NCBI GenBank assembly: GCA_026394495.1
Contig: JAPKYE010000025.1
Location: forward strand, 1 to 64,000
Direction of reading: 5' to 3'
DNA: 64,000 bases
From: Methanobacteriota archaeon
Lineage (GTDB): Archaea > Thermoplasmatota > E2 > DHVEG-1
Shown here piece by piece: positions 1 to 64,000 of this stretch. Each line of letters starts with the position of its first letter. The stretch's first letter is position 1. The translations under genes were made by a program, and so were the position numbers. The notes below the pieces were generated by a model. That model saw only the letters and a program-made list of their open reading frames with translations, was not told the DNA's origin and did not search any database.

Positions 1-1
1 A

Positions 2-403
2 GCAACATTTGATACCCAGACTTCATCATATATCTGCAACCACTGTTCCATGGATTGTCAGGTTCATCAAGCAACACTGATCGCACAAAAACAACACTAC
101 GACGTCTACATCTTACCTGGTGCATCATGTGTCCGAAAAATATTCCAGAAACACCCGTACACCGGCATCATAGGAGTCGCATGCACAGAAGAACTCAAAC
201 TAGCGATGAACACTCTTGAACAATTCCGCATCCCCACACAAGGCATCCCGCTCATAAAAAACGGATGCTCAGAGACACAATTCAACGTTGAAACCCTACA
301 AAAAACAATGGAGCTTACAGAAAACAAACCCAAAGAAGACCACAAAACAACACAAACACCTCAAATTCTCCCAAAACCATCACCAGCACCTAACGTAGAA
401 TAA
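2..403 (+). CDS. DUF116 family protein, 5'-truncated by window edge
   Basis: Frame of ORF 50..403 is open to base 2 (ATFDTQTSSYICNHCSMDCQVHQ...); Cys-containing segment plus GVACTEEL / GIPLIKNGCSET typical of DUF116. Confidence 0.7.
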   Translation, partial: ATFDTQTSSYICNHCSMDCQVHQATLIAQKQHYDVYILPGASCVRKIFQKHPYTGIIGVACTEELKLAMNTLEQFRIPTQGIPLIKNGCSETQFNVETLQKTMELTENKPKEDHKTTQTPQILPKPSPAPNVE

Positions 404-485
404 TCACACATTTTTTTTAAAATAAACAACAACCATAGAATAAATTCTATAAAGAATTTATAGAGCATATTTGATACCTCAAACC

Positions 486-1865
486 ATGGATGGACGATTC
501 ATCGTTGAACTCATCTTTTTGTTCTCCTGCGCAGTCATGATTTACCTTATTCTCCGACGACCATACCTCTACATCCGCTTAGGTATACGAAGAATCAAAC
601 TCGACACATATTTTCTTGGGGCACTCATCGGACCAATACTCATCGCACTCTTCGGCATACTTAATTACACACAAATCCTGCGCGGACTCCAAGGAGAAGG
701 CGGACTCAACCCATTTGGCATCCTCATTTTATTCCTCTCCATGGTGTTCATGAGCATCTTTTTGGACATCACCGGTTTTTTTGAATACTGCGCCCGACTC
801 GCACTCAAATTCGCAGGAAACTCCGGCAGACGCTTGTATTTCTCCATCTACATCGTGGTTTCCATCCTCACTATTTTTACCTCAAACGATATCATCATCC
901 TCACCTTCACACCATTTATCTACTACTTTGCAAAAAACGCAGAAATAGACCCAATACCCTATCTCATCGCCGAGTTTTTCGCAGCAAACACCTGGAGCAT
1001 GATGCTTTACATAGGTAATCCAACAAACATCCTGCTCGCAGCCTCATTTGATATCCGTTTCTTTGAATATTTCAAATATATGTTTTTACCAGCACTTACC
1101 GCAGGATTCGTCAACATGATACTTCTGTACATAATCTTTCGGAAAAAAGTCAACAAACCAATAAAACATGAAAAAAGTATCAAACCTATTGAGGCGATCA
1201 CCGACCGGTCTGGCGCGTTTCTAGGTTTATGTATCCTTGCAGGATGCATCATCGCACTCGCCATCGCCCCCTATTTTCATATTGATATGTGGATGATATC
1301 GCTTGGATTCGCCATCGCCCTTCTTGTTATCCTACTCATCAGAGACTCCTATCATGCCTTGCTGCGCAAACACATACAAACAAAGCGTTTCGTAGTGAAA
1401 CCAACCCTGCGGAAAATGCCTCTCGCGATCATTCCCTTTGTTCTCGCATTGTTCATCACCGTAGAAGCACTCAGAATCTATGGAATCACGACAGACATCG
1501 GCGTATTCTTCCGAAACATCGTCCAAGGATCACAAACCATCGCAGTATTCCTCTATGGTTTTACATCTGCGTTTACTGCAAACATCCTTAACAACATCCC
1601 GATGACGGTTGCCTATGTCCCTATTGCAAACGCAGCAACCCAGACAACAATGCTTCCTGCGATACTAGCAACAACCATTGGATCAAACCTTGGAGCAAAC
1701 ATAACACCCATCGGAGCACTCGCAGGCATCATGTGGATGAGTATTCTCCGAGAGAAAGATGTGAAAATCACGTTTAAAGAATTTGTTAAATATGGTTTAC
1801 TCATCACACCGATCACGCTTGTCGCATGTTTGGCGGTGCTTGCCCTGGAGTTCATGATCTTCTAA
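486..1865 (+). CDS. ArsB/NhaD-like ion transporter (SLC13/IT superfamily membrane protein)
   Basis: About 460 aa polytopic protein with NPTNILLA and SNDIIILTFTPF motifs; ATG at 486 inside ORF 471..1865. Confidence 0.7.
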   Translation: MDGRFIVELIFLFSCAVMIYLILRRPYLYIRLGIRRIKLDTYFLGALIGPILIALFGILNYTQILRGLQGEGGLNPFGILILFLSMVFMSIFLDITGFFEYCARLALKFAGNSGRRLYFSIYIVVSILTIFTSNDIIILTFTPFIYYFAKNAEIDPIPYLIAEFFAANTWSMMLYIGNPTNILLAASFDIRFFEYFKYMFLPALTAGFVNMILLYIIFRKKVNKPIKHEKSIKPIEAITDRSGAFLGLCILAGCIIALAIAPYFHIDMWMISLGFAIALLVILLIRDSYHALLRKHIQTKRFVVKPTLRKMPLAIIPFVLALFITVEALRIYGITTDIGVFFRNIVQGSQTIAVFLYGFTSAFTANILNNIPMTVAYVPIANAATQTTMLPAILATTIGSNLGANITPIGALAGIMWMSILREKDVKITFKEFVKYGLLITPITLVACLAVLALEFMIF

Positions 1866-3449
1866 CAAAATACGCTTCAACTTCTTCTTCGTATGATAAT
1901 CCCACACAACAGGTACTATTTCCATGGTAAATGGGTTCAATCCAGTCCAATACATACATGAGGAAACAGTCATGGGCGTTGGGGTAAACAACTGGAAATG
2001 CTCGATGTTGGTAAGACCATACTTACGAATTATTTGCTTTAACTGCAGGACCTCACTGAGGGTATCACCAGGGTGACCAATCATGAAATAATACCGTAAC
2101 GATTGTTTTTTCTTCACATTCAGTCTTGTGAAAAAATCAACAAACTCCTCAAATCGTTTGTTGTCTTTGTTCATAAGCATGAGCACTTTTTGTGAGAAAT
2201 GTTCTGGTGCGATTTTCAGACATCCTGAGAGATGATACTCCGATATTTCTCTGATGTATTCCGGACTTTGCAATGCAAGATCATAACGGATGCCGCTACG
2301 GATAAAAATTTTTTTTACGCCAGGTATTTTTCGCGCTTTTCTCAACAACATAAGAAGACGTCTGTGGCTTTTGTCTGCTGATTGACATACAAGACAATTC
2401 TTATAAACAGATTCTTTTTTCTTCGACGACTTAGCGCGAGATGCACAAGAAGTTGGCGCTATGCAATCCATCCCGTACATGTTTGCTGAGGGACCTCCAA
2501 GATCATCGATGTATCCTTTGAACCCAGGATGATGCGTAAGATTTTTTATTTCATCAAGAATGCTTTCTTCAGATCGAGAGATAATTCTTTCCCCTTGATG
2601 AAGTGACAATGAACAGAAATTACAATCACCAAGACATCCACGATGAGTAACCACAGAAAATTTTGCCATAAAAAGCAAAGAACGAGGATGAAGCTTACGC
2701 GAATATGGCAATGAATATATCCAATCAAGAAACTCTGGCGTATATGTTGGATATTTGTACTGCACAAGGTAGTTATTGTCGTATTCCTGCGCCAGGTTTT
2801 TATCATTAGAAAACATCTGCTGCATCACACAGAATTGTTTTGGATCTTTGCAGACTTCATGAAACGACGGCAACACATCAAACGAAGAATCAATATCACG
2901 TCTGATAACACAAGTCCCCTCAATGCCGTTAAGATCTTTTTTTTGCTGTAATCGCTCTGCGATCTCAATGATTTGTTTCTCCCCATTACCATACACAAGG
3001 ATTGAGGCACGAGAATCAAACAAAATACTTTTTCGTATTGCGTTATCCCAGTAATCATAATGCGCAAATCTCCTCAATGATGATTCGATGCCACCGATTA
3101 CGATAGGAACTGTTTTCCAGTACCGTTTCAACGCATTACAATACACAATCACTGCGCGATCCGGCATTTGTGAGACAGAACTATGCTGATCAGTGATCCG
3201 GCTGTGTTTCATCGGCGTATAATTATTAAGCATACTATCCAGAGAACCTGAAGTTACACCAAAACATAAATTCGGCTCACCTAACTGCGTAAAATCATCT
3301 TTTGCTATTGGTTTTTCTATTATTCCTACCGAAAATCCCTTTGCATCAAGGATGCGAGCGATCACACCCACCGGAGATAAAGGATGATCATCATAATACT
3401 CCCCTGTAACGAGGATGATGTCGAAATTGTTACCATTTTTTGCAATCAT
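1797..3449 (-). CDS. YgiQ-family radical SAM protein (UPF0313)
   Basis: FDIILVTGEYYDDHPLSPVGVIARILDAKGFSVGII N-terminus; radical SAM CX3CX2C (HRGCLGDCNFCSL). Confidence 0.85.
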   Translation of the reverse strand: MIAKNGNNFDIILVTGEYYDDHPLSPVGVIARILDAKGFSVGIIEKPIAKDDFTQLGEPNLCFGVTSGSLDSMLNNYTPMKHSRITDQHSSVSQMPDRAVIVYCNALKRYWKTVPIVIGGIESSLRRFAHYDYWDNAIRKSILFDSRASILVYGNGEKQIIEIAERLQQKKDLNGIEGTCVIRRDIDSSFDVLPSFHEVCKDPKQFCVMQQMFSNDKNLAQEYDNNYLVQYKYPTYTPEFLDWIYSLPYSRKLHPRSLLFMAKFSVVTHRGCLGDCNFCSLSLHQGERIISRSEESILDEIKNLTHHPGFKGYIDDLGGPSANMYGMDCIAPTSCASRAKSSKKKESVYKNCLVCQSADKSHRRLLMLLRKARKIPGVKKIFIRSGIRYDLALQSPEYIREISEYHLSGCLKIAPEHFSQKVLMLMNKDNKRFEEFVDFFTRLNVKKKQSLRYYFMIGHPGDTLSEVLQLKQIIRKYGLTNIEHFQLFTPTPMTVSSCMYWTGLNPFTMEIVPVVWDYHTKKKLKRILLEDHELQGKHRQTCDKRDRCDE

Positions 3450-3556
3450 AATTGTAGTCGTCTTATCACTTTTAGATATATAAACATTATAAACACAATA
3501 CAAAACAGTGTTTTTACAGGAAAGATTCTTTAACTTACGCAGTCTTTTCCTTGCGC

Positions 3557-4345
3557 ATGACTGATATTTTTCTTACAAACGACGACGGATATCGATCAGC
3601 AGGTTTTGTTCCAATGCTTTCTGAACTCTCAACACTTGGAACGGTCACTGCACTAGCACCAAATCGCGAGAGAAGCTGGATCGGAAAAGGAATCACCACA
3701 AAAAAAGAACTCAGAATACAACCGCGAAGAAGAAATGGTTTTGATCTGCTGACGCTGAATGGGACTCCTGCGGATTGCGTACAGATTGGGATTCATAACG
3801 TGCTTGCAAAAAAACCTGATCTTGTGATATCTGGGATTAATCTAGGGGAGAATGTTGGTCACGCAAGAATACTTAGCTCAGGGACCGTGGGAGCAGCAAT
3901 GGAAGCATCTTTTTACGGCATCCCTGCGATAGCCTCATCTCTTTCAATCCCCAGGGAACTAAAAAAAACAACGAATCTTTTCCATGTAAAAAACTATTGT
4001 TTGTTTCGAAACGCAGCGAAGATCACAAGCAAACTTGCAGGAATTTTGCTAAAGAATACGTTCGAATGTGTTGATCTGTTTTGTGTAAATATTCCTTTTG
4101 ATGCAACCGTCGATACAAAGATTTCTGTTACAAAACCGTTTCAAGACCCCTATGGTCCACTGTTCCACCAACACGGATCAGGGTTTATCCATCACGTACC
4201 ATCGTTCGAAGAAAAAAATCTACATGAAGGAACAGATTACAACGCGGTATGCGAAGGAAATATTTCTGTTACACCCATCAATCTAGCGTTAGTATCAGAT
4301 CATTCGCTTTCTTTTGCATCATGCATTCTTAAAAAAGAATGGTGA
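3557..4345 (+). CDS. surE: 5'/3'-nucleotidase SurE
   Basis: ILxTNDDGYxSxG, LAPNRERSWIGKGIT, NGTPADCVQIG, SGINLGENVG motifs. Confidence 0.92.
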   Translation: MTDIFLTNDDGYRSAGFVPMLSELSTLGTVTALAPNRERSWIGKGITTKKELRIQPRRRNGFDLLTLNGTPADCVQIGIHNVLAKKPDLVISGINLGENVGHARILSSGTVGAAMEASFYGIPAIASSLSIPRELKKTTNLFHVKNYCLFRNAAKITSKLAGILLKNTFECVDLFCVNIPFDATVDTKISVTKPFQDPYGPLFHQHGSGFIHHVPSFEEKNLHEGTDYNAVCEGNISVTPINLALVSDHSLSFASCILKKEW

Positions 4346-4362
4346 CAAAAAAAAATGATTTT

Positions 4363-5517
4363 TTATGGAACGAAGAAGAACGCTATTGCAATAATTGCAT
4401 AGACGCTGATGAGTTGTGCACCCTCAAGCCAGTTGCATCGTCCATCAGCAGAAAGATAATTGACGATAAGCACAGCGAGAATAAGAGCAAGAATCTCAAA
4501 AGGAGTAAAGACTAAAGAAAAATTAAACCCAAAGATTTGACTGATGAGTAGAAGGATCGGGATGACAAACAATGCTATCTGTATCGCACTGCTCAGACCA
4601 ATTTCGATGGAGATATCCAGTTTATTTTCTCGGGCAAAATGAACTGCAGTGGTTTTTTCCGCTATGTTAGTGATAATCGCAATGATCACGATTCCGATGA
4701 AGGTTTTTGTAATACCAATTGTTTCCGCTGCAGATTCAATTCCTGTGACAAGAAATTCAGATTCGATAGAAACAATAACGATCGATAACAAAAGGATAAA
4801 AGCCGCGAGTCTAACACTCATTGTTACTTTCTCATGTGTTGCTTTCATTTCATCGCTTGCATCAAAAAGATCTTTATGCGTTCGTAAGGAAAAAATCAAT
4901 CCTGCAATATAAATTCCAGCAAGAACAACAGCGACAGCAATACCCAACATCTGACCATGGTTTTCACCCTTCATGATGTTTACATCAAATAAGAAATTAT
5001 AGACACTAGGGATGGACAACCCTGCGATAACAATAATCAACATCGTAGAAGAAACCGCGATCGTCTCATTGTTGAACCGCTGATTTTTATACCGCAGACC
5101 TCCAAAAAAGATGCTTAATCCAACCAGAAGTAACATGTTTCCAATGATACTTCCAATAATTGATGCCTGTACGACCATTGCTAAACCCTTGCTCAATGCA
5201 ATAATCGCGATGATTAACTCTATAGCATTACCAAATGTTGCAGAGAAAAGACCACTGACGGTTGGATTTGTCTGAAGCGATATTTCTTTTGTCGCATATC
5301 CCATGAAACGCGCAAGTGGGATAATTGATAAAATCGATGTGATAAAGGTCATGGTTTTATTATCAGTGAATAACGCAAAGTAGATACTAATCGGGATAAA
5401 AATCAGCATCCCATAGAAGAATTTTCCAATTCGTATGGCACGGATAATCCGTTGAATAACCGTGAAAAAATGGACGTTGCTTTCCATTTTCTTTTTGGTG
5501 ACAATAAAAGGAATCAT
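4363..5517 (-). CDS. Calcium/proton exchanger (CaCA family, Cax-like)
   Basis: Polytopic protein with GNAIELIIAIIAL and IITNIAEKTTAVHFA alpha-repeat motifs. Confidence 0.85.
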   Translation of the reverse strand: MIPFIVTKKKMESNVHFFTVIQRIIRAIRIGKFFYGMLIFIPISIYFALFTDNKTMTFITSILSIIPLARFMGYATKEISLQTNPTVSGLFSATFGNAIELIIAIIALSKGLAMVVQASIIGSIIGNMLLLVGLSIFFGGLRYKNQRFNNETIAVSSTMLIIVIAGLSIPSVYNFLFDVNIMKGENHGQMLGIAVAVVLAGIYIAGLIFSLRTHKDLFDASDEMKATHEKVTMSVRLAAFILLLSIVIVSIESEFLVTGIESAAETIGITKTFIGIVIIAIITNIAEKTTAVHFARENKLDISIEIGLSSAIQIALFVIPILLLISQIFGFNFSLVFTPFEILALILAVLIVNYLSADGRCNWLEGAQLISVYAIIAIAFFFVP

Positions 5518-5654
5518 TCATAACGTAATGAGAAAATGGGTACTTTAATTATTCGAAAAATGATAACCCACCATTACAAAAAAACAAAAAATAAAAAAAA
5601 ACAGGTTGTTCTTTTCCTTTTTCCCTTACTTCACTATACTATATGTTGGCGAAA

Positions 5655-6233
5655 TTATTTTTTCTCCATATAATCCCAATGTTTATACATCTCGATTCTT
5701 TCATCTTTATGCGAAGATTTCTCAATGCTTTCTGATGAGAACATATCAAGCAGATTTCCTTCAATATCACGGACAAGAATACCAGATTCATCCTCATTAT
5801 AATCAGTGGTATACAACTTTCCCCCTTTGGAGATCACGCCGTCTTCTACATTATACACCGGTTTTTTCTCCATCATGATCTCAGAGTCATAATCCAAAAT
5901 ATCATCTAATTTTTTTAACTTATATGCATCCTCAGCCATCCCGATCATCGTTCGAAACATCTGGATTTTTTTCACATCAGATACCCCGGAGATCTGATCC
6001 TGCAGATTTGAAATCACCGCAGGGATCTCTTGTGGTTGAATTTCTAAAAGTATTTTTTTCCAGAACCAGTTATACAGTTTACTGCCTCTTGCGTTGACGT
6101 GCTCTGGAGGGTTATCAGGATAAAGTATTATACGACCGTTCAACGTCCGATGCTGTTTTCTCCACAAAGATCGTTTCCGATCCAGCTCCTTTTTACCATC
6201 GGTTTTCGTAGTATGTTTCTTGGAAGACATAGA
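5655..6233 (-). CDS. Hypothetical archaeal protein
   Basis: 195-aa ORF, charged and lysine-rich, long uninterrupted frame. Confidence 0.55.
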   Translation of the reverse strand, partial: SMSSKKHTTKTDGKKELDRKRSLWRKQHRTLNGRIILYPDNPPEHVNARGSKLYNWFWKKILLEIQPQEIPAVISNLQDQISGVSDVKKIQMFRTMIGMAEDAYKLKKLDDILDYDSEIMMEKKPVYNVEDGVISKGGKLYTTDYNEDESGILVRDIEGNLLDMFSSESIEKSSHKDERIEMYKHWDYMEKK

Positions 6234-6423
6234 ACCCATCATCCTCTACTAATTATGTAAGGTAGTTACGCAGTTAAAAATGTTACTGAACATACGTGAT
6301 ACTGAGAACCACAACCTCATATAACAGACAGAATACGAAAACACACAAATACGTGGATACCGACTCTTTAAATACTCTCAATATATTAACAATTGATTGT
6401 TTTTTTCTTATGGGAGTGAGTAC

Positions 6424-7632
6424 ATGATCATTGAACCAGATTTCTCTAATGAACTCTTCTCCGTCATACAACTGGTTCTCAGAGAAAACAAACATGCGGC
6501 ACGGTTAATCAGTACAACACTGAAAAAAAACATTTTGTGGACAACAAGTCAAAAAGCATGTTTCTCCGATACCGTGTATGACATCATCCGATGGTGGCGG
6601 CTCCTCTGGTATGTTCTCGATCAAGAACCATCGTTTCAGAAACAAGATGTACACAAACTACTTTTAGTCTACCAAATATTGTTTGGAGATCAAAACTCTC
6701 AGACTAATTCATTTACAACTGAGGAACATGCTATTATTAAAAAACGGTTCAACGATGCAGAAAACAGTCGCGCTGTACGCGAATCCATCCCAGATTGGCT
6801 TGATGCGGTCTGCAATAAAGAACTGGGGGACCGATGGGAACAAGAGATTCATGCCTTAAACAAAAAACCAGTCGTTGCGATTCGTACAAATACCATTCAC
6901 ATCACAAAACCTGATCTCAAGGACATGCTAGCAAAAAAAGGAATAGAAACACAAAACGTTGAATTCGCACCCGAGGCACTAGTCCTAGACAAAAAACAAA
7001 ATGTGTTTACGCTCACCGAGTTTCAGGAAGGACTCTTCGAAGTCCAAGACCCTGCATCTCAAGCGGTTTGTCGTTTTCTTGACCCAAAACCCGGGATGAC
7101 CACAGTTGATGCCTGCGCAGGAGAAGGCGGTAAAACATTACATATAGCAAGTCTCATGAACAACAAAGGAGTAGTCATAGCTCTTGATACCGAACCATGG
7201 AAACTATCTGAACTGAAACGCAGGGCAAAACGCGCAGGACTCAACAACATTGAGACCAGACCAATAACTTCCTCCAAAGTATACAAACGACTCAACAATC
7301 GCTGCGACCGACTGCTCCTTGATGTCCCCTGCTCAGGCCTTGGAGTACTACGCAGAAAACCACAGATCCGCTGGAACCTTCAACCTGATTCATTGAAACG
7401 ATTGCATAGTTTACAAGCTACACTGCTGGAACGATATACACCCATCCTGAAACCAAAAGGACGCATGGTGTATGCCAGCTGCAGCATTCTTCCCTCAGAA
7501 GGAGAACAACAAATAAAGCAGTTTCTCACAAACCACATAGAACAATATCGACTCCTTGAAGAAAAACGATTTTCGCCGTCAACTGATGGATTTGACGGGT
7601 TTTATATGGCGTTACTAGAAAGAATATCATAA
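6424..7632 (+). CDS. RsmB/NOP2/Sun-family RNA m5C methyltransferase
   Basis: DACAGEGGKTLHIASLM, LLDVPCSGLGVLRRKP, ASCSILPSEGE motifs. Confidence 0.9.
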   Translation: MIIEPDFSNELFSVIQLVLRENKHAARLISTTLKKNILWTTSQKACFSDTVYDIIRWWRLLWYVLDQEPSFQKQDVHKLLLVYQILFGDQNSQTNSFTTEEHAIIKKRFNDAENSRAVRESIPDWLDAVCNKELGDRWEQEIHALNKKPVVAIRTNTIHITKPDLKDMLAKKGIETQNVEFAPEALVLDKKQNVFTLTEFQEGLFEVQDPASQAVCRFLDPKPGMTTVDACAGEGGKTLHIASLMNNKGVVIALDTEPWKLSELKRRAKRAGLNNIETRPITSSKVYKRLNNRCDRLLLDVPCSGLGVLRRKPQIRWNLQPDSLKRLHSLQATLLERYTPILKPKGRMVYASCSILPSEGEQQIKQFLTNHIEQYRLLEEKRFSPSTDGFDGFYMALLERIS

Positions 7633-7774
7633 CACTGACCGATGAATGCAAACAGAAAAAAAACAAGATGTTTTATTGGGATTTTCATACCTATGCTTTA
7701 TAAACATCACCATCCGAATATTTTAAATCCTTTTCTTTGATACACAGCCCCAAAGAAATAAAGGTGAAAAAAAT

Positions 7775-8890
7775 ATGACGAAACGTGTATACAACTTTTA
7801 TGCAGGCCCCGCAACATTACCACTTCCGGTTTTACAGAAAGCACAAGAAGAACTCCTTGATTTCAAAGGAACAGGAATGTCTGTTCTTGAAATCTCCCAT
7901 CGATCAAAAGAATACGGTGAAACACACACGCAAGCATCACAACTATTACGAGAATTAATGGGGATTCCGTCCGACTACAAAATCCTCTGGTTGCAAGGCG
8001 GTGCATCCACCCAGTTTTTTATGGTCCCCTTAAACCTTCAGGTGAAAGGAAAACCGATGGAATACGTACAAACAGGAGCATGGTCAAACAAAGCAATCAA
8101 AGAAGCAAAACTCTACGGTGACGTAAAAATCGCTGCTACTTCAGAAGACAAAAAATATTCATACATCCCTAAAGGCGTAAAATTCAGCGAAAATGCTGCC
8201 TATGCCCACATCACAGGAAATGAAACAATAGGAGGAATCGAATGGCATGAAACACCAAAAACCCCAAATGGTGTTCCTCTTGTCTGCGACATGTCCTCCA
8301 ATTTCATGGATAAAGTCGTTGATGTAAAAAAATTTGGTGTGATCTATGCTGGAGCACAGAAAAACCTAGGGCCCGCTGGAGTCACTATTGCAATCATACG
8401 CGAAGATCTTTTAACAAGAGTGCCGGAGAACACACCAACGATGCTTAAATGGAAGATTCATGCTGATAAAGACTCATTGTATAACACCTGTCCGTCATTT
8501 GCGATCTACATCTGCAAACTCGTGCTTGACCATCTGAAAAGTCTAGGTGGGATTGCTGCAATCGAAAAAACCAACCATAAAAAAGCAAAAATCATCTATG
8601 ACATCATTGACAAATCAAGTGGGTTTTATCGCGGCGTCGCATCCCCTGAATCCCGATCACTCATGAACCTTACCTTTAACCTTTCAACACCAGAACTTGA
8701 AGAAAAATGTGTCGCAGAAGCAAAAAAACGCAGTCTAATCGGACTTAAAGGACACCGAGACGTTGGCGGCATGCGTGCATCGCTCTACAATGCGATGAGC
8801 CTAGAAGGAACACAAAAACTTGCCGAGTTTCTCACAGAGTTTCAGGAGCAAAACGAAAAAACATCGACGATCGTTTCAAAACAACTCTAA
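7775..8890 (+). CDS. serC: Phosphoserine aminotransferase
   Basis: YNFYAGPATLPLPVLQKAQEEL, WLQGGASTQFFMVP, GAQKNLGPAG. Confidence 0.93.
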   Translation: MTKRVYNFYAGPATLPLPVLQKAQEELLDFKGTGMSVLEISHRSKEYGETHTQASQLLRELMGIPSDYKILWLQGGASTQFFMVPLNLQVKGKPMEYVQTGAWSNKAIKEAKLYGDVKIAATSEDKKYSYIPKGVKFSENAAYAHITGNETIGGIEWHETPKTPNGVPLVCDMSSNFMDKVVDVKKFGVIYAGAQKNLGPAGVTIAIIREDLLTRVPENTPTMLKWKIHADKDSLYNTCPSFAIYICKLVLDHLKSLGGIAAIEKTNHKKAKIIYDIIDKSSGFYRGVASPESRSLMNLTFNLSTPELEEKCVAEAKKRSLIGLKGHRDVGGMRASLYNAMSLEGTQKLAEFLTEFQEQNEKTSTIVSKQL

Positions 8891-8929
8891 TATAGTTACA
8901 ATAGAAACATCGTTAGGAATACTTTCGGC

Positions 8930-9030
8930 GACCCCCATCTTACATATATAAACAAACAACAACATACAATGAATTAATTTGACGTAAGATACTGGGGGAT
9001 AATGCCAGCCCCGTCATACGCTGGCATTTC
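8930..9030. ncRNA. Candidate structured noncoding segment between serC and rnhB
   Basis: CCCCCATCTTAC (8932-8943) pairs with GTAAGAT-act-GGGGG (8984-8998); ATGCCAGC/GCTGGCAT hairpin (9002-9027). Confidence 0.35.
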
Positions 9031-9045
9031 TGCCACATTTATTTT

Positions 9046-9702
9046 TTAAAATTCATCAAGTTTTTTGGTTTTTTGAATATTCATAAGATTTCGGGCGGTC
9101 TGCCAGGAACGTCTGACGTGTGGAGGGAGATCTCCATATGTTTCAACCCATTTTTTCAGGAATTTTTGTGTCATTGGATCTGATGGGTACCCGCTACCCA
9201 GAGGAATATCTAATTTTTTTTCCAGCTCAAGAGCAATTATTCGTACCTGCTCATCTCGTATTGTTTTTGCAAGAATTGATGCCGCACTTACCACAGGGTA
9301 GATTTCATCTGCTTTATGTTTTGAGATGATTGTTGGTTTGAACGAAAGTTTGGATAAAATATCTTTTCCAAAACGAGCCTCATTTACATCAGCAGCATCG
9401 ACATAACAGATATCTGGTTTGAGCTTCTCAATAATTTTACTGAAAATATGTACTTCAAGTTCGTTGAGCGTCATCACCTTTCGCAACTCATCGATATCCG
9501 CTGCAGGGATACTGATGAACTCGTATTTTTCTACGATTTTTTTGATGTATTTTGCATAAAGTTCGCGCCGTTTAGGCGTTAGTTTTTTAGAATCCCGAAC
9601 ACCTATTTTGATTAGTTCAGAATCGTCTATGATGTTCACGCCAGCAACAACAAGTGGACCAAAAATTGGACCACGTCCCGCTTCATCCGCGCCGCAGATC
9701 AT
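9046..9702 (-). CDS. rnhB: Ribonuclease HII
   Basis: CGADEAGRGPIFGPLVVAG, DSKKLTPKRR, VSAASILAKTIRD, SGYPSDP. Confidence 0.95.
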   Translation of the reverse strand: MICGADEAGRGPIFGPLVVAGVNIIDDSELIKIGVRDSKKLTPKRRELYAKYIKKIVEKYEFISIPAADIDELRKVMTLNELEVHIFSKIIEKLKPDICYVDAADVNEARFGKDILSKLSFKPTIISKHKADEIYPVVSAASILAKTIRDEQVRIIALELEKKLDIPLGSGYPSDPMTQKFLKKWVETYGDLPPHVRRSWQTARNLMNIQKTKKLDEF

Positions 9703-9799
9703 ACAAACTTGTGTAACAGTCTGGAGTAAAAAGAGATTACGTATATCAGGAACAGATAGTCAGGTTTTTATCAGAGAACTCTATTTCAGCCTTTCATAT

Positions 9800-9873
9800 G
9801 CCGCCGTAGCTTAGCCCGGTTGAGCGGCTGATTCGTAATCAGCAGGTCGAGGGTCCAAATCCCTTCGGCGGCT
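9800..9873 (+). tRNA. tRNA-Thr (anticodon CGT)
   Basis: Acceptor GCCGCCG/CGGCGGC, anticodon stem-loop GCTGA-TTCGTAA-TCAGC, T-arm GGGTCCAAATCCC, discriminator T. Confidence 0.92.
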
Positions 9874-9874
9874 T
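9859..9874 (+). repeat. att direct repeat, left (within tRNA-Thr 3' end)
   Basis: ATCCCTTCGGCGGCTT identical to 18031-18046. Confidence 0.9.
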
Positions 9875-9913
9875 CCGACATAAAGTATATATTACTATCA
9901 CAATATTCTACTT

Positions 9914-11128
9914 TTGATTAGTATGGGCACCCATAATCCAAAAAGGAAACTAGAAACAGCCTTTAACAACATAATACACCTGAAAACAACACCGAACAAT
10001 AAGAACGAAATCAAAGAATTCATCGAGTTTCTAGCAGCACAAGGGGTAAAAGAACTACGACAAGTCAAATACATCTATGCACTTGGGAACATAGCACTCT
10101 GGTTGAAAAAAGATTTCTTGGTTGTTTCTAAGAAGGATATAGAGAAACTATGCAGCGACCTAGAAAAAGGAAAATACACAGCTTGGACGAAACACGATTA
10201 CCGTGTGGCCATCAAAAAATTCTACACCTGGTTACGAAATAAAAATAATGATGATATGGACGAATGGACGACACCAAAGGAAGTCAAATGGATTAAGGTA
10301 CGTTCACCATCAGGCAGCAAGAAACTTCCTTCTGATTTGTTAACACCGGAAGACATACAATTATTGGTAGAGTCCTGTAGAAATCTACGAGAAAAAAGTT
10401 TGATTTTGTCAGTATACGAAACAGGTGGAAGAATAGGAGAAATTTTAAATTTGAAAATAAGGGATTTTAATCCAGATGATTTTGGTGCAATGTTAAATCT
10501 GAATGGTAAAACAGGATATCGAAAAATCAGAATCGTTGGTTCTGCACCCGCCATAAGCCAATGGCTTGCACTTGAACACCCTAAACGCGACGATAAGGAA
10601 GCATTTTTATTTTGCAATATACAGAACACGGGGGAGGGGGAAGCACTCTCATACGACGCAGCTGATAAACTATTAAAAAAAATTGGTGCCAGAGCAGCTA
10701 AAAAAGGATTCAATAAAAAAGTACATTTTCATCTATTTAGACATAGCAGATTATCTGAACTCAGTGAATACATGAACGATGCGCCATTAAGGGCGTTTGC
10801 GGGGTGGCGTTCAGGGAGTAATATGTCAGCGGTTTATACGCATATTGCAGACACGAATAAAATAATATTGGAAATGAATGGGTTGTTGGAAAAAAAGAAA
10901 GGAGAGACGGGGGGATTTAGAGAAATAGTATGTCCTCGATGCAATACCAAGAATTCCCACGGTGATAAATATTGTTCTCAATGTAGTTTAGGATTAGACG
11001 CGAGAGATATTATGGAATACACAAATATCAAAAAAGAAGCGCTGAAACAACTCGACAACCAAATTAATGTCGAAGCAATCATTAAGATGGTGATGGAAAG
11101 ATTAGAAAACCCAGGAGAGAAAAAATAA
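9914..11128 (+). CDS. int: Tyrosine recombinase/integrase with C-terminal zinc ribbon
   Basis: ETGGRIGEILNLKI (Arg I), HLFRHSRLSEL (HxxR), GWRSGSNMSAVYTHI (catalytic Tyr), then CPRCNTKNSHGDKYCSQC; TTG start at 9914, ATG alternative at 9923. Confidence 0.92.
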   Translation: MISMGTHNPKRKLETAFNNIIHLKTTPNNKNEIKEFIEFLAAQGVKELRQVKYIYALGNIALWLKKDFLVVSKKDIEKLCSDLEKGKYTAWTKHDYRVAIKKFYTWLRNKNNDDMDEWTTPKEVKWIKVRSPSGSKKLPSDLLTPEDIQLLVESCRNLREKSLILSVYETGGRIGEILNLKIRDFNPDDFGAMLNLNGKTGYRKIRIVGSAPAISQWLALEHPKRDDKEAFLFCNIQNTGEGEALSYDAADKLLKKIGARAAKKGFNKKVHFHLFRHSRLSELSEYMNDAPLRAFAGWRSGSNMSAVYTHIADTNKIILEMNGLLEKKKGETGGFREIVCPRCNTKNSHGDKYCSQCSLGLDARDIMEYTNIKKEALKQLDNQINVEAIIKMVMERLENPGEKK

Positions 11129-11130
11129 AT

Positions 11131-11814
11131 TTAATCAGCTTCAATAAAAAAAGCTATTCCTTCTTTATCTTTTGTTTTCTTGTATTTCAAAGCGGCAACG
11201 AGCCCTATTTTATCTTCGATATCGCATAACCATTGAGCCATCGCTGTTTTTTCTTTCATAGAACATTCATCTAAAAAATCTAGTCCAAACACTGAACCAG
11301 TGATGTTTATATCAGACAATATCGGAACATCTAAACCTTTTTTATCCGCAACATCATCAAGTAATTCAGATATATTTTCGATGGATGAAATAGACCATGC
11401 ATCTATCTTTTGTTTGATGATGTATTTCCAAATTTCTTCGTGAAATTTTTTTGAGAGAGTATATTTTGTTTTTTTTTCATCTATTGTTTTAGTCAAAAGT
11501 TTTGATTTCACCAGTTTAGATAAAAAATTTGTTAGATTATTTCTATCAGTAATACAATCCTTTACCAGGATATTATTTTTATAGAGAGCATCTAATTTTT
11601 TTCCAAAAAAAGTTTTCATTTTTTTTTCATTGATAATGTTATCGTGATTTGGAGCGAGCGCATACCTAAAATGATGTTGTTTCAGACCATTTTCCCGTCC
11701 CTGGAACTCATATGTCAGTGCAAGGATGCTGCGATACCAATCTTTTTTAAGATAGTCTTCAAAGTCCATATCTTGTCCGTCTCTGCAAACTAAAACACAT
11801 GAATGTATTGGCAA
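11131..11814 (-). CDS. Hypothetical protein, possible wHTH regulator, convergent with int
   Basis: 227-aa ORF; NNLTNFLSKLVKSKLLTKTIDEKKTKYTLSKKF looks like a winged-helix segment. Confidence 0.6.
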   Translation of the reverse strand: MPIHSCVLVCRDGQDMDFEDYLKKDWYRSILALTYEFQGRENGLKQHHFRYALAPNHDNIINEKKMKTFFGKKLDALYKNNILVKDCITDRNNLTNFLSKLVKSKLLTKTIDEKKTKYTLSKKFHEEIWKYIIKQKIDAWSISSIENISELLDDVADKKGLDVPILSDINITGSVFGLDFLDECSMKEKTAMAQWLCDIEDKIGLVAALKYKKTKDKEGIAFFIEAD

Positions 11815-11835
11815 TATTTAAATACTAGCTAGGAG

Positions 11836-12006
11836 ATGCACATTAACATGGCTCGAAAAATTGGCGGAAAAAAAATGCATGGTCTATTCATCCGTCTAGA
11901 ACAAGAACAAATGGAACAGCTTAGAACTCTTAGTAGAGAAACCAGAACACCCTGTGCGTGTCATCTGCGAATTGCAGTAATCCGTTACCTCGGAGAGAAA
12001 AAATGA
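11836..12006 (+). CDS. Small RHH/MetJ-Arc-like DNA-binding protein (56 aa)
   Basis: MHINMARKIGGKKMHGLFIRLEQEQMEQLRTLSRETRTPCACHLRIAVIRYLGEKK; beta-strand plus two-helix pattern; overlaps next gene by ATGA. Confidence 0.6.
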   Translation: MHINMARKIGGKKMHGLFIRLEQEQMEQLRTLSRETRTPCACHLRIAVIRYLGEKK

Positions 12007-12137
12007 CGGCAGTTGAAAAATATCAAGAGAAATTTTGTAAGAGGTGCAGCAAAAAAGCACATTGTTCATCGAATGGCATTGAAATTGTCTCGTGTGCTCT
12101 TACGAAGCTTGCTCAACTAGAGACGCAAAAAAGTTAA
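12003..12137 (+). CDS. Small Cys-containing protein (44 aa)
   Basis: MTAVEKYQEKFCKRCSKKAHCSSNGIEIVSCALTKLAQLETQKS; start overlaps upstream stop. Confidence 0.5.
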   Translation: MTAVEKYQEKFCKRCSKKAHCSSNGIEIVSCALTKLAQLETQKS

Positions 12138-12156
12138 ATTAAAAAGGTGAAGATAT

Positions 12157-12345
12157 ATGAGAAATGGAAATGAAACTTTTGGAACAACTTTTACTTTTGG
12201 GGTTGTTGTACGCGGTGAGCTCGCAGAGATAAACAAACTTATTGATTTTTTAAAACAAAACAATCTCGTTGTCGCATATCAAGAAATCGGTCAACATAAA
12301 ATGTGGATTAAAACTGGAGGCGACAGCGATGACCGGAAATACTGA
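12157..12345 (+). CDS. Hypothetical protein (62 aa)
   Basis: Preceded by AAAAAGGTGA ribosome-binding site; overlaps helicase start. Confidence 0.55.
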   Translation: MRNGNETFGTTFTFGVVVRGELAEINKLIDFLKQNNLVVAYQEIGQHKMWIKTGGDSDDRKY

Positions 12346-14344
12346 ACATACTAAAAAACTAAAACTAATAGAAGGACAGATAAAAAAAAGAGAAGATGAC
12401 GAAGCGGAACAACTCACCCAACAGGACATGCACGAAATTGACAAAAAAATTGACGAAAAGGAGCAATTCACCGAATATCTAGACAAAATCATGGACACAA
12501 ACGAAGACTGGCAGAAGTTTAAAATAATTCCAGCATTAAGCGGCATTATCAAAGTTGATGGCGAAGAGACCTTCTATCATACGGTGTTTGCTCAGAAACA
12601 AGGCCATTATACACCTATTGTCTTAACGAGCCAGGGGCGTCTATATTCCGTGTGTAACAATGCGTCCATCCTCGTTTCATCATCCCAGGACCCTAACGAC
12701 ACGAAATACAAAGACGAAGAAGGAAATCCTATTTATAACGAAGTTAAGGATGTACCTTTAGAAGAACGGTACCAATATTTTAAAATTGGCGCGGTCACCT
12801 ACAAATACATACAACCTATTTTTTGGAATGATGACCACAGCATACATATGGTTGATAATACAGCCATTCATGATGTCATCAACAAAAAAGAATACACAAA
12901 ACAAATATTTAATGACAACAAAAAAATCATACAGGATTATTTCTACCATCCAAACGAATACGAATATGATGTTCTCTGCACAGCGGATATAATATCATAC
13001 ATCAAAGATGTTCTTGGAAATGTCTTCTATCTATGCCTGTACGGTGGCCCGTCAACGGGAAAATCTGTGGTGATATGTCTTCTCTCATTTCTTCAATACC
13101 ATGGTTATTTTACTGGCAAGGGAACGATACCAAGCAGTTGTCGGCTTCTCCATTTCTATGGTATCAGTCTCAATCAAGATGAGTTCGAGAAGATGCGTCA
13201 AGATGAAAAAACCGTGTTGGTGAACATCTTCAATAATGGGTTCAATTCTTATGGCAGATATACGCTCTCAAATATGGGAGTTAAAGACATCACAAAGCAA
13301 GCCCTTGGTTTGAAGACGTTCGGGATGAAATCATTTACTTGCAATGACCTAGGAGGTTTTGATACATCATTCATAGATAGATTATACACAATTTTATCAG
13401 TAAAGACAAACAAGAAACTAAAAAACATCTATCGACTTTCATCAGATGAACTCAAACGATTTCAGGATATGCGAGACAAACTTTTTGTTTACTGTCTTTT
13501 TCATTGGAAACAAATACAAGATGATATAGAGACCACGCGGGACACTCTTGAAGCAAAAGATATCTTCGGAAGAGAGACCGATAAAAACAGCATAATCCTT
13601 GGAATAATAAAACATTTCATGGGTGAAGATTACGCCAAGAAAGTTCAAGCATACATTGCAGTAAAAGCGCCGGTGTCACAGCTTGAACATGTTAAAACCA
13701 TGGAATATGTTCTTCTGGATACCATCATTAAAAAATGCGATGCGAACAAACCAGCAGCGTTTATTGATGTCTCAAATGAAGAGCTTTATCAAAAACTTCT
13801 AAAGGAGCTTGATTGCCAGGAGGGAGACCAATATGCGCCAACGAATACCAAACCTCGTAAGATTCTTGATTCTCTTGGGTTGACAAGTAGAAAAGAAAAT
13901 TTAGGCATGGAGCACGGTGGAAAACGTACTTACCACATTAACACTCTTGAGCTCATCAACACATTGAAGAGCAATAATTATAAGGAATTATTACCGAGTA
14001 CGTCCTGGCAAGAAAGCCTCACCACGCTCACCCCCCTCACCACGCTCACCAAAACTGGTGAGGGCGGTGAGGGAAATGAGGGCGGTGAGGATACAAGACT
14101 AGAACAAGATAAAAATTCTCATCTTTCAAATAAAAATACTATCGACCAGGCCAACGACACACGAAAACTCCAGGAATTCATATCTGCCAGTAAAAACAAG
14201 GTTGTATCTAAAAAAGCTGTCATCTCTTTTATCAAATGTGTTTTGAAGAAATATAATCCAGATGATTATTACTCCCATCTTCTGCAATATGGTATCTTGA
14301 CTTTCTATTCTGGGAAAGGTGTAATGTTCACAGGAGGAACATGA
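12329..14344 (+). CDS. Replicative helicase/primase-type AAA+ ATPase of plasmid/virus type
   Basis: Walker A GGPSTGKS, acidic Walker-B-like LNQDEFEK, low-complexity TTLTPLTTLTKTGEGGEGNEGGED linker, C-terminal domain; ATG at 12329 in ORF 12269..14344. Confidence 0.75.
   Translation: MTGNTEHTKKLKLIEGQIKKREDDEAEQLTQQDMHEIDKKIDEKEQFTEYLDKIMDTNEDWQKFKIIPALSGIIKVDGEETFYHTVFAQKQGHYTPIVLTSQGRLYSVCNNASILVSSSQDPNDTKYKDEEGNPIYNEVKDVPLEERYQYFKIGAVTYKYIQPIFWNDDHSIHMVDNTAIHDVINKKEYTKQIFNDNKKIIQDYFYHPNEYEYDVLCTADIISYIKDVLGNVFYLCLYGGPSTGKSVVICLLSFLQYHGYFTGKGTIPSSCRLLHFYGISLNQDEFEKMRQDEKTVLVNIFNNGFNSYGRYTLSNMGVKDITKQALGLKTFGMKSFTCNDLGGFDTSFIDRLYTILSVKTNKKLKNIYRLSSDELKRFQDMRDKLFVYCLFHWKQIQDDIETTRDTLEAKDIFGRETDKNSIILGIIKHFMGEDYAKKVQAYIAVKAPVSQLEHVKTMEYVLLDTIIKKCDANKPAAFIDVSNEELYQKLLKELDCQEGDQYAPTNTKPRKILDSLGLTSRKENLGMEHGGKRTYHINTLELINTLKSNNYKELLPSTSWQESLTTLTPLTTLTKTGEGGEGNEGGEDTRLEQDKNSHLSNKNTIDQANDTRKLQEFISASKNKVVSKKAVISFIKCVLKKYNPDDYYSHLLQYGILTFYSGKGVMFTGGT
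14018..14089. repeat. Inverted iteron array, (CTCACCNNN)x4 / (GGTGAGNNN)x4, 9-bp period
   Basis: CTCACC at 14018, 14027, 14036, 14045; GGTGAG at 14057, 14066, (AATGAG 14075), 14084; 6-bp centre AAAACT. Confidence 0.85.
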
Positions 14345-14571
14345 TTCGTTTTCCTCGGTGCGCGCCATCACGCATCCGATGTAAATATTGCGGTTATTCC
14401 CCATTGGAAATATGGGCTTTTCATTTCTATAAAACATGGGTGAACACAGGAAAACCAAAATCGTGTTACGAACCTGTTCTTGTATGTAGTGACAAATCAG
14501 GTCGCTCTGGTTGTGGTTGCATCTTTGATATTTCTGAATTTGATTTGAAAATAAAGGACTTGGTGAAATGA
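14341..14571 (+). CDS. Zinc-ribbon protein (76 aa)
   Basis: CRYC-type pair IRCKYCGYS plus SGCGCIFD; overlaps helicase stop. Confidence 0.6.
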   Translation: MIRFPRCAPSRIRCKYCGYSPLEIWAFHFYKTWVNTGKPKSCYEPVLVCSDKSGRSGCGCIFDISEFDLKIKDLVK

Positions 14572-14807
14572 ACGAAAATAAATTGAAATTTGAATACAAT
14601 AAAAAATCGTATGGTTGGAAGCAAGAGAGAAAAAAATTTCTAGTAAATGATTTGTATCAGGCTGAGCTAGACCAACCAAAGATGTTTATGATGGGTACGA
14701 CAATAAAAGAAACAGATGAGGGAATACTGGTATCAACCTCCGATACTGAATTGAAATCGGTTTTAGACAAAGCATATTGTAAAAGGATGGGGATAAAAAA
14801 AATATGA
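14568..14807 (+). CDS. Hypothetical protein (79 aa)
   Basis: Overlapping ATGA start with preceding ORF; intact frame. Confidence 0.5.
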   Translation: MNENKLKFEYNKKSYGWKQERKKFLVNDLYQAELDQPKMFMMGTTIKETDEGILVSTSDTELKSVLDKAYCKRMGIKKI

Positions 14808-14819
14808 TAGAGGTATATC

Positions 14820-14948
14820 ATGAGTAATAAGCGTCAACACCCATCAACGTACTTCAAGACAGCTCTAGAGATTTATAACGATGAACATAAGAACCAACCT
14901 ATAAAGACATCAAAGAAGAAAGGGGAAGATAAGTGTTGTATATGGTAA
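14820..14948 (+). CDS. Small basic protein (42 aa)
   Basis: MSNKRQHPSTYFKTALEIYNDEHKNQPIKTSKKKGEDKCCIW; tightly spaced after previous gene. Confidence 0.4.
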   Translation: MSNKRQHPSTYFKTALEIYNDEHKNQPIKTSKKKGEDKCCIW

Positions 14949-14951
14949 AAA

Positions 14952-15080
14952 TCCCATTGGAATTCCATTGGATTTCCAATAAAATACCCGTGATTTACCC
15001 CATGTTAGAGGCATCAAAATCCAAGAAATCCATAGAAATGGCGAGGTAATTCCATGATTTCCATAGAAATCCAAGAAAAA
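14952..15080. promoter_or_regulatory. Cluster of short direct/inverted repeats (operator or origin-like)
   Basis: CCATTGGAATTCCATTGGATTTCCAAT; AAATCCAAGAAATCCATAGAAAT (15017-15039) and TTTCCATAGAAATCCAAGAAAAA (15058-15080). Confidence 0.5.
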
Positions 15081-15620
15081 ATACGAGAGTTATTCAATAG
15101 CGGAAATAGTATCGCAGCTATTGCGCGGACGCTTACGATTGATTACAAGACAATTAAAAAATACCTGGACAAAACCAATGACCTACGTACCTCACCGCCA
15201 GTAACACAAACAACAATCAAAGAGAACAGTGTTTTTTGTCCTAAATGCACATCGATGTTGGAATTCAGAGAAAACGAGGATGTGGTCATCTGTCCTACTT
15301 GCAGTTTCCGGATTTTGACAGACCCTGAGATGGGCCATTTTGTTTGCAGTCATTGCAAAGAACCGGGTTGTTTGTTTTCTATTCGTTTCTCTTCAAAATG
15401 CGTTCCAGGTGTGTATGCTTGTGGTCCTGGTATGCACCGCGTAAAATATGTTCAATCCTGTTGTCCTGCTTGTAATAATCGTTTTTTTGTGCTGCATGAT
15501 GGTGTGCATGAGACAACAACAACGTGTTTTCGTTGTCTTGAGAAACTTGTTATCGACCCAGTTGGTAGAGCTGTCAGAGTAGGAAGGCTCTGTGGTGTTA
15601 CATCTTCTGATAACGATTAG
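15054..15620 (+). CDS. HTH protein with multiple zinc-ribbon CxxC motifs
   Basis: EIQEKIRELFNSGNSIAAIARTLTIDYKTIKKYLDK (Hin/resolvase-like HTH) followed by FCPKC, ICPTC, VCSHC, CCPAC, TCFRC. Confidence 0.7.
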   Translation: MISIEIQEKIRELFNSGNSIAAIARTLTIDYKTIKKYLDKTNDLRTSPPVTQTTIKENSVFCPKCTSMLEFRENEDVVICPTCSFRILTDPEMGHFVCSHCKEPGCLFSIRFSSKCVPGVYACGPGMHRVKYVQSCCPACNNRFFVLHDGVHETTTTCFRCLEKLVIDPVGRAVRVGRLCGVTSSDND

Positions 15621-15674
15621 CAAAACAATAGGTATCTTAAAGAACTTTGTCAGGAATAATGGGAAGGTGAAATA

Positions 15675-15998
15675 ATGAAAACGAAGAAAGGTTGTGAGAA
15701 AATAGAGGCAATTGAAACGGACATTTTAGCATCTGTGTTCACCCCTGAGTTTATGAACATTATTATAAATTGGTACGATGACCCTAGAACCGAACCAGGA
15801 TTAACAAAATTGGGTAAAGAAATTGATGATGTACTCAGTGGGAATAGCGCATCCATTGCAATAGGTTCTTGTGCGAAGGCTATCCTTATGGTTATTGAAA
15901 CGACTGGCCCAGAGGAATTTTTGAAAGCAATACAAGAAATTAAGAAAAATGATAAAGATTTCAAAGTAAATGAATTAATGTCGAACTATATAAGATAA
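15675..15998 (+). CDS. Hypothetical protein (107 aa)
   Basis: Preceded by AAGGTGAAATA RBS. Confidence 0.55.
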   Translation: MKTKKGCEKIEAIETDILASVFTPEFMNIIINWYDDPRTEPGLTKLGKEIDDVLSGNSASIAIGSCAKAILMVIETTGPEEFLKAIQEIKKNDKDFKVNELMSNYIR

Positions 15999-16007
15999 GG
16001 TGAAATA

Positions 16008-16325
16008 ATGAGAATAGATATCAATAAAAAATTTTTAGATGATTGCAGAAAGAAAGCATTAAAAATATTTGATGAACGTTTGAAAAGTGTATGTAAAGAC
16101 CTAAATAGCGATGTAATCGAAGACATAGAAGAAAGTGGTTATGATGGTTTTGATGATATTGTAGAAAGCATTGACGAACATCATACTGAAGAATGGGTTG
16201 ATGAAAATATAGGAATTCTTGAAGGTTACAACGATATTTTAGATAAAGAATTTTGGCAACCAATACGAGAAAAAATATTGAAAATAGATTTTTATTCTTT
16301 GTTAAAAAATGATAAGGTGAAATAA
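16008..16325 (+). CDS. Hypothetical acidic protein (105 aa)
   Basis: Preceded by AAGGTGAAATA RBS. Confidence 0.55.
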   Translation: MRIDINKKFLDDCRKKALKIFDERLKSVCKDLNSDVIEDIEESGYDGFDDIVESIDEHHTEEWVDENIGILEGYNDILDKEFWQPIREKILKIDFYSLLKNDKVK

Positions 16326-16556
16326 TGAGCTATCGAAGAAGTGGACGATTGTTAATGACCGGAAAAAAAAGTTGTCCTGTTGTCTGTTCCGGTGGAACTT
16401 TGGTCGGATTCTGGCGCTAGTACCTCAGTTTTGATGTAGCTATTCACGACATCATGTGCCATTATCATCTCGTTTGGGTCTATCCAATAGGCGATATCAC
16501 CAGCAGTAGGAACATCTGTAAATTTTGGATTGTATTTTGATGACACGTCAGCGCTG

Positions 16557-16570
16557 CGTGAGTCACGTAG
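16557..16570. repeat. 14-bp repeat with palindromic core (copy 1)
   Basis: CGTGAGTCACGTAG, identical to 17860-17873. Confidence 0.75.
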
Positions 16571-16714
16571 CGTTTTTAATTCATCTTTGTGTGTGGTGAG
16601 GTAAATGAAATAACTGTTCGATGCATACGAATTTTCGGGTAAGACTTAATTATGTCACAATGACAATAAAAATTAATATAAATAAGCTACACGATAAAAT
16701 ATCTCATAGGTGAA

Positions 16715-17263
16715 GTGAGTTTGTCGAAAAAATCAAAACAGCGAAGTAAAACATTTTTAAAATCTAAAAATAAGAAACCGGTTTTTATGCCTATTGTGCG
16801 TGAACCAAAAAAAGATATGTTGGCCATCGCCGCTGGTGCTGGCCTCGGTGTAGTCCTACCAACTGTTCTGAAGAAATATTATGATGTACCAGTTCCGGTG
16901 ATTGGACAGTACATACCTGCGCCATGGAACAGAACCAGTGTGTTCATACCGGTTGTTGCAGGTGGTGGAAGTTTAGCCGCATCTTTTTTTGCGCCGAAAG
17001 GAACTGTTCAGAGTTTTCTGTTCGTGTTCGGAATAACATCGTTGATAGCTGGTGTCATCTCTGCGCTTCTGCCGTCGGCATCATCTGCGCCACGAGCTGC
17101 GATGCCTGTTCGCCGGTCTTTCGCACCTCCAACGGTGCTAAAAGCCGGTTGTGGCTGCAAACAGGGCGCTGTTAATTCGACTTTCCAAGGTTCACCAGTA
17201 AAAACATTTCTCAACGGTGTAGAAAGTGTGACTTTTCACTCTGACCAAGTAATTCTTGCATAA
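16715..17263 (+). CDS. Membrane protein with basic N-terminus (candidate virion/envelope or conjugal protein)
   Basis: Hydrophobic segments AIAAGAGLGVVLPTVL, VFIPVVAGGGSLAASFF, FLFVFGITSLIAGVISALL; Lys/Arg-rich first 30 aa. Confidence 0.6.
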   Translation: MSLSKKSKQRSKTFLKSKNKKPVFMPIVREPKKDMLAIAAGAGLGVVLPTVLKKYYDVPVPVIGQYIPAPWNRTSVFIPVVAGGGSLAASFFAPKGTVQSFLFVFGITSLIAGVISALLPSASSAPRAAMPVRRSFAPPTVLKAGCGCKQGAVNSTFQGSPVKTFLNGVESVTFHSDQVILA

Positions 17264-17299
17264 TCAGTCACAAGTGCCGTAACAACAAAAACAACAACC

Positions 17300-17422
17300 A
17301 TCGCTAAGGGCGGTGCGATACTTCACCGTTTGCACCGCCCAAGCATTCCTATTCCAAGATTGAAAGGAAAGAAAGACCTTTTGGGAGAAGACCGTACTCC
17401 CTTCTCTCAAATTTTCTTTCTC
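17300..17422 (+). ncRNA. Candidate structured RNA or terminator region of the element
   Basis: 9-bp perfect stem GGGCGGTGC (17308-17316)/GCACCGCCC (17332-17340), then GGGAG (17383-17387)/CTCCC (17397-17401) with outer GAAAG/CTTTC. Confidence 0.4.
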
Positions 17423-17434
17423 AGAGGTGTTTAA

Positions 17435-17632
17435 ATGGTCGACGACGAAATTAAAAAATCTGTTTGTGATTTTATATCCTCGAAGAAATTTTTTACTACA
17501 CGACGGATTTCGCGTGATTTAAATATCCCTGTTCACACCGTGAGTACAATTTTGCGTGTTCTTAATGCAGAGGGAAGAATTGAAGTCTACAATCGACGAA
17601 CCTGGAAGACCATCAAAGAGCCGCTGATATGA
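17435..17632 (+). CDS. Small winged-HTH transcriptional regulator (65 aa)
   Basis: FFTTRRISRDLNIPVHTVSTILRVLNAEGRIEVYNRRTWKTI. Confidence 0.75.
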   Translation: MVDDEIKKSVCDFISSKKFFTTRRISRDLNIPVHTVSTILRVLNAEGRIEVYNRRTWKTIKEPLI

Positions 17633-17853
17633 CGACGACCAGCCAGATGATGCAAATGTTCATTGACCTGCATTTTATCCACCAGGAAGCGAGAGATATT
17701 CTCACGAAACTATCTGAGACTGGCGATATTGTTCCGTTTCTAGCTAGCAAGTCCTATCTGTGGGAAGTTCTAGGCTTTTTGAGCAAGCATCGTCTCGCGC
17801 TCGATGACGGTGCGGCCCTCTACACGATGGTCAAAGAACATCTGACACCATAG
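17629..17853 (+). CDS. Hypothetical protein (74 aa)
   Basis: ATGA overlap with preceding HTH gene. Confidence 0.5.
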   Translation: MTTTSQMMQMFIDLHFIHQEARDILTKLSETGDIVPFLASKSYLWEVLGFLSKHRLALDDGAALYTMVKEHLTP

Positions 17854-17859
17854 AGATTA

Positions 17860-17873
17860 CGTGAGTCACGTAG
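17860..17873. repeat. 14-bp repeat with palindromic core (copy 2)
   Basis: CGTGAGTCACGTAG, identical to 16557-16570. Confidence 0.75.
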
Positions 17874-18030
17874 TCACTGATAGTTAACTCACATATATAA
17901 TTCTAATAAAGAAAACTGGATAAAACCGTGTTAATCGTTGTTCGCTAATAGTATATAAATGTATCATTTTCTGAGATTTCCACCTGATTTCAGCTGTTTT
18001 TTAGGTTAGTAAACTATAGTTTTTTACTAC

Positions 18031-18046
18031 ATCCCTTCGGCGGCTT
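18031..18046 (+). repeat. att direct repeat, right (tRNA-Thr 3' remnant)
   Basis: ATCCCTTCGGCGGCTT identical to 9859-9874. Confidence 0.9.
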
Positions 18047-18150
18047 TCTTTTATATGGTATAAAACAGGGTAAACAAGCCGCATATTCATTATTTTTATT
18101 AATAGAAAATATATTATAGTACAAATATATTTCAGTATTGGAGGTACAAA

Positions 18151-19182
18151 GTGGAGTTTGTACCAGTCCGTGGTGAACAACAGATGCAGATGCAGGTATC
18201 CTGTCCAACATGCACGGCAATAACCGTGATCAAAAAAGGAAAACAAACAACAAAAAACAATGTTATCCAACGGTACCAGTGCACCCTATGCAACACAACC
18301 TTTATCTCGAGAGGATTTCCTCATAAAACATACCGTGCACAAGTCATCATCGACGCACTCATTACATATAATCGTGGATACACCCTAAAAGAAACCCAAA
18401 CCATCATCAACAAAAAATACAAGACACATACGTCCACAAGCACGATACAACGATGGATCCACGAACAATCGGATACCTGCACCTACTCCCGTTTACGCCC
18501 CGTTCTTTCCAACACATATAGCCCGGAATCAATCATCGTCTCCAAACATTTCACCTACAACGGACTCGCCTACAATTTTAAATACCATCGCGGCAAAAAC
18601 GAAATTCTCGGCAGTCTTTTTCCCACTCTTGCCACCTACATACAACGATTTGAAAACGGCTGCCCCTCTTTTTTCTCTGAAATAGAACACCGATGCTCCA
18701 CCCAAAAACTCCCCATAACGATACAAAAAAAGGAGGATACAAACATTGTCAACAAACTCACAGCACTCGCACTCAGCAGCTCTCATACACCAGCGGCACG
18801 ACATGCCCACGTTGAAACATTTCTCCTCTTAAATGATCATGCCACCGTTGCCGTCGAAGTCCCAGTCTGGTTCTGGGAAAAACAGCCAGGATTTGGTATC
18901 GCAGGACACATCGACATCATCCAGATTCGAGATGGATGCGTATATATTCTCGACTACAAACCAGATGCAGCAAAACAAAATAACCAAACCGTTGCCTCAC
19001 AACTCTACCTCTATGCCCGAGGTCTTTCATTTCGCACAAACATTCCCCTTGAACAGATGCGATGTGCATATTTTGACGAAAAAACATACCTTGAATTTTC
19101 ACCAGAAGAAGCAATCGTTTCCTACCCACAAAAGACAACAGGATACAGCAACAAAAATAATGACACAACAGGTATGAAATAA
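18151..19182 (+). CDS. Transposase-type zinc ribbon + HTH fused to RecB/Cas4-like PD-(D/E)XK nuclease
   Basis: N-term CPTCTAITVIKKG...YQCTLCNTTF and HTH YTLKETQTIINKKYKTHTSTSTIQRWI; C-term GHIDIIQIRDGCVYILDYKP...ASQLYLYARGL (GhxD, DxK, QhxxY). SD GGAGG upstream, GTG start. Confidence 0.75.
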   Translation: MEFVPVRGEQQMQMQVSCPTCTAITVIKKGKQTTKNNVIQRYQCTLCNTTFISRGFPHKTYRAQVIIDALITYNRGYTLKETQTIINKKYKTHTSTSTIQRWIHEQSDTCTYSRLRPVLSNTYSPESIIVSKHFTYNGLAYNFKYHRGKNEILGSLFPTLATYIQRFENGCPSFFSEIEHRCSTQKLPITIQKKEDTNIVNKLTALALSSSHTPAARHAHVETFLLLNDHATVAVEVPVWFWEKQPGFGIAGHIDIIQIRDGCVYILDYKPDAAKQNNQTVASQLYLYARGLSFRTNIPLEQMRCAYFDEKTYLEFSPEEAIVSYPQKTTGYSNKNNDTTGMK

Positions 19183-19239
19183 AAAAATATGACGATACAC
19201 CCCATCTGATGAACCCGAGATGACCGAAAGACTTATTAA

Positions 19240-19255
19240 GTTATAACGTTATAAC
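19240..19255. promoter_or_regulatory. Probable VapBC operator
   Basis: GTTATAACGTTATAAC: two abutting 8-bp palindromes 7 bp before the vapB ATG. Confidence 0.5.
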
Positions 19256-19262
19256 ATTAAGT

Positions 19263-19484
19263 ATGGTGGAAGTATTTGAAGCAAGACTACGAAAAATAGG
19301 AAACTCACTTGGCATTCTTGTTCCTTCTAACATCATCGAAGGACTCGGTTTTCACAAAGGAGATGTCATCCACGTCGCCATTCCGCCATCAGGAACCATA
19401 AAAAGAAACGAAATACTTCTAGAATTAACAGGTATTGACAAAAAGAAAACCTCTTTTAAAAGAGAAAAAGAGGATCGATACTGA
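19263..19484 (+). CDS. vapB: AbrB/MazE-fold antitoxin
   Basis: FEARLRKIGNSLGILVPSNIIEGLGFHKGDVIHVAI. Confidence 0.85.
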   Translation: MVEVFEARLRKIGNSLGILVPSNIIEGLGFHKGDVIHVAIPPSGTIKRNEILLELTGIDKKKTSFKREKEDRY

Positions 19485-19894
19485 TGTTTTTAGACACATC
19501 AATCATCATTGAAATCTTCCGCAACGAAAAACAAACGAAAACATTCCAGGATATTTATAAATATATCAAAGAAGAACCACTTTTTATATCACTTGTCCAG
19601 ATAGGAGAACTCTCAGATTGGTGCTTGAAAAATCAAATAGACCCAGAAAAACGCATCAACAAACTAAAACAGATTCTAAACGTGATACCACTGAATGAAA
19701 AAATATGCTATGATGCTGCTCAAATAAAATATACTATGCGTAAAAAAGGCGTAGAAAAATTTGGTCTTCTTGATGCAATTATCCTTGCAAGCGCACGATC
19801 AATCAATCAAAAATTATTAACTATGGACAATGATTTCAGAACACTCCACGATGCAATAGTTTTACGGTTAAGAAAAAAGAGGTTTACTTCGTAA
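19484..19894 (+). CDS. vapC: PIN-domain toxin ribonuclease
   Basis: MFLDTSIIIEIFRNEK, IGELSDW, FGLLDAIILASA, LLTMDNDFRTL. Confidence 0.88.
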   Translation: MFLDTSIIIEIFRNEKQTKTFQDIYKYIKEEPLFISLVQIGELSDWCLKNQIDPEKRINKLKQILNVIPLNEKICYDAAQIKYTMRKKGVEKFGLLDAIILASARSINQKLLTMDNDFRTLHDAIVLRLRKKRFTS

Positions 19895-19917
19895 AAAATA
19901 ATAATTGTTTTTTTTAA

Positions 19918-20270
19918 TAATGAAAACGCCGCTCGTATTTCTTATGAGGTAACCACTCAAGAATAATCGTGAGAATAACAACATCATCTGCTTTTACAGA
20001 ATATAACAATCTCCAACCTGATGGTAAATCATATTTCCACAAATTATCAATCCCATATTTTTTCACATATTCCACAGGAATGAGTCGTTTCGGGATGAAA
20101 ATACCACAGGTATATTTCTCTTTGATGTCATCAAAAAACCCGATTGAGCTAAATATAGAGCTGTTTGTCTTCAGTAGTTGTCGTCTTGAGTTTTTCATAC
20201 GCATTCTTAATATGTTTATCCGCAAAGACAACTTTTACCGTTCGACGATCAGCTGTATTCATGACACCCA
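19918..20270 (-). pseudogene. RelE/ParE-like toxin, disrupted
   Basis: N-part MNTADRRTVKVVFADKHIKNAYEKLKTTTEDKQLYI* then LNRVF in the same frame, continuing DDIKEKYTCGIFIPKRLIPVEYVKKYGIDNLWKYDLPSGWRLLYSVKADDVVILTIILEWLPHKKYERRFHY in another frame; in-frame TAG plus an extra T in a T6 run. Confidence 0.7.
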
Positions 20271-20531
20271 CAGATCTTTTCGTTTCAGATATTTACGCAC
20301 ACCCGCTGGATCCCAAATCCAGCCAACCTTTCCTCCACCATCAACCGCGATTTTATTAGATTCAAGAAGATAATCAAAGACGACACAAAATGTCTGATAC
20401 ATCATCTTTCTAGGAAGATGCTCCCAGAGTTTACGTTTTTTATATTCCCCTGAATTTTTTTGAACGAATTCCTCAACCATCAAAACCGTATCCAGTTGGG
20501 GATAATGTAAAATATCAGTCCTCTGCCGCAT
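20259..20531 (-). CDS. wHTH-like partner of the RelE-type toxin (putative antitoxin)
   Basis: HYPQLDTVLMVEEFVQKNSGEYKKRKLWEHLPRKMMYQTFCVVFDYLLESNKIAVDGGGKVGWIWDPAGVRKYL; overlaps toxin start. Confidence 0.65.
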   Translation of the reverse strand: MRQRTDILHYPQLDTVLMVEEFVQKNSGEYKKRKLWEHLPRKMMYQTFCVVFDYLLESNKIAVDGGGKVGWIWDPAGVRKYLKRKDLWVS

Positions 20532-20639
20532 ACTTGTTATATAATTATATACAACACAGTATTTATAGTTTACGCATACCAGGAGTTAAACAACAGTGAA
20601 TCGATAAAATTCATCAGAAAGCAACATAGGCTGTAAAAA

Positions 20640-21013
20640 GTCACAAAAACTGGAAACAAAAAGCAAAACAGTTGGGAAACCAAAAGTGACACCGATGAGA
20701 AATGAAAAGCGACACAAACGGGAAATGCTAGGCGACACAGATGGGAAATCAAAAGTGATACAGATGGGAATTTCCCAGGTGACACAGATGGGAAATATCT
20801 CTCGGAGAACACAGATTCAACGAAGGCAATTTTAGGTGCTACAGTTGGGAAATGGAAAAGTGATATGGTTGGGAAATGATTTACTCCTGGGAAATACAGG
20901 TCAATGAACCCTGCTTTTTACGGGTCAACGAAGGACTTTTCAGGTGACAGAGATGGGAATTAGCGGGTTTTCGAGAGGGAAATGCGAGGTATCGACTTGG
21001 GAAATACCAGATT
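20640..21013 (+). repeat. Degenerate tandem repeats, unit ~GTGACACAGATGGGAAATNNNNN
   Basis: More than ten imperfect copies such as GCGACACAGATGGGAAAT, GTGATACAGATGGGAAT, GTGACACAGATGGGAAAT, GGTGCTACAGTTGGGAAAT, GTGATATGGTTGGGAAAT. Confidence 0.75.
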
Positions 21014-21081
21014 ATTGCGGGTTTTCCCTCTGCTTTTGTTTGTTTTATTTGTGTTACTATGTCAAAATGATATTTCCCACG

Positions 21082-21400
21082 CACACCTATAAATACAAAA
21101 ACAAACAAAACAAACCATAGAAAACAACTACCAACCAATTGCACTCAAACAAAAACAACTACCAACCCCCCCCTAAAACAAAACAACAAAACAACAAAAA
21201 AACAAACAAGAGGCAAGCCCAGAAAACACACCCAAACCTAAGGCTGCGATGGGAACAGCCAAAAGGGAAACGTATTGACATTGAAAAAACAAACCATTTA
21301 AAAGGGTAAAAAAACCTTTTAAAAAAAATAACAAAACAAAAAACATAAAAAAAATAGAATAAGATAAACAGCCTAAAAGGCTAGGAGAGAATGGGTAAAC
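21082..21400 (+). promoter_or_regulatory. Promoter and ~300-nt A/C-rich structured leader of pilin gene
   Basis: TATA-like CCTATAAATAC near 21085; A/C-rich tract with AACAACTACCAACC repeated; hairpins GGCTG/CAGCC (21242-21260), TTTAAAAGG/CCTTTTAAA (21297-21323), AGCCT/AGGCT (21370-21382); SD AGGAG 21383. Confidence 0.55.
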
Positions 21401-21880
21401 ATGAAAGCAAACCAAAAAATTATAGAGGCAGATGACCACGCAGTATCAGCAGTCATAGGTGTAATCCTTATGGTTGCCATTACTGTAGCAATCGCAGCAA
21501 CCGTATATGTCTACGTCAGTGGAATGATCGGCGGAACAAAACAAACAACACCTAATGTAGCTTGCACAACAGATCCAACTGCAAATAAAATAACTGTTGC
21601 TACCGCAGATGCAGCTATAAAATGGAAGGATATAGTAATTACAACTGATAACGGGACTTTCGGTACTGGTGCTAGTGCCGCCTCTGTGAATTGGACAATT
21701 TATACTGGTGGTGGTATAAATGCTCAAACAAGTAACATAGCGATAACCGATGCTGCGATAGATGTTTCAGCAGGAGATTATATTTACCTCAACTGGGGAA
21801 CTCATACCGGTAATGTCAAAGTAACATTAGCATATACCCCTACAAACTCATTACTCGGTTCGTGGACAGTTAACGTCTAA
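21401..21880 (+). CDS. Archaeal type IV pilin / archaellin-like N-terminal domain protein
   Basis: DDHAVSAVIGVILMVAITVAIAATVYVYVSGMIGG class III signal/hydrophobic helix. Confidence 0.9.
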   Translation: MKANQKIIEADDHAVSAVIGVILMVAITVAIAATVYVYVSGMIGGTKQTTPNVACTTDPTANKITVATADAAIKWKDIVITTDNGTFGTGASAASVNWTIYTGGGINAQTSNIAITDAAIDVSAGDYIYLNWGTHTGNVKVTLAYTPTNSLLGSWTVNV

Positions 21881-21992
21881 GCACAATCTATCTTTTTTTT
21901 CTTTTATTTTTATATTTTTTTTCTCTTTCAAACAATACCCAGCAGATACACTTGCAACTTCATCGAAAATTAATGGAGGAGGTAAGATAAAT

Positions 21993-22406
21993 ATGAAAGT
22001 TGACAGAAATATAAAACAAAACGAACACGCTGTTTCAGCAGTCATCGGCGTCACACTCATGGTCGCAGTCACCATCGCAATGGGAGCTGTTGCCTATGCT
22101 TATTTTACAGGGATGATCGGTGGTAATCAAAAAGTAGCGACACCAGCTATTGCGTTTACAAAATCCGATTCAGAACATACAATCACCGTCTCAACAGCAG
22201 ACATAGGCGTTAATTGGGAAGATGTCAACATAACTTTTACCAACGGGATAAGCGCAGATTTTCTTGAGAAAACCGGTCCCCTTAGCGCAGGAAATACAAT
22301 AAATCTTGATACGGACCAATCTCTTACCGGAGAAGTAACTGTTGCATTTCGACATGTTCCTTCGAATTCACAGCTTGGAACGTACATATTCCAAAACGTC
22401 TCGTAA
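21993..22406 (+). CDS. Archaeal type IV pilin (second tandem copy)
   Basis: NEHAVSAVIGVTLMVAVTIAMGAVAYAYFTGMIGG. Confidence 0.9.
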   Translation: MKVDRNIKQNEHAVSAVIGVTLMVAVTIAMGAVAYAYFTGMIGGNQKVATPAIAFTKSDSEHTITVSTADIGVNWEDVNITFTNGISADFLEKTGPLSAGNTINLDTDQSLTGEVTVAFRHVPSNSQLGTYIFQNVS

Positions 22407-22504
22407 TAGCATAGTTATTAAATCATAAATTTTCTTACTATTTTTGGTTAGTTCACTGGGTACACGTTAAAAGACGTAACATAACCAGCTCTCTTTTCAT
22501 TTAA

Positions 22505-22800
22505 ACGTACCAGCGGTCTTGGCGATTCCTCGTTTACGGAAGCAACCAATATATTATATCATATTTGATATCATTCAAGATAGAAGCAGTACTATCTACT
22601 GGATAAATAAACCTGTTTTTTTTGGAACCACCGCCTCTAAGAACCTCTGATTTCAGCCCAGGATTCATACAAAAGAATCACCCCACCCTGAAATCACACC
22701 CTCAAGTTCATCCTGCTTTCCACCCCAGTGGGATAATCATCGAGGTTTTTGGATAAAGGAAGGATCCCTTTATACGAAGCGTGGCAGCGACCTGTGGTCA
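22505..22800. repeat. Dispersed intergenic repeat, copy A
   Basis: CGTACCAGCGGTCTTGGCGATTCCTC...GATAGAAGCAGTACTATCTACTGGATAAATAA...ATTCATACAAAAGAA...TTCATCCTGCTTTCCACCCCAG...CGAAGCGTGGCAGCGACCTG. Confidence 0.8.
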
Positions 22801-23027
22801 GAACCATTTTTTCATCAGTTCTCCTGCTATTTGCTCACGGTATATAGGGAATCCTGAATCATTTTTGTTATTTTATCTCTTTGCGGCTTTACTGCGGCTT
22901 GTGCGCCTTTAATGCCCCTTTTGCCCCTTTGAATAGGTATGTCCAATACAAGTCCGAAATATGTCTGATATGTCCGATAAATGTCCGTTAAAATAGTTCA
23001 TAAATCCGGCCTTTCATTCCTGTGGAT

Positions 23028-23145
23028 AAACATCAAGGTTTTAGGATTAAAGGAAAGGATCCATTTCTGCGAAGCGCGGAAACGACCTGGAAAACAAATC
23101 ATTCACAGAAGAAACCAAGGATGATGCCGGTGGTTTCAGAGTAAA
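23028..23145. repeat. Dispersed intergenic repeat, partial copy B
   Basis: GGATAAACATCAAGGTTTTAGGATTAAAGGAAAGGATCC...GCGAAGCGCGGAAACGACCTGGAAAACAAATCATTCACAGAAGAAACCAAGGATGATGCCGGTGG. Confidence 0.75.
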
Positions 23146-23242
23146 AAAAATAAAGAAATATGATTATCCTCGATAAGATCAACCACAACTTGCGAAAGCA
23201 AAAATATATAAGCTGTTATAGATATATTAAAATGTGGAAAAA

Positions 23243-23386
23243 ATGACAGATAAAAAACTTTTAACATTGATGGGCAAAAAATACGATTCAAAAACAGAAC
23301 CACTTCTAAGATACGGTGGAGAAATAAACAGCAAAGGAAGAATCGTCCGCGTAATAACAAAAAAAGAATATAACCAGTTAAAATAA
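23243..23386 (+). CDS. Small protein (47 aa)
   Basis: MTDKKLLTLMGKKYDSKTEPLLRYGGEINSKGRIVRVITKKEYNQLK; intact frame upstream of the protease pair. Confidence 0.5.
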   Translation: MTDKKLLTLMGKKYDSKTEPLLRYGGEINSKGRIVRVITKKEYNQLK

Positions 23387-23413
23387 AAATGCAGAGCATA
23401 GAGGGTAAGAAAA

Positions 23414-23584
23414 ATGAAACAAGAAATACAACACATCGGAGAATGGTTCCTCTGCTCCAGCAAAGATCAAAAAATAATCGCTCATGACGTTGACTTTATG
23501 AAGATACACAAACAAAGCCAAAAATACCCAGTCGGCGACGTATTCATAAAACAACAACTACAACAAGGCACTTGTTTTTTCTGA
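23414..23584 (+). CDS. DUF5678-like small protein (56 aa), partner of protease
   Basis: EWFLCSSKDQKIIAHDVDFMKIHKQSQKYPVGDVFIKQQLQQGTCFF; immediately upstream of retropepsin-like ORF. Confidence 0.55.
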   Translation: MKQEIQHIGEWFLCSSKDQKIIAHDVDFMKIHKQSQKYPVGDVFIKQQLQQGTCFF

Positions 23585-23591
23585 GAAGATA

Positions 23592-24017
23592 ATGCCACGA
23601 ACAACCCCTCTCTTAAAATTCTCATTTAATTACAGTGATTTCGAATGCAAAATACCCGTGGTACCTGTCCGGTTCATCAGAGAAGATGGAACATCGTCAG
23701 CACTCATTTACGCAGTGCTTGATTCCGGTGCTGAAGGAATTGTACTCAGAGAAGACCTCGCGCAATGGCTAAAACTGAAACTTACGCCTAAACAAACACC
23801 GGCATTAACTGCAGGTGGACAGAAGCAATGTCTCACTGGAACTGTACCAGTATTTATTCTAGGAAGGGGCGGAAGAGAGATTCGATATGAAAATATCGAA
23901 GTAATTGTAATCGAGGGTAACCCTGCAATTCTAATCGGGATTAATCCCATATTTGAAGACTATATAGTTACTATTAATTCTCATGCAAAAAAATTTCTCC
24001 TCGATCCAAGAAAATAA
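23592..24017 (+). CDS. Retropepsin-like (clan AA) aspartic protease
   Basis: AVLDSGAEGIVLREDLAQWL catalytic DSG; ILIGINPIFEDYIVTIN distal motif. Confidence 0.75.
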   Translation: MPRTTPLLKFSFNYSDFECKIPVVPVRFIREDGTSSALIYAVLDSGAEGIVLREDLAQWLKLKLTPKQTPALTAGGQKQCLTGTVPVFILGRGGREIRYENIEVIVIEGNPAILIGINPIFEDYIVTINSHAKKFLLDPRK

Positions 24018-24051
24018 AGTATCGCCTTTATCATGATGCCTATACCTTTAC

Positions 24052-24245
24052 TGAACCGTGTCAGCGGTCTGGGTGATTCCTCCGGTTCCGAAGCAACCGG
24101 CATATTATATCACAGTTGATATAATCTAAGAGAAAACCCTCATTATCTCTTAGATAAACGATTCCATTTTTTCTGTTGGAACCACTGCCCCTAAAAACCT
24201 CTACTTTGCCCTACGATCTGGATTCTTTCCATCATGTCATTTTCT
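24052..24245. repeat. Dispersed intergenic repeat, copy C
   Basis: GTGTCAGCGGTCTGGGTGATTCCTCCGGTTCCGAAGCAACCGGCATATTATATCACAGTTGATATAATCTAAGAG... Confidence 0.8.
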
Positions 24246-24289
24246 ACCATCAAATTGTTTAAATAGATGTATCGTCTTTTAATATTTAT

Positions 24290-24520
24290 ATGAAGAACGG
24301 GGTAGAAAATATTGAGGCGTTAGAAAAACGATATCCTGAGGAGTGGCTACTAGTGGAAGTAACACATGCAGATACATTAGGGAATCCTAAAAAAGGAAGA
24401 ATCATCAACCATAGCAAATCTAAGGAAAAAATCATCGAAAAATCAAAAGGAAAAGCCGGTGATATCGCACTATTCTATTCAGGAAAAATTCCGAAGAAAG
24501 GCTATGCATTCTGTTTCTAA
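24290..24520 (+). CDS. Small protein, partner of second protease (76 aa)
   Basis: RYPEEWLLVEVTHADTLGNPKKGRIINHSKSKEKIIEKSKGKAGDIALFYSGKIPKKGYAFCF. Confidence 0.6.
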   Translation: MKNGVENIEALEKRYPEEWLLVEVTHADTLGNPKKGRIINHSKSKEKIIEKSKGKAGDIALFYSGKIPKKGYAFCF

Positions 24521-24545
24521 AAAATAATAGAAAATGTGAATTCAT

Positions 24546-24932
24546 ATGGGAAGAATAACTTTCAATCCAGATGACTTTGGAATCGTATTGTTTACAACCA
24601 TTAGCCATGGTACAGTGAAACGCCGATTGAAGATGGTGTTGGATACCGGTGTTACCTATTGTATGATACCGTGGTATGTTGCGGAAGAGCTTGGATACAA
24701 ACCTGCGCTCATAAAAGAATCGATTGCGGTACATACCGCGAATGGCCAGATCCATGTTCCGATTCTGTCGGTGGAGTCTATACTGATTCTTGGTAAACAC
24801 GTAAAAAACTGCGAGGTACTCATCCAGGATTTACCTGAAACCAGTCGGGTGGATGGACTTATTGGATTGAGTTTCTTGAAAGAGTGTAATGTCAAGATTG
24901 ATTTTCAAAAGGGTGTTCTCCAATTGGAATGA
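24546..24932 (+). CDS. Retropepsin-like (clan AA) aspartic protease
   Basis: MVLDTGVTYCMIPWYVAEELGY catalytic DTG; DGLIGLSFLKECNVKIDFQKGVLQL. Confidence 0.82.
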   Translation: MGRITFNPDDFGIVLFTTISHGTVKRRLKMVLDTGVTYCMIPWYVAEELGYKPALIKESIAVHTANGQIHVPILSVESILILGKHVKNCEVLIQDLPETSRVDGLIGLSFLKECNVKIDFQKGVLQLE

Positions 24933-24961
24933 AAGAGAACGATATTTGTTTGCATCTTTTT

Positions 24962-25333
24962 GCTGAGCGCGACAGCGGCCTGGGAAACGAATCATTTACA
25001 GAAGCAACCGGCATATTATATCACATTTGATATCATATAAGATAGAAGCAGTACTATCTACTGGATAAATAACTCTGTTTTTTCTTTCGTCACCCGCCGC
25101 ACCTCAAGAATCTCTGATTTCATCCCAAGATTCATACAAAAGAAGCACTTATTCTTGGATGACTCACACTTCAAGTTCATCCTGCTTTCCACCCCAGCAG
25201 GATAGTCATCTTATTAAGGATTTGAGGTAAAGGAAGAGAATCCCTTGGTGCGAAGCGTGTCAACGGTCCGGGGGGAAGAATCATTCACAGAAGAAACTAA
25301 GGATGATACCGGTAGCTTCAGAATAAAGAAACA
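24962..25333. repeat. Dispersed intergenic repeat, copy D (longest)
   Basis: GACAGCGGCCTGGGAAACGAATCATTTACAGAAGCAACCGGCATATTATATCACATTTGATATCAT...GATAGAAGCAGTACTATCTACTGGATAAATAA...GCGAAGCGTGTCAACGGTCCGG...CATTCACAGAAGAAACTAAGGATGATACCGG. Confidence 0.85.
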
Positions 25334-25351
25334 AAGAATCATTTATTTTTT

Positions 25352-25627
25352 TGATTCTCTCCATTTATACACAGTATCATGATGATCAAAATAGTAAATT
25401 TCAACGACTTTCTATGTATGATCTATCGTAAAAATGAGAACAAAATGCGTATTAATATGGGCTCCATAGAAATTTTGAAGAGGTTTATGTAAATGTTTAT
25501 AGGAATGTTCAGGATTGTTTCGAATTTCTTGAATCTTCTTGTGAATACTTTCTAATTGTTTCCTGTTCTTTTTTATCAATTTTTTAAAGATCTTATCAAC
25601 AGATGGCTTAATGTCAAGATCATACAT
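25352..25627 (-). pseudogene. RelE/ParE-type mRNA interferase-like toxin with in-frame TAG
   Basis: MYDLDIKPSVDKIFKKLIKKNRKQLESIHKKIQEI...HFVLIFTIDHT*KVVEIYYFDHHDTVYKWRESKK*; reading through one TAG restores the conserved C-terminus. Confidence 0.65.
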
Positions 25628-25856
25628 CCAACTTGTACCTCTTTGCAAAGTCATCCACTCGGATGCTTTTCTCTTTTTTTATCTTTTCTATCTTTTTAAT
25701 AAATTCAGGTTGAAGTTCAGGTTCTCCTTCAAACTCGATATATTTATTGATAATAAATTCAATGGCTTCACTTTTATCCTTTAAGTTATACTTTGCTTTC
25801 ACAATATTAAGAACTCTATTGATATTTCCGTTTAATTTTACTAATGCTTGAACCAT
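25620..25856 (-). CDS. Antitoxin (DUF2683-like) of the RelE-type pair
   Basis: MVQALVKLNGNINRVLNIVKAKYNLKDKSEAIEFIINKYIE; overlaps toxin start. Confidence 0.7.
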   Translation of the reverse strand: MVQALVKLNGNINRVLNIVKAKYNLKDKSEAIEFIINKYIEFEGEPELQPEFIKKIEKIKKEKSIRVDDFAKRYKLDV

Positions 25857-25903
25857 ATTAGTTCACCTAATATGATATTAGTTTAACTTATTTATATTCT
25901 TTT

Positions 25904-26190
25904 CTGAACGTGTCAGCGGCCTGGGCGATTCCTCATTTTCAGAAGCAACCAGCATATTATCTTACAGTTGATATAATCTAAGAGAGAAACTTCATTGTCG
26001 TCTGGATAAACGATCCTGTTTTTTCTTTTAGAATAACCGGCATCTAAAAACCTCTGTTCCATCCAAAGATTCATACAAAAGAAGCACTTTATTCTGGATG
26101 AATCACCCCGTGAAGTTCATCCTGCCTTTCGTCCCAGCGGATAATCATTAAGGTTTTGGGATAAAGAAAGAATCCTTTATGCGCTAAGAG
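25904..26190. repeat. Dispersed intergenic repeat, copy E
   Basis: CTGAACGTGTCAGCGGCCTGGGCGATTCCTCATTTTCAGAAGCAACCAGCATATTATCTTACAGTTGATATAATCTAAGAGAG...ATTCATACAAAAGAAGCAC...TTCATCCTGC. Confidence 0.85.
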
Positions 26191-26228
26191 ATAAGAATAT
26201 AATTTTACCTTTTTCTATTTTTTATTTC

Positions 26229-26267
26229 ATGAACAATAAGTTCTTGAAACATGAACAAAAGGTTCAT
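26229..26267. promoter_or_regulatory. Two GAACN5GTTC palindromes (putative TA operator)
   Basis: GAACaataaGTTC (26231-26243) and ATGAACaaaagGTTCAT (26251-26267), centres 22 bp apart, upstream of the MNT gene. Confidence 0.6.
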
Positions 26268-26293
26268 ATATTACGAACTTATATCTATTAATC

Positions 26294-26821
26294 ATGTTAT
26301 CAAAAATATTTTCTTCAAACAAAAGAATCCAAGTCCTTGAACACGTTCTCTATCAAGACACGGCCACCGTTTCCACTGTTGTAAAAGAACTATCTCTCAG
26401 TAAAGGATTCGTATCAGAATTCCTCCATCTTCTTTATCAAAACAATATTCTTGAAAAAAATAAAGGATACCACCTCACAAACACCCCTCTAACAAAAGCA
26501 ATCAAAATTCTTCTTAACGTCAATAAAATAAAGCTCTCTAAAATCAAAAAACCATATATGAAAGGAATTGGACTATATGGGAGCTGGGCTAATGGATCAA
26601 ATACAATGAAAAGCGATCTGGATCTCTGGATAAAAACAGAAAAATACCCTGACGAAAAAGAACTTGCTTACCTTTCAAAAAACCTACGAGAAATGACCCA
26701 TTCAGACATACAATTATTGGTTCTTACCCCTCAGAAACTAGAACAAATCAAAAAAGATACACCATTTTATATATCTCTCCGATACAACTCCCTCTTATTA
26801 TGGGGTGAACCAATTGAATAG
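26294..26821 (+). CDS. mntA: wHTH-MNT nucleotidyltransferase antitoxin
   Basis: N-terminal wHTH plus GIGLYGSWANGSNTMKSDLDLWI (GSX10DXD). Confidence 0.82.
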   Translation: MLSKIFSSNKRIQVLEHVLYQDTATVSTVVKELSLSKGFVSEFLHLLYQNNILEKNKGYHLTNTPLTKAIKILLNVNKIKLSKIKKPYMKGIGLYGSWANGSNTMKSDLDLWIKTEKYPDEKELAYLSKNLREMTHSDIQLLVLTPQKLEQIKKDTPFYISLRYNSLLLWGEPIE

Positions 26822-27239
26822 CTACAAAGAATGTTTCAAAAGAGGACTCCTACAAAAGGTTCAACCATCAAAAGAAAAAGCAATAGACAGCATACAAAAA
26901 GCTGAACAATGGATCAAAGAATCACAAATGACACTGAACGCAGGAGCCTATGATTCATGCATAGCCTCCTCATATCTTGCAATATTTCATTCTGCTCGAG
27001 CAATACTATTCAGGGACGGCGTACGAGAAAAAAGCCATTACTGCATCGCACGATATTTAGAGAAATATGTTGAAGATGGTTCATTGGAAGAAGAATGGGT
27101 GACATTGCTGGACCGAATGAGAGAAATCCGTCATATGGATCAATACACATTACATTATCATGCAACAGAAGAAGAAGCATCATCGTTTCTAAAGTCCGCA
27201 ACAAATTTTGTTACTAGAATGACACAACTTCTTGGTTAA
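26805..27239 (+). CDS. hepT: HEPN-domain toxin partner
   Basis: KAEQWIKESQMTLNAGAYDSCIASSYLAIFHSARAILFRDGVREKSHYCIARYL; overlaps MNT gene. Confidence 0.82.
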   Translation: MNQLNSYKECFKRGLLQKVQPSKEKAIDSIQKAEQWIKESQMTLNAGAYDSCIASSYLAIFHSARAILFRDGVREKSHYCIARYLEKYVEDGSLEEEWVTLLDRMREIRHMDQYTLHYHATEEEASSFLKSATNFVTRMTQLLG

Positions 27240-27283
27240 ATCAGATATCAAAGATAAAATGATGTGACTAATTTGAATAATCT

Positions 27284-27374
27284 CTGCTGAACGTGGCAGC
27301 GGCCTGGCAAACAAAACGCATTGATTTCATAGTAGACATTACCTTAATATTATCTTGTTCGATATCACATCTTC
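27284..27374. repeat. Dispersed intergenic repeat, partial copy F
   Basis: CTGCTGAACGTGGCAGCGGCCTGGCAAAC, then CCTTAATATTATCTTGTTCGATATCACATC. Confidence 0.65.
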
Positions 27375-28109
27375 ATGATTGACGAAACAACTCTTAATAT
27401 CATACGACTTATCACTGGCGTAGTAATTCTATCATATGCAGCCTACACCGATATAAAAACCAGAAAAGCAGCAAACATCCTGTGGGTAATCATGGGCGGA
27501 ATTGGCGTAGGACTTCTTATCATACAAGCAATAACAATAGGATTCGAAAACCTGTATTATCTGCTTTTTATCCCGATAATGATCGGGCTCATCTACGGTT
27601 TTTATCAATTTAGACTTATCTTCGGCGGCGCAGACGCAAAAGCACTGATGGCCCTTTCCATCCTTGTCCCCATTTACCCGACAATCTCTCAATTCCCCGT
27701 CAGGATATCCGCAGTTCCATCAATTATGCCAGACCTGCCAGCCCCATGGATAATTTTTTCAAACTCAGTCATCATTTTCCTTATCATCCCACTCTCACTC
27801 CTACTCTACAACCTGATAAAACGTGACGTTGCCTTTCCCCATAGTTTCCTCGGATACACCATGAGTGTCGCAGACGCAAAACAAACCTTTGTCTGGCCCT
27901 TAGAAAAAATTGTTGACGGGAAACGAAAATTTGTGTACATGCCAAAGGATTTTGATACAGACAAAGAACTAGAAGAATTTGAAAAACTAAAAATAGAAAA
28001 AATATGGGTGACACCAAAAATACCGTTTATGATCCCACTCCTCCTAGGTTTCATTGAAACGTTTCTCATCGGAGATATACTCATCTCATTCATGAGATTA
28101 TTTATCTAA
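27375..28109 (+). CDS. Prepilin peptidase (A24 family, archaeal)
   Basis: [18 protein letters not shown] and [15 protein letters not shown] Asp motifs in a polytopic protein. Confidence 0.88.
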
Positions 28110-28167
28110 AAAGAACCAATCTTTGGTAAAACACATATATCTCTTCTTCTTTACCCCTGGTTTGCAC

Positions 28168-29286
28168 ATGACGAAACGAGACTATTACGACATCCTTGGT
28201 GTTACGAAAGATGCGAGTAAAGACGAAATCAAAAAAACATATAGAAAACTCGCATTAAAATACCATCCTGATAAAAACCCAGAAAAAGATGCAGCAGAAA
28301 AATTCAAAGAAATCTCAGAAGCCTACGCGGTACTAAACGATGATGAAAAACGAGCGATGTACGACCGACATGGACATGCTGGAATTGATCAACGATACAG
28401 CACAGAAGATATATTCCGAGGCGCTGATTTCAACGATATCTTCCGCAACATGGGATTTGATTTTGGAGGTGGAGTCGAAGACATATTTGATCAATTCTTC
28501 GGAAGACGAAGAAGCGGGTTTGAACAACGATCTCACAGAGCCCGCGGAGCAGATCTGCGCTACGACATAGAAATCAACCTGGAAGACGCATACCGCGGAG
28601 TAGAAACCGAAATCAATGTTCCCCGATCAGAAACCTGCGAAACATGCAAAGGAAATGGTGCGAAACCAGGCACAAAACCAAAAACCTGTTCTCATTGCGG
28701 CGGTACAGGCCAACAGCATACAACCCAACGCACCGCGTTTGGCATGGTCACCCAAGTATCCACCTGTCAGAAATGCAGAGGACAAGGAAAAACCATTGAA
28801 GCATATTGCCCTGATTGCAGAGGACGAGGGATCACCCAAAAAACACGACGCATCGAACTTAAAATACCAAAAGGAATAGATGACGAATCACAACTTCGAT
28901 TATCAGGGGAAGGAGAAGCAGGAGGAAACGGGGGACCAAATGGAGACCTGTATATCGTTGTTCACATAAGGCGTCACCCAAAATATCAGAGAAAAGGTGT
29001 TGATCTCTACACCCGAAAAGAAATCTCATTCCCCGACGCAATACTTGGCTCAAAAATCAACGTAGAAACCTTACAAGGAACCGAAAAACTCACCATCCCT
29101 CAGGGAACAGAAACCGGAAACATCATAAAACTCAATGGACAAGGTATGCCACATCTCCAGGGAAGAGGCTATGGAGATTTATATATAGAATTCTTTGTAA
29201 AAACACCTAAAAAACTGAGCAGAACCGCACGAATACTCGTTGAGGATCTTGCCAGAGAACTCGAAAAACAAGACGAAAAAGTTTAA
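28168..29286 (+). CDS. dnaJ: Chaperone DnaJ
   Basis: J domain with [16 protein letters not shown] zinc fingers. Confidence 0.96.
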
Positions 29287-29337
29287 ATAGAAGTTCTGAT
29301 ACATAACTATACCGACAAAAAAGGGGAGTTAAATATT

Positions 29338-29931
29338 ATGGAACCATTTGACCGAGACGATCAAAACCGAAGAAAAAAAAAATCATCTGATGATTTCTCT
29401 GATGATGTTAACGATGGAGAAGATTTTGAAAAGATTTTTGAAAAAATAATTTCAGAAGAAATTAGAAGAGTAGAAGAGATGCTCCGCAGTGGTGGTATGA
29501 TTGGTATGCCCTTTAAATCCTTTGAACCAGGAAAACCCTTCATCCACGGGTTCAAAATAGATATCAAACAAGATGGAAAACCAGAGATCTCTGAGTTTGG
29601 TAATCGGACGGTGAAAAATCAGAATGGAGCACCTGCGATCTCTGAAGAACGAGAACCACTCACTGATATAATCGAAGGCGATAACGATGTTGCAATCACG
29701 GTAGAAATTCCTGGTGTCGATAAAGACGACATCGATCTCAACGTCACAGATAATGCTCTTGAAATCAAAGTGGATACACCACAGCGGAAATACCAAAAAA
29801 CATTGGATCTTCCCTGCGACGTAAAACCAAAAACAACAAAAGCAACCTACAAAAATGGGATCCTTGATGTTGTCATCAACAGAAAAGAAAAGAAAAAAGA
29901 TGGAACCGGCTACAAAATAAACATCGATTAA
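29338..29931 (+). CDS. Hsp20/alpha-crystallin family protein
   Basis: DNDVAITVEIPGVDKDDIDLNVTDNALEIKVDTPQRKYQKTLDLP. Confidence 0.88.
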   Translation: MEPFDRDDQNRRKKKSSDDFSDDVNDGEDFEKIFEKIISEEIRRVEEMLRSGGMIGMPFKSFEPGKPFIHGFKIDIKQDGKPEISEFGNRTVKNQNGAPAISEEREPLTDIIEGDNDVAITVEIPGVDKDDIDLNVTDNALEIKVDTPQRKYQKTLDLPCDVKPKTTKATYKNGILDVVINRKEKKKDGTGYKINID

Positions 29932-30034
29932 AAAACAAACATATACTCTCCTTTGTCTCGGAGATAAAAAAAAAAGACTATCAGCATAGGAGCTTGCTGA
30001 CCGTGGAATACACAACAACAGGAGAAAAACATTT

Positions 30035-31447
30035 GTGGTAACACTCACATGCTATGGGGGAGTCAATGAAATCGGTGGAAATAAACTCCTCCTTAATGAC
30101 AAAGGAACAAAAATCTTCTTAGATTTTGGCATGGGATTCCAACGACGAGGACAATACTTTGAAGAATTCCTGCTCCCCAGATCTGCAAACGGTATCGGTG
30201 ATTTTCTCGAAATGGGACTGCTTCCAGACATCACAGGAATCTACCGAGAAGACCTCCTAGAACACCTCGGAAGAAAACCTGAGAAACCTGACATTGCTGC
30301 AGTGATTCTTTCCCACGCCCATGCAGATCACGCAAACTACATCTCATTTCTTCACAAAGACATCCCGATTTACTGCGGTGAAACCTGCAAGTATATCCTT
30401 GATGCAGTCGAAGAACAAAGCCAGCGTGATATCGAAAACGAAGTCATTTCTTATAAAAAACGACCGGTGTACCGAGAAGACTACAAGACACCACCGATAA
30501 AACGACGATTTCATCTTTTCAGAACAGGCGATACATTCCACATTGACTCTCTAGAGATAGAACCAATCCACGTGGATCACAGTGTTCCCGGGGCTTACGG
30601 GTTTTTGATCCATACATCAGAAGGAACCGTCGTATACACCGGGGATCTTCGGATGCATGGGTTACGATCAGATATGACAACGGATTTTATCGCTGCTGCA
30701 AAGGAAACAAAACCCATTGCATTAATCACCGAAGGAACAAGGATAAATACTGAGAAAAAACAAGAATCAGAACAACAAGTGTATCAGCATTCAAAACAAG
30801 AAATCTCAACATGCAATGATCTGTCGATAGTTGATTTTAACTTTAAGGACGTTGATCGGTTTACGACATTTTATAAAATTGCACAAGACCTGGGAAAAAA
30901 ACTGGTAATAAGCTTCAAACATGCATGTTTTCTGGAACGCTACCACAAAGATCAAAAACTCAAGGTACCCAATAGCACCGATGAGCATATCCTGATTTTA
31001 AAACCAAAGCGACTTACTGGCACCTATATCGATGAGGATTACACCGAGAAATTCATGAGAGATCGACTCAATTACCCCAACATCATCCATCCAGAAAAAA
31101 TCAGAAAACATCCTACCGACTACATCATGGTTTTAAATTTTTGGTATTTGACTGCATTAGTCGATCTGAAACCAAAAAATGGGGTGTACATCCACTCATT
31201 ATCAGAGCCATTCAACGAAGAAATGGAGGTTTCCCATGAACGGATGATGAACTGGCTGAAGCATTTTGATCTGCGTTTTGTACAGTCGCATTGCTCAGGG
31301 CATATCTGTGGACCTGACCTCAGAGAACTCCTCTGTGCCATTAAATCAAAAAATGTGTACCCGGTTCATACCGAACACCCAGAATTATTCACTAAACTAC
31401 CGATACAGGTCACTCTTGTTCAAGAGGGAAAAACGTATATACTCTAA
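30035..31447 (+). CDS. MBL-fold hydrolase, RNase J-like
   Basis: GGVNEIGGNKLLL, LSHAHADHANYI, YTGDLRMHG, SGHICGPDL; GTG start. Confidence 0.8.
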   Translation: MVTLTCYGGVNEIGGNKLLLNDKGTKIFLDFGMGFQRRGQYFEEFLLPRSANGIGDFLEMGLLPDITGIYREDLLEHLGRKPEKPDIAAVILSHAHADHANYISFLHKDIPIYCGETCKYILDAVEEQSQRDIENEVISYKKRPVYREDYKTPPIKRRFHLFRTGDTFHIDSLEIEPIHVDHSVPGAYGFLIHTSEGTVVYTGDLRMHGLRSDMTTDFIAAAKETKPIALITEGTRINTEKKQESEQQVYQHSKQEISTCNDLSIVDFNFKDVDRFTTFYKIAQDLGKKLVISFKHACFLERYHKDQKLKVPNSTDEHILILKPKRLTGTYIDEDYTEKFMRDRLNYPNIIHPEKIRKHPTDYIMVLNFWYLTALVDLKPKNGVYIHSLSEPFNEEMEVSHERMMNWLKHFDLRFVQSHCSGHICGPDLRELLCAIKSKNVYPVHTEHPELFTKLPIQVTLVQEGKTYIL

Positions 31448-31490
31448 ACACGATAAAAAACCAGAGAAAAAAAAATTGGAGGAACTGTTA

Positions 31491-32570
31491 ATGACAGACA
31501 TCTACGCCCATGAAAAAAAGAAAGAGGAACAAACCTTGATACAGACCGATACAGGGAAACGAAAAAAAGAACAATACATCGAAAACCTAAAAGAAGGAGA
31601 TGTTGTCAATGATTTGTTCGCAGTGAAAATAAAAAACCCTCCAAGAACCTATAAAAAAGGCACATGGTTTGGGTTTATCGCAAATGATAAAACCGGTGAG
31701 ATCGGAGTCAAATTCTGGGGTGGAGACAACAAAGATCGCGTGAAACGCCTCTTTGAAAGTTTTTCCGCAGGAGACGTTATTCAATTACGCACAGGGTATG
31801 TGGAGGTCTACGAAGATAAACCACAGATATCGATCAACGAAAACACTGGTGGGATCCGCCGCTGCAATCAAAATGAATACGATGTCAGTGATTTCCTCCC
31901 ATCACTTGAAGAATCCCAGATAAAAGAACTCTATGACTATCTGAGACACGAGATGAAAACGATCACAAATGAACATCTGAAAGAACTCCTTGCCGCATTT
32001 TTTGATGACAAACAATTCATCACTGATTTCACACACTCTCCGTCTGCAATGTCACATCATCATAACTACGTAGGAGGAAACCTACAGCATACCGTAGGCG
32101 TCATTCGACTCTGCCTAAACATCTGTGAGATGTACCCTGGAATCAACAAAGACCTTGTCGTCACCGGTGCAATACTCCATGATGTCGGCAAACTCAAAGA
32201 ATACATCTACGGTGCATCAATCGATAAATCCGAGGAGGGAAACTTCATCGGCCATATCGTGATAGGCGATCGAATGATACGGGAGAAAATAGAAGAACTG
32301 AAAACCAAAGGAAAACTTTTTCCAAAAGAACTTGAAAACCAACTCATTCATCTCATCCTCAGCCATCACGGAAAATACGAATGGGGGTCACCGAAAATGC
32401 CCAAAACCATCGAAGCATGTGTCCTTCATCAAGCAGACCTCATGGATTCCCAGGTGAAAAACTACATGCAACATGTTGAAGAAGGCAGAAAAACAACCGA
32501 CGAAGACTGGATGTTTATCTATGATTCGGATGTAGGAAAAAAACGATTGATGTACCTTGGAGACCAATAA
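31491..32570 (+). CDS. OB-fold + HD domain 3'-5' exonuclease (YhaM-like)
   Basis: OB-fold FGFIANDKTGEIGVKFW; HD motif TGAILHDVGKLKEY; HHNYVGGNLQHT. Confidence 0.85.
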   Translation: MTDIYAHEKKKEEQTLIQTDTGKRKKEQYIENLKEGDVVNDLFAVKIKNPPRTYKKGTWFGFIANDKTGEIGVKFWGGDNKDRVKRLFESFSAGDVIQLRTGYVEVYEDKPQISINENTGGIRRCNQNEYDVSDFLPSLEESQIKELYDYLRHEMKTITNEHLKELLAAFFDDKQFITDFTHSPSAMSHHHNYVGGNLQHTVGVIRLCLNICEMYPGINKDLVVTGAILHDVGKLKEYIYGASIDKSEEGNFIGHIVIGDRMIREKIEELKTKGKLFPKELENQLIHLILSHHGKYEWGSPKMPKTIEACVLHQADLMDSQVKNYMQHVEEGRKTTDEDWMFIYDSDVGKKRLMYLGDQ

Positions 32571-32596
32571 AATTTTCAAAAGGAAATGTGTTGAAT

Positions 32597-32770
32597 ATGA
32601 AGAAAGAATTAATCGACATCCTGTGTTGTCCGACATGTAAAAATAATCTGACCTTACAAACAGAAAAAGAGGAAAACGGAGAGATCCTCACTGGAAAATT
32701 CACTTGCAAAAAATGTAAGGTGAGTTATCCTATAGAAGATGGAATACCCGATCTACTCCCCAGAACATAA
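32597..32770 (+). CDS. Trm112-family protein
   Basis: ELIDILCCPTCKNNLTL...CKKCKVSYPIEDGIPDLLP. Confidence 0.85.
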   Translation: MKKELIDILCCPTCKNNLTLQTEKEENGEILTGKFTCKKCKVSYPIEDGIPDLLPRT

Positions 32771-32771
32771 C

Positions 32772-34118
32772 CTACGTATATTCATCCCAGCTCTTCACTT
32801 TTAATTCCTCAGGCTTGGTTCGGTACAACGCCTCGACAAGCCGCTTCGCAAGCTGCAGATTCGTAATCAACGGAACGTTACAATCCACGGCTTTGCGCCG
32901 AATCAAATAATCATTATCAAGCTCTTCTCGCTCAATATTTTTTGGAATATTAATCACCAAATCAATTTTCCGGTCAGCAAGATAACTCAAGGTGTTTGGT
33001 TCTTTCTCATCCAACGGCCAATACAAAACCTCTGCTGACATCCCATGTGTTTTCAGAAAATCCGCAGTTCCTTTTGTTGCAAAAAAGGAAAATCCCATTG
33101 TTTCCAACATTTTCGTACTTTCGAGAAACTCCATCTTGCTTTCAAGAGGCCCTGTCGAAAGCAAAATATTTTTCTTCGGTAACACAAACCCGACAGACAG
33201 AAGACTTTTGAGAAACGCCTCATTGAAATCATCACCAAGACACGCAACCTCACCAGTCGACGTCATCTCCACACCAAGAATCGGATCTGAACCCTTCAAA
33301 CGCGTAAAAGAAAACTGCGATGCCTTCACCCCGACATAATCAAGATCAAACGAAGAACGATCAATAGGCGGGACTCTTTTATCCATCATAACCTTTGTTG
33401 CAGCATCCACAAAATTTATTTTATACACCTTAGAGACAAACGGAAAACTCCGCGATGCACGCAGATTACACTCAATCACCTTCACATCATTATCCTTTGC
33501 AATAAACTGAATGTTAAAGGGACCAGTAATTCTCAACGATTTAGCGATCTTCCGCGTGATATTCTTAATCCGGCGCATCGTCTCAAGATACGTACGCTGC
33601 GGTGGAAGGACAATCGTCGCATCACCAGAATGAACACCAGCATTTTCCACATGTTCAGAGATTGCATAACAATACAGATTTCCTTTCTGAGCAACCGCAT
33701 CAATCTCAATTTCTTTTGCATTCGTAATAAACTTGCTAATAACCACGGGGCGCTCCTTCCCAACATCTGATGCCTTTTTCAGATAGGTACGAAGCTCCTG
33801 TTTACTAAGCGCAATGCTCATCGCTGCACCAGAAAGCACATAACTCGGCCGGACAAGCACAGGATAACCGACTTTTTCCGCAAAAACCTCTGCTTCATCC
33901 ATGCTACGTAACTCGTTCCACAGCGGCTGATCAACATCAAGAGTATCTAGTAACTGGGAAAACTTATGACGATCCTCTGCACAATCAATATCCGCAGGAG
34001 AAGTCCCAAGAATCTTGATACCAGCCTCATGTAGCGGTATTGCTAGATTATTTGGGATCTGCCCACCCATCGATATGATAACCCCGAGAGGATGTTCCTT
34101 TTCATAAATATCACACAC
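32772..34118 (-). CDS. carB: Carbamoyl-phosphate synthase large subunit, C-terminal part
   Basis: VCDIYEKEHPLGVIISMGGQIPNNLA...GTSPADIDCAEDRHKFSQLL; see finding on disruption. Confidence 0.9.
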   Translation of the reverse strand: MCDIYEKEHPLGVIISMGGQIPNNLAIPLHEAGIKILGTSPADIDCAEDRHKFSQLLDTLDVDQPLWNELRSMDEAEVFAEKVGYPVLVRPSYVLSGAAMSIALSKQELRTYLKKASDVGKERPVVISKFITNAKEIEIDAVAQKGNLYCYAISEHVENAGVHSGDATIVLPPQRTYLETMRRIKNITRKIAKSLRITGPFNIQFIAKDNDVKVIECNLRASRSFPFVSKVYKINFVDAATKVMMDKRVPPIDRSSFDLDYVGVKASQFSFTRLKGSDPILGVEMTSTGEVACLGDDFNEAFLKSLLSVGFVLPKKNILLSTGPLESKMEFLESTKMLETMGFSFFATKGTADFLKTHGMSAEVLYWPLDEKEPNTLSYLADRKIDLVINIPKNIEREELDNDYLIRRKAVDCNVPLITNLQLAKRLVEALYRTKPEELKVKSWDEYT

Positions 34119-34127
34119 CCGCTCAAA

Positions 34128-35843
34128 TCAATCAAACTCTACAGAAGAACCGATGCGATAAGCGCCACCACCCAACACAACAACCTGATTTTTATCTTTA
34201 AACACAATATCATCATTACACGCATTATACGTAAGATACAGATAATTTGTTTTCGCAGGATATTCAGCTGCCAATGTATCAATCTGTTTCACAAACGGGA
34301 TGACACCAAGTTTTTTCCTCCGCACCCTCACATCTTTTGCAGTACTCTTAACAAGCAACGCAATCTGCTGATCAGAGAAACCTTTTTGCTTGACCTCTTT
34401 TAATACCGCAGCAGGGAGCGTACTCAGAGAATACCGTTGAAGAACTTTTTCAAGTGTTACGATATTTTGTATTTTTGCAATAAACCATGGATCAACCTTT
34501 GAAAGTTTCGTGATCGTCTCTATGGAATATCCTCGTCGCAGGGCTTCCATGATTGCAAACAGGCGTTTATCAGTTGGTTCTTTTAACTCCTTCTCCAAAT
34601 CAGAAAAAACACAATCAGAACATGCAAGACCCGGTAATCCTACATCAAGCATCCGCACTGCTTTTTGAAGCGCCTCCTCAAAACTTCGACCAATCGCCAT
34701 CACTTCCCCAACGGATTTCATCTCAGAACCAATCGTCTGACTAACCCGTCGGAATTTTTGCAGATCCCAGCGAGGATATTTTACCACAACATAATCCAAA
34801 GCCGGCTCAAAACACGCAGACGTCTCACCAGTAATCATATTTTGAATCTCAGTAAGACTGTATCCAAGGACAAGCTTCGCAGCAATAAACGCAAGCGGGT
34901 ACCCTGTCGCTTTGGATGCCAACGCGGAACTCCGACTCAACCGAGCATTCACCTCAATGATACGATAATCCTCAGATTTCGGATCCAAAGCAAACTGGAT
35001 ATTACACTCACCAATAATACCCAGATGACGAATCACTTTTATCGCAAGGGAACGAAGCATAAAATTCTCAGAAGACATCAGCGTCTGCACAGGAGCGGTT
35101 ACAATGCTTTCACCCGTGTGAATCCCCATCGGATCCACATTCTCCATAGAACAGACAACGATACAATTATCATAGCGATCCCGGACGACCTCATATTCCA
35201 GTTCTTTCCATCCTCCAAGATACTCCTCAATCAGTATCTGTTTGGTAAACGAAAACGCTTTTTTCGCAAGGTCCTGTAATTGCTTCTCAGTATAGGCCAC
35301 ACCAGATCCAAGTCCACCGAGCGCATATGCAATCCGACACATCACCGGATATCCAATTCGTTTTGCTACACATATTGCATCTTCAACAGTTGACACCGCT
35401 TTACTCGGAGGAACATTTAGATGAATCTCCTGTATTTTTTTCACAAAACGATCTCGGTCTTCTGTGTTTTTTATCACCTCAACCGAAGTCCCAAGCACCT
35501 TTACATGATACTTCTCAAACACACCACACTCAAACAACTCCACGCCGACATTCAATGCTGTCTGACCCCCGAATGAAAGAAGAACACCATCAGGTTTTTC
35601 TTTTTTGATTACCTTCTCAACAAACCCCGACTCAATAGGTAGAAAATACACCTTATCCGCAAGATAATCAGAGGTCTGAATCGTTGCGATATTAGGGTTG
35701 ATAAGAACTGTTTTTATTCCTTCTTCTTTTAACGCTTTAATCGCCTGACTCCCCGAATAATCAAACTCCCCTGCTTGTCCAATGCGGATCGCACCTGATC
35801 CTAAGATGAGGACTTTTTTTATTTTCATGTTCTGCATAGTCAT
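34128..35843 (-). CDS. carB: Carbamoyl-phosphate synthase large subunit, N-terminal part
   Basis: [25 protein letters not shown]... ends [18 protein letters not shown]. Confidence 0.9.
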
Positions 35844-36916
35844 TATCTCATCGCCCGAATAAACAAATCAAACAAAAACTCAGTATCATCTGGCCCAGGG
35901 GATGCCTCGGGATGAAACTGCGTCCCAAAAAATGGTTTAGAGATATGAATAATCCCCTCATTGGTATCATCATTGTTGTTTACAAACCATTCCCGCCAAT
36001 CCTCAGGCAACGTCTCCTTATCCACCGCATATCCATGATTCTGTGAGGTGATATAACATCGTTTTGTGCCCACCTCCACACATGGCTGGTTATGGCTTCG
36101 ATGACCATATTTCAACTTATATGTCCGTGCGCCGGCAGCAAGTCCAAGAATCTGCGACCCAAGACAAATCCCAAGAATAGGAATATTTTTCGATAATGCA
36201 CGCTGAACAAACGTGATTGTATCCTTACATTTTTTAGGATCGCCAGGACCATTTGAAAGGACGATACCATCTGCGTTCTCGTTGAGAAAATTATAATTCC
36301 AGGGAACACGCAGAACCGTAAAATCACGATGAAGAAACGCACGGATAATATTATTTTTCGTCCCGCAATCAACAAGAACAACGCGTTTTTTTCCTCCCTC
36401 ATACAATATTGGTCTTTTGATACTGACCTCCGCAACCAAGTTTCGTTTATTGGGATCGTCAAAGGAAACATTGTCTTTCCCATAGACAATTTTTCCAAGC
36501 ATCGTCCCACTTTTTCGGAGTGTTTTTGTTAATTCTCTCGTATCAACACCACTGATCCCGGGGATCTTCTGTTCCTTAAGCCATGTAGACAACGATTTTT
36601 TCGCATTCCAATGAGAATACACCTCAGAATAATCAGCGACGACCAATCCTTGCACATGAATCTTTTCAGACTCAAAATATTTCAACAACCCATCAGAGCG
36701 TTCATCACCAGGGACACCGTAATTCCCAATCAACGGATAGGTCATCACCAGGATCTGACCCTGATATGAAGGATCAGTTAAGCTTTCAGGATATCCAATC
36801 ATACCGGTATTGAACACGACCTCACCAGCGACAGAAGTGTTAGCACCAAAAGAATATCCATCAAAAATAGAACCATCCTTAAGAACAAGTTTTGCGGGTT
36901 GCCTTTTCAACTCCAT
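35843..36916 (-). CDS. carA: Carbamoyl-phosphate synthase small subunit
   Basis: [28 protein letters not shown] GATase Cys, FHPEASPGP. Confidence 0.95.
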
Positions 36917-37003
36917 CGTGATATTTCGACCTCCCCGACGATGCAGGTTTTTTGTACGTATCACGTTGGGGGATATAATTCTTCATTTATATTTTGAATC
37001 GAA

Positions 37004-38977
37004 TCATCCTGAGGTTTTGAGAAACTGGCTAATATCTTGGACAAGATGATGAGACTCCTGCATATCATTCATATATTTATGGAACCGCGGCGCACGCTTA
37101 TCAAGAATAACTGCGACACCACGATCAGTCTCATCACGAATCAATCGCCCAATCGACTGTAACAATTTTCGTGCAGCAGGCGCCTCCATCGTATACTCCC
37201 AGCCTTTCCCAAACTTCAAATCATAATACCGCTGCAACCCACGCTGCCGGGCAGTCGGTTTCGGATACGGAATCCCCACAATCACCGCTATCTCAAGCTC
37301 CTCCGCTGGAAAATCAGTCCCTTCACTAATCCGTCCACCCATCACAGAAAACAACGCAGCACCATCCTCACTTCCGCAGGATTTAAAATCAGTGACTAAC
37401 CCCATCAACTCTGATTGCGACATCCCCTGCTCCTCAATATACAGACACCGTGTGATATCCGCAAAATATCCTTTATCCCTAAACAACGACAACGTGTTAT
37501 AACTAGGAAAAAACACCATCGTATTCCTTGGAAACGTATTACAAATATCAGAGATATGCTGCCACAACCGCGAAAAAATAGTTTTATCATTCGCGATATC
37601 CTCATACCGCGTTGTGACATCACGAAGGAAAAAAACCCTCCTGTTTTCCAACGAGAACGGAGAAGGATAACACACAAGAGACGTCTCTTTTGAAAGACCA
37701 AGAGAATCACGATATTCCTCCAAAGGCTTTAACGTCCCAGACATATGAATAGACGCATGAAACTCATTGATGATCGACGCACCAATCGACGGATCAACAC
37801 AATACCCTTCGATACGCGGGTTTTTCCCCTGAGATTCATCAACCACAAGTTTGATGTACTGATCCATCTCAACATTCATCCAAAACTCCAAAAAAATCCC
37901 TAGTTTATGAAGATAAGAACGAGGGAGTTTTCCATCTTTTTGTTTATACTCCTGAATTTTCTCACCATACGCAATAAGGTCACTGATGATATCGCGCAAC
38001 GTTTTACTTGTAATATGAAAACGAGAGAGAATCTCTGATTCAAATTCATGCGACGGAATAAACGCATCGTTATAATCCTGCGTGATTTTTTTCCGAAGAC
38101 CATTCTCAAGAATACCATAGACATACGTATCACGAAGGATATTTACTATCTCCGCGAGATGCTTACAAAACTCCGATATGATAACTCGACCGTCTGCAAG
38201 CGAAGGATCACCAAATTTCTCAGATTCAGACATACAACCAGTCAACATCCACGTACTTAATTCCGCAGAGAAAAGTTGCCTGAGATACTCAGGAAGATTA
38301 TGCGCCTCATCAACAATCAAAATTATCTCATCATCGGAGATCGCCAGCCAATCCAACAGTTTTATTCGAATGGATTTATCAAACACATACACATAAGGAA
38401 CAATAACAATCATTGCATCATGAACAAGAAGTTTATTCACCTCATACGGGCAGATTTCATTTTGATTGCAATGCTTAGCGAACTCCTCCGCAGTGGGAAG
38501 ATTATTTTTTGTCCATTCAACAATCGTTTCAACCTGTTCTTTCTTATTCACAAAATGCCTATAAAAGGGGCATCCTTTGTTTTTTGTGGACTGTGTCTGT
38601 TTCTTTTGATACGAACAAAACCTGGAGAGTTCTTCAGATGTTCCATTGATGATTTCAGAATCATGTTCTGCAAGCAGACACATATTTGCTCGGCCTTGCA
38701 TCCCTACCCCGAAGACTCGTTTATCATTGGTTTTCTTTCGGATCGCGCGTAACTCAAGGATAACCTGTTGCTGCTGAGCATTTGTTCGGGTGGTATACAC
38801 GATTCTTTTCTGATGCTCTAACGCATACTTGAGTGTTGACGAAAGAACACAGACTGTTTTACCAGAGCCTGTCCCGGATTCAAACACAAAATGTTTTTTC
38901 TCATAGAGTACAGCCGTGATATCCTGCATGATTTCTCGTTGACTTTTCCGAGGTGTGTACGGAAAAACCTCCACCAT
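37004..38977 (-). CDS. XPD/Rad3-family DNA helicase
   Basis: FESGTGSGKTVCVLSS, VDEAHNLPEYLR, SIGRLIRDETDRG; Cys motif region. Confidence 0.9.
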   Translation of the reverse strand: MVEVFPYTPRKSQREIMQDITAVLYEKKHFVFESGTGSGKTVCVLSSTLKYALEHQKRIVYTTRTNAQQQQVILELRAIRKKTNDKRVFGVGMQGRANMCLLAEHDSEIINGTSEELSRFCSYQKKQTQSTKNKGCPFYRHFVNKKEQVETIVEWTKNNLPTAEEFAKHCNQNEICPYEVNKLLVHDAMIVIVPYVYVFDKSIRIKLLDWLAISDDEIILIVDEAHNLPEYLRQLFSAELSTWMLTGCMSESEKFGDPSLADGRVIISEFCKHLAEIVNILRDTYVYGILENGLRKKITQDYNDAFIPSHEFESEILSRFHITSKTLRDIISDLIAYGEKIQEYKQKDGKLPRSYLHKLGIFLEFWMNVEMDQYIKLVVDESQGKNPRIEGYCVDPSIGASIINEFHASIHMSGTLKPLEEYRDSLGLSKETSLVCYPSPFSLENRRVFFLRDVTTRYEDIANDKTIFSRLWQHISDICNTFPRNTMVFFPSYNTLSLFRDKGYFADITRCLYIEEQGMSQSELMGLVTDFKSCGSEDGAALFSVMGGRISEGTDFPAEELEIAVIVGIPYPKPTARQRGLQRYYDLKFGKGWEYTMEAPAARKLLQSIGRLIRDETDRGVAVILDKRAPRFHKYMNDMQESHHLVQDISQFLKTSG

Positions 38978-39064
38978 AAAACAGCGAATACACCATTACA
39001 TACATAGAGTTGTTGATACCCAAAAGAGAGAAGGGATGAAATTTTATAGGATGAATTTGTTTCT

Positions 39065-39919
39065 ATGAAGAATATGCGAACGACACCATTTACGAGCATA
39101 CAAGAATTACTCGCAAACAAAATCCCTGCAGATCTCATAGAGTATCTTCCTTTGAGGTGGGAGAAAATCGGCGACGTCCTCCTCATCAAACTACCAAGTG
39201 ACCTTTTGAGATTCCGTGAGATCATCAGTGAAATCTATACGCAAGTTCTTCACTGCAAAACCGTGCTTCTTGACAAAGGAAATATCATGGGTGTATACCG
39301 TGAGCCCAATGTTGAATGGATCTACGGATCTAAAGAAATTGAGACGGTACATGTGGAAAATGGTATACGATATAAACTAGATCCACAAAAAATAATGTTT
39401 TCCTCAGGAAACATGGATGAACGAATAAGGATGGGACTGATTTCAAACAAAAAAGAAACAATCGTTGATCTGTTTGCAGGAATAGGATACTTTACCCTTC
39501 CTTTAGCAGTATACAGTAAACCAAAGAAGATCTACGCCTGCGAAATAAACAAAATAGCGTATGATTATCTTTGTCAAAACATCGTTCTCAATGATGTCAC
39601 TGAAAACGTAGAACCGTGTTTTGGAGATAATCGAGAGATTGCACCAGAGAATGTCGCAGATCGTGTTCTTTTGGGATATTTAAGAGGCACCTTTGAATTT
39701 CTCCCAACCGCATTGAACTGTTTAAAAAACAATATAGGCATGATTCATTACCATGAAGTCTGTCCTACTAAAGTACTCCCAGACCAACCATTGCAGAAAA
39801 TACGAGACGCTGCAAAAGAATATGACCGAACCATCAAATTATTGTCGTATCGACCTGTGAAATCGTATGCTCCCGGGATAACCCATGCGGTACTAGATGT
39901 GGAGATTATAAAACCATGA
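39065..39919 (+). CDS. Trm5/Tyw2-family tRNA methyltransferase
   Basis: EIPADLIEYLPLRWEKIGDVLLIKL-type N-term, TIVDLFAGIGYFTLPLAVYSKPKKIYACEINKIAYDYL. Confidence 0.88.
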   Translation: MKNMRTTPFTSIQELLANKIPADLIEYLPLRWEKIGDVLLIKLPSDLLRFREIISEIYTQVLHCKTVLLDKGNIMGVYREPNVEWIYGSKEIETVHVENGIRYKLDPQKIMFSSGNMDERIRMGLISNKKETIVDLFAGIGYFTLPLAVYSKPKKIYACEINKIAYDYLCQNIVLNDVTENVEPCFGDNREIAPENVADRVLLGYLRGTFEFLPTALNCLKNNIGMIHYHEVCPTKVLPDQPLQKIRDAAKEYDRTIKLLSYRPVKSYAPGITHAVLDVEIIKP

Positions 39920-40434
39920 AAAAAATGATTCCTTTGATTGTGTATCATGCAAATGAAGACGACCCGAAGAAATGCAGCGCAAAGAAATTAGAAAGATTCG
40001 GCTATGTGAAACTTGAGAGAAACTTACGTCGAATACCAAAGCAGTCGATTGTGTTAAACCCGTTTGCTGAACAGAGTCTTTCTCCAGAGGATACGCAGAT
40101 TGCAAAGACAAACGGGCTTGTCGCAGTTGATTGTTCATGGAAAACAGCAGAAATATGTTTTACAACATTGGAAACACATTGTGTCTCACGAGCGTTGCCG
40201 TTTGTTATTGCAGTAAACCCCGTGAATTATGGAAAACCGTTTCAGCTGTCGACGCTTGAAGCGTTTGCTGCGGCGCTCTACATTTTAGGAGAGGTGGATC
40301 ATGCAAAGAATATCCTTCAGATCTATAAATGGGGACCACATTTTCTTGAGTTGAATCGATTGCCTCTTGAGGATTATCGTAAAGCAAAGAATAGTACTGA
40401 AATCATTTCTATCATGAAAGAATATATACCTTGA
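39916..40434 (+). CDS. DUF367/Tsr3 rRNA aminocarboxypropyltransferase
   Basis: DPKKCSAKKLERFGYVKL, VAVDCSWK, RALPFVIAVNPVNYGKPFQLSTLEAFAAALYILG. Confidence 0.88.
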   Translation: MKKMIPLIVYHANEDDPKKCSAKKLERFGYVKLERNLRRIPKQSIVLNPFAEQSLSPEDTQIAKTNGLVAVDCSWKTAEICFTTLETHCVSRALPFVIAVNPVNYGKPFQLSTLEAFAAALYILGEVDHAKNILQIYKWGPHFLELNRLPLEDYRKAKNSTEIISIMKEYIP

Positions 40435-40547
40435 TATATCTAAAAGAATATATGATAACACCGAACAGATTTACAGTATCTTTAAGTAATGAAACACAAT
40501 GTCAGAATCCAACAAAATAAAACGAATTTACTAGGAGAGAAAAAACA

Positions 40548-41936
40548 ATGAAAACAGATCTTGAAACATTCTTCAAACCAAAAAGCGTCGCAGTCGTCGG
40601 AGCGTCAAAAAACCCGACAAAAATCGGACACGCTGCGCTAAAAAACATCCTCATCTCCGATTATGAGTGCAAACTCTACCCCGTCAATCCAAATGAAGAC
40701 GAAATCCTCGGACTGAAATGCTACAAAAAAATTACTGATATCCCAGGTTCCCTTGATCTAGTTTTGATTTCAATTCCGGCCCCACTCGTAAACCCAATCG
40801 TCGAAGACTGCGTCAAAAAAAATGTGAAATGGGCGATCATCATCTCCTCAGGATTCAGCGAAATCGGAAACCATGAACAAGAAGAACAAATCAAAAAAAT
40901 AATCGAAGGGACAAACCTACGAATCCTTGGACCCAACACCATGGGTTACAAAAACGCATCTGATAACCTTGATGTATCATTCGTATTCGGCATGCCACGA
41001 AAAGGAAACGTCGCTGTCGTCAGCCAAAGCGGTGCTCTTGGAATGGGTATGATTTATCTTGCTAACAACGAGTTTGTTGGACTCTCAAAAATCATTGGTG
41101 TCGGCAACAAAATGGACATTGATGACCATGACCTCATCAACTACTTTAGCACCGATCAAGACACCAAAGTCATCGGATTATATGTCGAAGGAATCCGCAA
41201 TGGACGCGCATTCATGGACAGCATAAAAAAATGTAAAAAACCAGTCCTCATCGTAAAATCTGGGCAAAGCGCAGCCGGGGCACGCGCAACCGCATCCCAT
41301 ACTGGATCAATGGCAGGAAGCGACCAAATCTACGGTGCCGCCATAAAACAGGCAGGAGGAATACGCTGCCGAGACATCGTCGAACTCTTCGATATGGCAC
41401 GAGCGCTCGCAGGCCAACCCGCAGCACAAGGCAACCGCATCGGGATCATCACCAATGGCGGAGGACTTGGAATCATGCTTACCGATGCCTGCGAAGCAAA
41501 CGGTCTCACTATCCCGAAACTATCACCAAATACGTATAAAAAAATGGAGAAAATACTCCCACCAGTCATAAAACCAAACAACCCAGTAGACCTTGTCGCA
41601 GACGCAGGATTCTTCCGATATTGGTCCGCTACCCGCATCCTGCTTGAAGATCCAAACATAGACGGAATCATTGTGGCATCAGTCCATGCAGGATACGCAC
41701 GACCACAAGAATACACAGGCGCTATCTTGAAAATGGTCCATCAACAAAAACTACATCACGAATACAAAAAACCAATCCTAGGCTGTTGGGTCGGCGGAAA
41801 AGAATTTGAAGACCTTGTCTTAGACCTCAAAGCTGTCGGTGTACCAATTTATCCCTCATCATGGAGATGCGCAAGAGCAATGTTTTCTCTTTATCAAGAT
41901 GGAGAACGACTAAAACACGAAAAACAACGATCTTAA
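40548..41936 (+). CDS. Acetate-CoA ligase (ADP-forming) alpha subunit
   Basis: FFKPKSVAVVGASKNPTKIGHAALKNIL, GPNTMGYKN, SQSGALGM, SHTGSMAGSD. Confidence 0.92.
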   Translation: MKTDLETFFKPKSVAVVGASKNPTKIGHAALKNILISDYECKLYPVNPNEDEILGLKCYKKITDIPGSLDLVLISIPAPLVNPIVEDCVKKNVKWAIIISSGFSEIGNHEQEEQIKKIIEGTNLRILGPNTMGYKNASDNLDVSFVFGMPRKGNVAVVSQSGALGMGMIYLANNEFVGLSKIIGVGNKMDIDDHDLINYFSTDQDTKVIGLYVEGIRNGRAFMDSIKKCKKPVLIVKSGQSAAGARATASHTGSMAGSDQIYGAAIKQAGGIRCRDIVELFDMARALAGQPAAQGNRIGIITNGGGLGIMLTDACEANGLTIPKLSPNTYKKMEKILPPVIKPNNPVDLVADAGFFRYWSATRILLEDPNIDGIIVASVHAGYARPQEYTGAILKMVHQQKLHHEYKKPILGCWVGGKEFEDLVLDLKAVGVPIYPSSWRCARAMFSLYQDGERLKHEKQRS

Positions 41937-42259
41937 TCAATCCACTGCACACCAAGCGTTCTCTCCCAATTAGGAGTATGACCTTTCCATTTATCCGCTG
42001 TATATTTCGACAGACAGTTTTTACACAAACCAATCATCGTGAAATAACATGACGTACATGTTGGTGCTCCACAGCGAACACAAGTGAACTTCGCAAGGTT
42101 TTTTTCACACACATGACATTTCCCGGTTGGTTCGGTTTTCAGAGGTTCTACGGGCTTCTGCTCAGACTGAGGAAAAGGTGCTTCCAACTGTGTCTCATTT
42201 ATCCACTCTTTAAGCTCCTCATTCATCGCAGGAGCTTCAACAGTTGATTTCATTTGCAC
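41933..42259 (-). CDS. HIT-type zinc-finger-like protein
   Basis: CHVCEKNLAKFTCVRCGAPTCTSCYFTMIGLCKNCL. Confidence 0.6.
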   Translation of the reverse strand: MQMKSTVEAPAMNEELKEWINETQLEAPFPQSEQKPVEPLKTEPTGKCHVCEKNLAKFTCVRCGAPTCTSCYFTMIGLCKNCLSKYTADKWKGHTPNWERTLGVQWID

Positions 42260-42349
42260 ATCATGAGTCTTTTTCTTTTTTCTTTTTACGATATCCCTTC
42301 ACCATTTATCCACAATAAGAAGTCATTAATCAGCTATAAAACTTTTCGC

Positions 42350-42937
42350 TCATGCACGATGACGAATTTTCCGATACATCCAATTTGCAGAAAAATGAAA
42401 AAAAGGGGTTACAACAACCAAAACAAGAATATGCCAAACTGATAAATTACCGAAGAACCAGTTACCCTCAGAAGGATTCAAAAGTTGTACAAGGACACTA
42501 CAAAAAAGACACAACAGAAGAGCGCCTACGATGAAATCAAGCTGATCAAACACAAACCAATCATCTCCTCGTTCTATACCGATCCTTCGTTTGAAAAAAC
42601 TCTCAATGATGTCGCCAAGCAGTGCACCAAAACACAGCGAAAAAATAAATACAAACATCAATGGGAACCCTTTGAAATCAGAAAGACCAAGGAACGCATA
42701 TTCACTAGCATTAATGTACTTGGCAGCGACCACCAAACCAAATCCTGATGTCATCCCCAGAAACGTACCCGCAAACAGACCACGCCAGGTTTTCCCATCA
42801 CCTAAAATTCTACGACCGTCCTTCCAGGTTTTCCCAAAATCAATAGGTTTTCCTCCACCAACAATCACCGCACTGGCATTTGCCACGTATGCTGGGATAA
42901 TGATCCACAATGCCTGAAGGATTATCTCATAACTCAT
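42350..42937 (-). CDS. carS: CDP-archaeol synthase
   Basis: IIPAYVANASAVIVGGGKPIDFGKTWKDGRRILGDGKTWRGL. Confidence 0.93.
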   Translation of the reverse strand: MSYEIILQALWIIIPAYVANASAVIVGGGKPIDFGKTWKDGRRILGDGKTWRGLFAGTFLGMTSGFGLVVAAKYINASEYAFLGLSDFKGFPLMFVFIFSLCFGALLGDIIESFFKRRIGIERGDDWFVFDQLDFIVGALLLCLFCSVLVQLLNPSEGNWFFGNLSVWHILVLVVVTPFFHFSANWMYRKIRHRA

Positions 42938-42997
42938 TAACGAACAGAATACAACAGTACCTTAAAAGAATTGTTAAATAAATTGAGTGTTTTACTG

Positions 42998-43498
42998 TTA
43001 ACTTCGAGTGAGTTTCAGACCAGTGTACAAAAATTTGTTTGAGCGTTTCACCAACGCCTTTAACGCTGTGTTTGACAGCCCAAATTGCTCAGAAACCGAA
43101 TTTCCAAATTTCCCGTCATCTCCAACAAACTCATAGATTTTATCCTCTATTTTTTCAAACTCTGCAGTCTCAAGTGAAGAAACGCTGAAAATATCGCTGA
43201 TTTCGTTTACAGGACAAGAAATATTGATGTTGAACAATGAATAAAATGAACGGTACATTTTCTGTGGTTTCCCATCGATGCCTTCTTCAGGCGTCGTCCA
43301 TTTTGTTTCAGCTAGTTTCATCCGATCAAAAAGATCAAGTGCTTTCTCCCCTTTTTTCCCGTATTTTTTCATTATCGAACTTACGGGAGTCCATTCTTTT
43401 GAAATTTCTAAAAAGACATCCTTTTTTACACTATCATCAAACGCTCGAATGATTGTCACTAAATCTGTGGAATCATTAATTACCTTCGTTCTCATCAT
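42998..43498 (-). CDS. HTH-type transcriptional regulator (ArsR-like)
   Basis: 166 aa with helical N-terminal HTH-like segments; DUF2250-like layout. Confidence 0.6.
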   Translation of the reverse strand: MMRTKVINDSTDLVTIIRAFDDSVKKDVFLEISKEWTPVSSIMKKYGKKGEKALDLFDRMKLAETKWTTPEEGIDGKPQKMYRSFYSLFNINISCPVNEISDIFSVSSLETAEFEKIEDKIYEFVGDDGKFGNSVSEQFGLSNTALKALVKRSNKFLYTGLKLTRS

Positions 43499-43603
43499 AT
43501 ACCATCAACTTTTTATAGTAACAATAACACCAACGGCATCTCTCCTATATATACTTTTTGTATTTTAAATAAATTATAATAAAAATATCATAAAAAATTA
43601 AAA

Positions 43604-43675
43604 TGGACTCGTCGGGATTTGAACCCGAGGCCTCTCCCATGCCAAGGGAGCGATCTACCGCTGATCTACGAGCCC
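43604..43675 (-). tRNA. tRNA-Ala (anticodon GGC)
   Basis: Cloverleaf on minus strand GGGCTCG...CTCCC-TTGGCAT-GGGAG...CGAGTCCA; G3:U70 pair. Confidence 0.93.
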
Positions 43676-43726
43676 AATACTATCTAGTATAGAGCCACCG
43701 AAAACCAGTACCTGCAAATAAAACTT

Positions 43727-44389
43727 ATGGACAAAAAACATTTTAAGAGAAGACAACGATGCAACCTTCCACGTATGAAGAAAAAAGAACTCGAAATGCG
43801 CCTCCAACAAGTCCCCCGAATAGATCAACCCAATCCGCATCTCGAACAATATATGACACCAGCAACCATCGCATCAGACATTATTTATACTGCATATCAA
43901 CTCAACGACATAGAAAATAAAACAATACTAGACCTCGGCTGCGGCACAGGAATCTTTGCGATAGGGGCCTGTCTTGCTGGAGCAAAAAACGTGATTGGAA
44001 TTGATATCGACACCACAAGCATCCAAACAGCAAAAACATACGCACAACAACAAAACCTCGACATCGAATTTTTGGTTAAAGACATCAACGATGTCGACAC
44101 ATCCTGCGATACGGTCCTTATGAATCCTCCATTCGGCGCACAAAAAAGCAACCTACAAGCAGACAGAAAATTCCTGGAAAAAGCATTCCAAATCAGCCAA
44201 GTGATTTACTCAATTCACCTAAAAAAAACCATCCCATTCATCGAGAAACTTGTCACTGCACTACATGGGAATATCACCCATCAAAAAGATTATGATTTCC
44301 CGATAAAATGGATGTTTTCGTTTCATACCAAACAAACTGTATCATACGAAGTCACCCTCATACGAATAGCAACAAAACATCCACCATAA
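43727..44389 (+). CDS. METTL5-like RNA N6-adenine methyltransferase
   Basis: LDLGCGTGIFAIGA and VLMNPPFGAQ motifs. Confidence 0.85.
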   Translation: MDKKHFKRRQRCNLPRMKKKELEMRLQQVPRIDQPNPHLEQYMTPATIASDIIYTAYQLNDIENKTILDLGCGTGIFAIGACLAGAKNVIGIDIDTTSIQTAKTYAQQQNLDIEFLVKDINDVDTSCDTVLMNPPFGAQKSNLQADRKFLEKAFQISQVIYSIHLKKTIPFIEKLVTALHGNITHQKDYDFPIKWMFSFHTKQTVSYEVTLIRIATKHPP

Positions 44390-44475
44390 AATTTTGAACA
44401 ACAAAACAAAAATGACCAAAAGTATAAGAACATTCAAAAGGTATCTTCAGCCAAAAAATATAGAGTGTGATTTTT

Positions 44476-45039
44476 ATGGCACATGCACAACATCAACATC
44501 AACGAGTTGGCGTATTTGTTGACGTACAAAACATGTACTACTCTGCAAAAAACCTCTACAGCAGCAAAGTCAACTTCAAAATCATTTTAAAAGATGCAGT
44601 CGCAGGACGAAGACTCATCAGAGCGATTGCCTATGTCATCAAGGCAGATGTAAAAGATGAAAATATGTTCTACGATGCCCTTGAAGAAATCGGTTTCGAA
44701 GTACAAACAAAAGATCTGCAGATTTTCTATGGCGGTGCAAAGAAAGGAGACTGGGATGTCGGCATCGCTATGGATGTTATGAGACTCGCACCGAAACTTG
44801 ATACCGTGGTATTAGTCAGTGGCGACGGTGATTTCTCCGATCTTCTCGAACATGCGCAGAGTCTTGGATGTAGAACCGAGGTCATGGCGTTTGGGAAAAC
44901 AACATCTCACAAACTCCTCGAAGTCGCAGATTTTGTTACCGATCTTGATCAAAACAATAGAAAATATCTGCTTGAGAAAAAACAAAAAGAGAAAAAAGAG
45001 GACGGTTTTAAAAAACAACAGAACATTGTGCAAAGGTAA
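44476..45039 (+). CDS. NYN-domain (LabA/DUF88) protein
   Basis: VGVFVDVQNMYYSAKN, DVGIAMDVMRLAPKLDTVVLVSGDGDFSDLLEHA. Confidence 0.88.
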   Translation: MAHAQHQHQRVGVFVDVQNMYYSAKNLYSSKVNFKIILKDAVAGRRLIRAIAYVIKADVKDENMFYDALEEIGFEVQTKDLQIFYGGAKKGDWDVGIAMDVMRLAPKLDTVVLVSGDGDFSDLLEHAQSLGCRTEVMAFGKTTSHKLLEVADFVTDLDQNNRKYLLEKKQKEKKEDGFKKQQNIVQR

Positions 45040-45144
45040 AAAACATAGCAACTATGGTATCTTGCAGTTATCCGAAAATATAATAACATGGTACTTTATC
45101 TGGCTTTCCTCAGAATAAAAAGAAAAAAGGGAAACGTGATTAAC

Positions 45145-45573
45145 GTGGCACGACAAAAAACAAAGAAATTCAGGGGATCTAGAACACACGGCAGAGGAAT
45201 AAAAGGTGGACGTGGCGCAGGGTTACGCGGTGGCAGAGGAAACGCTGGTCTTCATAAACACAAGTTCATGTATATGTTGAAATATATGCCTGATCACTTT
45301 GGGGTCCATGGGTTTAAACGACCGCAAGGTATGACTAAAGTAATAACCGCAATCAACGTAGGTCAACTCGAAGAGATATTCCCGGGGAAAAAAGATATTG
45401 ATCTTACTAAAGAAGGAATCGATAAACTCCTTGGTGGCGGTGCAATTCATCATCTGATTCATGTCAACGTGAAAACAGCGACGGAGAAAGCAATAGAGAA
45501 AGTCCAGGAAAAAGGCGGCAAAGTAAACGTTGAAGAACAAGAAAAAAAAGAAACTCCTAAAAAGAGTAAATAG
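45145..45573 (+). CDS. rpl15: 50S ribosomal protein L15
   Basis: KFRGSRTHGRGIKGGRGAGLRGGRGNAGLHKH. Confidence 0.93.
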   Translation: MARQKTKKFRGSRTHGRGIKGGRGAGLRGGRGNAGLHKHKFMYMLKYMPDHFGVHGFKRPQGMTKVITAINVGQLEEIFPGKKDIDLTKEGIDKLLGGGAIHHLIHVNVKTATEKAIEKVQEKGGKVNVEEQEKKETPKKSK

Positions 45574-45586
45574 ATAGGTTTTACGT

Positions 45587-47125
45587 ATGGCTGATGAAAA
45601 GAAAAGTCGTCTTTATGTGTTAAATCCGCTCATTGAACGATGGCCAGCGGTCACCAAACCAGAAGGACATGTCAATTTTCGTAGTAAAATCTTGTGGACT
45701 GCAGTCTGTCTTATTTTGTATTTTATTCTCACGAACATCATGATCTACGGATTACAAAGTCAGATCGTTGATTTGTTTGCTGGGTATCGATTCATCATGG
45801 CTGGTGCCTCAGGATCCATTATGCACCTGGGTATTGGGCCTATTGTTACCGCATCGATTATTCTTCAGTTGTTCGTCGGAGCAAAAATCATAAAACTTGA
45901 TCTTAAGAAAAAAGAAGATAAAGCTATCTACCAGGGAACACAGAAGATTCTTGTCATCGTCATGATTCTTGTAGAAGCGATTCCTCAGATTTTTGGGTAT
46001 TTAGAACCAAACCCAGCGCTTATAAGTAATGTAGGATCGGGCATGGCGGATTTAATTATTATTGTACAATTGTTCATCGGCGCATTCCTTGTTTTCCTCA
46101 TGGATGAACTGATATCCAAATGGGGGATTGGCTCAGGGATTTCTCTGTTCATTGCAGCAGGGGTATCTGAAGCTATTTTCACAGGACTGTTCAACTGGCT
46201 TCCAACAAGTGGTAAAGAATATAGTCTCAGCACACCTCCGGCAGGGGTTGTCCCAGGAACGTACTATCTTGCATCGAATATGAGTCTTGGAGAAATCGTC
46301 GATGGCGGCTTTGAAGTCATGTTTGTCGGCCATGGCGGGTATCCTAATGCGATCCTGCCGCTCATTGGAACGATTCTGATATTCTTCATAGTCGTATATA
46401 CAGAGTCTGCACGTATTGAACTACCACTCACCCATAGTAACGTTCGAGGGGCTCGTGGCAGATATCCAATCAGGTTGATTTATTGTTCAAACATCCCGGT
46501 TATCCTTATGTCTGCGCTTCTCGCAAACATCAACATGTTTGCCATGTTGTTTTATACAAATCCTGCTCTCAATAAAATTCCTTTAATTGGTGGACAATGG
46601 TGGATTGGACATTATGATACGTCAATTAGTACGCAGCCGCTTGCTGGTGGTGCGTGGTATCTTCAAAGTCAAAACGGGGTGCAGACATGGCTGATGCCGA
46701 TCATCCAAGGAGGCAGCGGTGGCCATGAACCTTGGCAATTTGCGATTAAGATTATTTTGTATATCAGCATTATGATTATTGGATCGGTCCTGTTTGCAAA
46801 GTTCTGGATTGAGACCACTGATATGGGTGCTACAGCTGTTGCACGTCAGATTCAAAGCTCAGGTATGCAGATCCCTGGTTTCAGACGAGACCCCCGTGTT
46901 TTAGGTCTTGTTCTTGAACGATACATACCGGTTGTGACCGTGATTGGTGGTGCATCAGTAGGTGCTCTTGCATCTTTTGCTGATGCGATTGGTACCATCG
47001 GAAATGCAAGCGGTACTGGTGTTCTACTTACTGTCGGTATTATGATTCAACTGTATGAACAAATTGCTAAAGAGCAGGCGATGGAAATGCATCCAGTGCT
47101 CAGAGGATTCTTCGGTTCTGATTAG
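45587..47125 (+). CDS. secY: Preprotein translocase subunit SecY
   Basis: Polytopic; LGIGPIVTASIILQLFVGAKII, IELPLTHSNVRGARGRYPIRLIYCSNIPVIL. Confidence 0.96.
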   Translation: MADEKKSRLYVLNPLIERWPAVTKPEGHVNFRSKILWTAVCLILYFILTNIMIYGLQSQIVDLFAGYRFIMAGASGSIMHLGIGPIVTASIILQLFVGAKIIKLDLKKKEDKAIYQGTQKILVIVMILVEAIPQIFGYLEPNPALISNVGSGMADLIIIVQLFIGAFLVFLMDELISKWGIGSGISLFIAAGVSEAIFTGLFNWLPTSGKEYSLSTPPAGVVPGTYYLASNMSLGEIVDGGFEVMFVGHGGYPNAILPLIGTILIFFIVVYTESARIELPLTHSNVRGARGRYPIRLIYCSNIPVILMSALLANINMFAMLFYTNPALNKIPLIGGQWWIGHYDTSISTQPLAGGAWYLQSQNGVQTWLMPIIQGGSGGHEPWQFAIKIILYISIMIIGSVLFAKFWIETTDMGATAVARQIQSSGMQIPGFRRDPRVLGLVLERYIPVVTVIGGASVGALASFADAIGTIGNASGTGVLLTVGIMIQLYEQIAKEQAMEMHPVLRGFFGSD

Positions 47126-47137
47126 AGGTGAAACATA

Positions 47138-47692
47138 ATGGGTGTAGGAGTGATTGTTGTTACCGGTATTCCAGGGGTTGGAAAAACTACCGTGATGAAA
47201 CGGGCTGCAGAAGGTATGGATATTGAATTTGTTACCTTCGGAACTGTAATGAGCGATATCGCGATTAAAACCAATCTTGTGAAAGACCGGGATGAGATGC
47301 GTAAACTATCCTTAGAACAACAAAGGACTCTGCAGATTAAGACCGCGGAAAAAGTCGGCAAAATGAAAAACGTCATCGTCGACACCCACTGCACTGTTAA
47401 GACACCAAAAGGATATATGCCTGGACTTCCCGAGTGGGTGCTAAAGAAACTGAATCCGACTGCGATCGTGATTGTAGAAGCTGACCCAAAAGAGATTTTC
47501 AACCGACGAGCAAAAGATGCTACACGAAATCGAGACCCCGACACCGTTGAGAAAATCGCAGAACACCAAATGATGAACCGCGCAGCAGCAATGGCATATG
47601 CGACACTCACAGGAGCAACCGTTAAAATCGTATTCAACCATGATAACGCACTTGACGAAGCAGTGAAAGAAGCATCACCGGTGTTGCAATGA
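47138..47692 (+). CDS. adkA: Adenylate kinase (archaeal AdkA)
   Basis: VIVVTGIPGVGKTTVMKRA, VDTHCTVKTPKGYMPGLP. Confidence 0.94.
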   Translation: MGVGVIVVTGIPGVGKTTVMKRAAEGMDIEFVTFGTVMSDIAIKTNLVKDRDEMRKLSLEQQRTLQIKTAEKVGKMKNVIVDTHCTVKTPKGYMPGLPEWVLKKLNPTAIVIVEADPKEIFNRRAKDATRNRDPDTVEKIAEHQMMNRAAAMAYATLTGATVKIVFNHDNALDEAVKEASPVLQ

Positions 47693-48354
47693 AAAAAACG
47701 ATGGACAATAACGCAGCACAAGGCAGCTCCATGTTTCTTTTCCTTATGCTGTTCATGGTTCTGATATTATTTGTAATGCCCACACTTGGACCAATTCTAG
47801 GCGTCTATTTTGGGTATGCCTTCGAACCACTCATCGGATTTAACGGACAATACCCCATCCTTACGCTGCTTCTCGCAGGATTCATCGTCGTCTTATTTTC
47901 CTCACTACTCACAAACTTTTTCACCAAATGGAAAAAAATGGGTGAAACACAAGAAATGGCAAAAGCATTTCAGAAGGAACTAGCAGAGGCACGAAAAAGT
48001 GGGAATACAAATCGGATAAGTAAACTAATGAAGATGCAACCGGAAATCATGCAAAGACAGATGGAAGGATCAGGTGGCATGATGAAACCCATGCTTTTTC
48101 TCGTCGTCTTCATCTTCCCAATCTTCATGTGGCTACGATTATTCCTCGGCAGTCTTCCACACTATTATTTTACTGTTCCCTGGGCATCAAATGTATCCTT
48201 GTTCAACAGTCAAATCCTTTTCCAAACATGGCTATGGCTCTACCTTGTTTTCACCTTTGTTTTAGGACAGATCATCAGACAAGCACTGAAATGGGTCAGC
48301 TGGTCTGACTGGTGGATCAACACAAAAAAGAGATTGATACCATCGCGCTCGTAG
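47689..48354 (+). CDS. DUF106/EMC3-like membrane protein (YidC/Oxa1 superfamily)
   Basis: Located between adkA and cmk; KKMGETQEMAKAFQKELAEARKSGNTNRISKLMKMQPEIM. Confidence 0.88.
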   Translation: MKKTMDNNAAQGSSMFLFLMLFMVLILFVMPTLGPILGVYFGYAFEPLIGFNGQYPILTLLLAGFIVVLFSSLLTNFFTKWKKMGETQEMAKAFQKELAEARKSGNTNRISKLMKMQPEIMQRQMEGSGGMMKPMLFLVVFIFPIFMWLRLFLGSLPHYYFTVPWASNVSLFNSQILFQTWLWLYLVFTFVLGQIIRQALKWVSWSDWWINTKKRLIPSRS

Positions 48355-48361
48355 GAAAAAT

Positions 48362-48889
48362 ATGGTAACAATTACGATCAGTGGGTTACCCGGCAGTGGA
48401 AAAACAACGGTCGCAAAACTTTTGGAAGAGAAACTAAAAATAAAATACGTGTACTCCGGGGATTTGTTTCGAACTATGGCAAAGCAACACCATATGTCCC
48501 TTGAGGAGTTCGGGAAGTTCTGTGAAAACAATCAAGAAATCGACAAGGAACTTGACACCAATCAACTAAAAATCATTCGCAAAGGAAATGTGATCGTTGA
48601 AGGAAGACTCGCAGGATGGCTCGCATATCAAAACAAGGTCCCTGCGTTAAAGATTCTTATCGCTGCAGATCAAGATACACGGGTAAGACGAATCATGAAA
48701 CGCGAAGAAGGCAATATTGCACAAAGAAAACAGGAGATGCTCACCCGGGAGAAAAGCGAAGCAAAACGATATAAAACCTATTATAAGATCGATATAACCG
48801 ATACCTCGATTTATGATCTTGTGATTGACTCAGCACAGAAGACTCCTGCGGAAATCGTAGATATTATCATTGAAAAACTTAGGAAGTAA
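48362..48889 (+). CDS. cmk: Cytidylate kinase
   Basis: ITISGLPGSGKTTVAKLLEEKL, YVYSGDLFRTMA, VEGRLAGW. Confidence 0.92.
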   Translation: MVTITISGLPGSGKTTVAKLLEEKLKIKYVYSGDLFRTMAKQHHMSLEEFGKFCENNQEIDKELDTNQLKIIRKGNVIVEGRLAGWLAYQNKVPALKILIAADQDTRVRRIMKREEGNIAQRKQEMLTREKSEAKRYKTYYKIDITDTSIYDLVIDSAQKTPAEIVDIIIEKLRK

Positions 48890-48928
48890 ACACTTTTTAT
48901 AGGACATGCCTTATTCTGAGAAGACTCT

Positions 48929-49930
48929 ATGACAGAAAGAACCCATCGTTTACCATCTGATAAAGAACGGAAACGACTCATCAAAGTACATGTTGCAACC
49001 AATCCGCATTACGGGAAAAAACCAGAGGAACGCACTATTCCAGAATTGCTTTCCAATGGGATGATCAACCTAGATAAACCATCTGGACCGACGTCCCATC
49101 AGGTTGTCGCCTGGGTAAGAGACGCCCTAGAAATAGAGAAAACAGGACACGGAGGGACTCTAGATCCTCATGTTACCGGTATTCTTCCAGTTGCACTCGG
49201 AAATGCATCCCGGGCGTTACAAGTACTATTGACTGCTGGAAAAGAGTATGTCGGAGTCATGCATCTTCACAAACCAGTAGAAAAAGAAAGAATCCATGAG
49301 GCTTGTCTGCGTTTCGTCGGTGATGTATATCAGGTTCCACCCTTACGCTCTGCAGTGAAACGCGTCAGGCGAAAACGACAGATATATTATTTAGACATCA
49401 TAGAAATCAAGGATCGAGATGTACTCTTTCGTGTGGGCTGCGAAGCAGGAACCTACATCCGGACACTGTGTGTAGATATCGGCAGAACACTGAAAACCGG
49501 TGCGCATATGGCTGATCTTCGACGAACAAGAATCGGAAGATTAAACGAAAAAGACTCAATGACACTTCAAGATGTACGAGATGCATATATTTTCTGGAAA
49601 GAAGACAAGGATGAATCAGAAATTCGCACAACGATTTTTCCAATGGAGAATCTGCTAACACACATCCCAAAGATCGTGATTCGTGATTCCGCGGTCGATG
49701 CACTTTGCCATGGAGCAAGTCTAGCGCTCCCCGGAGTCGTTGAGGCAGATACCGACATAAAAAAAGATGATATGGTTGCTGTCCTTACGTTAAAAGGAGA
49801 AGGTGTTGTGTTAGCGCGGGCAACAATGCCCACAGAACATATCCTAGAAAAAGATACAGGGATCTGTGCGACTCTTGAACGGGTATTGATGAATAAAGGC
49901 ACCTATCCATCCATCTGGAAAAAATCTTAA
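48929..49930 (+). CDS. cbf5: tRNA/rRNA pseudouridine synthase Cbf5/TruB
   Basis: INLDKPSGPTSHQVVAWV, GHGGTLDPHVTGILPVALG, AGTYIRTLCVDIG. Confidence 0.95.
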   Translation: MTERTHRLPSDKERKRLIKVHVATNPHYGKKPEERTIPELLSNGMINLDKPSGPTSHQVVAWVRDALEIEKTGHGGTLDPHVTGILPVALGNASRALQVLLTAGKEYVGVMHLHKPVEKERIHEACLRFVGDVYQVPPLRSAVKRVRRKRQIYYLDIIEIKDRDVLFRVGCEAGTYIRTLCVDIGRTLKTGAHMADLRRTRIGRLNEKDSMTLQDVRDAYIFWKEDKDESEIRTTIFPMENLLTHIPKIVIRDSAVDALCHGASLALPGVVEADTDIKKDDMVAVLTLKGEGVVLARATMPTEHILEKDTGICATLERVLMNKGTYPSIWKKS

Positions 49931-49961
49931 TAGGGAATACTGTTTTCTGATTGTATTTTTT

Positions 49962-50046
49962 GCCGAGGTGGCTCAGTCCGGCTACGGCGCGAGTCTGGAA
50001 AGCTCGTGGGGACCTCTCCGCGGGAGTTCAAATCTCCCCCTCGGCG
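49962..50046 (+). tRNA. tRNA-Ser (anticodon GGA)
   Basis: GCCGAGG/CCTCGGC acceptor, long variable arm, CGAGT-CTGGAAA-GCTCG anticodon arm, discriminator G. Confidence 0.93.
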
Positions 50047-50114
50047 TAAATTATTCTTTGAAAAAAAATATCGTATGATTTCGCATAAAAAAAATCGCAA
50101 TTCTTATCTATAAA

Positions 50115-50330
50115 TTACGAAGAAGTAGAGTTTCTTTTCACCTGAATGAACTCAATGTTATCTGTTGCTTTCACAATCTCGGTGTTCATTAGCTCATTGA
50201 GCACATGTTCTACGTATTTTATTCTCAGGAGTAACTTTTGTTTCTCTTCATCAGTCATCCTTGCTTTTATGTCAAATTTCCATTTACCATCAGATAGATC
50301 AATGATCCTTAGAGCGATTTCCGACGTCAT
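50115..50330 (-). CDS. Hypothetical protein
   Basis: MTSEIALRIIDLSDGKWKFDIKARMTDEEKQKLLLRIKYVEHVLNELM; intact frame. Confidence 0.5.
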   Translation of the reverse strand: MTSEIALRIIDLSDGKWKFDIKARMTDEEKQKLLLRIKYVEHVLNELMNTEIVKATDNIEFIQVKRNSTSS

Positions 50331-50411
50331 ATGATATACTCCCTCATTATTAATATAAAAATATATCGTGTCAAAATGACAAAATGAACAACGACCAACC
50401 AAAAACGTTAC

Positions 50412-50798
50412 CTAACTTATTTTCCAGGTGAACAAAAGAAGACCTAAAACCATTAACAGAAAACCAACACCATAAATTAGCAAGGTCTTGGGTGTCGTAT
50501 GCCTCCACATAGGCACACTCTGATTAATAATAAAATTCGCACTCACCACAAAAACACCAACAATCGATACAATCGGCACATATGCAATAACAAGTTTCGA
50601 CAATTCATAGATAAGAGGAGTAAAAAGACCTAAGATCACCGCGGCAGCAAGATAAATAACCACAGCCTGCTCCTTCGATCGATATTTACCAGCACTTTTA
50701 AACCCAGTCGGGGTAACCTTATATATCAACGTAGAAACAAACGTAATAATAATCCCGGTTAACATCAATCGACTTTGCTCAACGAAGACATCAAACAT
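50412..50798 (-). CDS. Hypothetical membrane protein
   Basis: Several hydrophobic helices over 128 aa. Confidence 0.55.
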   Translation of the reverse strand: MFDVFVEQSRLMLTGIIITFVSTLIYKVTPTGFKSAGKYRSKEQAVVIYLAAAVILGLFTPLIYELSKLVIAYVPIVSIVGVFVVSANFIINQSVPMWRHTTPKTLLIYGVGFLLMVLGLLLFTWKIS

Positions 50799-50863
50799 AG
50801 TATGAGTTCTCTTTATTGAATAATATCATATACAATGAAAAAGAATAATACATCAATAACATT

Positions 50864-51415
50864 TCATTCATTTAGCCTTCGTTCCATCAGATCCGCTAAC
50901 AATTTCTTTGTCCCATATGTCAGAGGCTTATTTCCAACAAATCTTTTAAACTGGTCAACCCGATTCATCGATTGATAAAAACGAAGGATATCATCTAACG
51001 TCCCTTGCAAATCCGTTAAATAAGCACCAAGATCAAATAATTTATCATCATCCATATCAATCGCTTCATCAGAATAATATGATATTATCAACGTACAAAG
51101 ACGTTTACATTCTGTAAGCCAATCCATCAAATTATTTTCTAATTTTATATAATATTCTGCGTCACCAACCAACCATTTTTCTATCATTTGCATTTCAAGA
51201 GGGGACATATCCTCGTTTTTTCTCAACTTGTTTATACACCGTTCAACAGGTTCTTTAAAATTCTCATGAATAGTCTTCTGTAGATCGTTACGAAGGACCG
51301 TTAAAGGCTTCATTGAGCTTTCAATTGCACTTTTATCAAAACCAGTCAAACTATCATCAATTTTCGTTATCAGCACCAATATTTTATCAGAAAGATTTTC
51401 ACCCATATAATTCAC
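50864..51415 (-). CDS. Hypothetical helical protein
   Basis: 183-aa intact ORF. Confidence 0.5.
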   Translation of the reverse strand: MNYMGENLSDKILVLITKIDDSLTGFDKSAIESSMKPLTVLRNDLQKTIHENFKEPVERCINKLRKNEDMSPLEMQMIEKWLVGDAEYYIKLENNLMDWLTECKRLCTLIISYYSDEAIDMDDDKLFDLGAYLTDLQGTLDDILRFYQSMNRVDQFKRFVGNKPLTYGTKKLLADLMERRLNE

Positions 51416-51509
51416 AATCCACTCCTAATCCATCAATATCTTAATAAATATAACGCGCAAAAAAAGAAGAAGCCCGCGAAAACCAAACAAGTGTTTTCAG
51501 CGGATACCA

Positions 51510-52457
51510 CTACATTTTCTCGTCAGTCATCTCATGAGAAACATGTTTCTTATCAACTGGAATCGGGGTAATACCTGCCATTTTCTCAGTTAACACATTC
51601 ACAATCGAAGAATTCGGATCAATCACGAATTTCGTATTATTCTCAAGAGAAAATTGTATAGTTTCAAGTTTTTTATAAAGCTGTGCCTCATTTCTGAAAA
51701 ACTTCTGGATTGCTGTATTAATCTTCTCTATTTTTGCTGCATCTGCGTCCGCAACCTTAATAATCGCTTGCGCATGCCCCTCAGCCTCTAAAATTGCCGC
51801 TTGTTTCATCCCCTCAGCTTTTTTAATTTCTGATCTACGCATCCCATCGGCCTGTGTCTCAGCTGCTGTCGCAAAATCTATCGCGGCCTGTTTCTCATTT
51901 TCTGCTTTAACAACCTTGTTCATAGTCTCTTGAACATCTTTTGGCGGATCAATCTCTTTTAGCTCAGTACGAACAACATCGATACCCCATGTTTTTGTCT
52001 CCTGACTTAAGGTCTGCATGAGTTCCTGATTAATCCGATCTCGTTCACTATTCGCCTCATTCAACGAAAGCGTACCAATAATGTTTCTTAAAGTAGTTCT
52101 GGCAAGATTCACAATCTGATATTCATAGTTAAACACATTATACTGCGATGATTTAACAGATTCTTCATCTATTTTTACCTTGAAATACACCTGCGCATCA
52201 ACCCGCGCATTTAACTTATCTTTTGTGATGATTTCCTGAGGTTCAGCATTGATCATTTTTTCGGTAATATTGACTTTAACGATTCGGTCCACGATCGGGA
52301 TGACCCAACAAAACCCAGGCCCCGAAAAACGACGATATTTTCCGAGTCGCTCAACTAATGCACGCTGCGTAGGACGAACTATCCGTATACCTATCAAGAA
52401 ATACCAGACGACGACAACGATTAAAAATACTATGACTGCCATCCAAAATAGATCCAT
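51510..52457 (-). CDS. SPFH/Band 7 (stomatin-like) protein
   Basis: IVRPTQRALVERLGKYRRFSGPGFCWVIPIVDRIVKVNI; DPPKDVQETMNKVVKAENEKQAAI. Confidence 0.92.
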   Translation of the reverse strand: MDLFWMAVIVFLIVVVVWYFLIGIRIVRPTQRALVERLGKYRRFSGPGFCWVIPIVDRIVKVNITEKMINAEPQEIITKDKLNARVDAQVYFKVKIDEESVKSSQYNVFNYEYQIVNLARTTLRNIIGTLSLNEANSERDRINQELMQTLSQETKTWGIDVVRTELKEIDPPKDVQETMNKVVKAENEKQAAIDFATAAETQADGMRRSEIKKAEGMKQAAILEAEGHAQAIIKVADADAAKIEKINTAIQKFFRNEAQLYKKLETIQFSLENNTKFVIDPNSSIVNVLTEKMAGITPIPVDKKHVSHEMTDEKM

Positions 52458-52682
52458 TTTTTTTCACCTCTCCATCGTTGGCAACTAAGTTGCAAACACA
52501 ACAGATAATACGCTCTTCTTTATAAAACTATATCCTCAAGGAGAAAAACAAGAGACAATATCCTGAAAAAAAGGATAGTACTGTGCATATGCATATTGCT
52601 ATCCACCAGGATGTGCAGATGCATACTGAAAAACAACAAAAGCAATATTTAATACACACTTACTTATGTACGCGATTGTACT

Positions 52683-53354
52683 ATGAATCCGATAGTCATC
52701 CAGTCAAGCCTTTTCCTAGGCATCATTCCTGCGCTTCTTCTTCTTTATCTTAGTATTAAAGGCTACGAAGGACTCTACAAAGAAAAAAATATTTTTCTCT
52801 CATTTATTGGAGGGATTATAGCAGGAGTAATCGCAATTTTGATAGAATGGATAACAGTATCGGTTGGAGTACTATTCATCATATTATTTCCCATCTTAGA
52901 ACAACTATTAAAAACTATGATCCTAAACATCGGCAGATTACAAAACAAAAAAGAAACCGTCATTTATGGACTTTGCCTAGGTTTAGGATTTGGATCAATC
53001 TTCACCCCGTTTTCTTTAATTACATCTAATATCATTATATTAGATATCTTCGGAATTTCTCTCATTGTAATCGGATCAATAGGAACCATTCTTTTACAAG
53101 CATCAACAGGAATCATTATTGGGTATGGTGTCTATACTCGGAAACTCCGTAAATACATCCCCATTGCAATTCTTATTTACATACCTGTGACTGCGATAAC
53201 ATGGATAACAATCCTTTATCGTATTGATTATCTCTACCTTTCATTAGTCTTTTATGGGTTTGTTATCTACGGGTACCTTCTGAAAAATTTACTCCCACGT
53301 ATTCTACCTCAACAACAGAGACGAAAAAGACTTCGATTACTCCAACAAAAATAA
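52683..53354 (+). CDS. Membrane protein, possibly PrsW-like
   Basis: Polytopic 223 aa with LFPILEQLLK and GLCLGLGFG. Confidence 0.5.
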   Translation: MNPIVIQSSLFLGIIPALLLLYLSIKGYEGLYKEKNIFLSFIGGIIAGVIAILIEWITVSVGVLFIILFPILEQLLKTMILNIGRLQNKKETVIYGLCLGLGFGSIFTPFSLITSNIIILDIFGISLIVIGSIGTILLQASTGIIIGYGVYTRKLRKYIPIAILIYIPVTAITWITILYRIDYLYLSLVFYGFVIYGYLLKNLLPRILPQQQRRKRLRLLQQK

Positions 53355-53393
53355 AAAATAATTACGACTTAAAACCAAAGAGTGTGAAAAACA

Positions 53394-53894
53394 ATGGATA
53401 CAACAAATAATCTATCTGAAAATCAATCTATGCAACCCAAGCAATCTACAGATGTAGATCCCTATGTACCATTAGTGCAAAAAACATCCAGGCCATTGAT
53501 TGCTGGTGTTCTTTTACTTCTCTCAGGTTTACTTGGTATATTAAACGGAATTAACTATCTTACATTAGATCAATCAACAATAGATTCAATTATGATATAT
53601 ATGCAATCAATGAATTTACCAATGACAATCACTGAAGAAACCCTGCGACAAATTTATACACTGTGCGGAACAACATTTATAATTTTATCAATATTCACAA
53701 TACTCGGCGGTGTTGTATCAATAAAACGAAAACTCTGGGGTCTTGCTCTTACAGGAAGCATCCTAGGATTATTCACCATTGGTTATCCTCCATTCAGCTC
53801 TACTATTCTTGCATTTATCGCACTCATCATCTTGATACTCGCAAGAAAAGAATTTCAATCCGCAAATTCAGACACGGGTAGAATCAATACTTAA
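53394..53894 (+). CDS. Hypothetical membrane protein
   Basis: 166 aa, multiple hydrophobic helices. Confidence 0.5.
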   Translation: MDTTNNLSENQSMQPKQSTDVDPYVPLVQKTSRPLIAGVLLLLSGLLGILNGINYLTLDQSTIDSIMIYMQSMNLPMTITEETLRQIYTLCGTTFIILSIFTILGGVVSIKRKLWGLALTGSILGLFTIGYPPFSSTILAFIALIILILARKEFQSANSDTGRINT

Positions 53895-54132
53895 AAACCC
53901 ATAGCAACAAACCAATCGCAACAGAACAAACAAAAAGAGCAACAAGAAGAACATCACGATTTTTTATAAGAAACTGCTCTGCCGGTGGATGACCATTATA
54001 ATAGCTCCAGGCATCCGTTGGAACGTTATCAGGTTCCCGGGGCACAGGATTTGACAGCGCATACGATGCGATAACACCCCAAACCATAAGAGGAAAAATC
54101 AAGTTCCAAATGAGTTTTTTCTTTTCACACAT
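53884..54132 (-). CDS. Hypothetical membrane protein
   Basis: 82 aa, two hydrophobic helices. Confidence 0.45.
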   Translation of the reverse strand: MCEKKKLIWNLIFPLMVWGVIASYALSNPVPREPDNVPTDAWSYYNGHPPAEQFLIKNRDVLLVALFVCSVAIGLLLWVFKY

Positions 54133-54191
54133 ACATTCAACCTACCACCAGAGTTGAGAACGAAGAAACATAGATCGCCATAGGAAATTGA

Positions 54192-54440
54192 TCATAATTC
54201 AAGATACTGCTCTTTTGGTTCGCCCCCAAACATCGGGGATGTGATCGCCCAGGAAGTACGAATAAACAAATGAGCAAAAAGAGCAATTAAAATTATCGCA
54301 CGTAACCATGTAGGGAACACGTTTTCAGGTAACGGCCAGAAAAAAAGTATTACGCCAAGTACTCCAATGACCGTAGCAGAAATAACGGAACTAAATAAAA
54401 TTTTGTTCTGAGACGCATCCATCCACTTTTTGGAATGCAT
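54192..54440 (-). CDS. Hypothetical membrane protein
   Basis: 82 aa, two hydrophobic helices. Confidence 0.45.
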   Translation of the reverse strand: MHSKKWMDASQNKILFSSVISATVIGVLGVILFFWPLPENVFPTWLRAIILIALFAHLFIRTSWAITSPMFGGEPKEQYLEL

Positions 54441-54583
54441 TTACGGTTTTTAATCTTTGCGGACAATGTGACTCCCACACATAAACGTGAAAAATATCAC
54501 TGCCAATTCAACGAAAACAGATGACAATATGGGAAAAATTTAACCCATGACAACATATAAAGATTCATTACGGAGAAATCACC

Positions 54584-54973
54584 ATGAACATGGAAATTCG
54601 TTTTCCAGGCGGAAAAAAAGTAGAAGCAACCTACAAGGGATATACAACCCTCACTGACCAACCAACTCATGCAGGAGGCAACGGATCTGCCCTTGAGCCA
54701 TTCTCCTTGTTTCTTGTCTCCATTGGCACCTGCACCGGGTTTTATGTGTTAAGCTTCTGTCAAAAACACGACATCCCCACAAAAGACATCAGTCTTGTGT
54801 TAACAACAGAACAAAACGATGAAACCCATCTTATCACAAACATAACCATTGATATCAAGGTACCAAAAGAATTCCCAGAACAATACAAAAATGCGGTAAT
54901 CAAAGCAGCAGAATCCTGCGCAGTAAAAAAACAACTGGATCATCCGCCGCAGTTCACAATACATGTTATATAG
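54584..54973 (+). CDS. OsmC-family protein
   Basis: PGGKKVEATYKGYTTLTDQPTHAGGNGSALEPFSLFLVSIGTCTGFYVL. Confidence 0.85.
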   Translation: MNMEIRFPGGKKVEATYKGYTTLTDQPTHAGGNGSALEPFSLFLVSIGTCTGFYVLSFCQKHDIPTKDISLVLTTEQNDETHLITNITIDIKVPKEFPEQYKNAVIKAAESCAVKKQLDHPPQFTIHVI

Positions 54974-55036
54974 AAATAGAAAAACAACACAGGGTTTATG
55001 TACGTCGTTTCTATTTGCCAACTCAGGGAGAAACAT

Positions 55037-56302
55037 ATGACGGTTACACTCGTTATCGGCACCCAATGGGGAGATGAAGGCAAAGGAAAGGTTGTCGACT
55101 ACTTTTCAAAACATGCAGACTACGTAGTACGTTTTCAAGGCGGCAACAATGCGGGTCATACAATAAAAGTCGGTGAAGAAATCTACAAACTCCATGTGAC
55201 CCCCTCAGGCGTTATTCAAGGAAAAATAGGTGTAATCGGAAACGGCGTCGTCATCGACCCAGAAAGCCTTCTCAAAGAAATAGAGGACCTTACAAAACGG
55301 GGAATCAAACCCAAACTTTTGATTAGCGACCGCGCCCATATCATCATGCCCTATCATAAAATCCTTGACGGCGCAGAGGAACAGTATCTTGGCGATAAAA
55401 AAATCGGGACAACAAAACGCGGGATTGGACCATGCTACAGCGACAAAGTCGCACGAAACGGCATACGTACCAATGACCTCCTTGACAAAAACACACTTGA
55501 TGTTCTCCTTGACAGAATCCTACCCATCAAACAAAAAATCATCGATGCATACGGCATAGATATTCACCTTAACAAAAAAGAAATCCTCGAAACCTTTGCT
55601 AACTATGGAAACCGACTGAGACAATACATAACAACAACCCATATCGAACTTAATACAGCAATACAAAAAGAAAAAAACATTCTTCTTGAAGGTGCCCAAG
55701 GAACCATGCTTGATGTTGATTTTGGAACATATCCTTTTACGACATCATCACATACGATCGCAGGAGGCTCAACAATAGGTATTGGTATCGGACCTAAACA
55801 CATCAATGAGATTATCGGCATCGTCAAAGCATATACAACACGAGTCGGACAAGGACCGCTCCCAACCGAGCTTCTTGACAAAACAGGAACATACCTCCAA
55901 CAGAAAGGCCATGAGTTCGGGACAACAACCAACAGACCGCGACGATGCGGCTGGCTAGATCTTATCGTCGTCAATCATTCTTGCATGATCTCAGGGATAA
56001 CCAAACTAGCGATCACCAAACTTGATGTCCTAAGTGGCCTCTCAAAAATAAAAATCTGCACACACTATCAATTGGATAAAAAAACAATCGATTATTTCCC
56101 CGCAAACATCGATGATGTAGCCAAAATAATTCCCGTTTACAAAGAATTCAAAGGATGGAAAGAGTTTCAATCAGATACAAAACAATTAACCGATCTGCCC
56201 AAAGAAGCACAAATCTATCTTTCGTTCATCGAAAAAGAAACAAAGGTCCCCATAGCACTCATCTCCACAGGACCAGGACGCACAGAAACCATCGAAGTCT
56301 AA
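55037..56302 (+). CDS. purA: Adenylosuccinate synthetase
   Basis: VIGTQWGDEGKGKVVDY, QGGNNAGHTI, GTTKRGIGPCYSDKVAR, RPRRCGWLDL. Confidence 0.96.
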   Translation: MTVTLVIGTQWGDEGKGKVVDYFSKHADYVVRFQGGNNAGHTIKVGEEIYKLHVTPSGVIQGKIGVIGNGVVIDPESLLKEIEDLTKRGIKPKLLISDRAHIIMPYHKILDGAEEQYLGDKKIGTTKRGIGPCYSDKVARNGIRTNDLLDKNTLDVLLDRILPIKQKIIDAYGIDIHLNKKEILETFANYGNRLRQYITTTHIELNTAIQKEKNILLEGAQGTMLDVDFGTYPFTTSSHTIAGGSTIGIGIGPKHINEIIGIVKAYTTRVGQGPLPTELLDKTGTYLQQKGHEFGTTTNRPRRCGWLDLIVVNHSCMISGITKLAITKLDVLSGLSKIKICTHYQLDKKTIDYFPANIDDVAKIIPVYKEFKGWKEFQSDTKQLTDLPKEAQIYLSFIEKETKVPIALISTGPGRTETIEV

Positions 56303-56538
56303 ACACGATGAACAACATCTATTGCAGTATGAATCCACCGCAGATACGAGTTACACGCAGCACGAAGCGAACACACATCAGTTGATCCCACCGTAAGCGT
56401 AAGTTTTGCACCAGAATATAAAAGATCAACGCTTGTTTTCGCAAGTGTATTATTCACCTCTGGAAAAAGAGAACGGGCGACAAGATCTGCATCATCTGCA
56501 GAATCAAACAAAAAAACAAACGTCGCCTGCTTTTTCAT
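56299..56538 (-). CDS. pcc1: KEOPS complex Pcc1-like subunit
   Basis: Small ORF in the canonical position after RpoP; LTVGSTDVCSLRAACNSYLRWI. Confidence 0.75.
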   Translation of the reverse strand: MKKQATFVFLFDSADDADLVARSLFPEVNNTLAKTSVDLLYSGAKLTLTVGSTDVCSLRAACNSYLRWIHTAIDVVHRV

Positions 56539-56554
56539 ACCAACAATGTATGTA

Positions 56555-56695
56555 TCAATGTGTTTTCATTCGTTTCGCAACAGTTGGACGTTCCTTGTAA
56601 AATACCTTACTGCCGCAGTATGGACATTGCATCCCGATGTTTTTCACATCGAACTGAACCGCTTTCTTACACAACCCACATTTATACCGCGTCAT
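56555..56695 (-). CDS. rpoP: DNA-directed RNA polymerase subunit P (Rpb12)
   Basis: Manual translation MTRYKCGLCKKAVQFDVKNIGMQCPYCGSKVFYKERPTVAKRMKTH; not in the ORF track because it is short. Confidence 0.88.
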   Translation of the reverse strand: MTRYKCGLCKKAVQFDVKNIGMQCPYCGSKVFYKERPTVAKRMKTH

Positions 56696-56700
56696 ACCAA

Positions 56701-56994
56701 TCACTTCGTCTCAACAGTCAACGATGGAGCCACAGCTTCACCTTTCAATATTTTATCGATACTCGTTCCTGCCTCAGTCTGAGGAAAATAAGCTCCACCA
56801 GCAAACGTAGTCCCACATTTCCTGCATGCCCAGATACTCGTACTAGTCCGTTTCACCGCATGTTGACCACATCGTGGACAGACATGTTTCTGTTTCTGCA
56901 CACTCTCAATTTCTCGAATACGTGTCCGTGATCGAACACCATATCTGGATTGGAATCGCCCCGCTGTACCAACTTTTTTTGTTCGTTTCGTCAT
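56701..56994 (-). CDS. rpl37ae: 50S ribosomal protein L37Ae
   Basis: [49 protein letters not shown]. Confidence 0.94.
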
Positions 56995-57010
56995 GATACG
57001 CCTCTGAATG

Positions 57011-57880
57011 TTATTTTTTACCTACACTTTTATATAATATTTGTCGAATTTCATTGCCATTATCAATCGATGCTTTTATAGCTTTTTGTATCTCCTCTTT
57101 AGTGAAACTGCCGTTTAACCCTTTCTGCATCGCTCTAATATGCCCTTTCTCATCTGTTGCAACGGTAAGTCTGGCACCATGAGACCGGACATCCCCTATA
57201 CCTTCTGCGATTTCCTCCTCATCAAGAGACGGATCAAAAACAACAACGTTATTAAATTTTACAGATGTACAAGAAATAGGCGGCTCTCTAAGCGGCAGCG
57301 GATAATCCGTCGGATGCTGCTGTAAGTAATCATTGATAGATGGACAGGTGTCCTTTAATTTCTCAAACAAAGGTTTAAAACGATCCATAGGGACTTTTGT
57401 GCTAAACAATGCTGCCAACGCCGCAAGACTCGCGGTATCAAACAAATTACCATCATAGTCAAGAATATGAATATCGATGAAAACCATCCATACTTTCTCA
57501 TCAGGAACAACACAGAGTTTATCAACATCGATGATTTGAGATTCGCGGATACCACGATCAACAACTCGTGCAAGCTCAATCGCTCTACCCCCAGGTGGAC
57601 CAGCCTCAAAATCAGGGGAAGCAAGCGGCACAAGCTCCGCACTAGTCGTCATCACACCAGAATTTGGCGAATCAGAATACGGCTCACCAATATCCATCTT
57701 GATACCTGCGAGCACCTGAGTGTTACCTATGCGCACCCGAGCAGATCCTTCAGCTTTGGAGACCACATGGGTTTCAATTTCAATCTTCCGATATTCATCA
57801 AACCGCCGACCATCAATGCGTTTTCCTTGCTCAGCAAGCTTACCCAGATAATCACTTTTAATAGAAGGAATTACGGTCAT
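57011..57880 (-). CDS. rrp42: Exosome complex subunit Rrp42
   Basis: [41 protein letters not shown]. Confidence 0.94.
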
Positions 57881-58641
57881 TCTGACTCCTCCGGCTGTAC
57901 ATCTTGTACAACTTCTTCTGGTTGTACAACCGATTCATATTTCTCAAGTAACGCTTTCTTCTGCATCTCTGAAACAACAAGACATCCATGATGCGCAAGC
58001 TCAAACGCCTTGTTGAACTCATCCATCGTCAAATGCCCATCCATCTGAAGAAGTATCACTTCGTTAATTCGCGGTGCAAGACCAAGAGGCAGATCCGCAT
58101 CACCAAAGTTATCCTCTTTTTGACCCAGATCAAGAACAACATGCCCATCTATTTTACCCGCGGCACACGCAACAGGGATATCAATCATAGGGATCCCAGC
58201 ATCTGCAAGCGCAACACCAGCAGCAGTAAGACCAGCACACCTGGTCCCTGCCTCAGCATCAAGGACTTCGATGTTCACATTGATCATCGTCCGTGGAAAC
58301 TGTTCAATAAGAATAACACGCTCCAAAGCCTCAGAGATCACCTTTGATATCTCAACACTACGCCGATCCGGACCAGGTCGTTTCCGATCCTCAACACTGA
58401 ACGACGCCATGTTATACCGAGCATTCACAATCGCTTTCAGCGGATTCTGGGTGTGTTTCGGGATAGCTTCCCGGGGACCATACACCGCAGCAAGAACCTT
58501 ATTGCCACCCCATTCAAGATAACAAGAACCATCAGCACGATGCAGCACACCTGCCTCTATCTTGATCTTACGCAATTCATCAGCTTTTCGCCCATCTAGG
58601 CGTTTTCCATGACCATCAATCAATTTAATATCTGATTTCAT
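57877..58641 (-). CDS. rrp41: Exosome complex exonuclease Rrp41
   Basis: [45 protein letters not shown]. Confidence 0.95.
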
Positions 58642-59322
58642 TTATTGCACATCCATTGCATCTTTTTTCAAATATTCTTCTATCCTTTTTGTTAACCCAA
58701 AGCTTAAGGCTTCATCTTCGATGATACGAAGAACCTCAAGGACTTTTTCAATGCCTTCAGTGGGTCCATCGATCCAAATCCGCCCATTTTGACCAACGAA
58801 AATACGACAACGCGTATACGTCTTCAAGAGAGCAATCATGGACCCTTTCTTCCCGATAATACGGGGGACTTTCGAAGGCTCAACGTCGATGAGGTGACCG
58901 CCTTTGATTTTATATAAGTTACGGTCATTGAGCGTCACCTGTAATTTTCTGGTCTCATCAATCGGAAGAACCTTAGCCATAATCGCGTCACCACGATTCA
59001 AATACCGATCAGTTTCCCCGAACTCAACCTTCCATGGGGCCTCATTCACATGCAAAAGCGCAGGATACGGTGCGTTGATATCAACAAGCCAACTCGATGA
59101 CATCGCCTCAATGACAAAACCGATAACAAAATCACCCTCAATCGCACTATATTTACCTTTCAGCGGAACCACATCAAGGTACTCCCCGTGATCATTCAAA
59201 ACCCCGAAACGCTGTGAAAAAATCTTGCCATCCTCGATAAAGGTCCCATGCCCTGCCTTCTGACGAGAAACCTCACCTAACAACTGTCCCGGGAGAACTA
59301 CTTTACGTTTATCTTCTGTCAT
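58642..59322 (-). CDS. rrp4: Exosome complex RNA-binding protein Rrp4
   Basis: S1/KH pattern; VVLPGQLLGE, RIIGKKGSMIALLKTYTRCRIFVGQNGRIWIDGP. Confidence 0.94.
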   Translation of the reverse strand: MTEDKRKVVLPGQLLGEVSRQKAGHGTFIEDGKIFSQRFGVLNDHGEYLDVVPLKGKYSAIEGDFVIGFVIEAMSSSWLVDINAPYPALLHVNEAPWKVEFGETDRYLNRGDAIMAKVLPIDETRKLQVTLNDRNLYKIKGGHLIDVEPSKVPRIIGKKGSMIALLKTYTRCRIFVGQNGRIWIDGPTEGIEKVLEVLRIIEDEALSFGLTKRIEEYLKKDAMDVQ

Positions 59323-59364
59323 AAAATCATGTATCCTCTTAATAATAAAACAAATAATATTAGA

Positions 59365-60060
59365 TTATTTTAACAAACGGGCTTCAATATTGCCTTTCGT
59401 CACCTCATTAAGCTTATCATAGAAATCAGTCTGCATCCCAGCGGGGATACGAACAATACCAATCCATGAACCATCAGACTGCCAATCCTCACGCTCCAAT
59501 ACACCAAAGTTACGCGCCACACCATAGGCCTTTCCAATATACAGCGCAGGAATCTTTACAGATATCTTCACCTGCTCAATGGAAATCGGCAGAATCGGCC
59601 GAAGCGCATCCACAACAAGTTTCACCTGTGCATCCACTGATTTAAATGGATCAATATGAAGCCTTGCTTCTTCCATCGCCCGCTCTATTCGTTGCCTTGG
59701 ATGCGGGGCTTTTGTCTGTGGATCCATAGCATTTCGCATAATAATATCGACAATCCTTTTACGTTTCTTCTCCTGAAGTTCTCGTCGTTGATCAGTGGTA
59801 AGATGAATCTCTCCTTTTAAAATGATCTCTTTTGCAATCGCCACTGCATCAGTCGTGTTAAACACCCGCTGCAACGATTCTGTCGGCGCATGGGTCCCTT
59901 TCTTCGCATCCTTAAAAATCGTATCAATCGCAAGATTCTTGAGGAGATCAATTTCTTTTCCATCTAACAAATCTGATGCTGCATGCGGATCAACAAGGAT
60001 CTCAAAATGCTCCTCGCCTTTTTTCAATCGTGCAATGACAGCATCATCAAGACTAACCAC
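59365..60060 (-). CDS. sbds: Ribosome assembly factor SBDS
   Basis: [37 protein letters not shown]. Confidence 0.94.
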
Positions 60061-60062
60061 AA

Positions 60063-60794
60063 TTATTTGCCCCCGACCGCTTTATTCACATGATTCACGG
60101 TTTCTTCAGGCGAAAGGATCGTGAACTTCTTACCTTTGACCATAATACCGATCTCAACCGCATCTGCATTCACTTTTCCTTCATTACCCTTATTCAGCGC
60201 TTTAATACCCATTTGAACTGCTTCATCAGCAGACAGATTTTCTTCATAATGAGCTTCGAAAAACGCCATCGCACCAGTACGACCCGCACCCTCGCTGCTT
60301 GCTTTATATTCCATAAGTGCACCAGATGGATCTGTTGCAAAGAGTCTCGCACCGGTTTCATCAACACCAGCAATAAGTAGCGCAGTACCAAAAGGACGCA
60401 CTCCACCATATTGCGTATAGGTTTGTTTGAAATCACAGATACGCTTCACTAATGTTTTCACTTGTATTTTCTCATTATATGTGATCTCGTTGATCTGTGC
60501 ATCCAGTCGAGCGCGATCAATTAAAACACGTGCATCTGCAACAAGACCAGATGTTGCACAACCGATATGATCATCAATTTGAAAGATTTTCTCAATAGAC
60601 TCAGGTTCGATTAACCGAGATGTCACGCGTTTATCAACAATAAGTACGACGCCGTCTTTGAACTTTAATCCAACGGTTGTTGTTCCTCTTTTTACTGCTT
60701 CCCGTGCATATTCCACTTGAAAGAGTCTTCCATCAGGGGAAAACACGGTAATTGCTCGGTCATACGCCATATTTGATGGTTGCATAGTTCTCAT
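60063..60794 (-). CDS. psmA: Proteasome alpha subunit
   Basis: [34 protein letters not shown]. Confidence 0.97.
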
Positions 60795-60919
60795 TCACCT
60801 TTTTTTTATATTATACATCTCAAAATTTTTCTCATGAAATGAAAGGTAATTTTCAACCAAGAATGTACTTTTACTGTATATAGTTTGTGTTAGTGATTTG
60901 CCGTTACTCTATTATGTTT

Positions 60920-61573
60920 TTAGATACCACGAGCATTACCAAAAACAATCTTATGCAGTTGAACCCCTAAACGAACAGACAATCCATCATGAAGAATCCA
61001 ATTTGCTAATTTTCTGGGATCCGTACCCCATATGGGCTGAAAAAAAATTGCACCCAAAGGTTTGTATGTCAAAAGAATAGTTTTTGCATACTCATAATCG
61101 TCTTTTGTATTTATGATGAATTTTACTTGATCATTTTTAGAAAGCAAAGACAGGTTTTCAAAACACATATTCATATGCATCTCAGAAGAAGGACACTTGA
61201 TATCGAGTGAAATCATCACATGTTTTTTTCCTGCGATGGATTTGATAGGAATACTCCCATTTGATTCAATACTTATATCATACTTTTTTTTAAGAAGATC
61301 AGTAATGAGATCAACAATATCCTTTTGCAGCAGTGGTTCCCCACCAGTGATACACACAGAAGAACATGGATATGCTCCTATTTTTTGAAGAATCACATCG
61401 TTCGTCATTTCTGTCCCTTCATCATATGCATATACCGTATCACAGAAGGAGCACCGAAGATTACATCCCGTAGTCCGGATGAAAATATTCGGCTGACCCG
61501 CACGTGATCCTTCACCCTGTATGGAATAGAATATCTCATTTATCTTCATAATAGAAGATATATAACAAACCAA
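60920..61573 (-). CDS. queE: 7-carboxy-7-deazaguanine synthase-like radical SAM protein (QueE)
   Basis: INEIFYSIQGEGSRAGQPNIFIRTTGCNLRCSFCDTVYAY. Confidence 0.9.
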   Translation of the reverse strand: MVCYISSIMKINEIFYSIQGEGSRAGQPNIFIRTTGCNLRCSFCDTVYAYDEGTEMTNDVILQKIGAYPCSSVCITGGEPLLQKDIVDLITDLLKKKYDISIESNGSIPIKSIAGKKHVMISLDIKCPSSEMHMNMCFENLSLLSKNDQVKFIINTKDDYEYAKTILLTYKPLGAIFFQPIWGTDPRKLANWILHDGLSVRLGVQLHKIVFGNARGI

Positions 61574-61757
61574 TTAAAATAATTGCTGAAACAAAAAAAA
61601 ACAGAAATTCTTCCTATGACTGACCAAGTCTGGCATGTAAAATTATTTATATAAGAAGCAGTATTAGGGGTAAGCCGTTTCAATATACTACCAGATAGAG
61701 TGTGGTATAAAAAGACGTTAAAAAATAGGAATGAGAAGCCCCGGCCCCCTTTATAGT

Positions 61758-61831
61758 GGGCCTGTAGCTCAGCTAGGTAGAGCATCTGGCTTTTAACCAG
61801 TTGGCCAAGGGTTCGAATCCCTTCAGGCCCG
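61758..61831 (+). tRNA. tRNA-Lys (anticodon TTT)
   Basis: GGGCCTG/CAGGCCC acceptor; CTGG-CTTTTAA-CCAG anticodon arm. Confidence 0.93.
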
Positions 61832-61862
61832 CCTAATTCACCAAAAGAACCTAGGAGGAAGG

Positions 61863-62192
61863 ATTCCAATCACGGTCACCGAAAGAAAACATTATGAAAT
61901 CATGGGCCATGTGTTAGTTCCAGAACACACTGTTTTGACTGAGAAAGAATGTAAGGACCTCCTAGAAAAATATAATATAAAACCCGATCAACTACCAAAG
62001 ATTTTGAACACCGATTCTGCTGTTATGTCTATCGGGGCGAAACCGGGGCAAATCGTAAAAATCCTAAGAAAAAGTCAAACAGCAAAACAAGCGATTGCGT
62101 ATCGACTTGTTGTAGAAGGCGAAAGCATAGTCGGATCAGAAGTCATCCCTGATATCAGCATGGATGTCGTATCAGAATCAAGTGAAATGTAG
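61863..62192 (+). CDS. rpoH: DNA-directed RNA polymerase subunit H (Rpb5); start codon uncertain
   Basis: HVLVPEHTVLTEKECKDLLEKYNIKPDQLPKI...IGAKPGQIVKILRKSQTAKQAIAYRLVV. Track start at ATG 61902; N-terminal homology and the SD suggest an upstream ATT/ATC start. Confidence 0.88.
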   Translation: MPITVTERKHYEIMGHVLVPEHTVLTEKECKDLLEKYNIKPDQLPKILNTDSAVMSIGAKPGQIVKILRKSQTAKQAIAYRLVVEGESIVGSEVIPDISMDVVSESSEM

Positions 62193-62224
62193 GATAACTA
62201 TTAGTTTATGGATGTGTAATAAGT

Positions 62225-64000
62225 ATGAGAGAACTTGTGGATGCTTTTTATAGAGACCGGAGTATTGTCAACCACCAAATCGCGTCGTATAATGATTTCT
62301 TAGAACGACGACTGCAAACCATCGTAGACAGTACCATTATCGGCCAAGAAGAACAAATTGAAAAAGGGTTCATCTACCCCGAGATTGAAGGATATAAAAT
62401 AAAATTCGGTAAAATCACTGTAGGATATCCCGAAGTCAAAGAAGCAGATGGAACCGTCCGACCACTCACCCCAATGGAGGCACGACTGCGAGATCTCACC
62501 TACGAAGCACCTATCGAACTTGAATTCATCCCCGTTATTGACGATGTGGAATACGAACCTGAGACGGTGCGTATCGGCGAACTACCCGTCATGAGCAAAT
62601 CAAAAAAATGTTCTCTCTGTCGGAAAGCAATTGAAGAAAAGAAAGGACATGGACTATCTGAAGAAGAGTACAAAGACGAACTCCAAAAAATGCAGGAGGA
62701 TCATCTTGATCCCGGCGGCTACTTCATCAGCAACGGAACAGAACGAGTGCTCATCACCGTCGAAGACCTTGCACCAAACCGAGTACTTGTTGAAAAAAGC
62801 AGCAGATACGGTGTTGACGTTGAAGTTGCTAAAGTATTCTCCCAGCGAGAAGGATACCGAGCACTTACTGTCGTCGAAAAACGAAAAGACGGCATGCTCA
62901 TGGTTTCTCTACCAACAACATATGGTCAGATTCCCTTAATGGTCCTTCTCAGATCACTGGGGATGGAAAACGACGAAGAAATCATGGATGTCATCTGCGT
63001 CGACCCAAGGATGGAGCCTTTTATTTTAGCAAATATCGAAGAATGCGCAAAAGAATACGGCATCACCACAAAAGAAGAAGCAGTTGCGTATCTTGGTAAA
63101 AAATTCGCTGGCGGCCAAGCAAAAGAATACCGTGTGAAACGCGTTGAAACCATCATGGACCGACACCTTCTTGCACACCTAGGGAACTCACCAGATGACC
63201 GACTCACAAAAGCTATTTTCATGGCACGCATGGGACTATCGGTTTTGGAACTAGCTCTAGGGAAACGAGAACAAGACGACAAAGACCATTATGCAAACAA
63301 ACGACTTAAACTCGCAGGAGACCTCATGGAAGATTTATTCCGTGTTGCTTTCACCGCACTTTGTAAAGATTTAAAATATCAGATTGAACGTGTACATGCA
63401 AAAGGAAAAGAGATCAAAATCAGCTCATCTATCCGCTCCGATGTACTCAACCAGCGGATTCACCATGCGCTCGCAACCGGAAACTGGGTTGGAGGCCGTG
63501 CTGGTGTATCACAACTTCTTGACCGAACAAGTAATCTAGCAGTACTCAGTCACCTTCGACGTGTCACCTCGCCACTTACACGATCTCAACCACATTTCGA
63601 AGCACGAGATTTACATTCCACACAATGGGGACGACTCTGCCCAAACGAAACACCAGAAGGACCAAATTGTGGTCTTGTTAAAAACCTTTCATTAATCGTT
63701 GAAATCTCTGAAGGGTTCCCCGAAAAAGAAGTAGAAAAAGTCCTCAAAGACCTCGGGATAAAAGAAATCACCAAGAAAATGACGGGTTCTCGCGTTTATC
63801 TGAACGGTGATCTGATCGGGATGCATCCAGATGGTGAGAAACTCATCCAGAAACTACGGGAGCGACGACGAAAAGGACTTCTGCATAATGAAATCAACGT
63901 CTGTTTCAACAAAGAGGCGAACGATGTAATCGTGAACTGCGACTGCGGAAGACTAAGACGACCGCTTGTAGTCATTGAAAACGGTAAACTCCTCTTTGAC
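62225..64000 (+). CDS. rpoB: DNA-directed RNA polymerase subunit B (N-terminal part or B''), runs off window
   Basis: Manual translation MRELVDAFYRDRSIVNHQIASYNDFLERRLQTIVD...DPGGYFISNGTERVLI...LHSTQWGRLCPNETPEGPNCGLVKNL; 592 codons open to window end. Confidence 0.95.
   Translation, partial: MRELVDAFYRDRSIVNHQIASYNDFLERRLQTIVDSTIIGQEEQIEKGFIYPEIEGYKIKFGKITVGYPEVKEADGTVRPLTPMEARLRDLTYEAPIELEFIPVIDDVEYEPETVRIGELPVMSKSKKCSLCRKAIEEKKGHGLSEEEYKDELQKMQEDHLDPGGYFISNGTERVLITVEDLAPNRVLVEKSSRYGVDVEVAKVFSQREGYRALTVVEKRKDGMLMVSLPTTYGQIPLMVLLRSLGMENDEEIMDVICVDPRMEPFILANIEECAKEYGITTKEEAVAYLGKKFAGGQAKEYRVKRVETIMDRHLLAHLGNSPDDRLTKAIFMARMGLSVLELALGKREQDDKDHYANKRLKLAGDLMEDLFRVAFTALCKDLKYQIERVHAKGKEIKISSSIRSDVLNQRIHHALATGNWVGGRAGVSQLLDRTSNLAVLSHLRRVTSPLTRSQPHFEARDLHSTQWGRLCPNETPEGPNCGLVKNLSLIVEISEGFPEKEVEKVLKDLGIKEITKKMTGSRVYLNGDLIGMHPDGEKLIQKLRERRRKGLLHNEINVCFNKEANDVIVNCDCGRLRRPLVVIENGKLLFD

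Follow-up and report, generated by a model that had tools for sequence, protein, structure and literature searches.

In this study, a gene encoding a zinc-ribbon/helix-turn-helix (HTH) domain fused to a RecB/Cas4-like PD-(D/E)XK nuclease was followed up in a 64,000-nt stretch of archaeal DNA (the window, meaning the whole stretch that was analysed), and we propose that the fusion nuclease and a cognate array of short direct repeats make up a two-part element, which would spread arrays and turn over the adjacent surface-protein genes. We give this reading a probability of roughly 0.5. It fits because protein and array co-vary, because arrays multiply and disperse, and because the gene spreads horizontally and decays. 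The first-pass annotation of this DNA described the fusion gene but missed the repeat arrays and the surface-gene neighbourhood, which are the informative features. Coordinates of the features are collected in Table 1.

Table 1. Features in and around the fusion gene, in window coordinates.
Feature	Position	Strand	Basis or remark
attL, ATCCCTTCGGCGGCTT, tRNA-Thr 3' end	9859..9874		sequence match
attR, ATCCCTTCGGCGGCTT, 16-bp copy of tRNA-Thr 3' end	18031..18046	+	sequence match
Shine-Dalgarno GGAGG	18140..18144	+	read from sequence
Zinc-ribbon/HTH - PD-(D/E)XK nuclease fusion gene	18151..19182	+	intact ORF, 343 aa, GTG start
Zinc ribbon, residues 17-52 (invariant C18, C21, C44, C47)	18199..18306	+	profile matches and alignment
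HTH region, residues 63-105	18337..18465	+	IS1 model spans residues 18-108; three helices in AlphaFold model
RecB/Cas4-like nuclease core, residues 214-322 (H218, E222, D255, D268/K270, Q284, Y288)	18790..19116	+	profiles, alignment, C-terminal model
MazE/VapB-like antitoxin	19263..19484	+	sits between nuclease gene and array
VapC-like PIN toxin	19484..19894	+	PF01850 2.9e-15
Array of 10 direct repeats, motif RRGYGACACAGATGGGAAAT	20637..20962	+	motif-free spacing search
Core of dispersed element, sharp right boundary (...GGGAATTAGCGGGTTTTC)	20753..20972	+	common to dispersed copies in same genome
Secreted archaeal type IV pilin gene	21401..21880	+	PF07790; after array
Second type IV pilin-like gene	21993..22406	+	

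Models of IS1/IS1595 transposases match the N-terminal part of the protein weakly but consistently (NF033558, 3e-6, residues 18-108; NF050000, 1.4e-5; PF03811, 1.9e-4), and PD-(D/E)XK models match the C-terminal part (PF12705, 2.1e-4; phrog_298 exonuclease, 3e-6; Cas4, 2e-4 to 7e-4), each of these scores lying below its curated cut-off. A chance origin of such weak matches is implausible since the features are conserved over many divergent homologues. In an alignment of 17 family members, several of them from other phyla, the four cysteines of C18PTC21 ... C44TLC47 are invariant together with H218, E222, D255 and Q258, and D268, K270, Q284 and Y288 are conserved at 90% or more. The motifs GHxD (D255), DxK (D268/K270) and QhxxY (Q284, Y288) are present, accompanied by H218-x3-E222. 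AlphaFold modelling of the domains, which the first-pass annotation had proposed as a check, gave a pLDDT of 85 for the whole protein and 93 for its C-terminal part, with a RecB/Cas4-like fold, and the best PDB matches of the C-terminal model in Foldseek were DinG (9kqh), the Sulfolobus Cas4 SSO0001 (4ic1), AddAB, MGME1 and an Argonaute-associated Cas4, a likeness at superfamily level only because the TM-scores are low (about 0.35). Judged from profiles, alignment and model, the fusion of a transposase-type DNA-binding domain with a RecB/Cas4-type nuclease is real, and both domain assignments of the first-pass annotation stand; the two CxxC pairs are separated by 22 residues, not by the 25 it had given. 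Extra cysteines at residues 110, 171, 182 and 305, kept in most family members and absent in a divergent sub-family, may form a second metal site.

Domains DDE, HUH, Cas1 or recombinase were looked for in the fusion protein and none was found. The match to the transposase model NF033558 ends at residue 108 with 27 bits against a cut-off of 100 and the C-terminal fold is RecB-like, so that the DDE catalytic domain is absent; no HUH/Y1 tyrosine transposase was found either, Pfam and NCBIfam giving PD-(D/E)XK only. The iron-sulfur cysteines of Cas4 (C-terminal C-x2-C-x5-C) are absent from the alignment, in which the zinc-ribbon cysteines alone are invariant and a single conserved cysteine lies near the C-terminus, and the Cas4 model TIGR00372 scores 19.4 bits against a cut-off of 65. 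A family already described with a housekeeping role had been considered beforehand as a way in which the proposal could fail; comparison with Pfam, NCBIfam, PHROG and PADLOC models gave no curated family that covers the protein, and the open-access literature searched contained no description of it. The fusions described in a phylogenomic study of Cas4 are others, and the words zinc and transposase are absent from that paper (PMC5704561). The family is undescribed, and we rate it as new in kind because no known family accommodates it.

The gene starts 104 nt past attR and therefore lies outside the integrated element, directly beside its right att site as the first-pass annotation had it, and it carries its own Shine-Dalgarno sequence. 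The element itself (9859-18046, about 8.2 kb, in tRNA-Thr) has a 16-bp att repeat and encodes a tyrosine integrase (9914-11128); most of its genes match no family, and it probably represents a small virus or plasmid of archaea. Downstream of the nuclease gene follow, in order, the VapBC pair with two small reverse ORFs, the repeat array and the two type IV pilin genes. The VapBC pair and the two reverse ORFs, the latter with no assigned family, fill 19263-20531; the antitoxin is probably a later insertion between nuclease gene and array, and the pair shares about 72% DNA identity with one in G014 (L052 17006-17644). AbiE-type genes lie near other nuclease loci (L008, L040, L045 and L052). No cas genes were seen near the nuclease gene or in the homologue neighbourhoods inspected, and the arrays are not CRISPR-like, in agreement with the earlier statement that no CRISPR locus is involved. 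Inspection of the ORF list by eye picked out exosome- and proteasome-like ORFs, which together with the type IV pilins give the window an archaeal look; its host may be related to DHVEG-1 of the Thermoplasmatota.

Clustered downstream of most homologues are direct repeats of about 20 nt, nearly all pointing the same way. Arrays of 3-9 same-orientation repeats were found at 12-13 nuclease loci and two copies beside each of three bacterial-MAG loci, so that comparable arrays adjoin homologues in the same order, in a distant order, in Altarchaeum and in bacterial MAGs. They comprise, for example, 7 repeats in G022, 5 in G024:C178, 6 in G000:C133, 8 in G024:C44, 6 in G035 and 3 in Altarchaeum, and extend over 200-420 bp with spacing that is irregular yet conserved across genera (23/25, 25, 43, 36, ~106). 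At G009:C149 the array lies upstream of the nuclease, beyond AbiE genes, and in G144, which comes from elsewhere in the phylum, the divergent nuclease gene and a NosD gene flank it on either side. No array was detected for the divergent sub-family (G014, G015, G032, G034). A CRISPR or guide-RNA array was considered and rejected, as the spacing is irregular and RNA structure is not supported (fold z-scores of -0.36 and +0.47, an alifold z of -1.9 with weak covariation, and nothing in Rfam that reached the gathering score).

The repeat core is locus-specific (GCAAC.GATTTTGAACG; GTCCCGAGTTTTGGACG; TACCAACTAGATTTTGAA; CCACTCGATGATTGGAAA), and its similarity tracks that of the protein. With repeat instances chosen by hand, the Mantel correlation between motif and protein was 0.55 (p 2e-4), and the partial correlation for the DNA-binding domain, controlled for the nuclease domain, was 0.36 (p 0.006). 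Matches to the exact repeat pattern are concentrated in genomes with the nuclease gene or its remnant; in a 400-kb control from G020, which is without the nuclease gene, the sole repeat cluster is coding, and matches to the repeat matrix number 4 and are scattered. The DNA-binding domain alone also heads DDE transposases of about 390 aa in the same genomes, one of which was checked and is of IS240 type, and these relatives were rejected as owners of the arrays, their loci holding no motif copies.

The array in the window, whose motif differs, was missed by the first array matrix and located by a motif-free search for spacing. Its ten repeats, starting at 20637, 20660, 20683, 20706, 20729, 20752, 20776, 20833, 20857 and 20941, lie about 1.45 kb downstream of the nuclease gene; seven matches with at most 3 mismatches compare with 0.05 expected, and no other cluster of at least six repeats occurs within the 64 kb. 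Toxin-antitoxin genes separate it from the gene, so its assignment as the putative cognate of the nuclease draws on analogy with the homologous loci. The host genome contains 63 matches to the window motif (at most 3 mismatches) against 0 for the reversed control, including about 10 further gene-less arrays of at least three copies on other contigs, most of them spaced 23-23-24-57-24-84. Ungapped alignment showed that ten copies have a common core, eight of them being 65-82% identical, with flanks at the chance level of 27%; at such identity these copies must be old. In G023, two gene-less copies of 421 bp at unrelated sites are 95.7% identical.

Among the 20 arrays scored by hand, mostly nuclease-linked, the next same-strand gene was secreted or surface-like (pilin, NosD/beta-helix, beta-propeller, PKD or Ig-like) in 14, against 18% at large intergenic gaps of G020 (binomial p ~5e-7), a control rate that comes from a crude signal-sequence test, and surface-like genes adjoin 39% of large gaps anyway. 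As a rule, the array has the nuclease gene on one side and the surface-protein gene on the other. In the window's own genome, gene-less arrays occur near surface genes in either orientation, some arrays lie beside housekeeping genes, and many lie 3' of genes. The occurrence in both orientations weakens the array as a strict promoter mark of surface genes.

Comparison of orthologous sites within one genus revealed that arrays and surface genes, with or without the nuclease gene, are present or absent in blocks. A 2.43-kb block of G023 (array plus beta-propeller gene) is missing in G020 and G021, where the flanks are contiguous, and G019 and G022 carry other genes at its site. At L135 8250-10683, compared with L198, L199, L200 and L201, the intergenic space next to a pdxS-like gene is a hotspot, empty in two species and occupied by different surface or membrane genes in three. 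Similarly, where G022 has nuclease, array and at least four surface genes, nothing is found in G020 and G023, and one surface gene in G019. Deletion rather than insertion could be the cause, as G019, the most distant genome of the genus, has different surface genes at the same spots. The surface gene by one G024 array is 95-99% identical in its interior to the distal gene of a cluster in G025, another species, with identity falling to 91% and 83% at the ends, a profile that suggests cassette exchange.

Based on these observations, we propose that the DNA-binding domain would recognise the array repeat, that several protein copies would assemble on the array, and that the nuclease would cut DNA there or at a target, the break then being mended by host recombination. 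Cutting and repair would putatively spread non-autonomous, REP/MITE-like copies of the array, and the surface-protein genes beside arrays would be gained, lost or exchanged as a result. Transposition chemistry is not evident, because neither a clean target-site duplication nor terminal inverted repeats were found at the G023 insert or the own-genome copies, and the protein has no DDE, HUH, Cas1 or recombinase domain. A wider claim would be that archaea and some bacteria have a new class of system for moving DNA or for rearranging it in a programmed way. In such a system, one RecB/Cas4-type nuclease, equipped with a DNA-binding domain taken over from transposases, would act on its own array and on dispersed ones and would move or exchange surface-protein genes without known transposase or recombinase chemistry. 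We regard this as possible, with the odds against it, and family and arrays may turn out to be an ordinary mobile element of an unusual kind.

The main rival to the repeat-array element is a system for surface variation, in which the nuclease would break the array upstream of an expressed surface gene and repair would swap or convert that gene from paralogues. The same-strand position of the array upstream of a surface gene in 14 of 20 cases argues for it, as do the G144 locus, where the nuclease is divergent yet the array points to the NosD gene, the G024/G025 gene with its high internal identity and lower ends, and the precedent of trypanosomes, in which breaks in 70-bp repeats upstream of VSG genes drive switching (PMC3610638). 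However, the own-genome arrays adjoin surface genes in either orientation or lie by housekeeping genes, the 20 loci were scored by hand against a control rate from a crude signal test, surface-like genes are common at large gaps in any case, and no silent donor genes came to light that have arrays in common with a single expressed site; we consider surface variation unlikely. Alternatively, the arrays might be operator clusters of a transcription or chromatin regulator that controls the surface genes, the nuclease being inactive or incidental: direct repeats at fixed spacing resemble cooperative binding sites, and a surface gene often follows the array at a distance of 100-450 nt, the interval holding a TATA-like sequence of archaeal type. 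Retention of the catalytic residues, invariant or at 90% or more, is unlike a domesticated regulator, and the many own-genome arrays 3' of genes also count against such a role, which appears improbable.

Decayed transposon debris, with arrays left by an unrelated IS and the nuclease a chance neighbour, would explain that the arrays are dispersed and old and that the DNA-binding domain is common to IS240-type DDE transposases of the same genomes, but it is at odds with the motif-free loci of those relatives, with the co-variation of motif and nuclease protein and with the recurrence of arrays at the nuclease gene across phyla, and its probability is low. Regulator and debris are both less likely than the two-part element or surface variation. 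The first-pass annotation had proposed a nuclease with sequence-specific targeting, possibly for defence or mobile-DNA processing. Sequence-specific DNA targeting is probable, and a mobile-DNA character is supported by patchy distribution and decayed copies. Anti-virus defence by such targeting, to which generic PADLOC matches of Cas4/DruK type and the toxin-antitoxin and AbiE genes in some neighbourhoods might point, is very improbable: inspection of the homologue neighbourhoods, also proposed there, brought out repeat arrays and surface-protein genes but no defence partner that recurs, the host genome itself carries the candidate recognition sites, and viral relatives are almost lacking, with one weak, nuclease-only relative in viral contigs and none in the phage and plasmid collections.

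The distribution of the family, in draft assemblies that are mostly of MAG type, is patchy. Matches occur in 19 of the 52 genomes of the host's order, some being the DNA-binding domain only, in 18 of the 390 genomes sampled from the phylum (E<=1e-25) and in 1 of 29 in the phylum of Altarchaeum; further members come from MAGs whose labels, the sole basis of assignment, read Aenigmatarchaeota, Torokbacteria and Actinobacteria. Several divergent and broken copies are common within single genomes. In the tree, the window gene has a long branch and groups with sequences from Altarchaeum, Aenigmatarchaeota and bacterial MAGs, away from the second copy of its own genome, at a weakly supported fork. 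These observations fit a gene that spreads horizontally and decays. The second copy (L039 9811-10777, G000:C133) is interrupted by one TAG and has its own array with a different motif. At L024 582-2364, a separate PD-(D/E)XK ORF (PF12705 3e-10) lies directly upstream of a transposase with SWIM, zinc-ribbon/HTH and DDE (IS240) domains, a TnsA/TnsB-like pairing that was not seen at other DDE relatives.

If the nuclease acts on the arrays, it would represent a mobility or diversification system built on a PD-(D/E)XK enzyme without a DDE, HUH, tyrosine, serine or Cas1 recombinase, and a directly testable mechanism for the gain, loss and exchange of surface proteins in uncultured archaea; these proteins are the hypervariable part of the genome, through which viruses and partners are met. 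Even a merely selfish element would add an undescribed nuclease family with locus-specific, apparently co-evolving DNA sites, and for that reason protein-DNA specificity could be tested from sequence pairs.

The family shares the fold and the H...E...GHxD...DxK...QxxxY motifs with Cas4/RecB/AddB/MGME1-type nucleases (PF12705, PF01930), but differs by its IS-type DNA-binding domain and by the lack of a Cas1/Cas2/CRISPR context, a helicase partner and the C-x2-C-x5-C motif. With IS1/IS1595/IS240-type transposases it has in common the N-terminal four-cysteine zinc ribbon and HTH, whereas a RecB-type nuclease replaces the DDE domain, and terminal inverted repeats and target duplication were not found. 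Tn7 has ends with repeated binding sites of about 22 bp, and its TnsA is a PD-(D/E)XK nuclease; the combination of such a nuclease with multi-site repeats recurs here, although without a TnsB-type DDE partner or a TnsC/D target system and with the array on one side only. In trypanosome VSG expression sites, too, a surface-protein gene directly follows a repeat array; the repeats differ, and breaks there drive switching (PMC3610638), while here switching is at most putative. No dedicated nuclease is known to act at the VSG sites. RAYTs belong to the HUH/Y1 enzymes, and REPs form hairpins. Like RAYT-REP systems, the present one has a transposase-related gene by repeats and many dispersed gene-less intergenic repeats (the window array being taken as cognate from homologous loci), but its enzyme is a PD-(D/E)XK nuclease rather than an HUH/Y1 protein, and its arrays are unstructured direct repeats with fixed spacing. 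PD-(D/E)XK homing endonucleases are also stand-alone nuclease genes with a patchy distribution; instead of a single intron or intein insertion site, the candidate recognition array here adjoins the gene and has many dispersed copies. In concept, the putative element may be seen as analogous to RAYT/REP or to a homing element.
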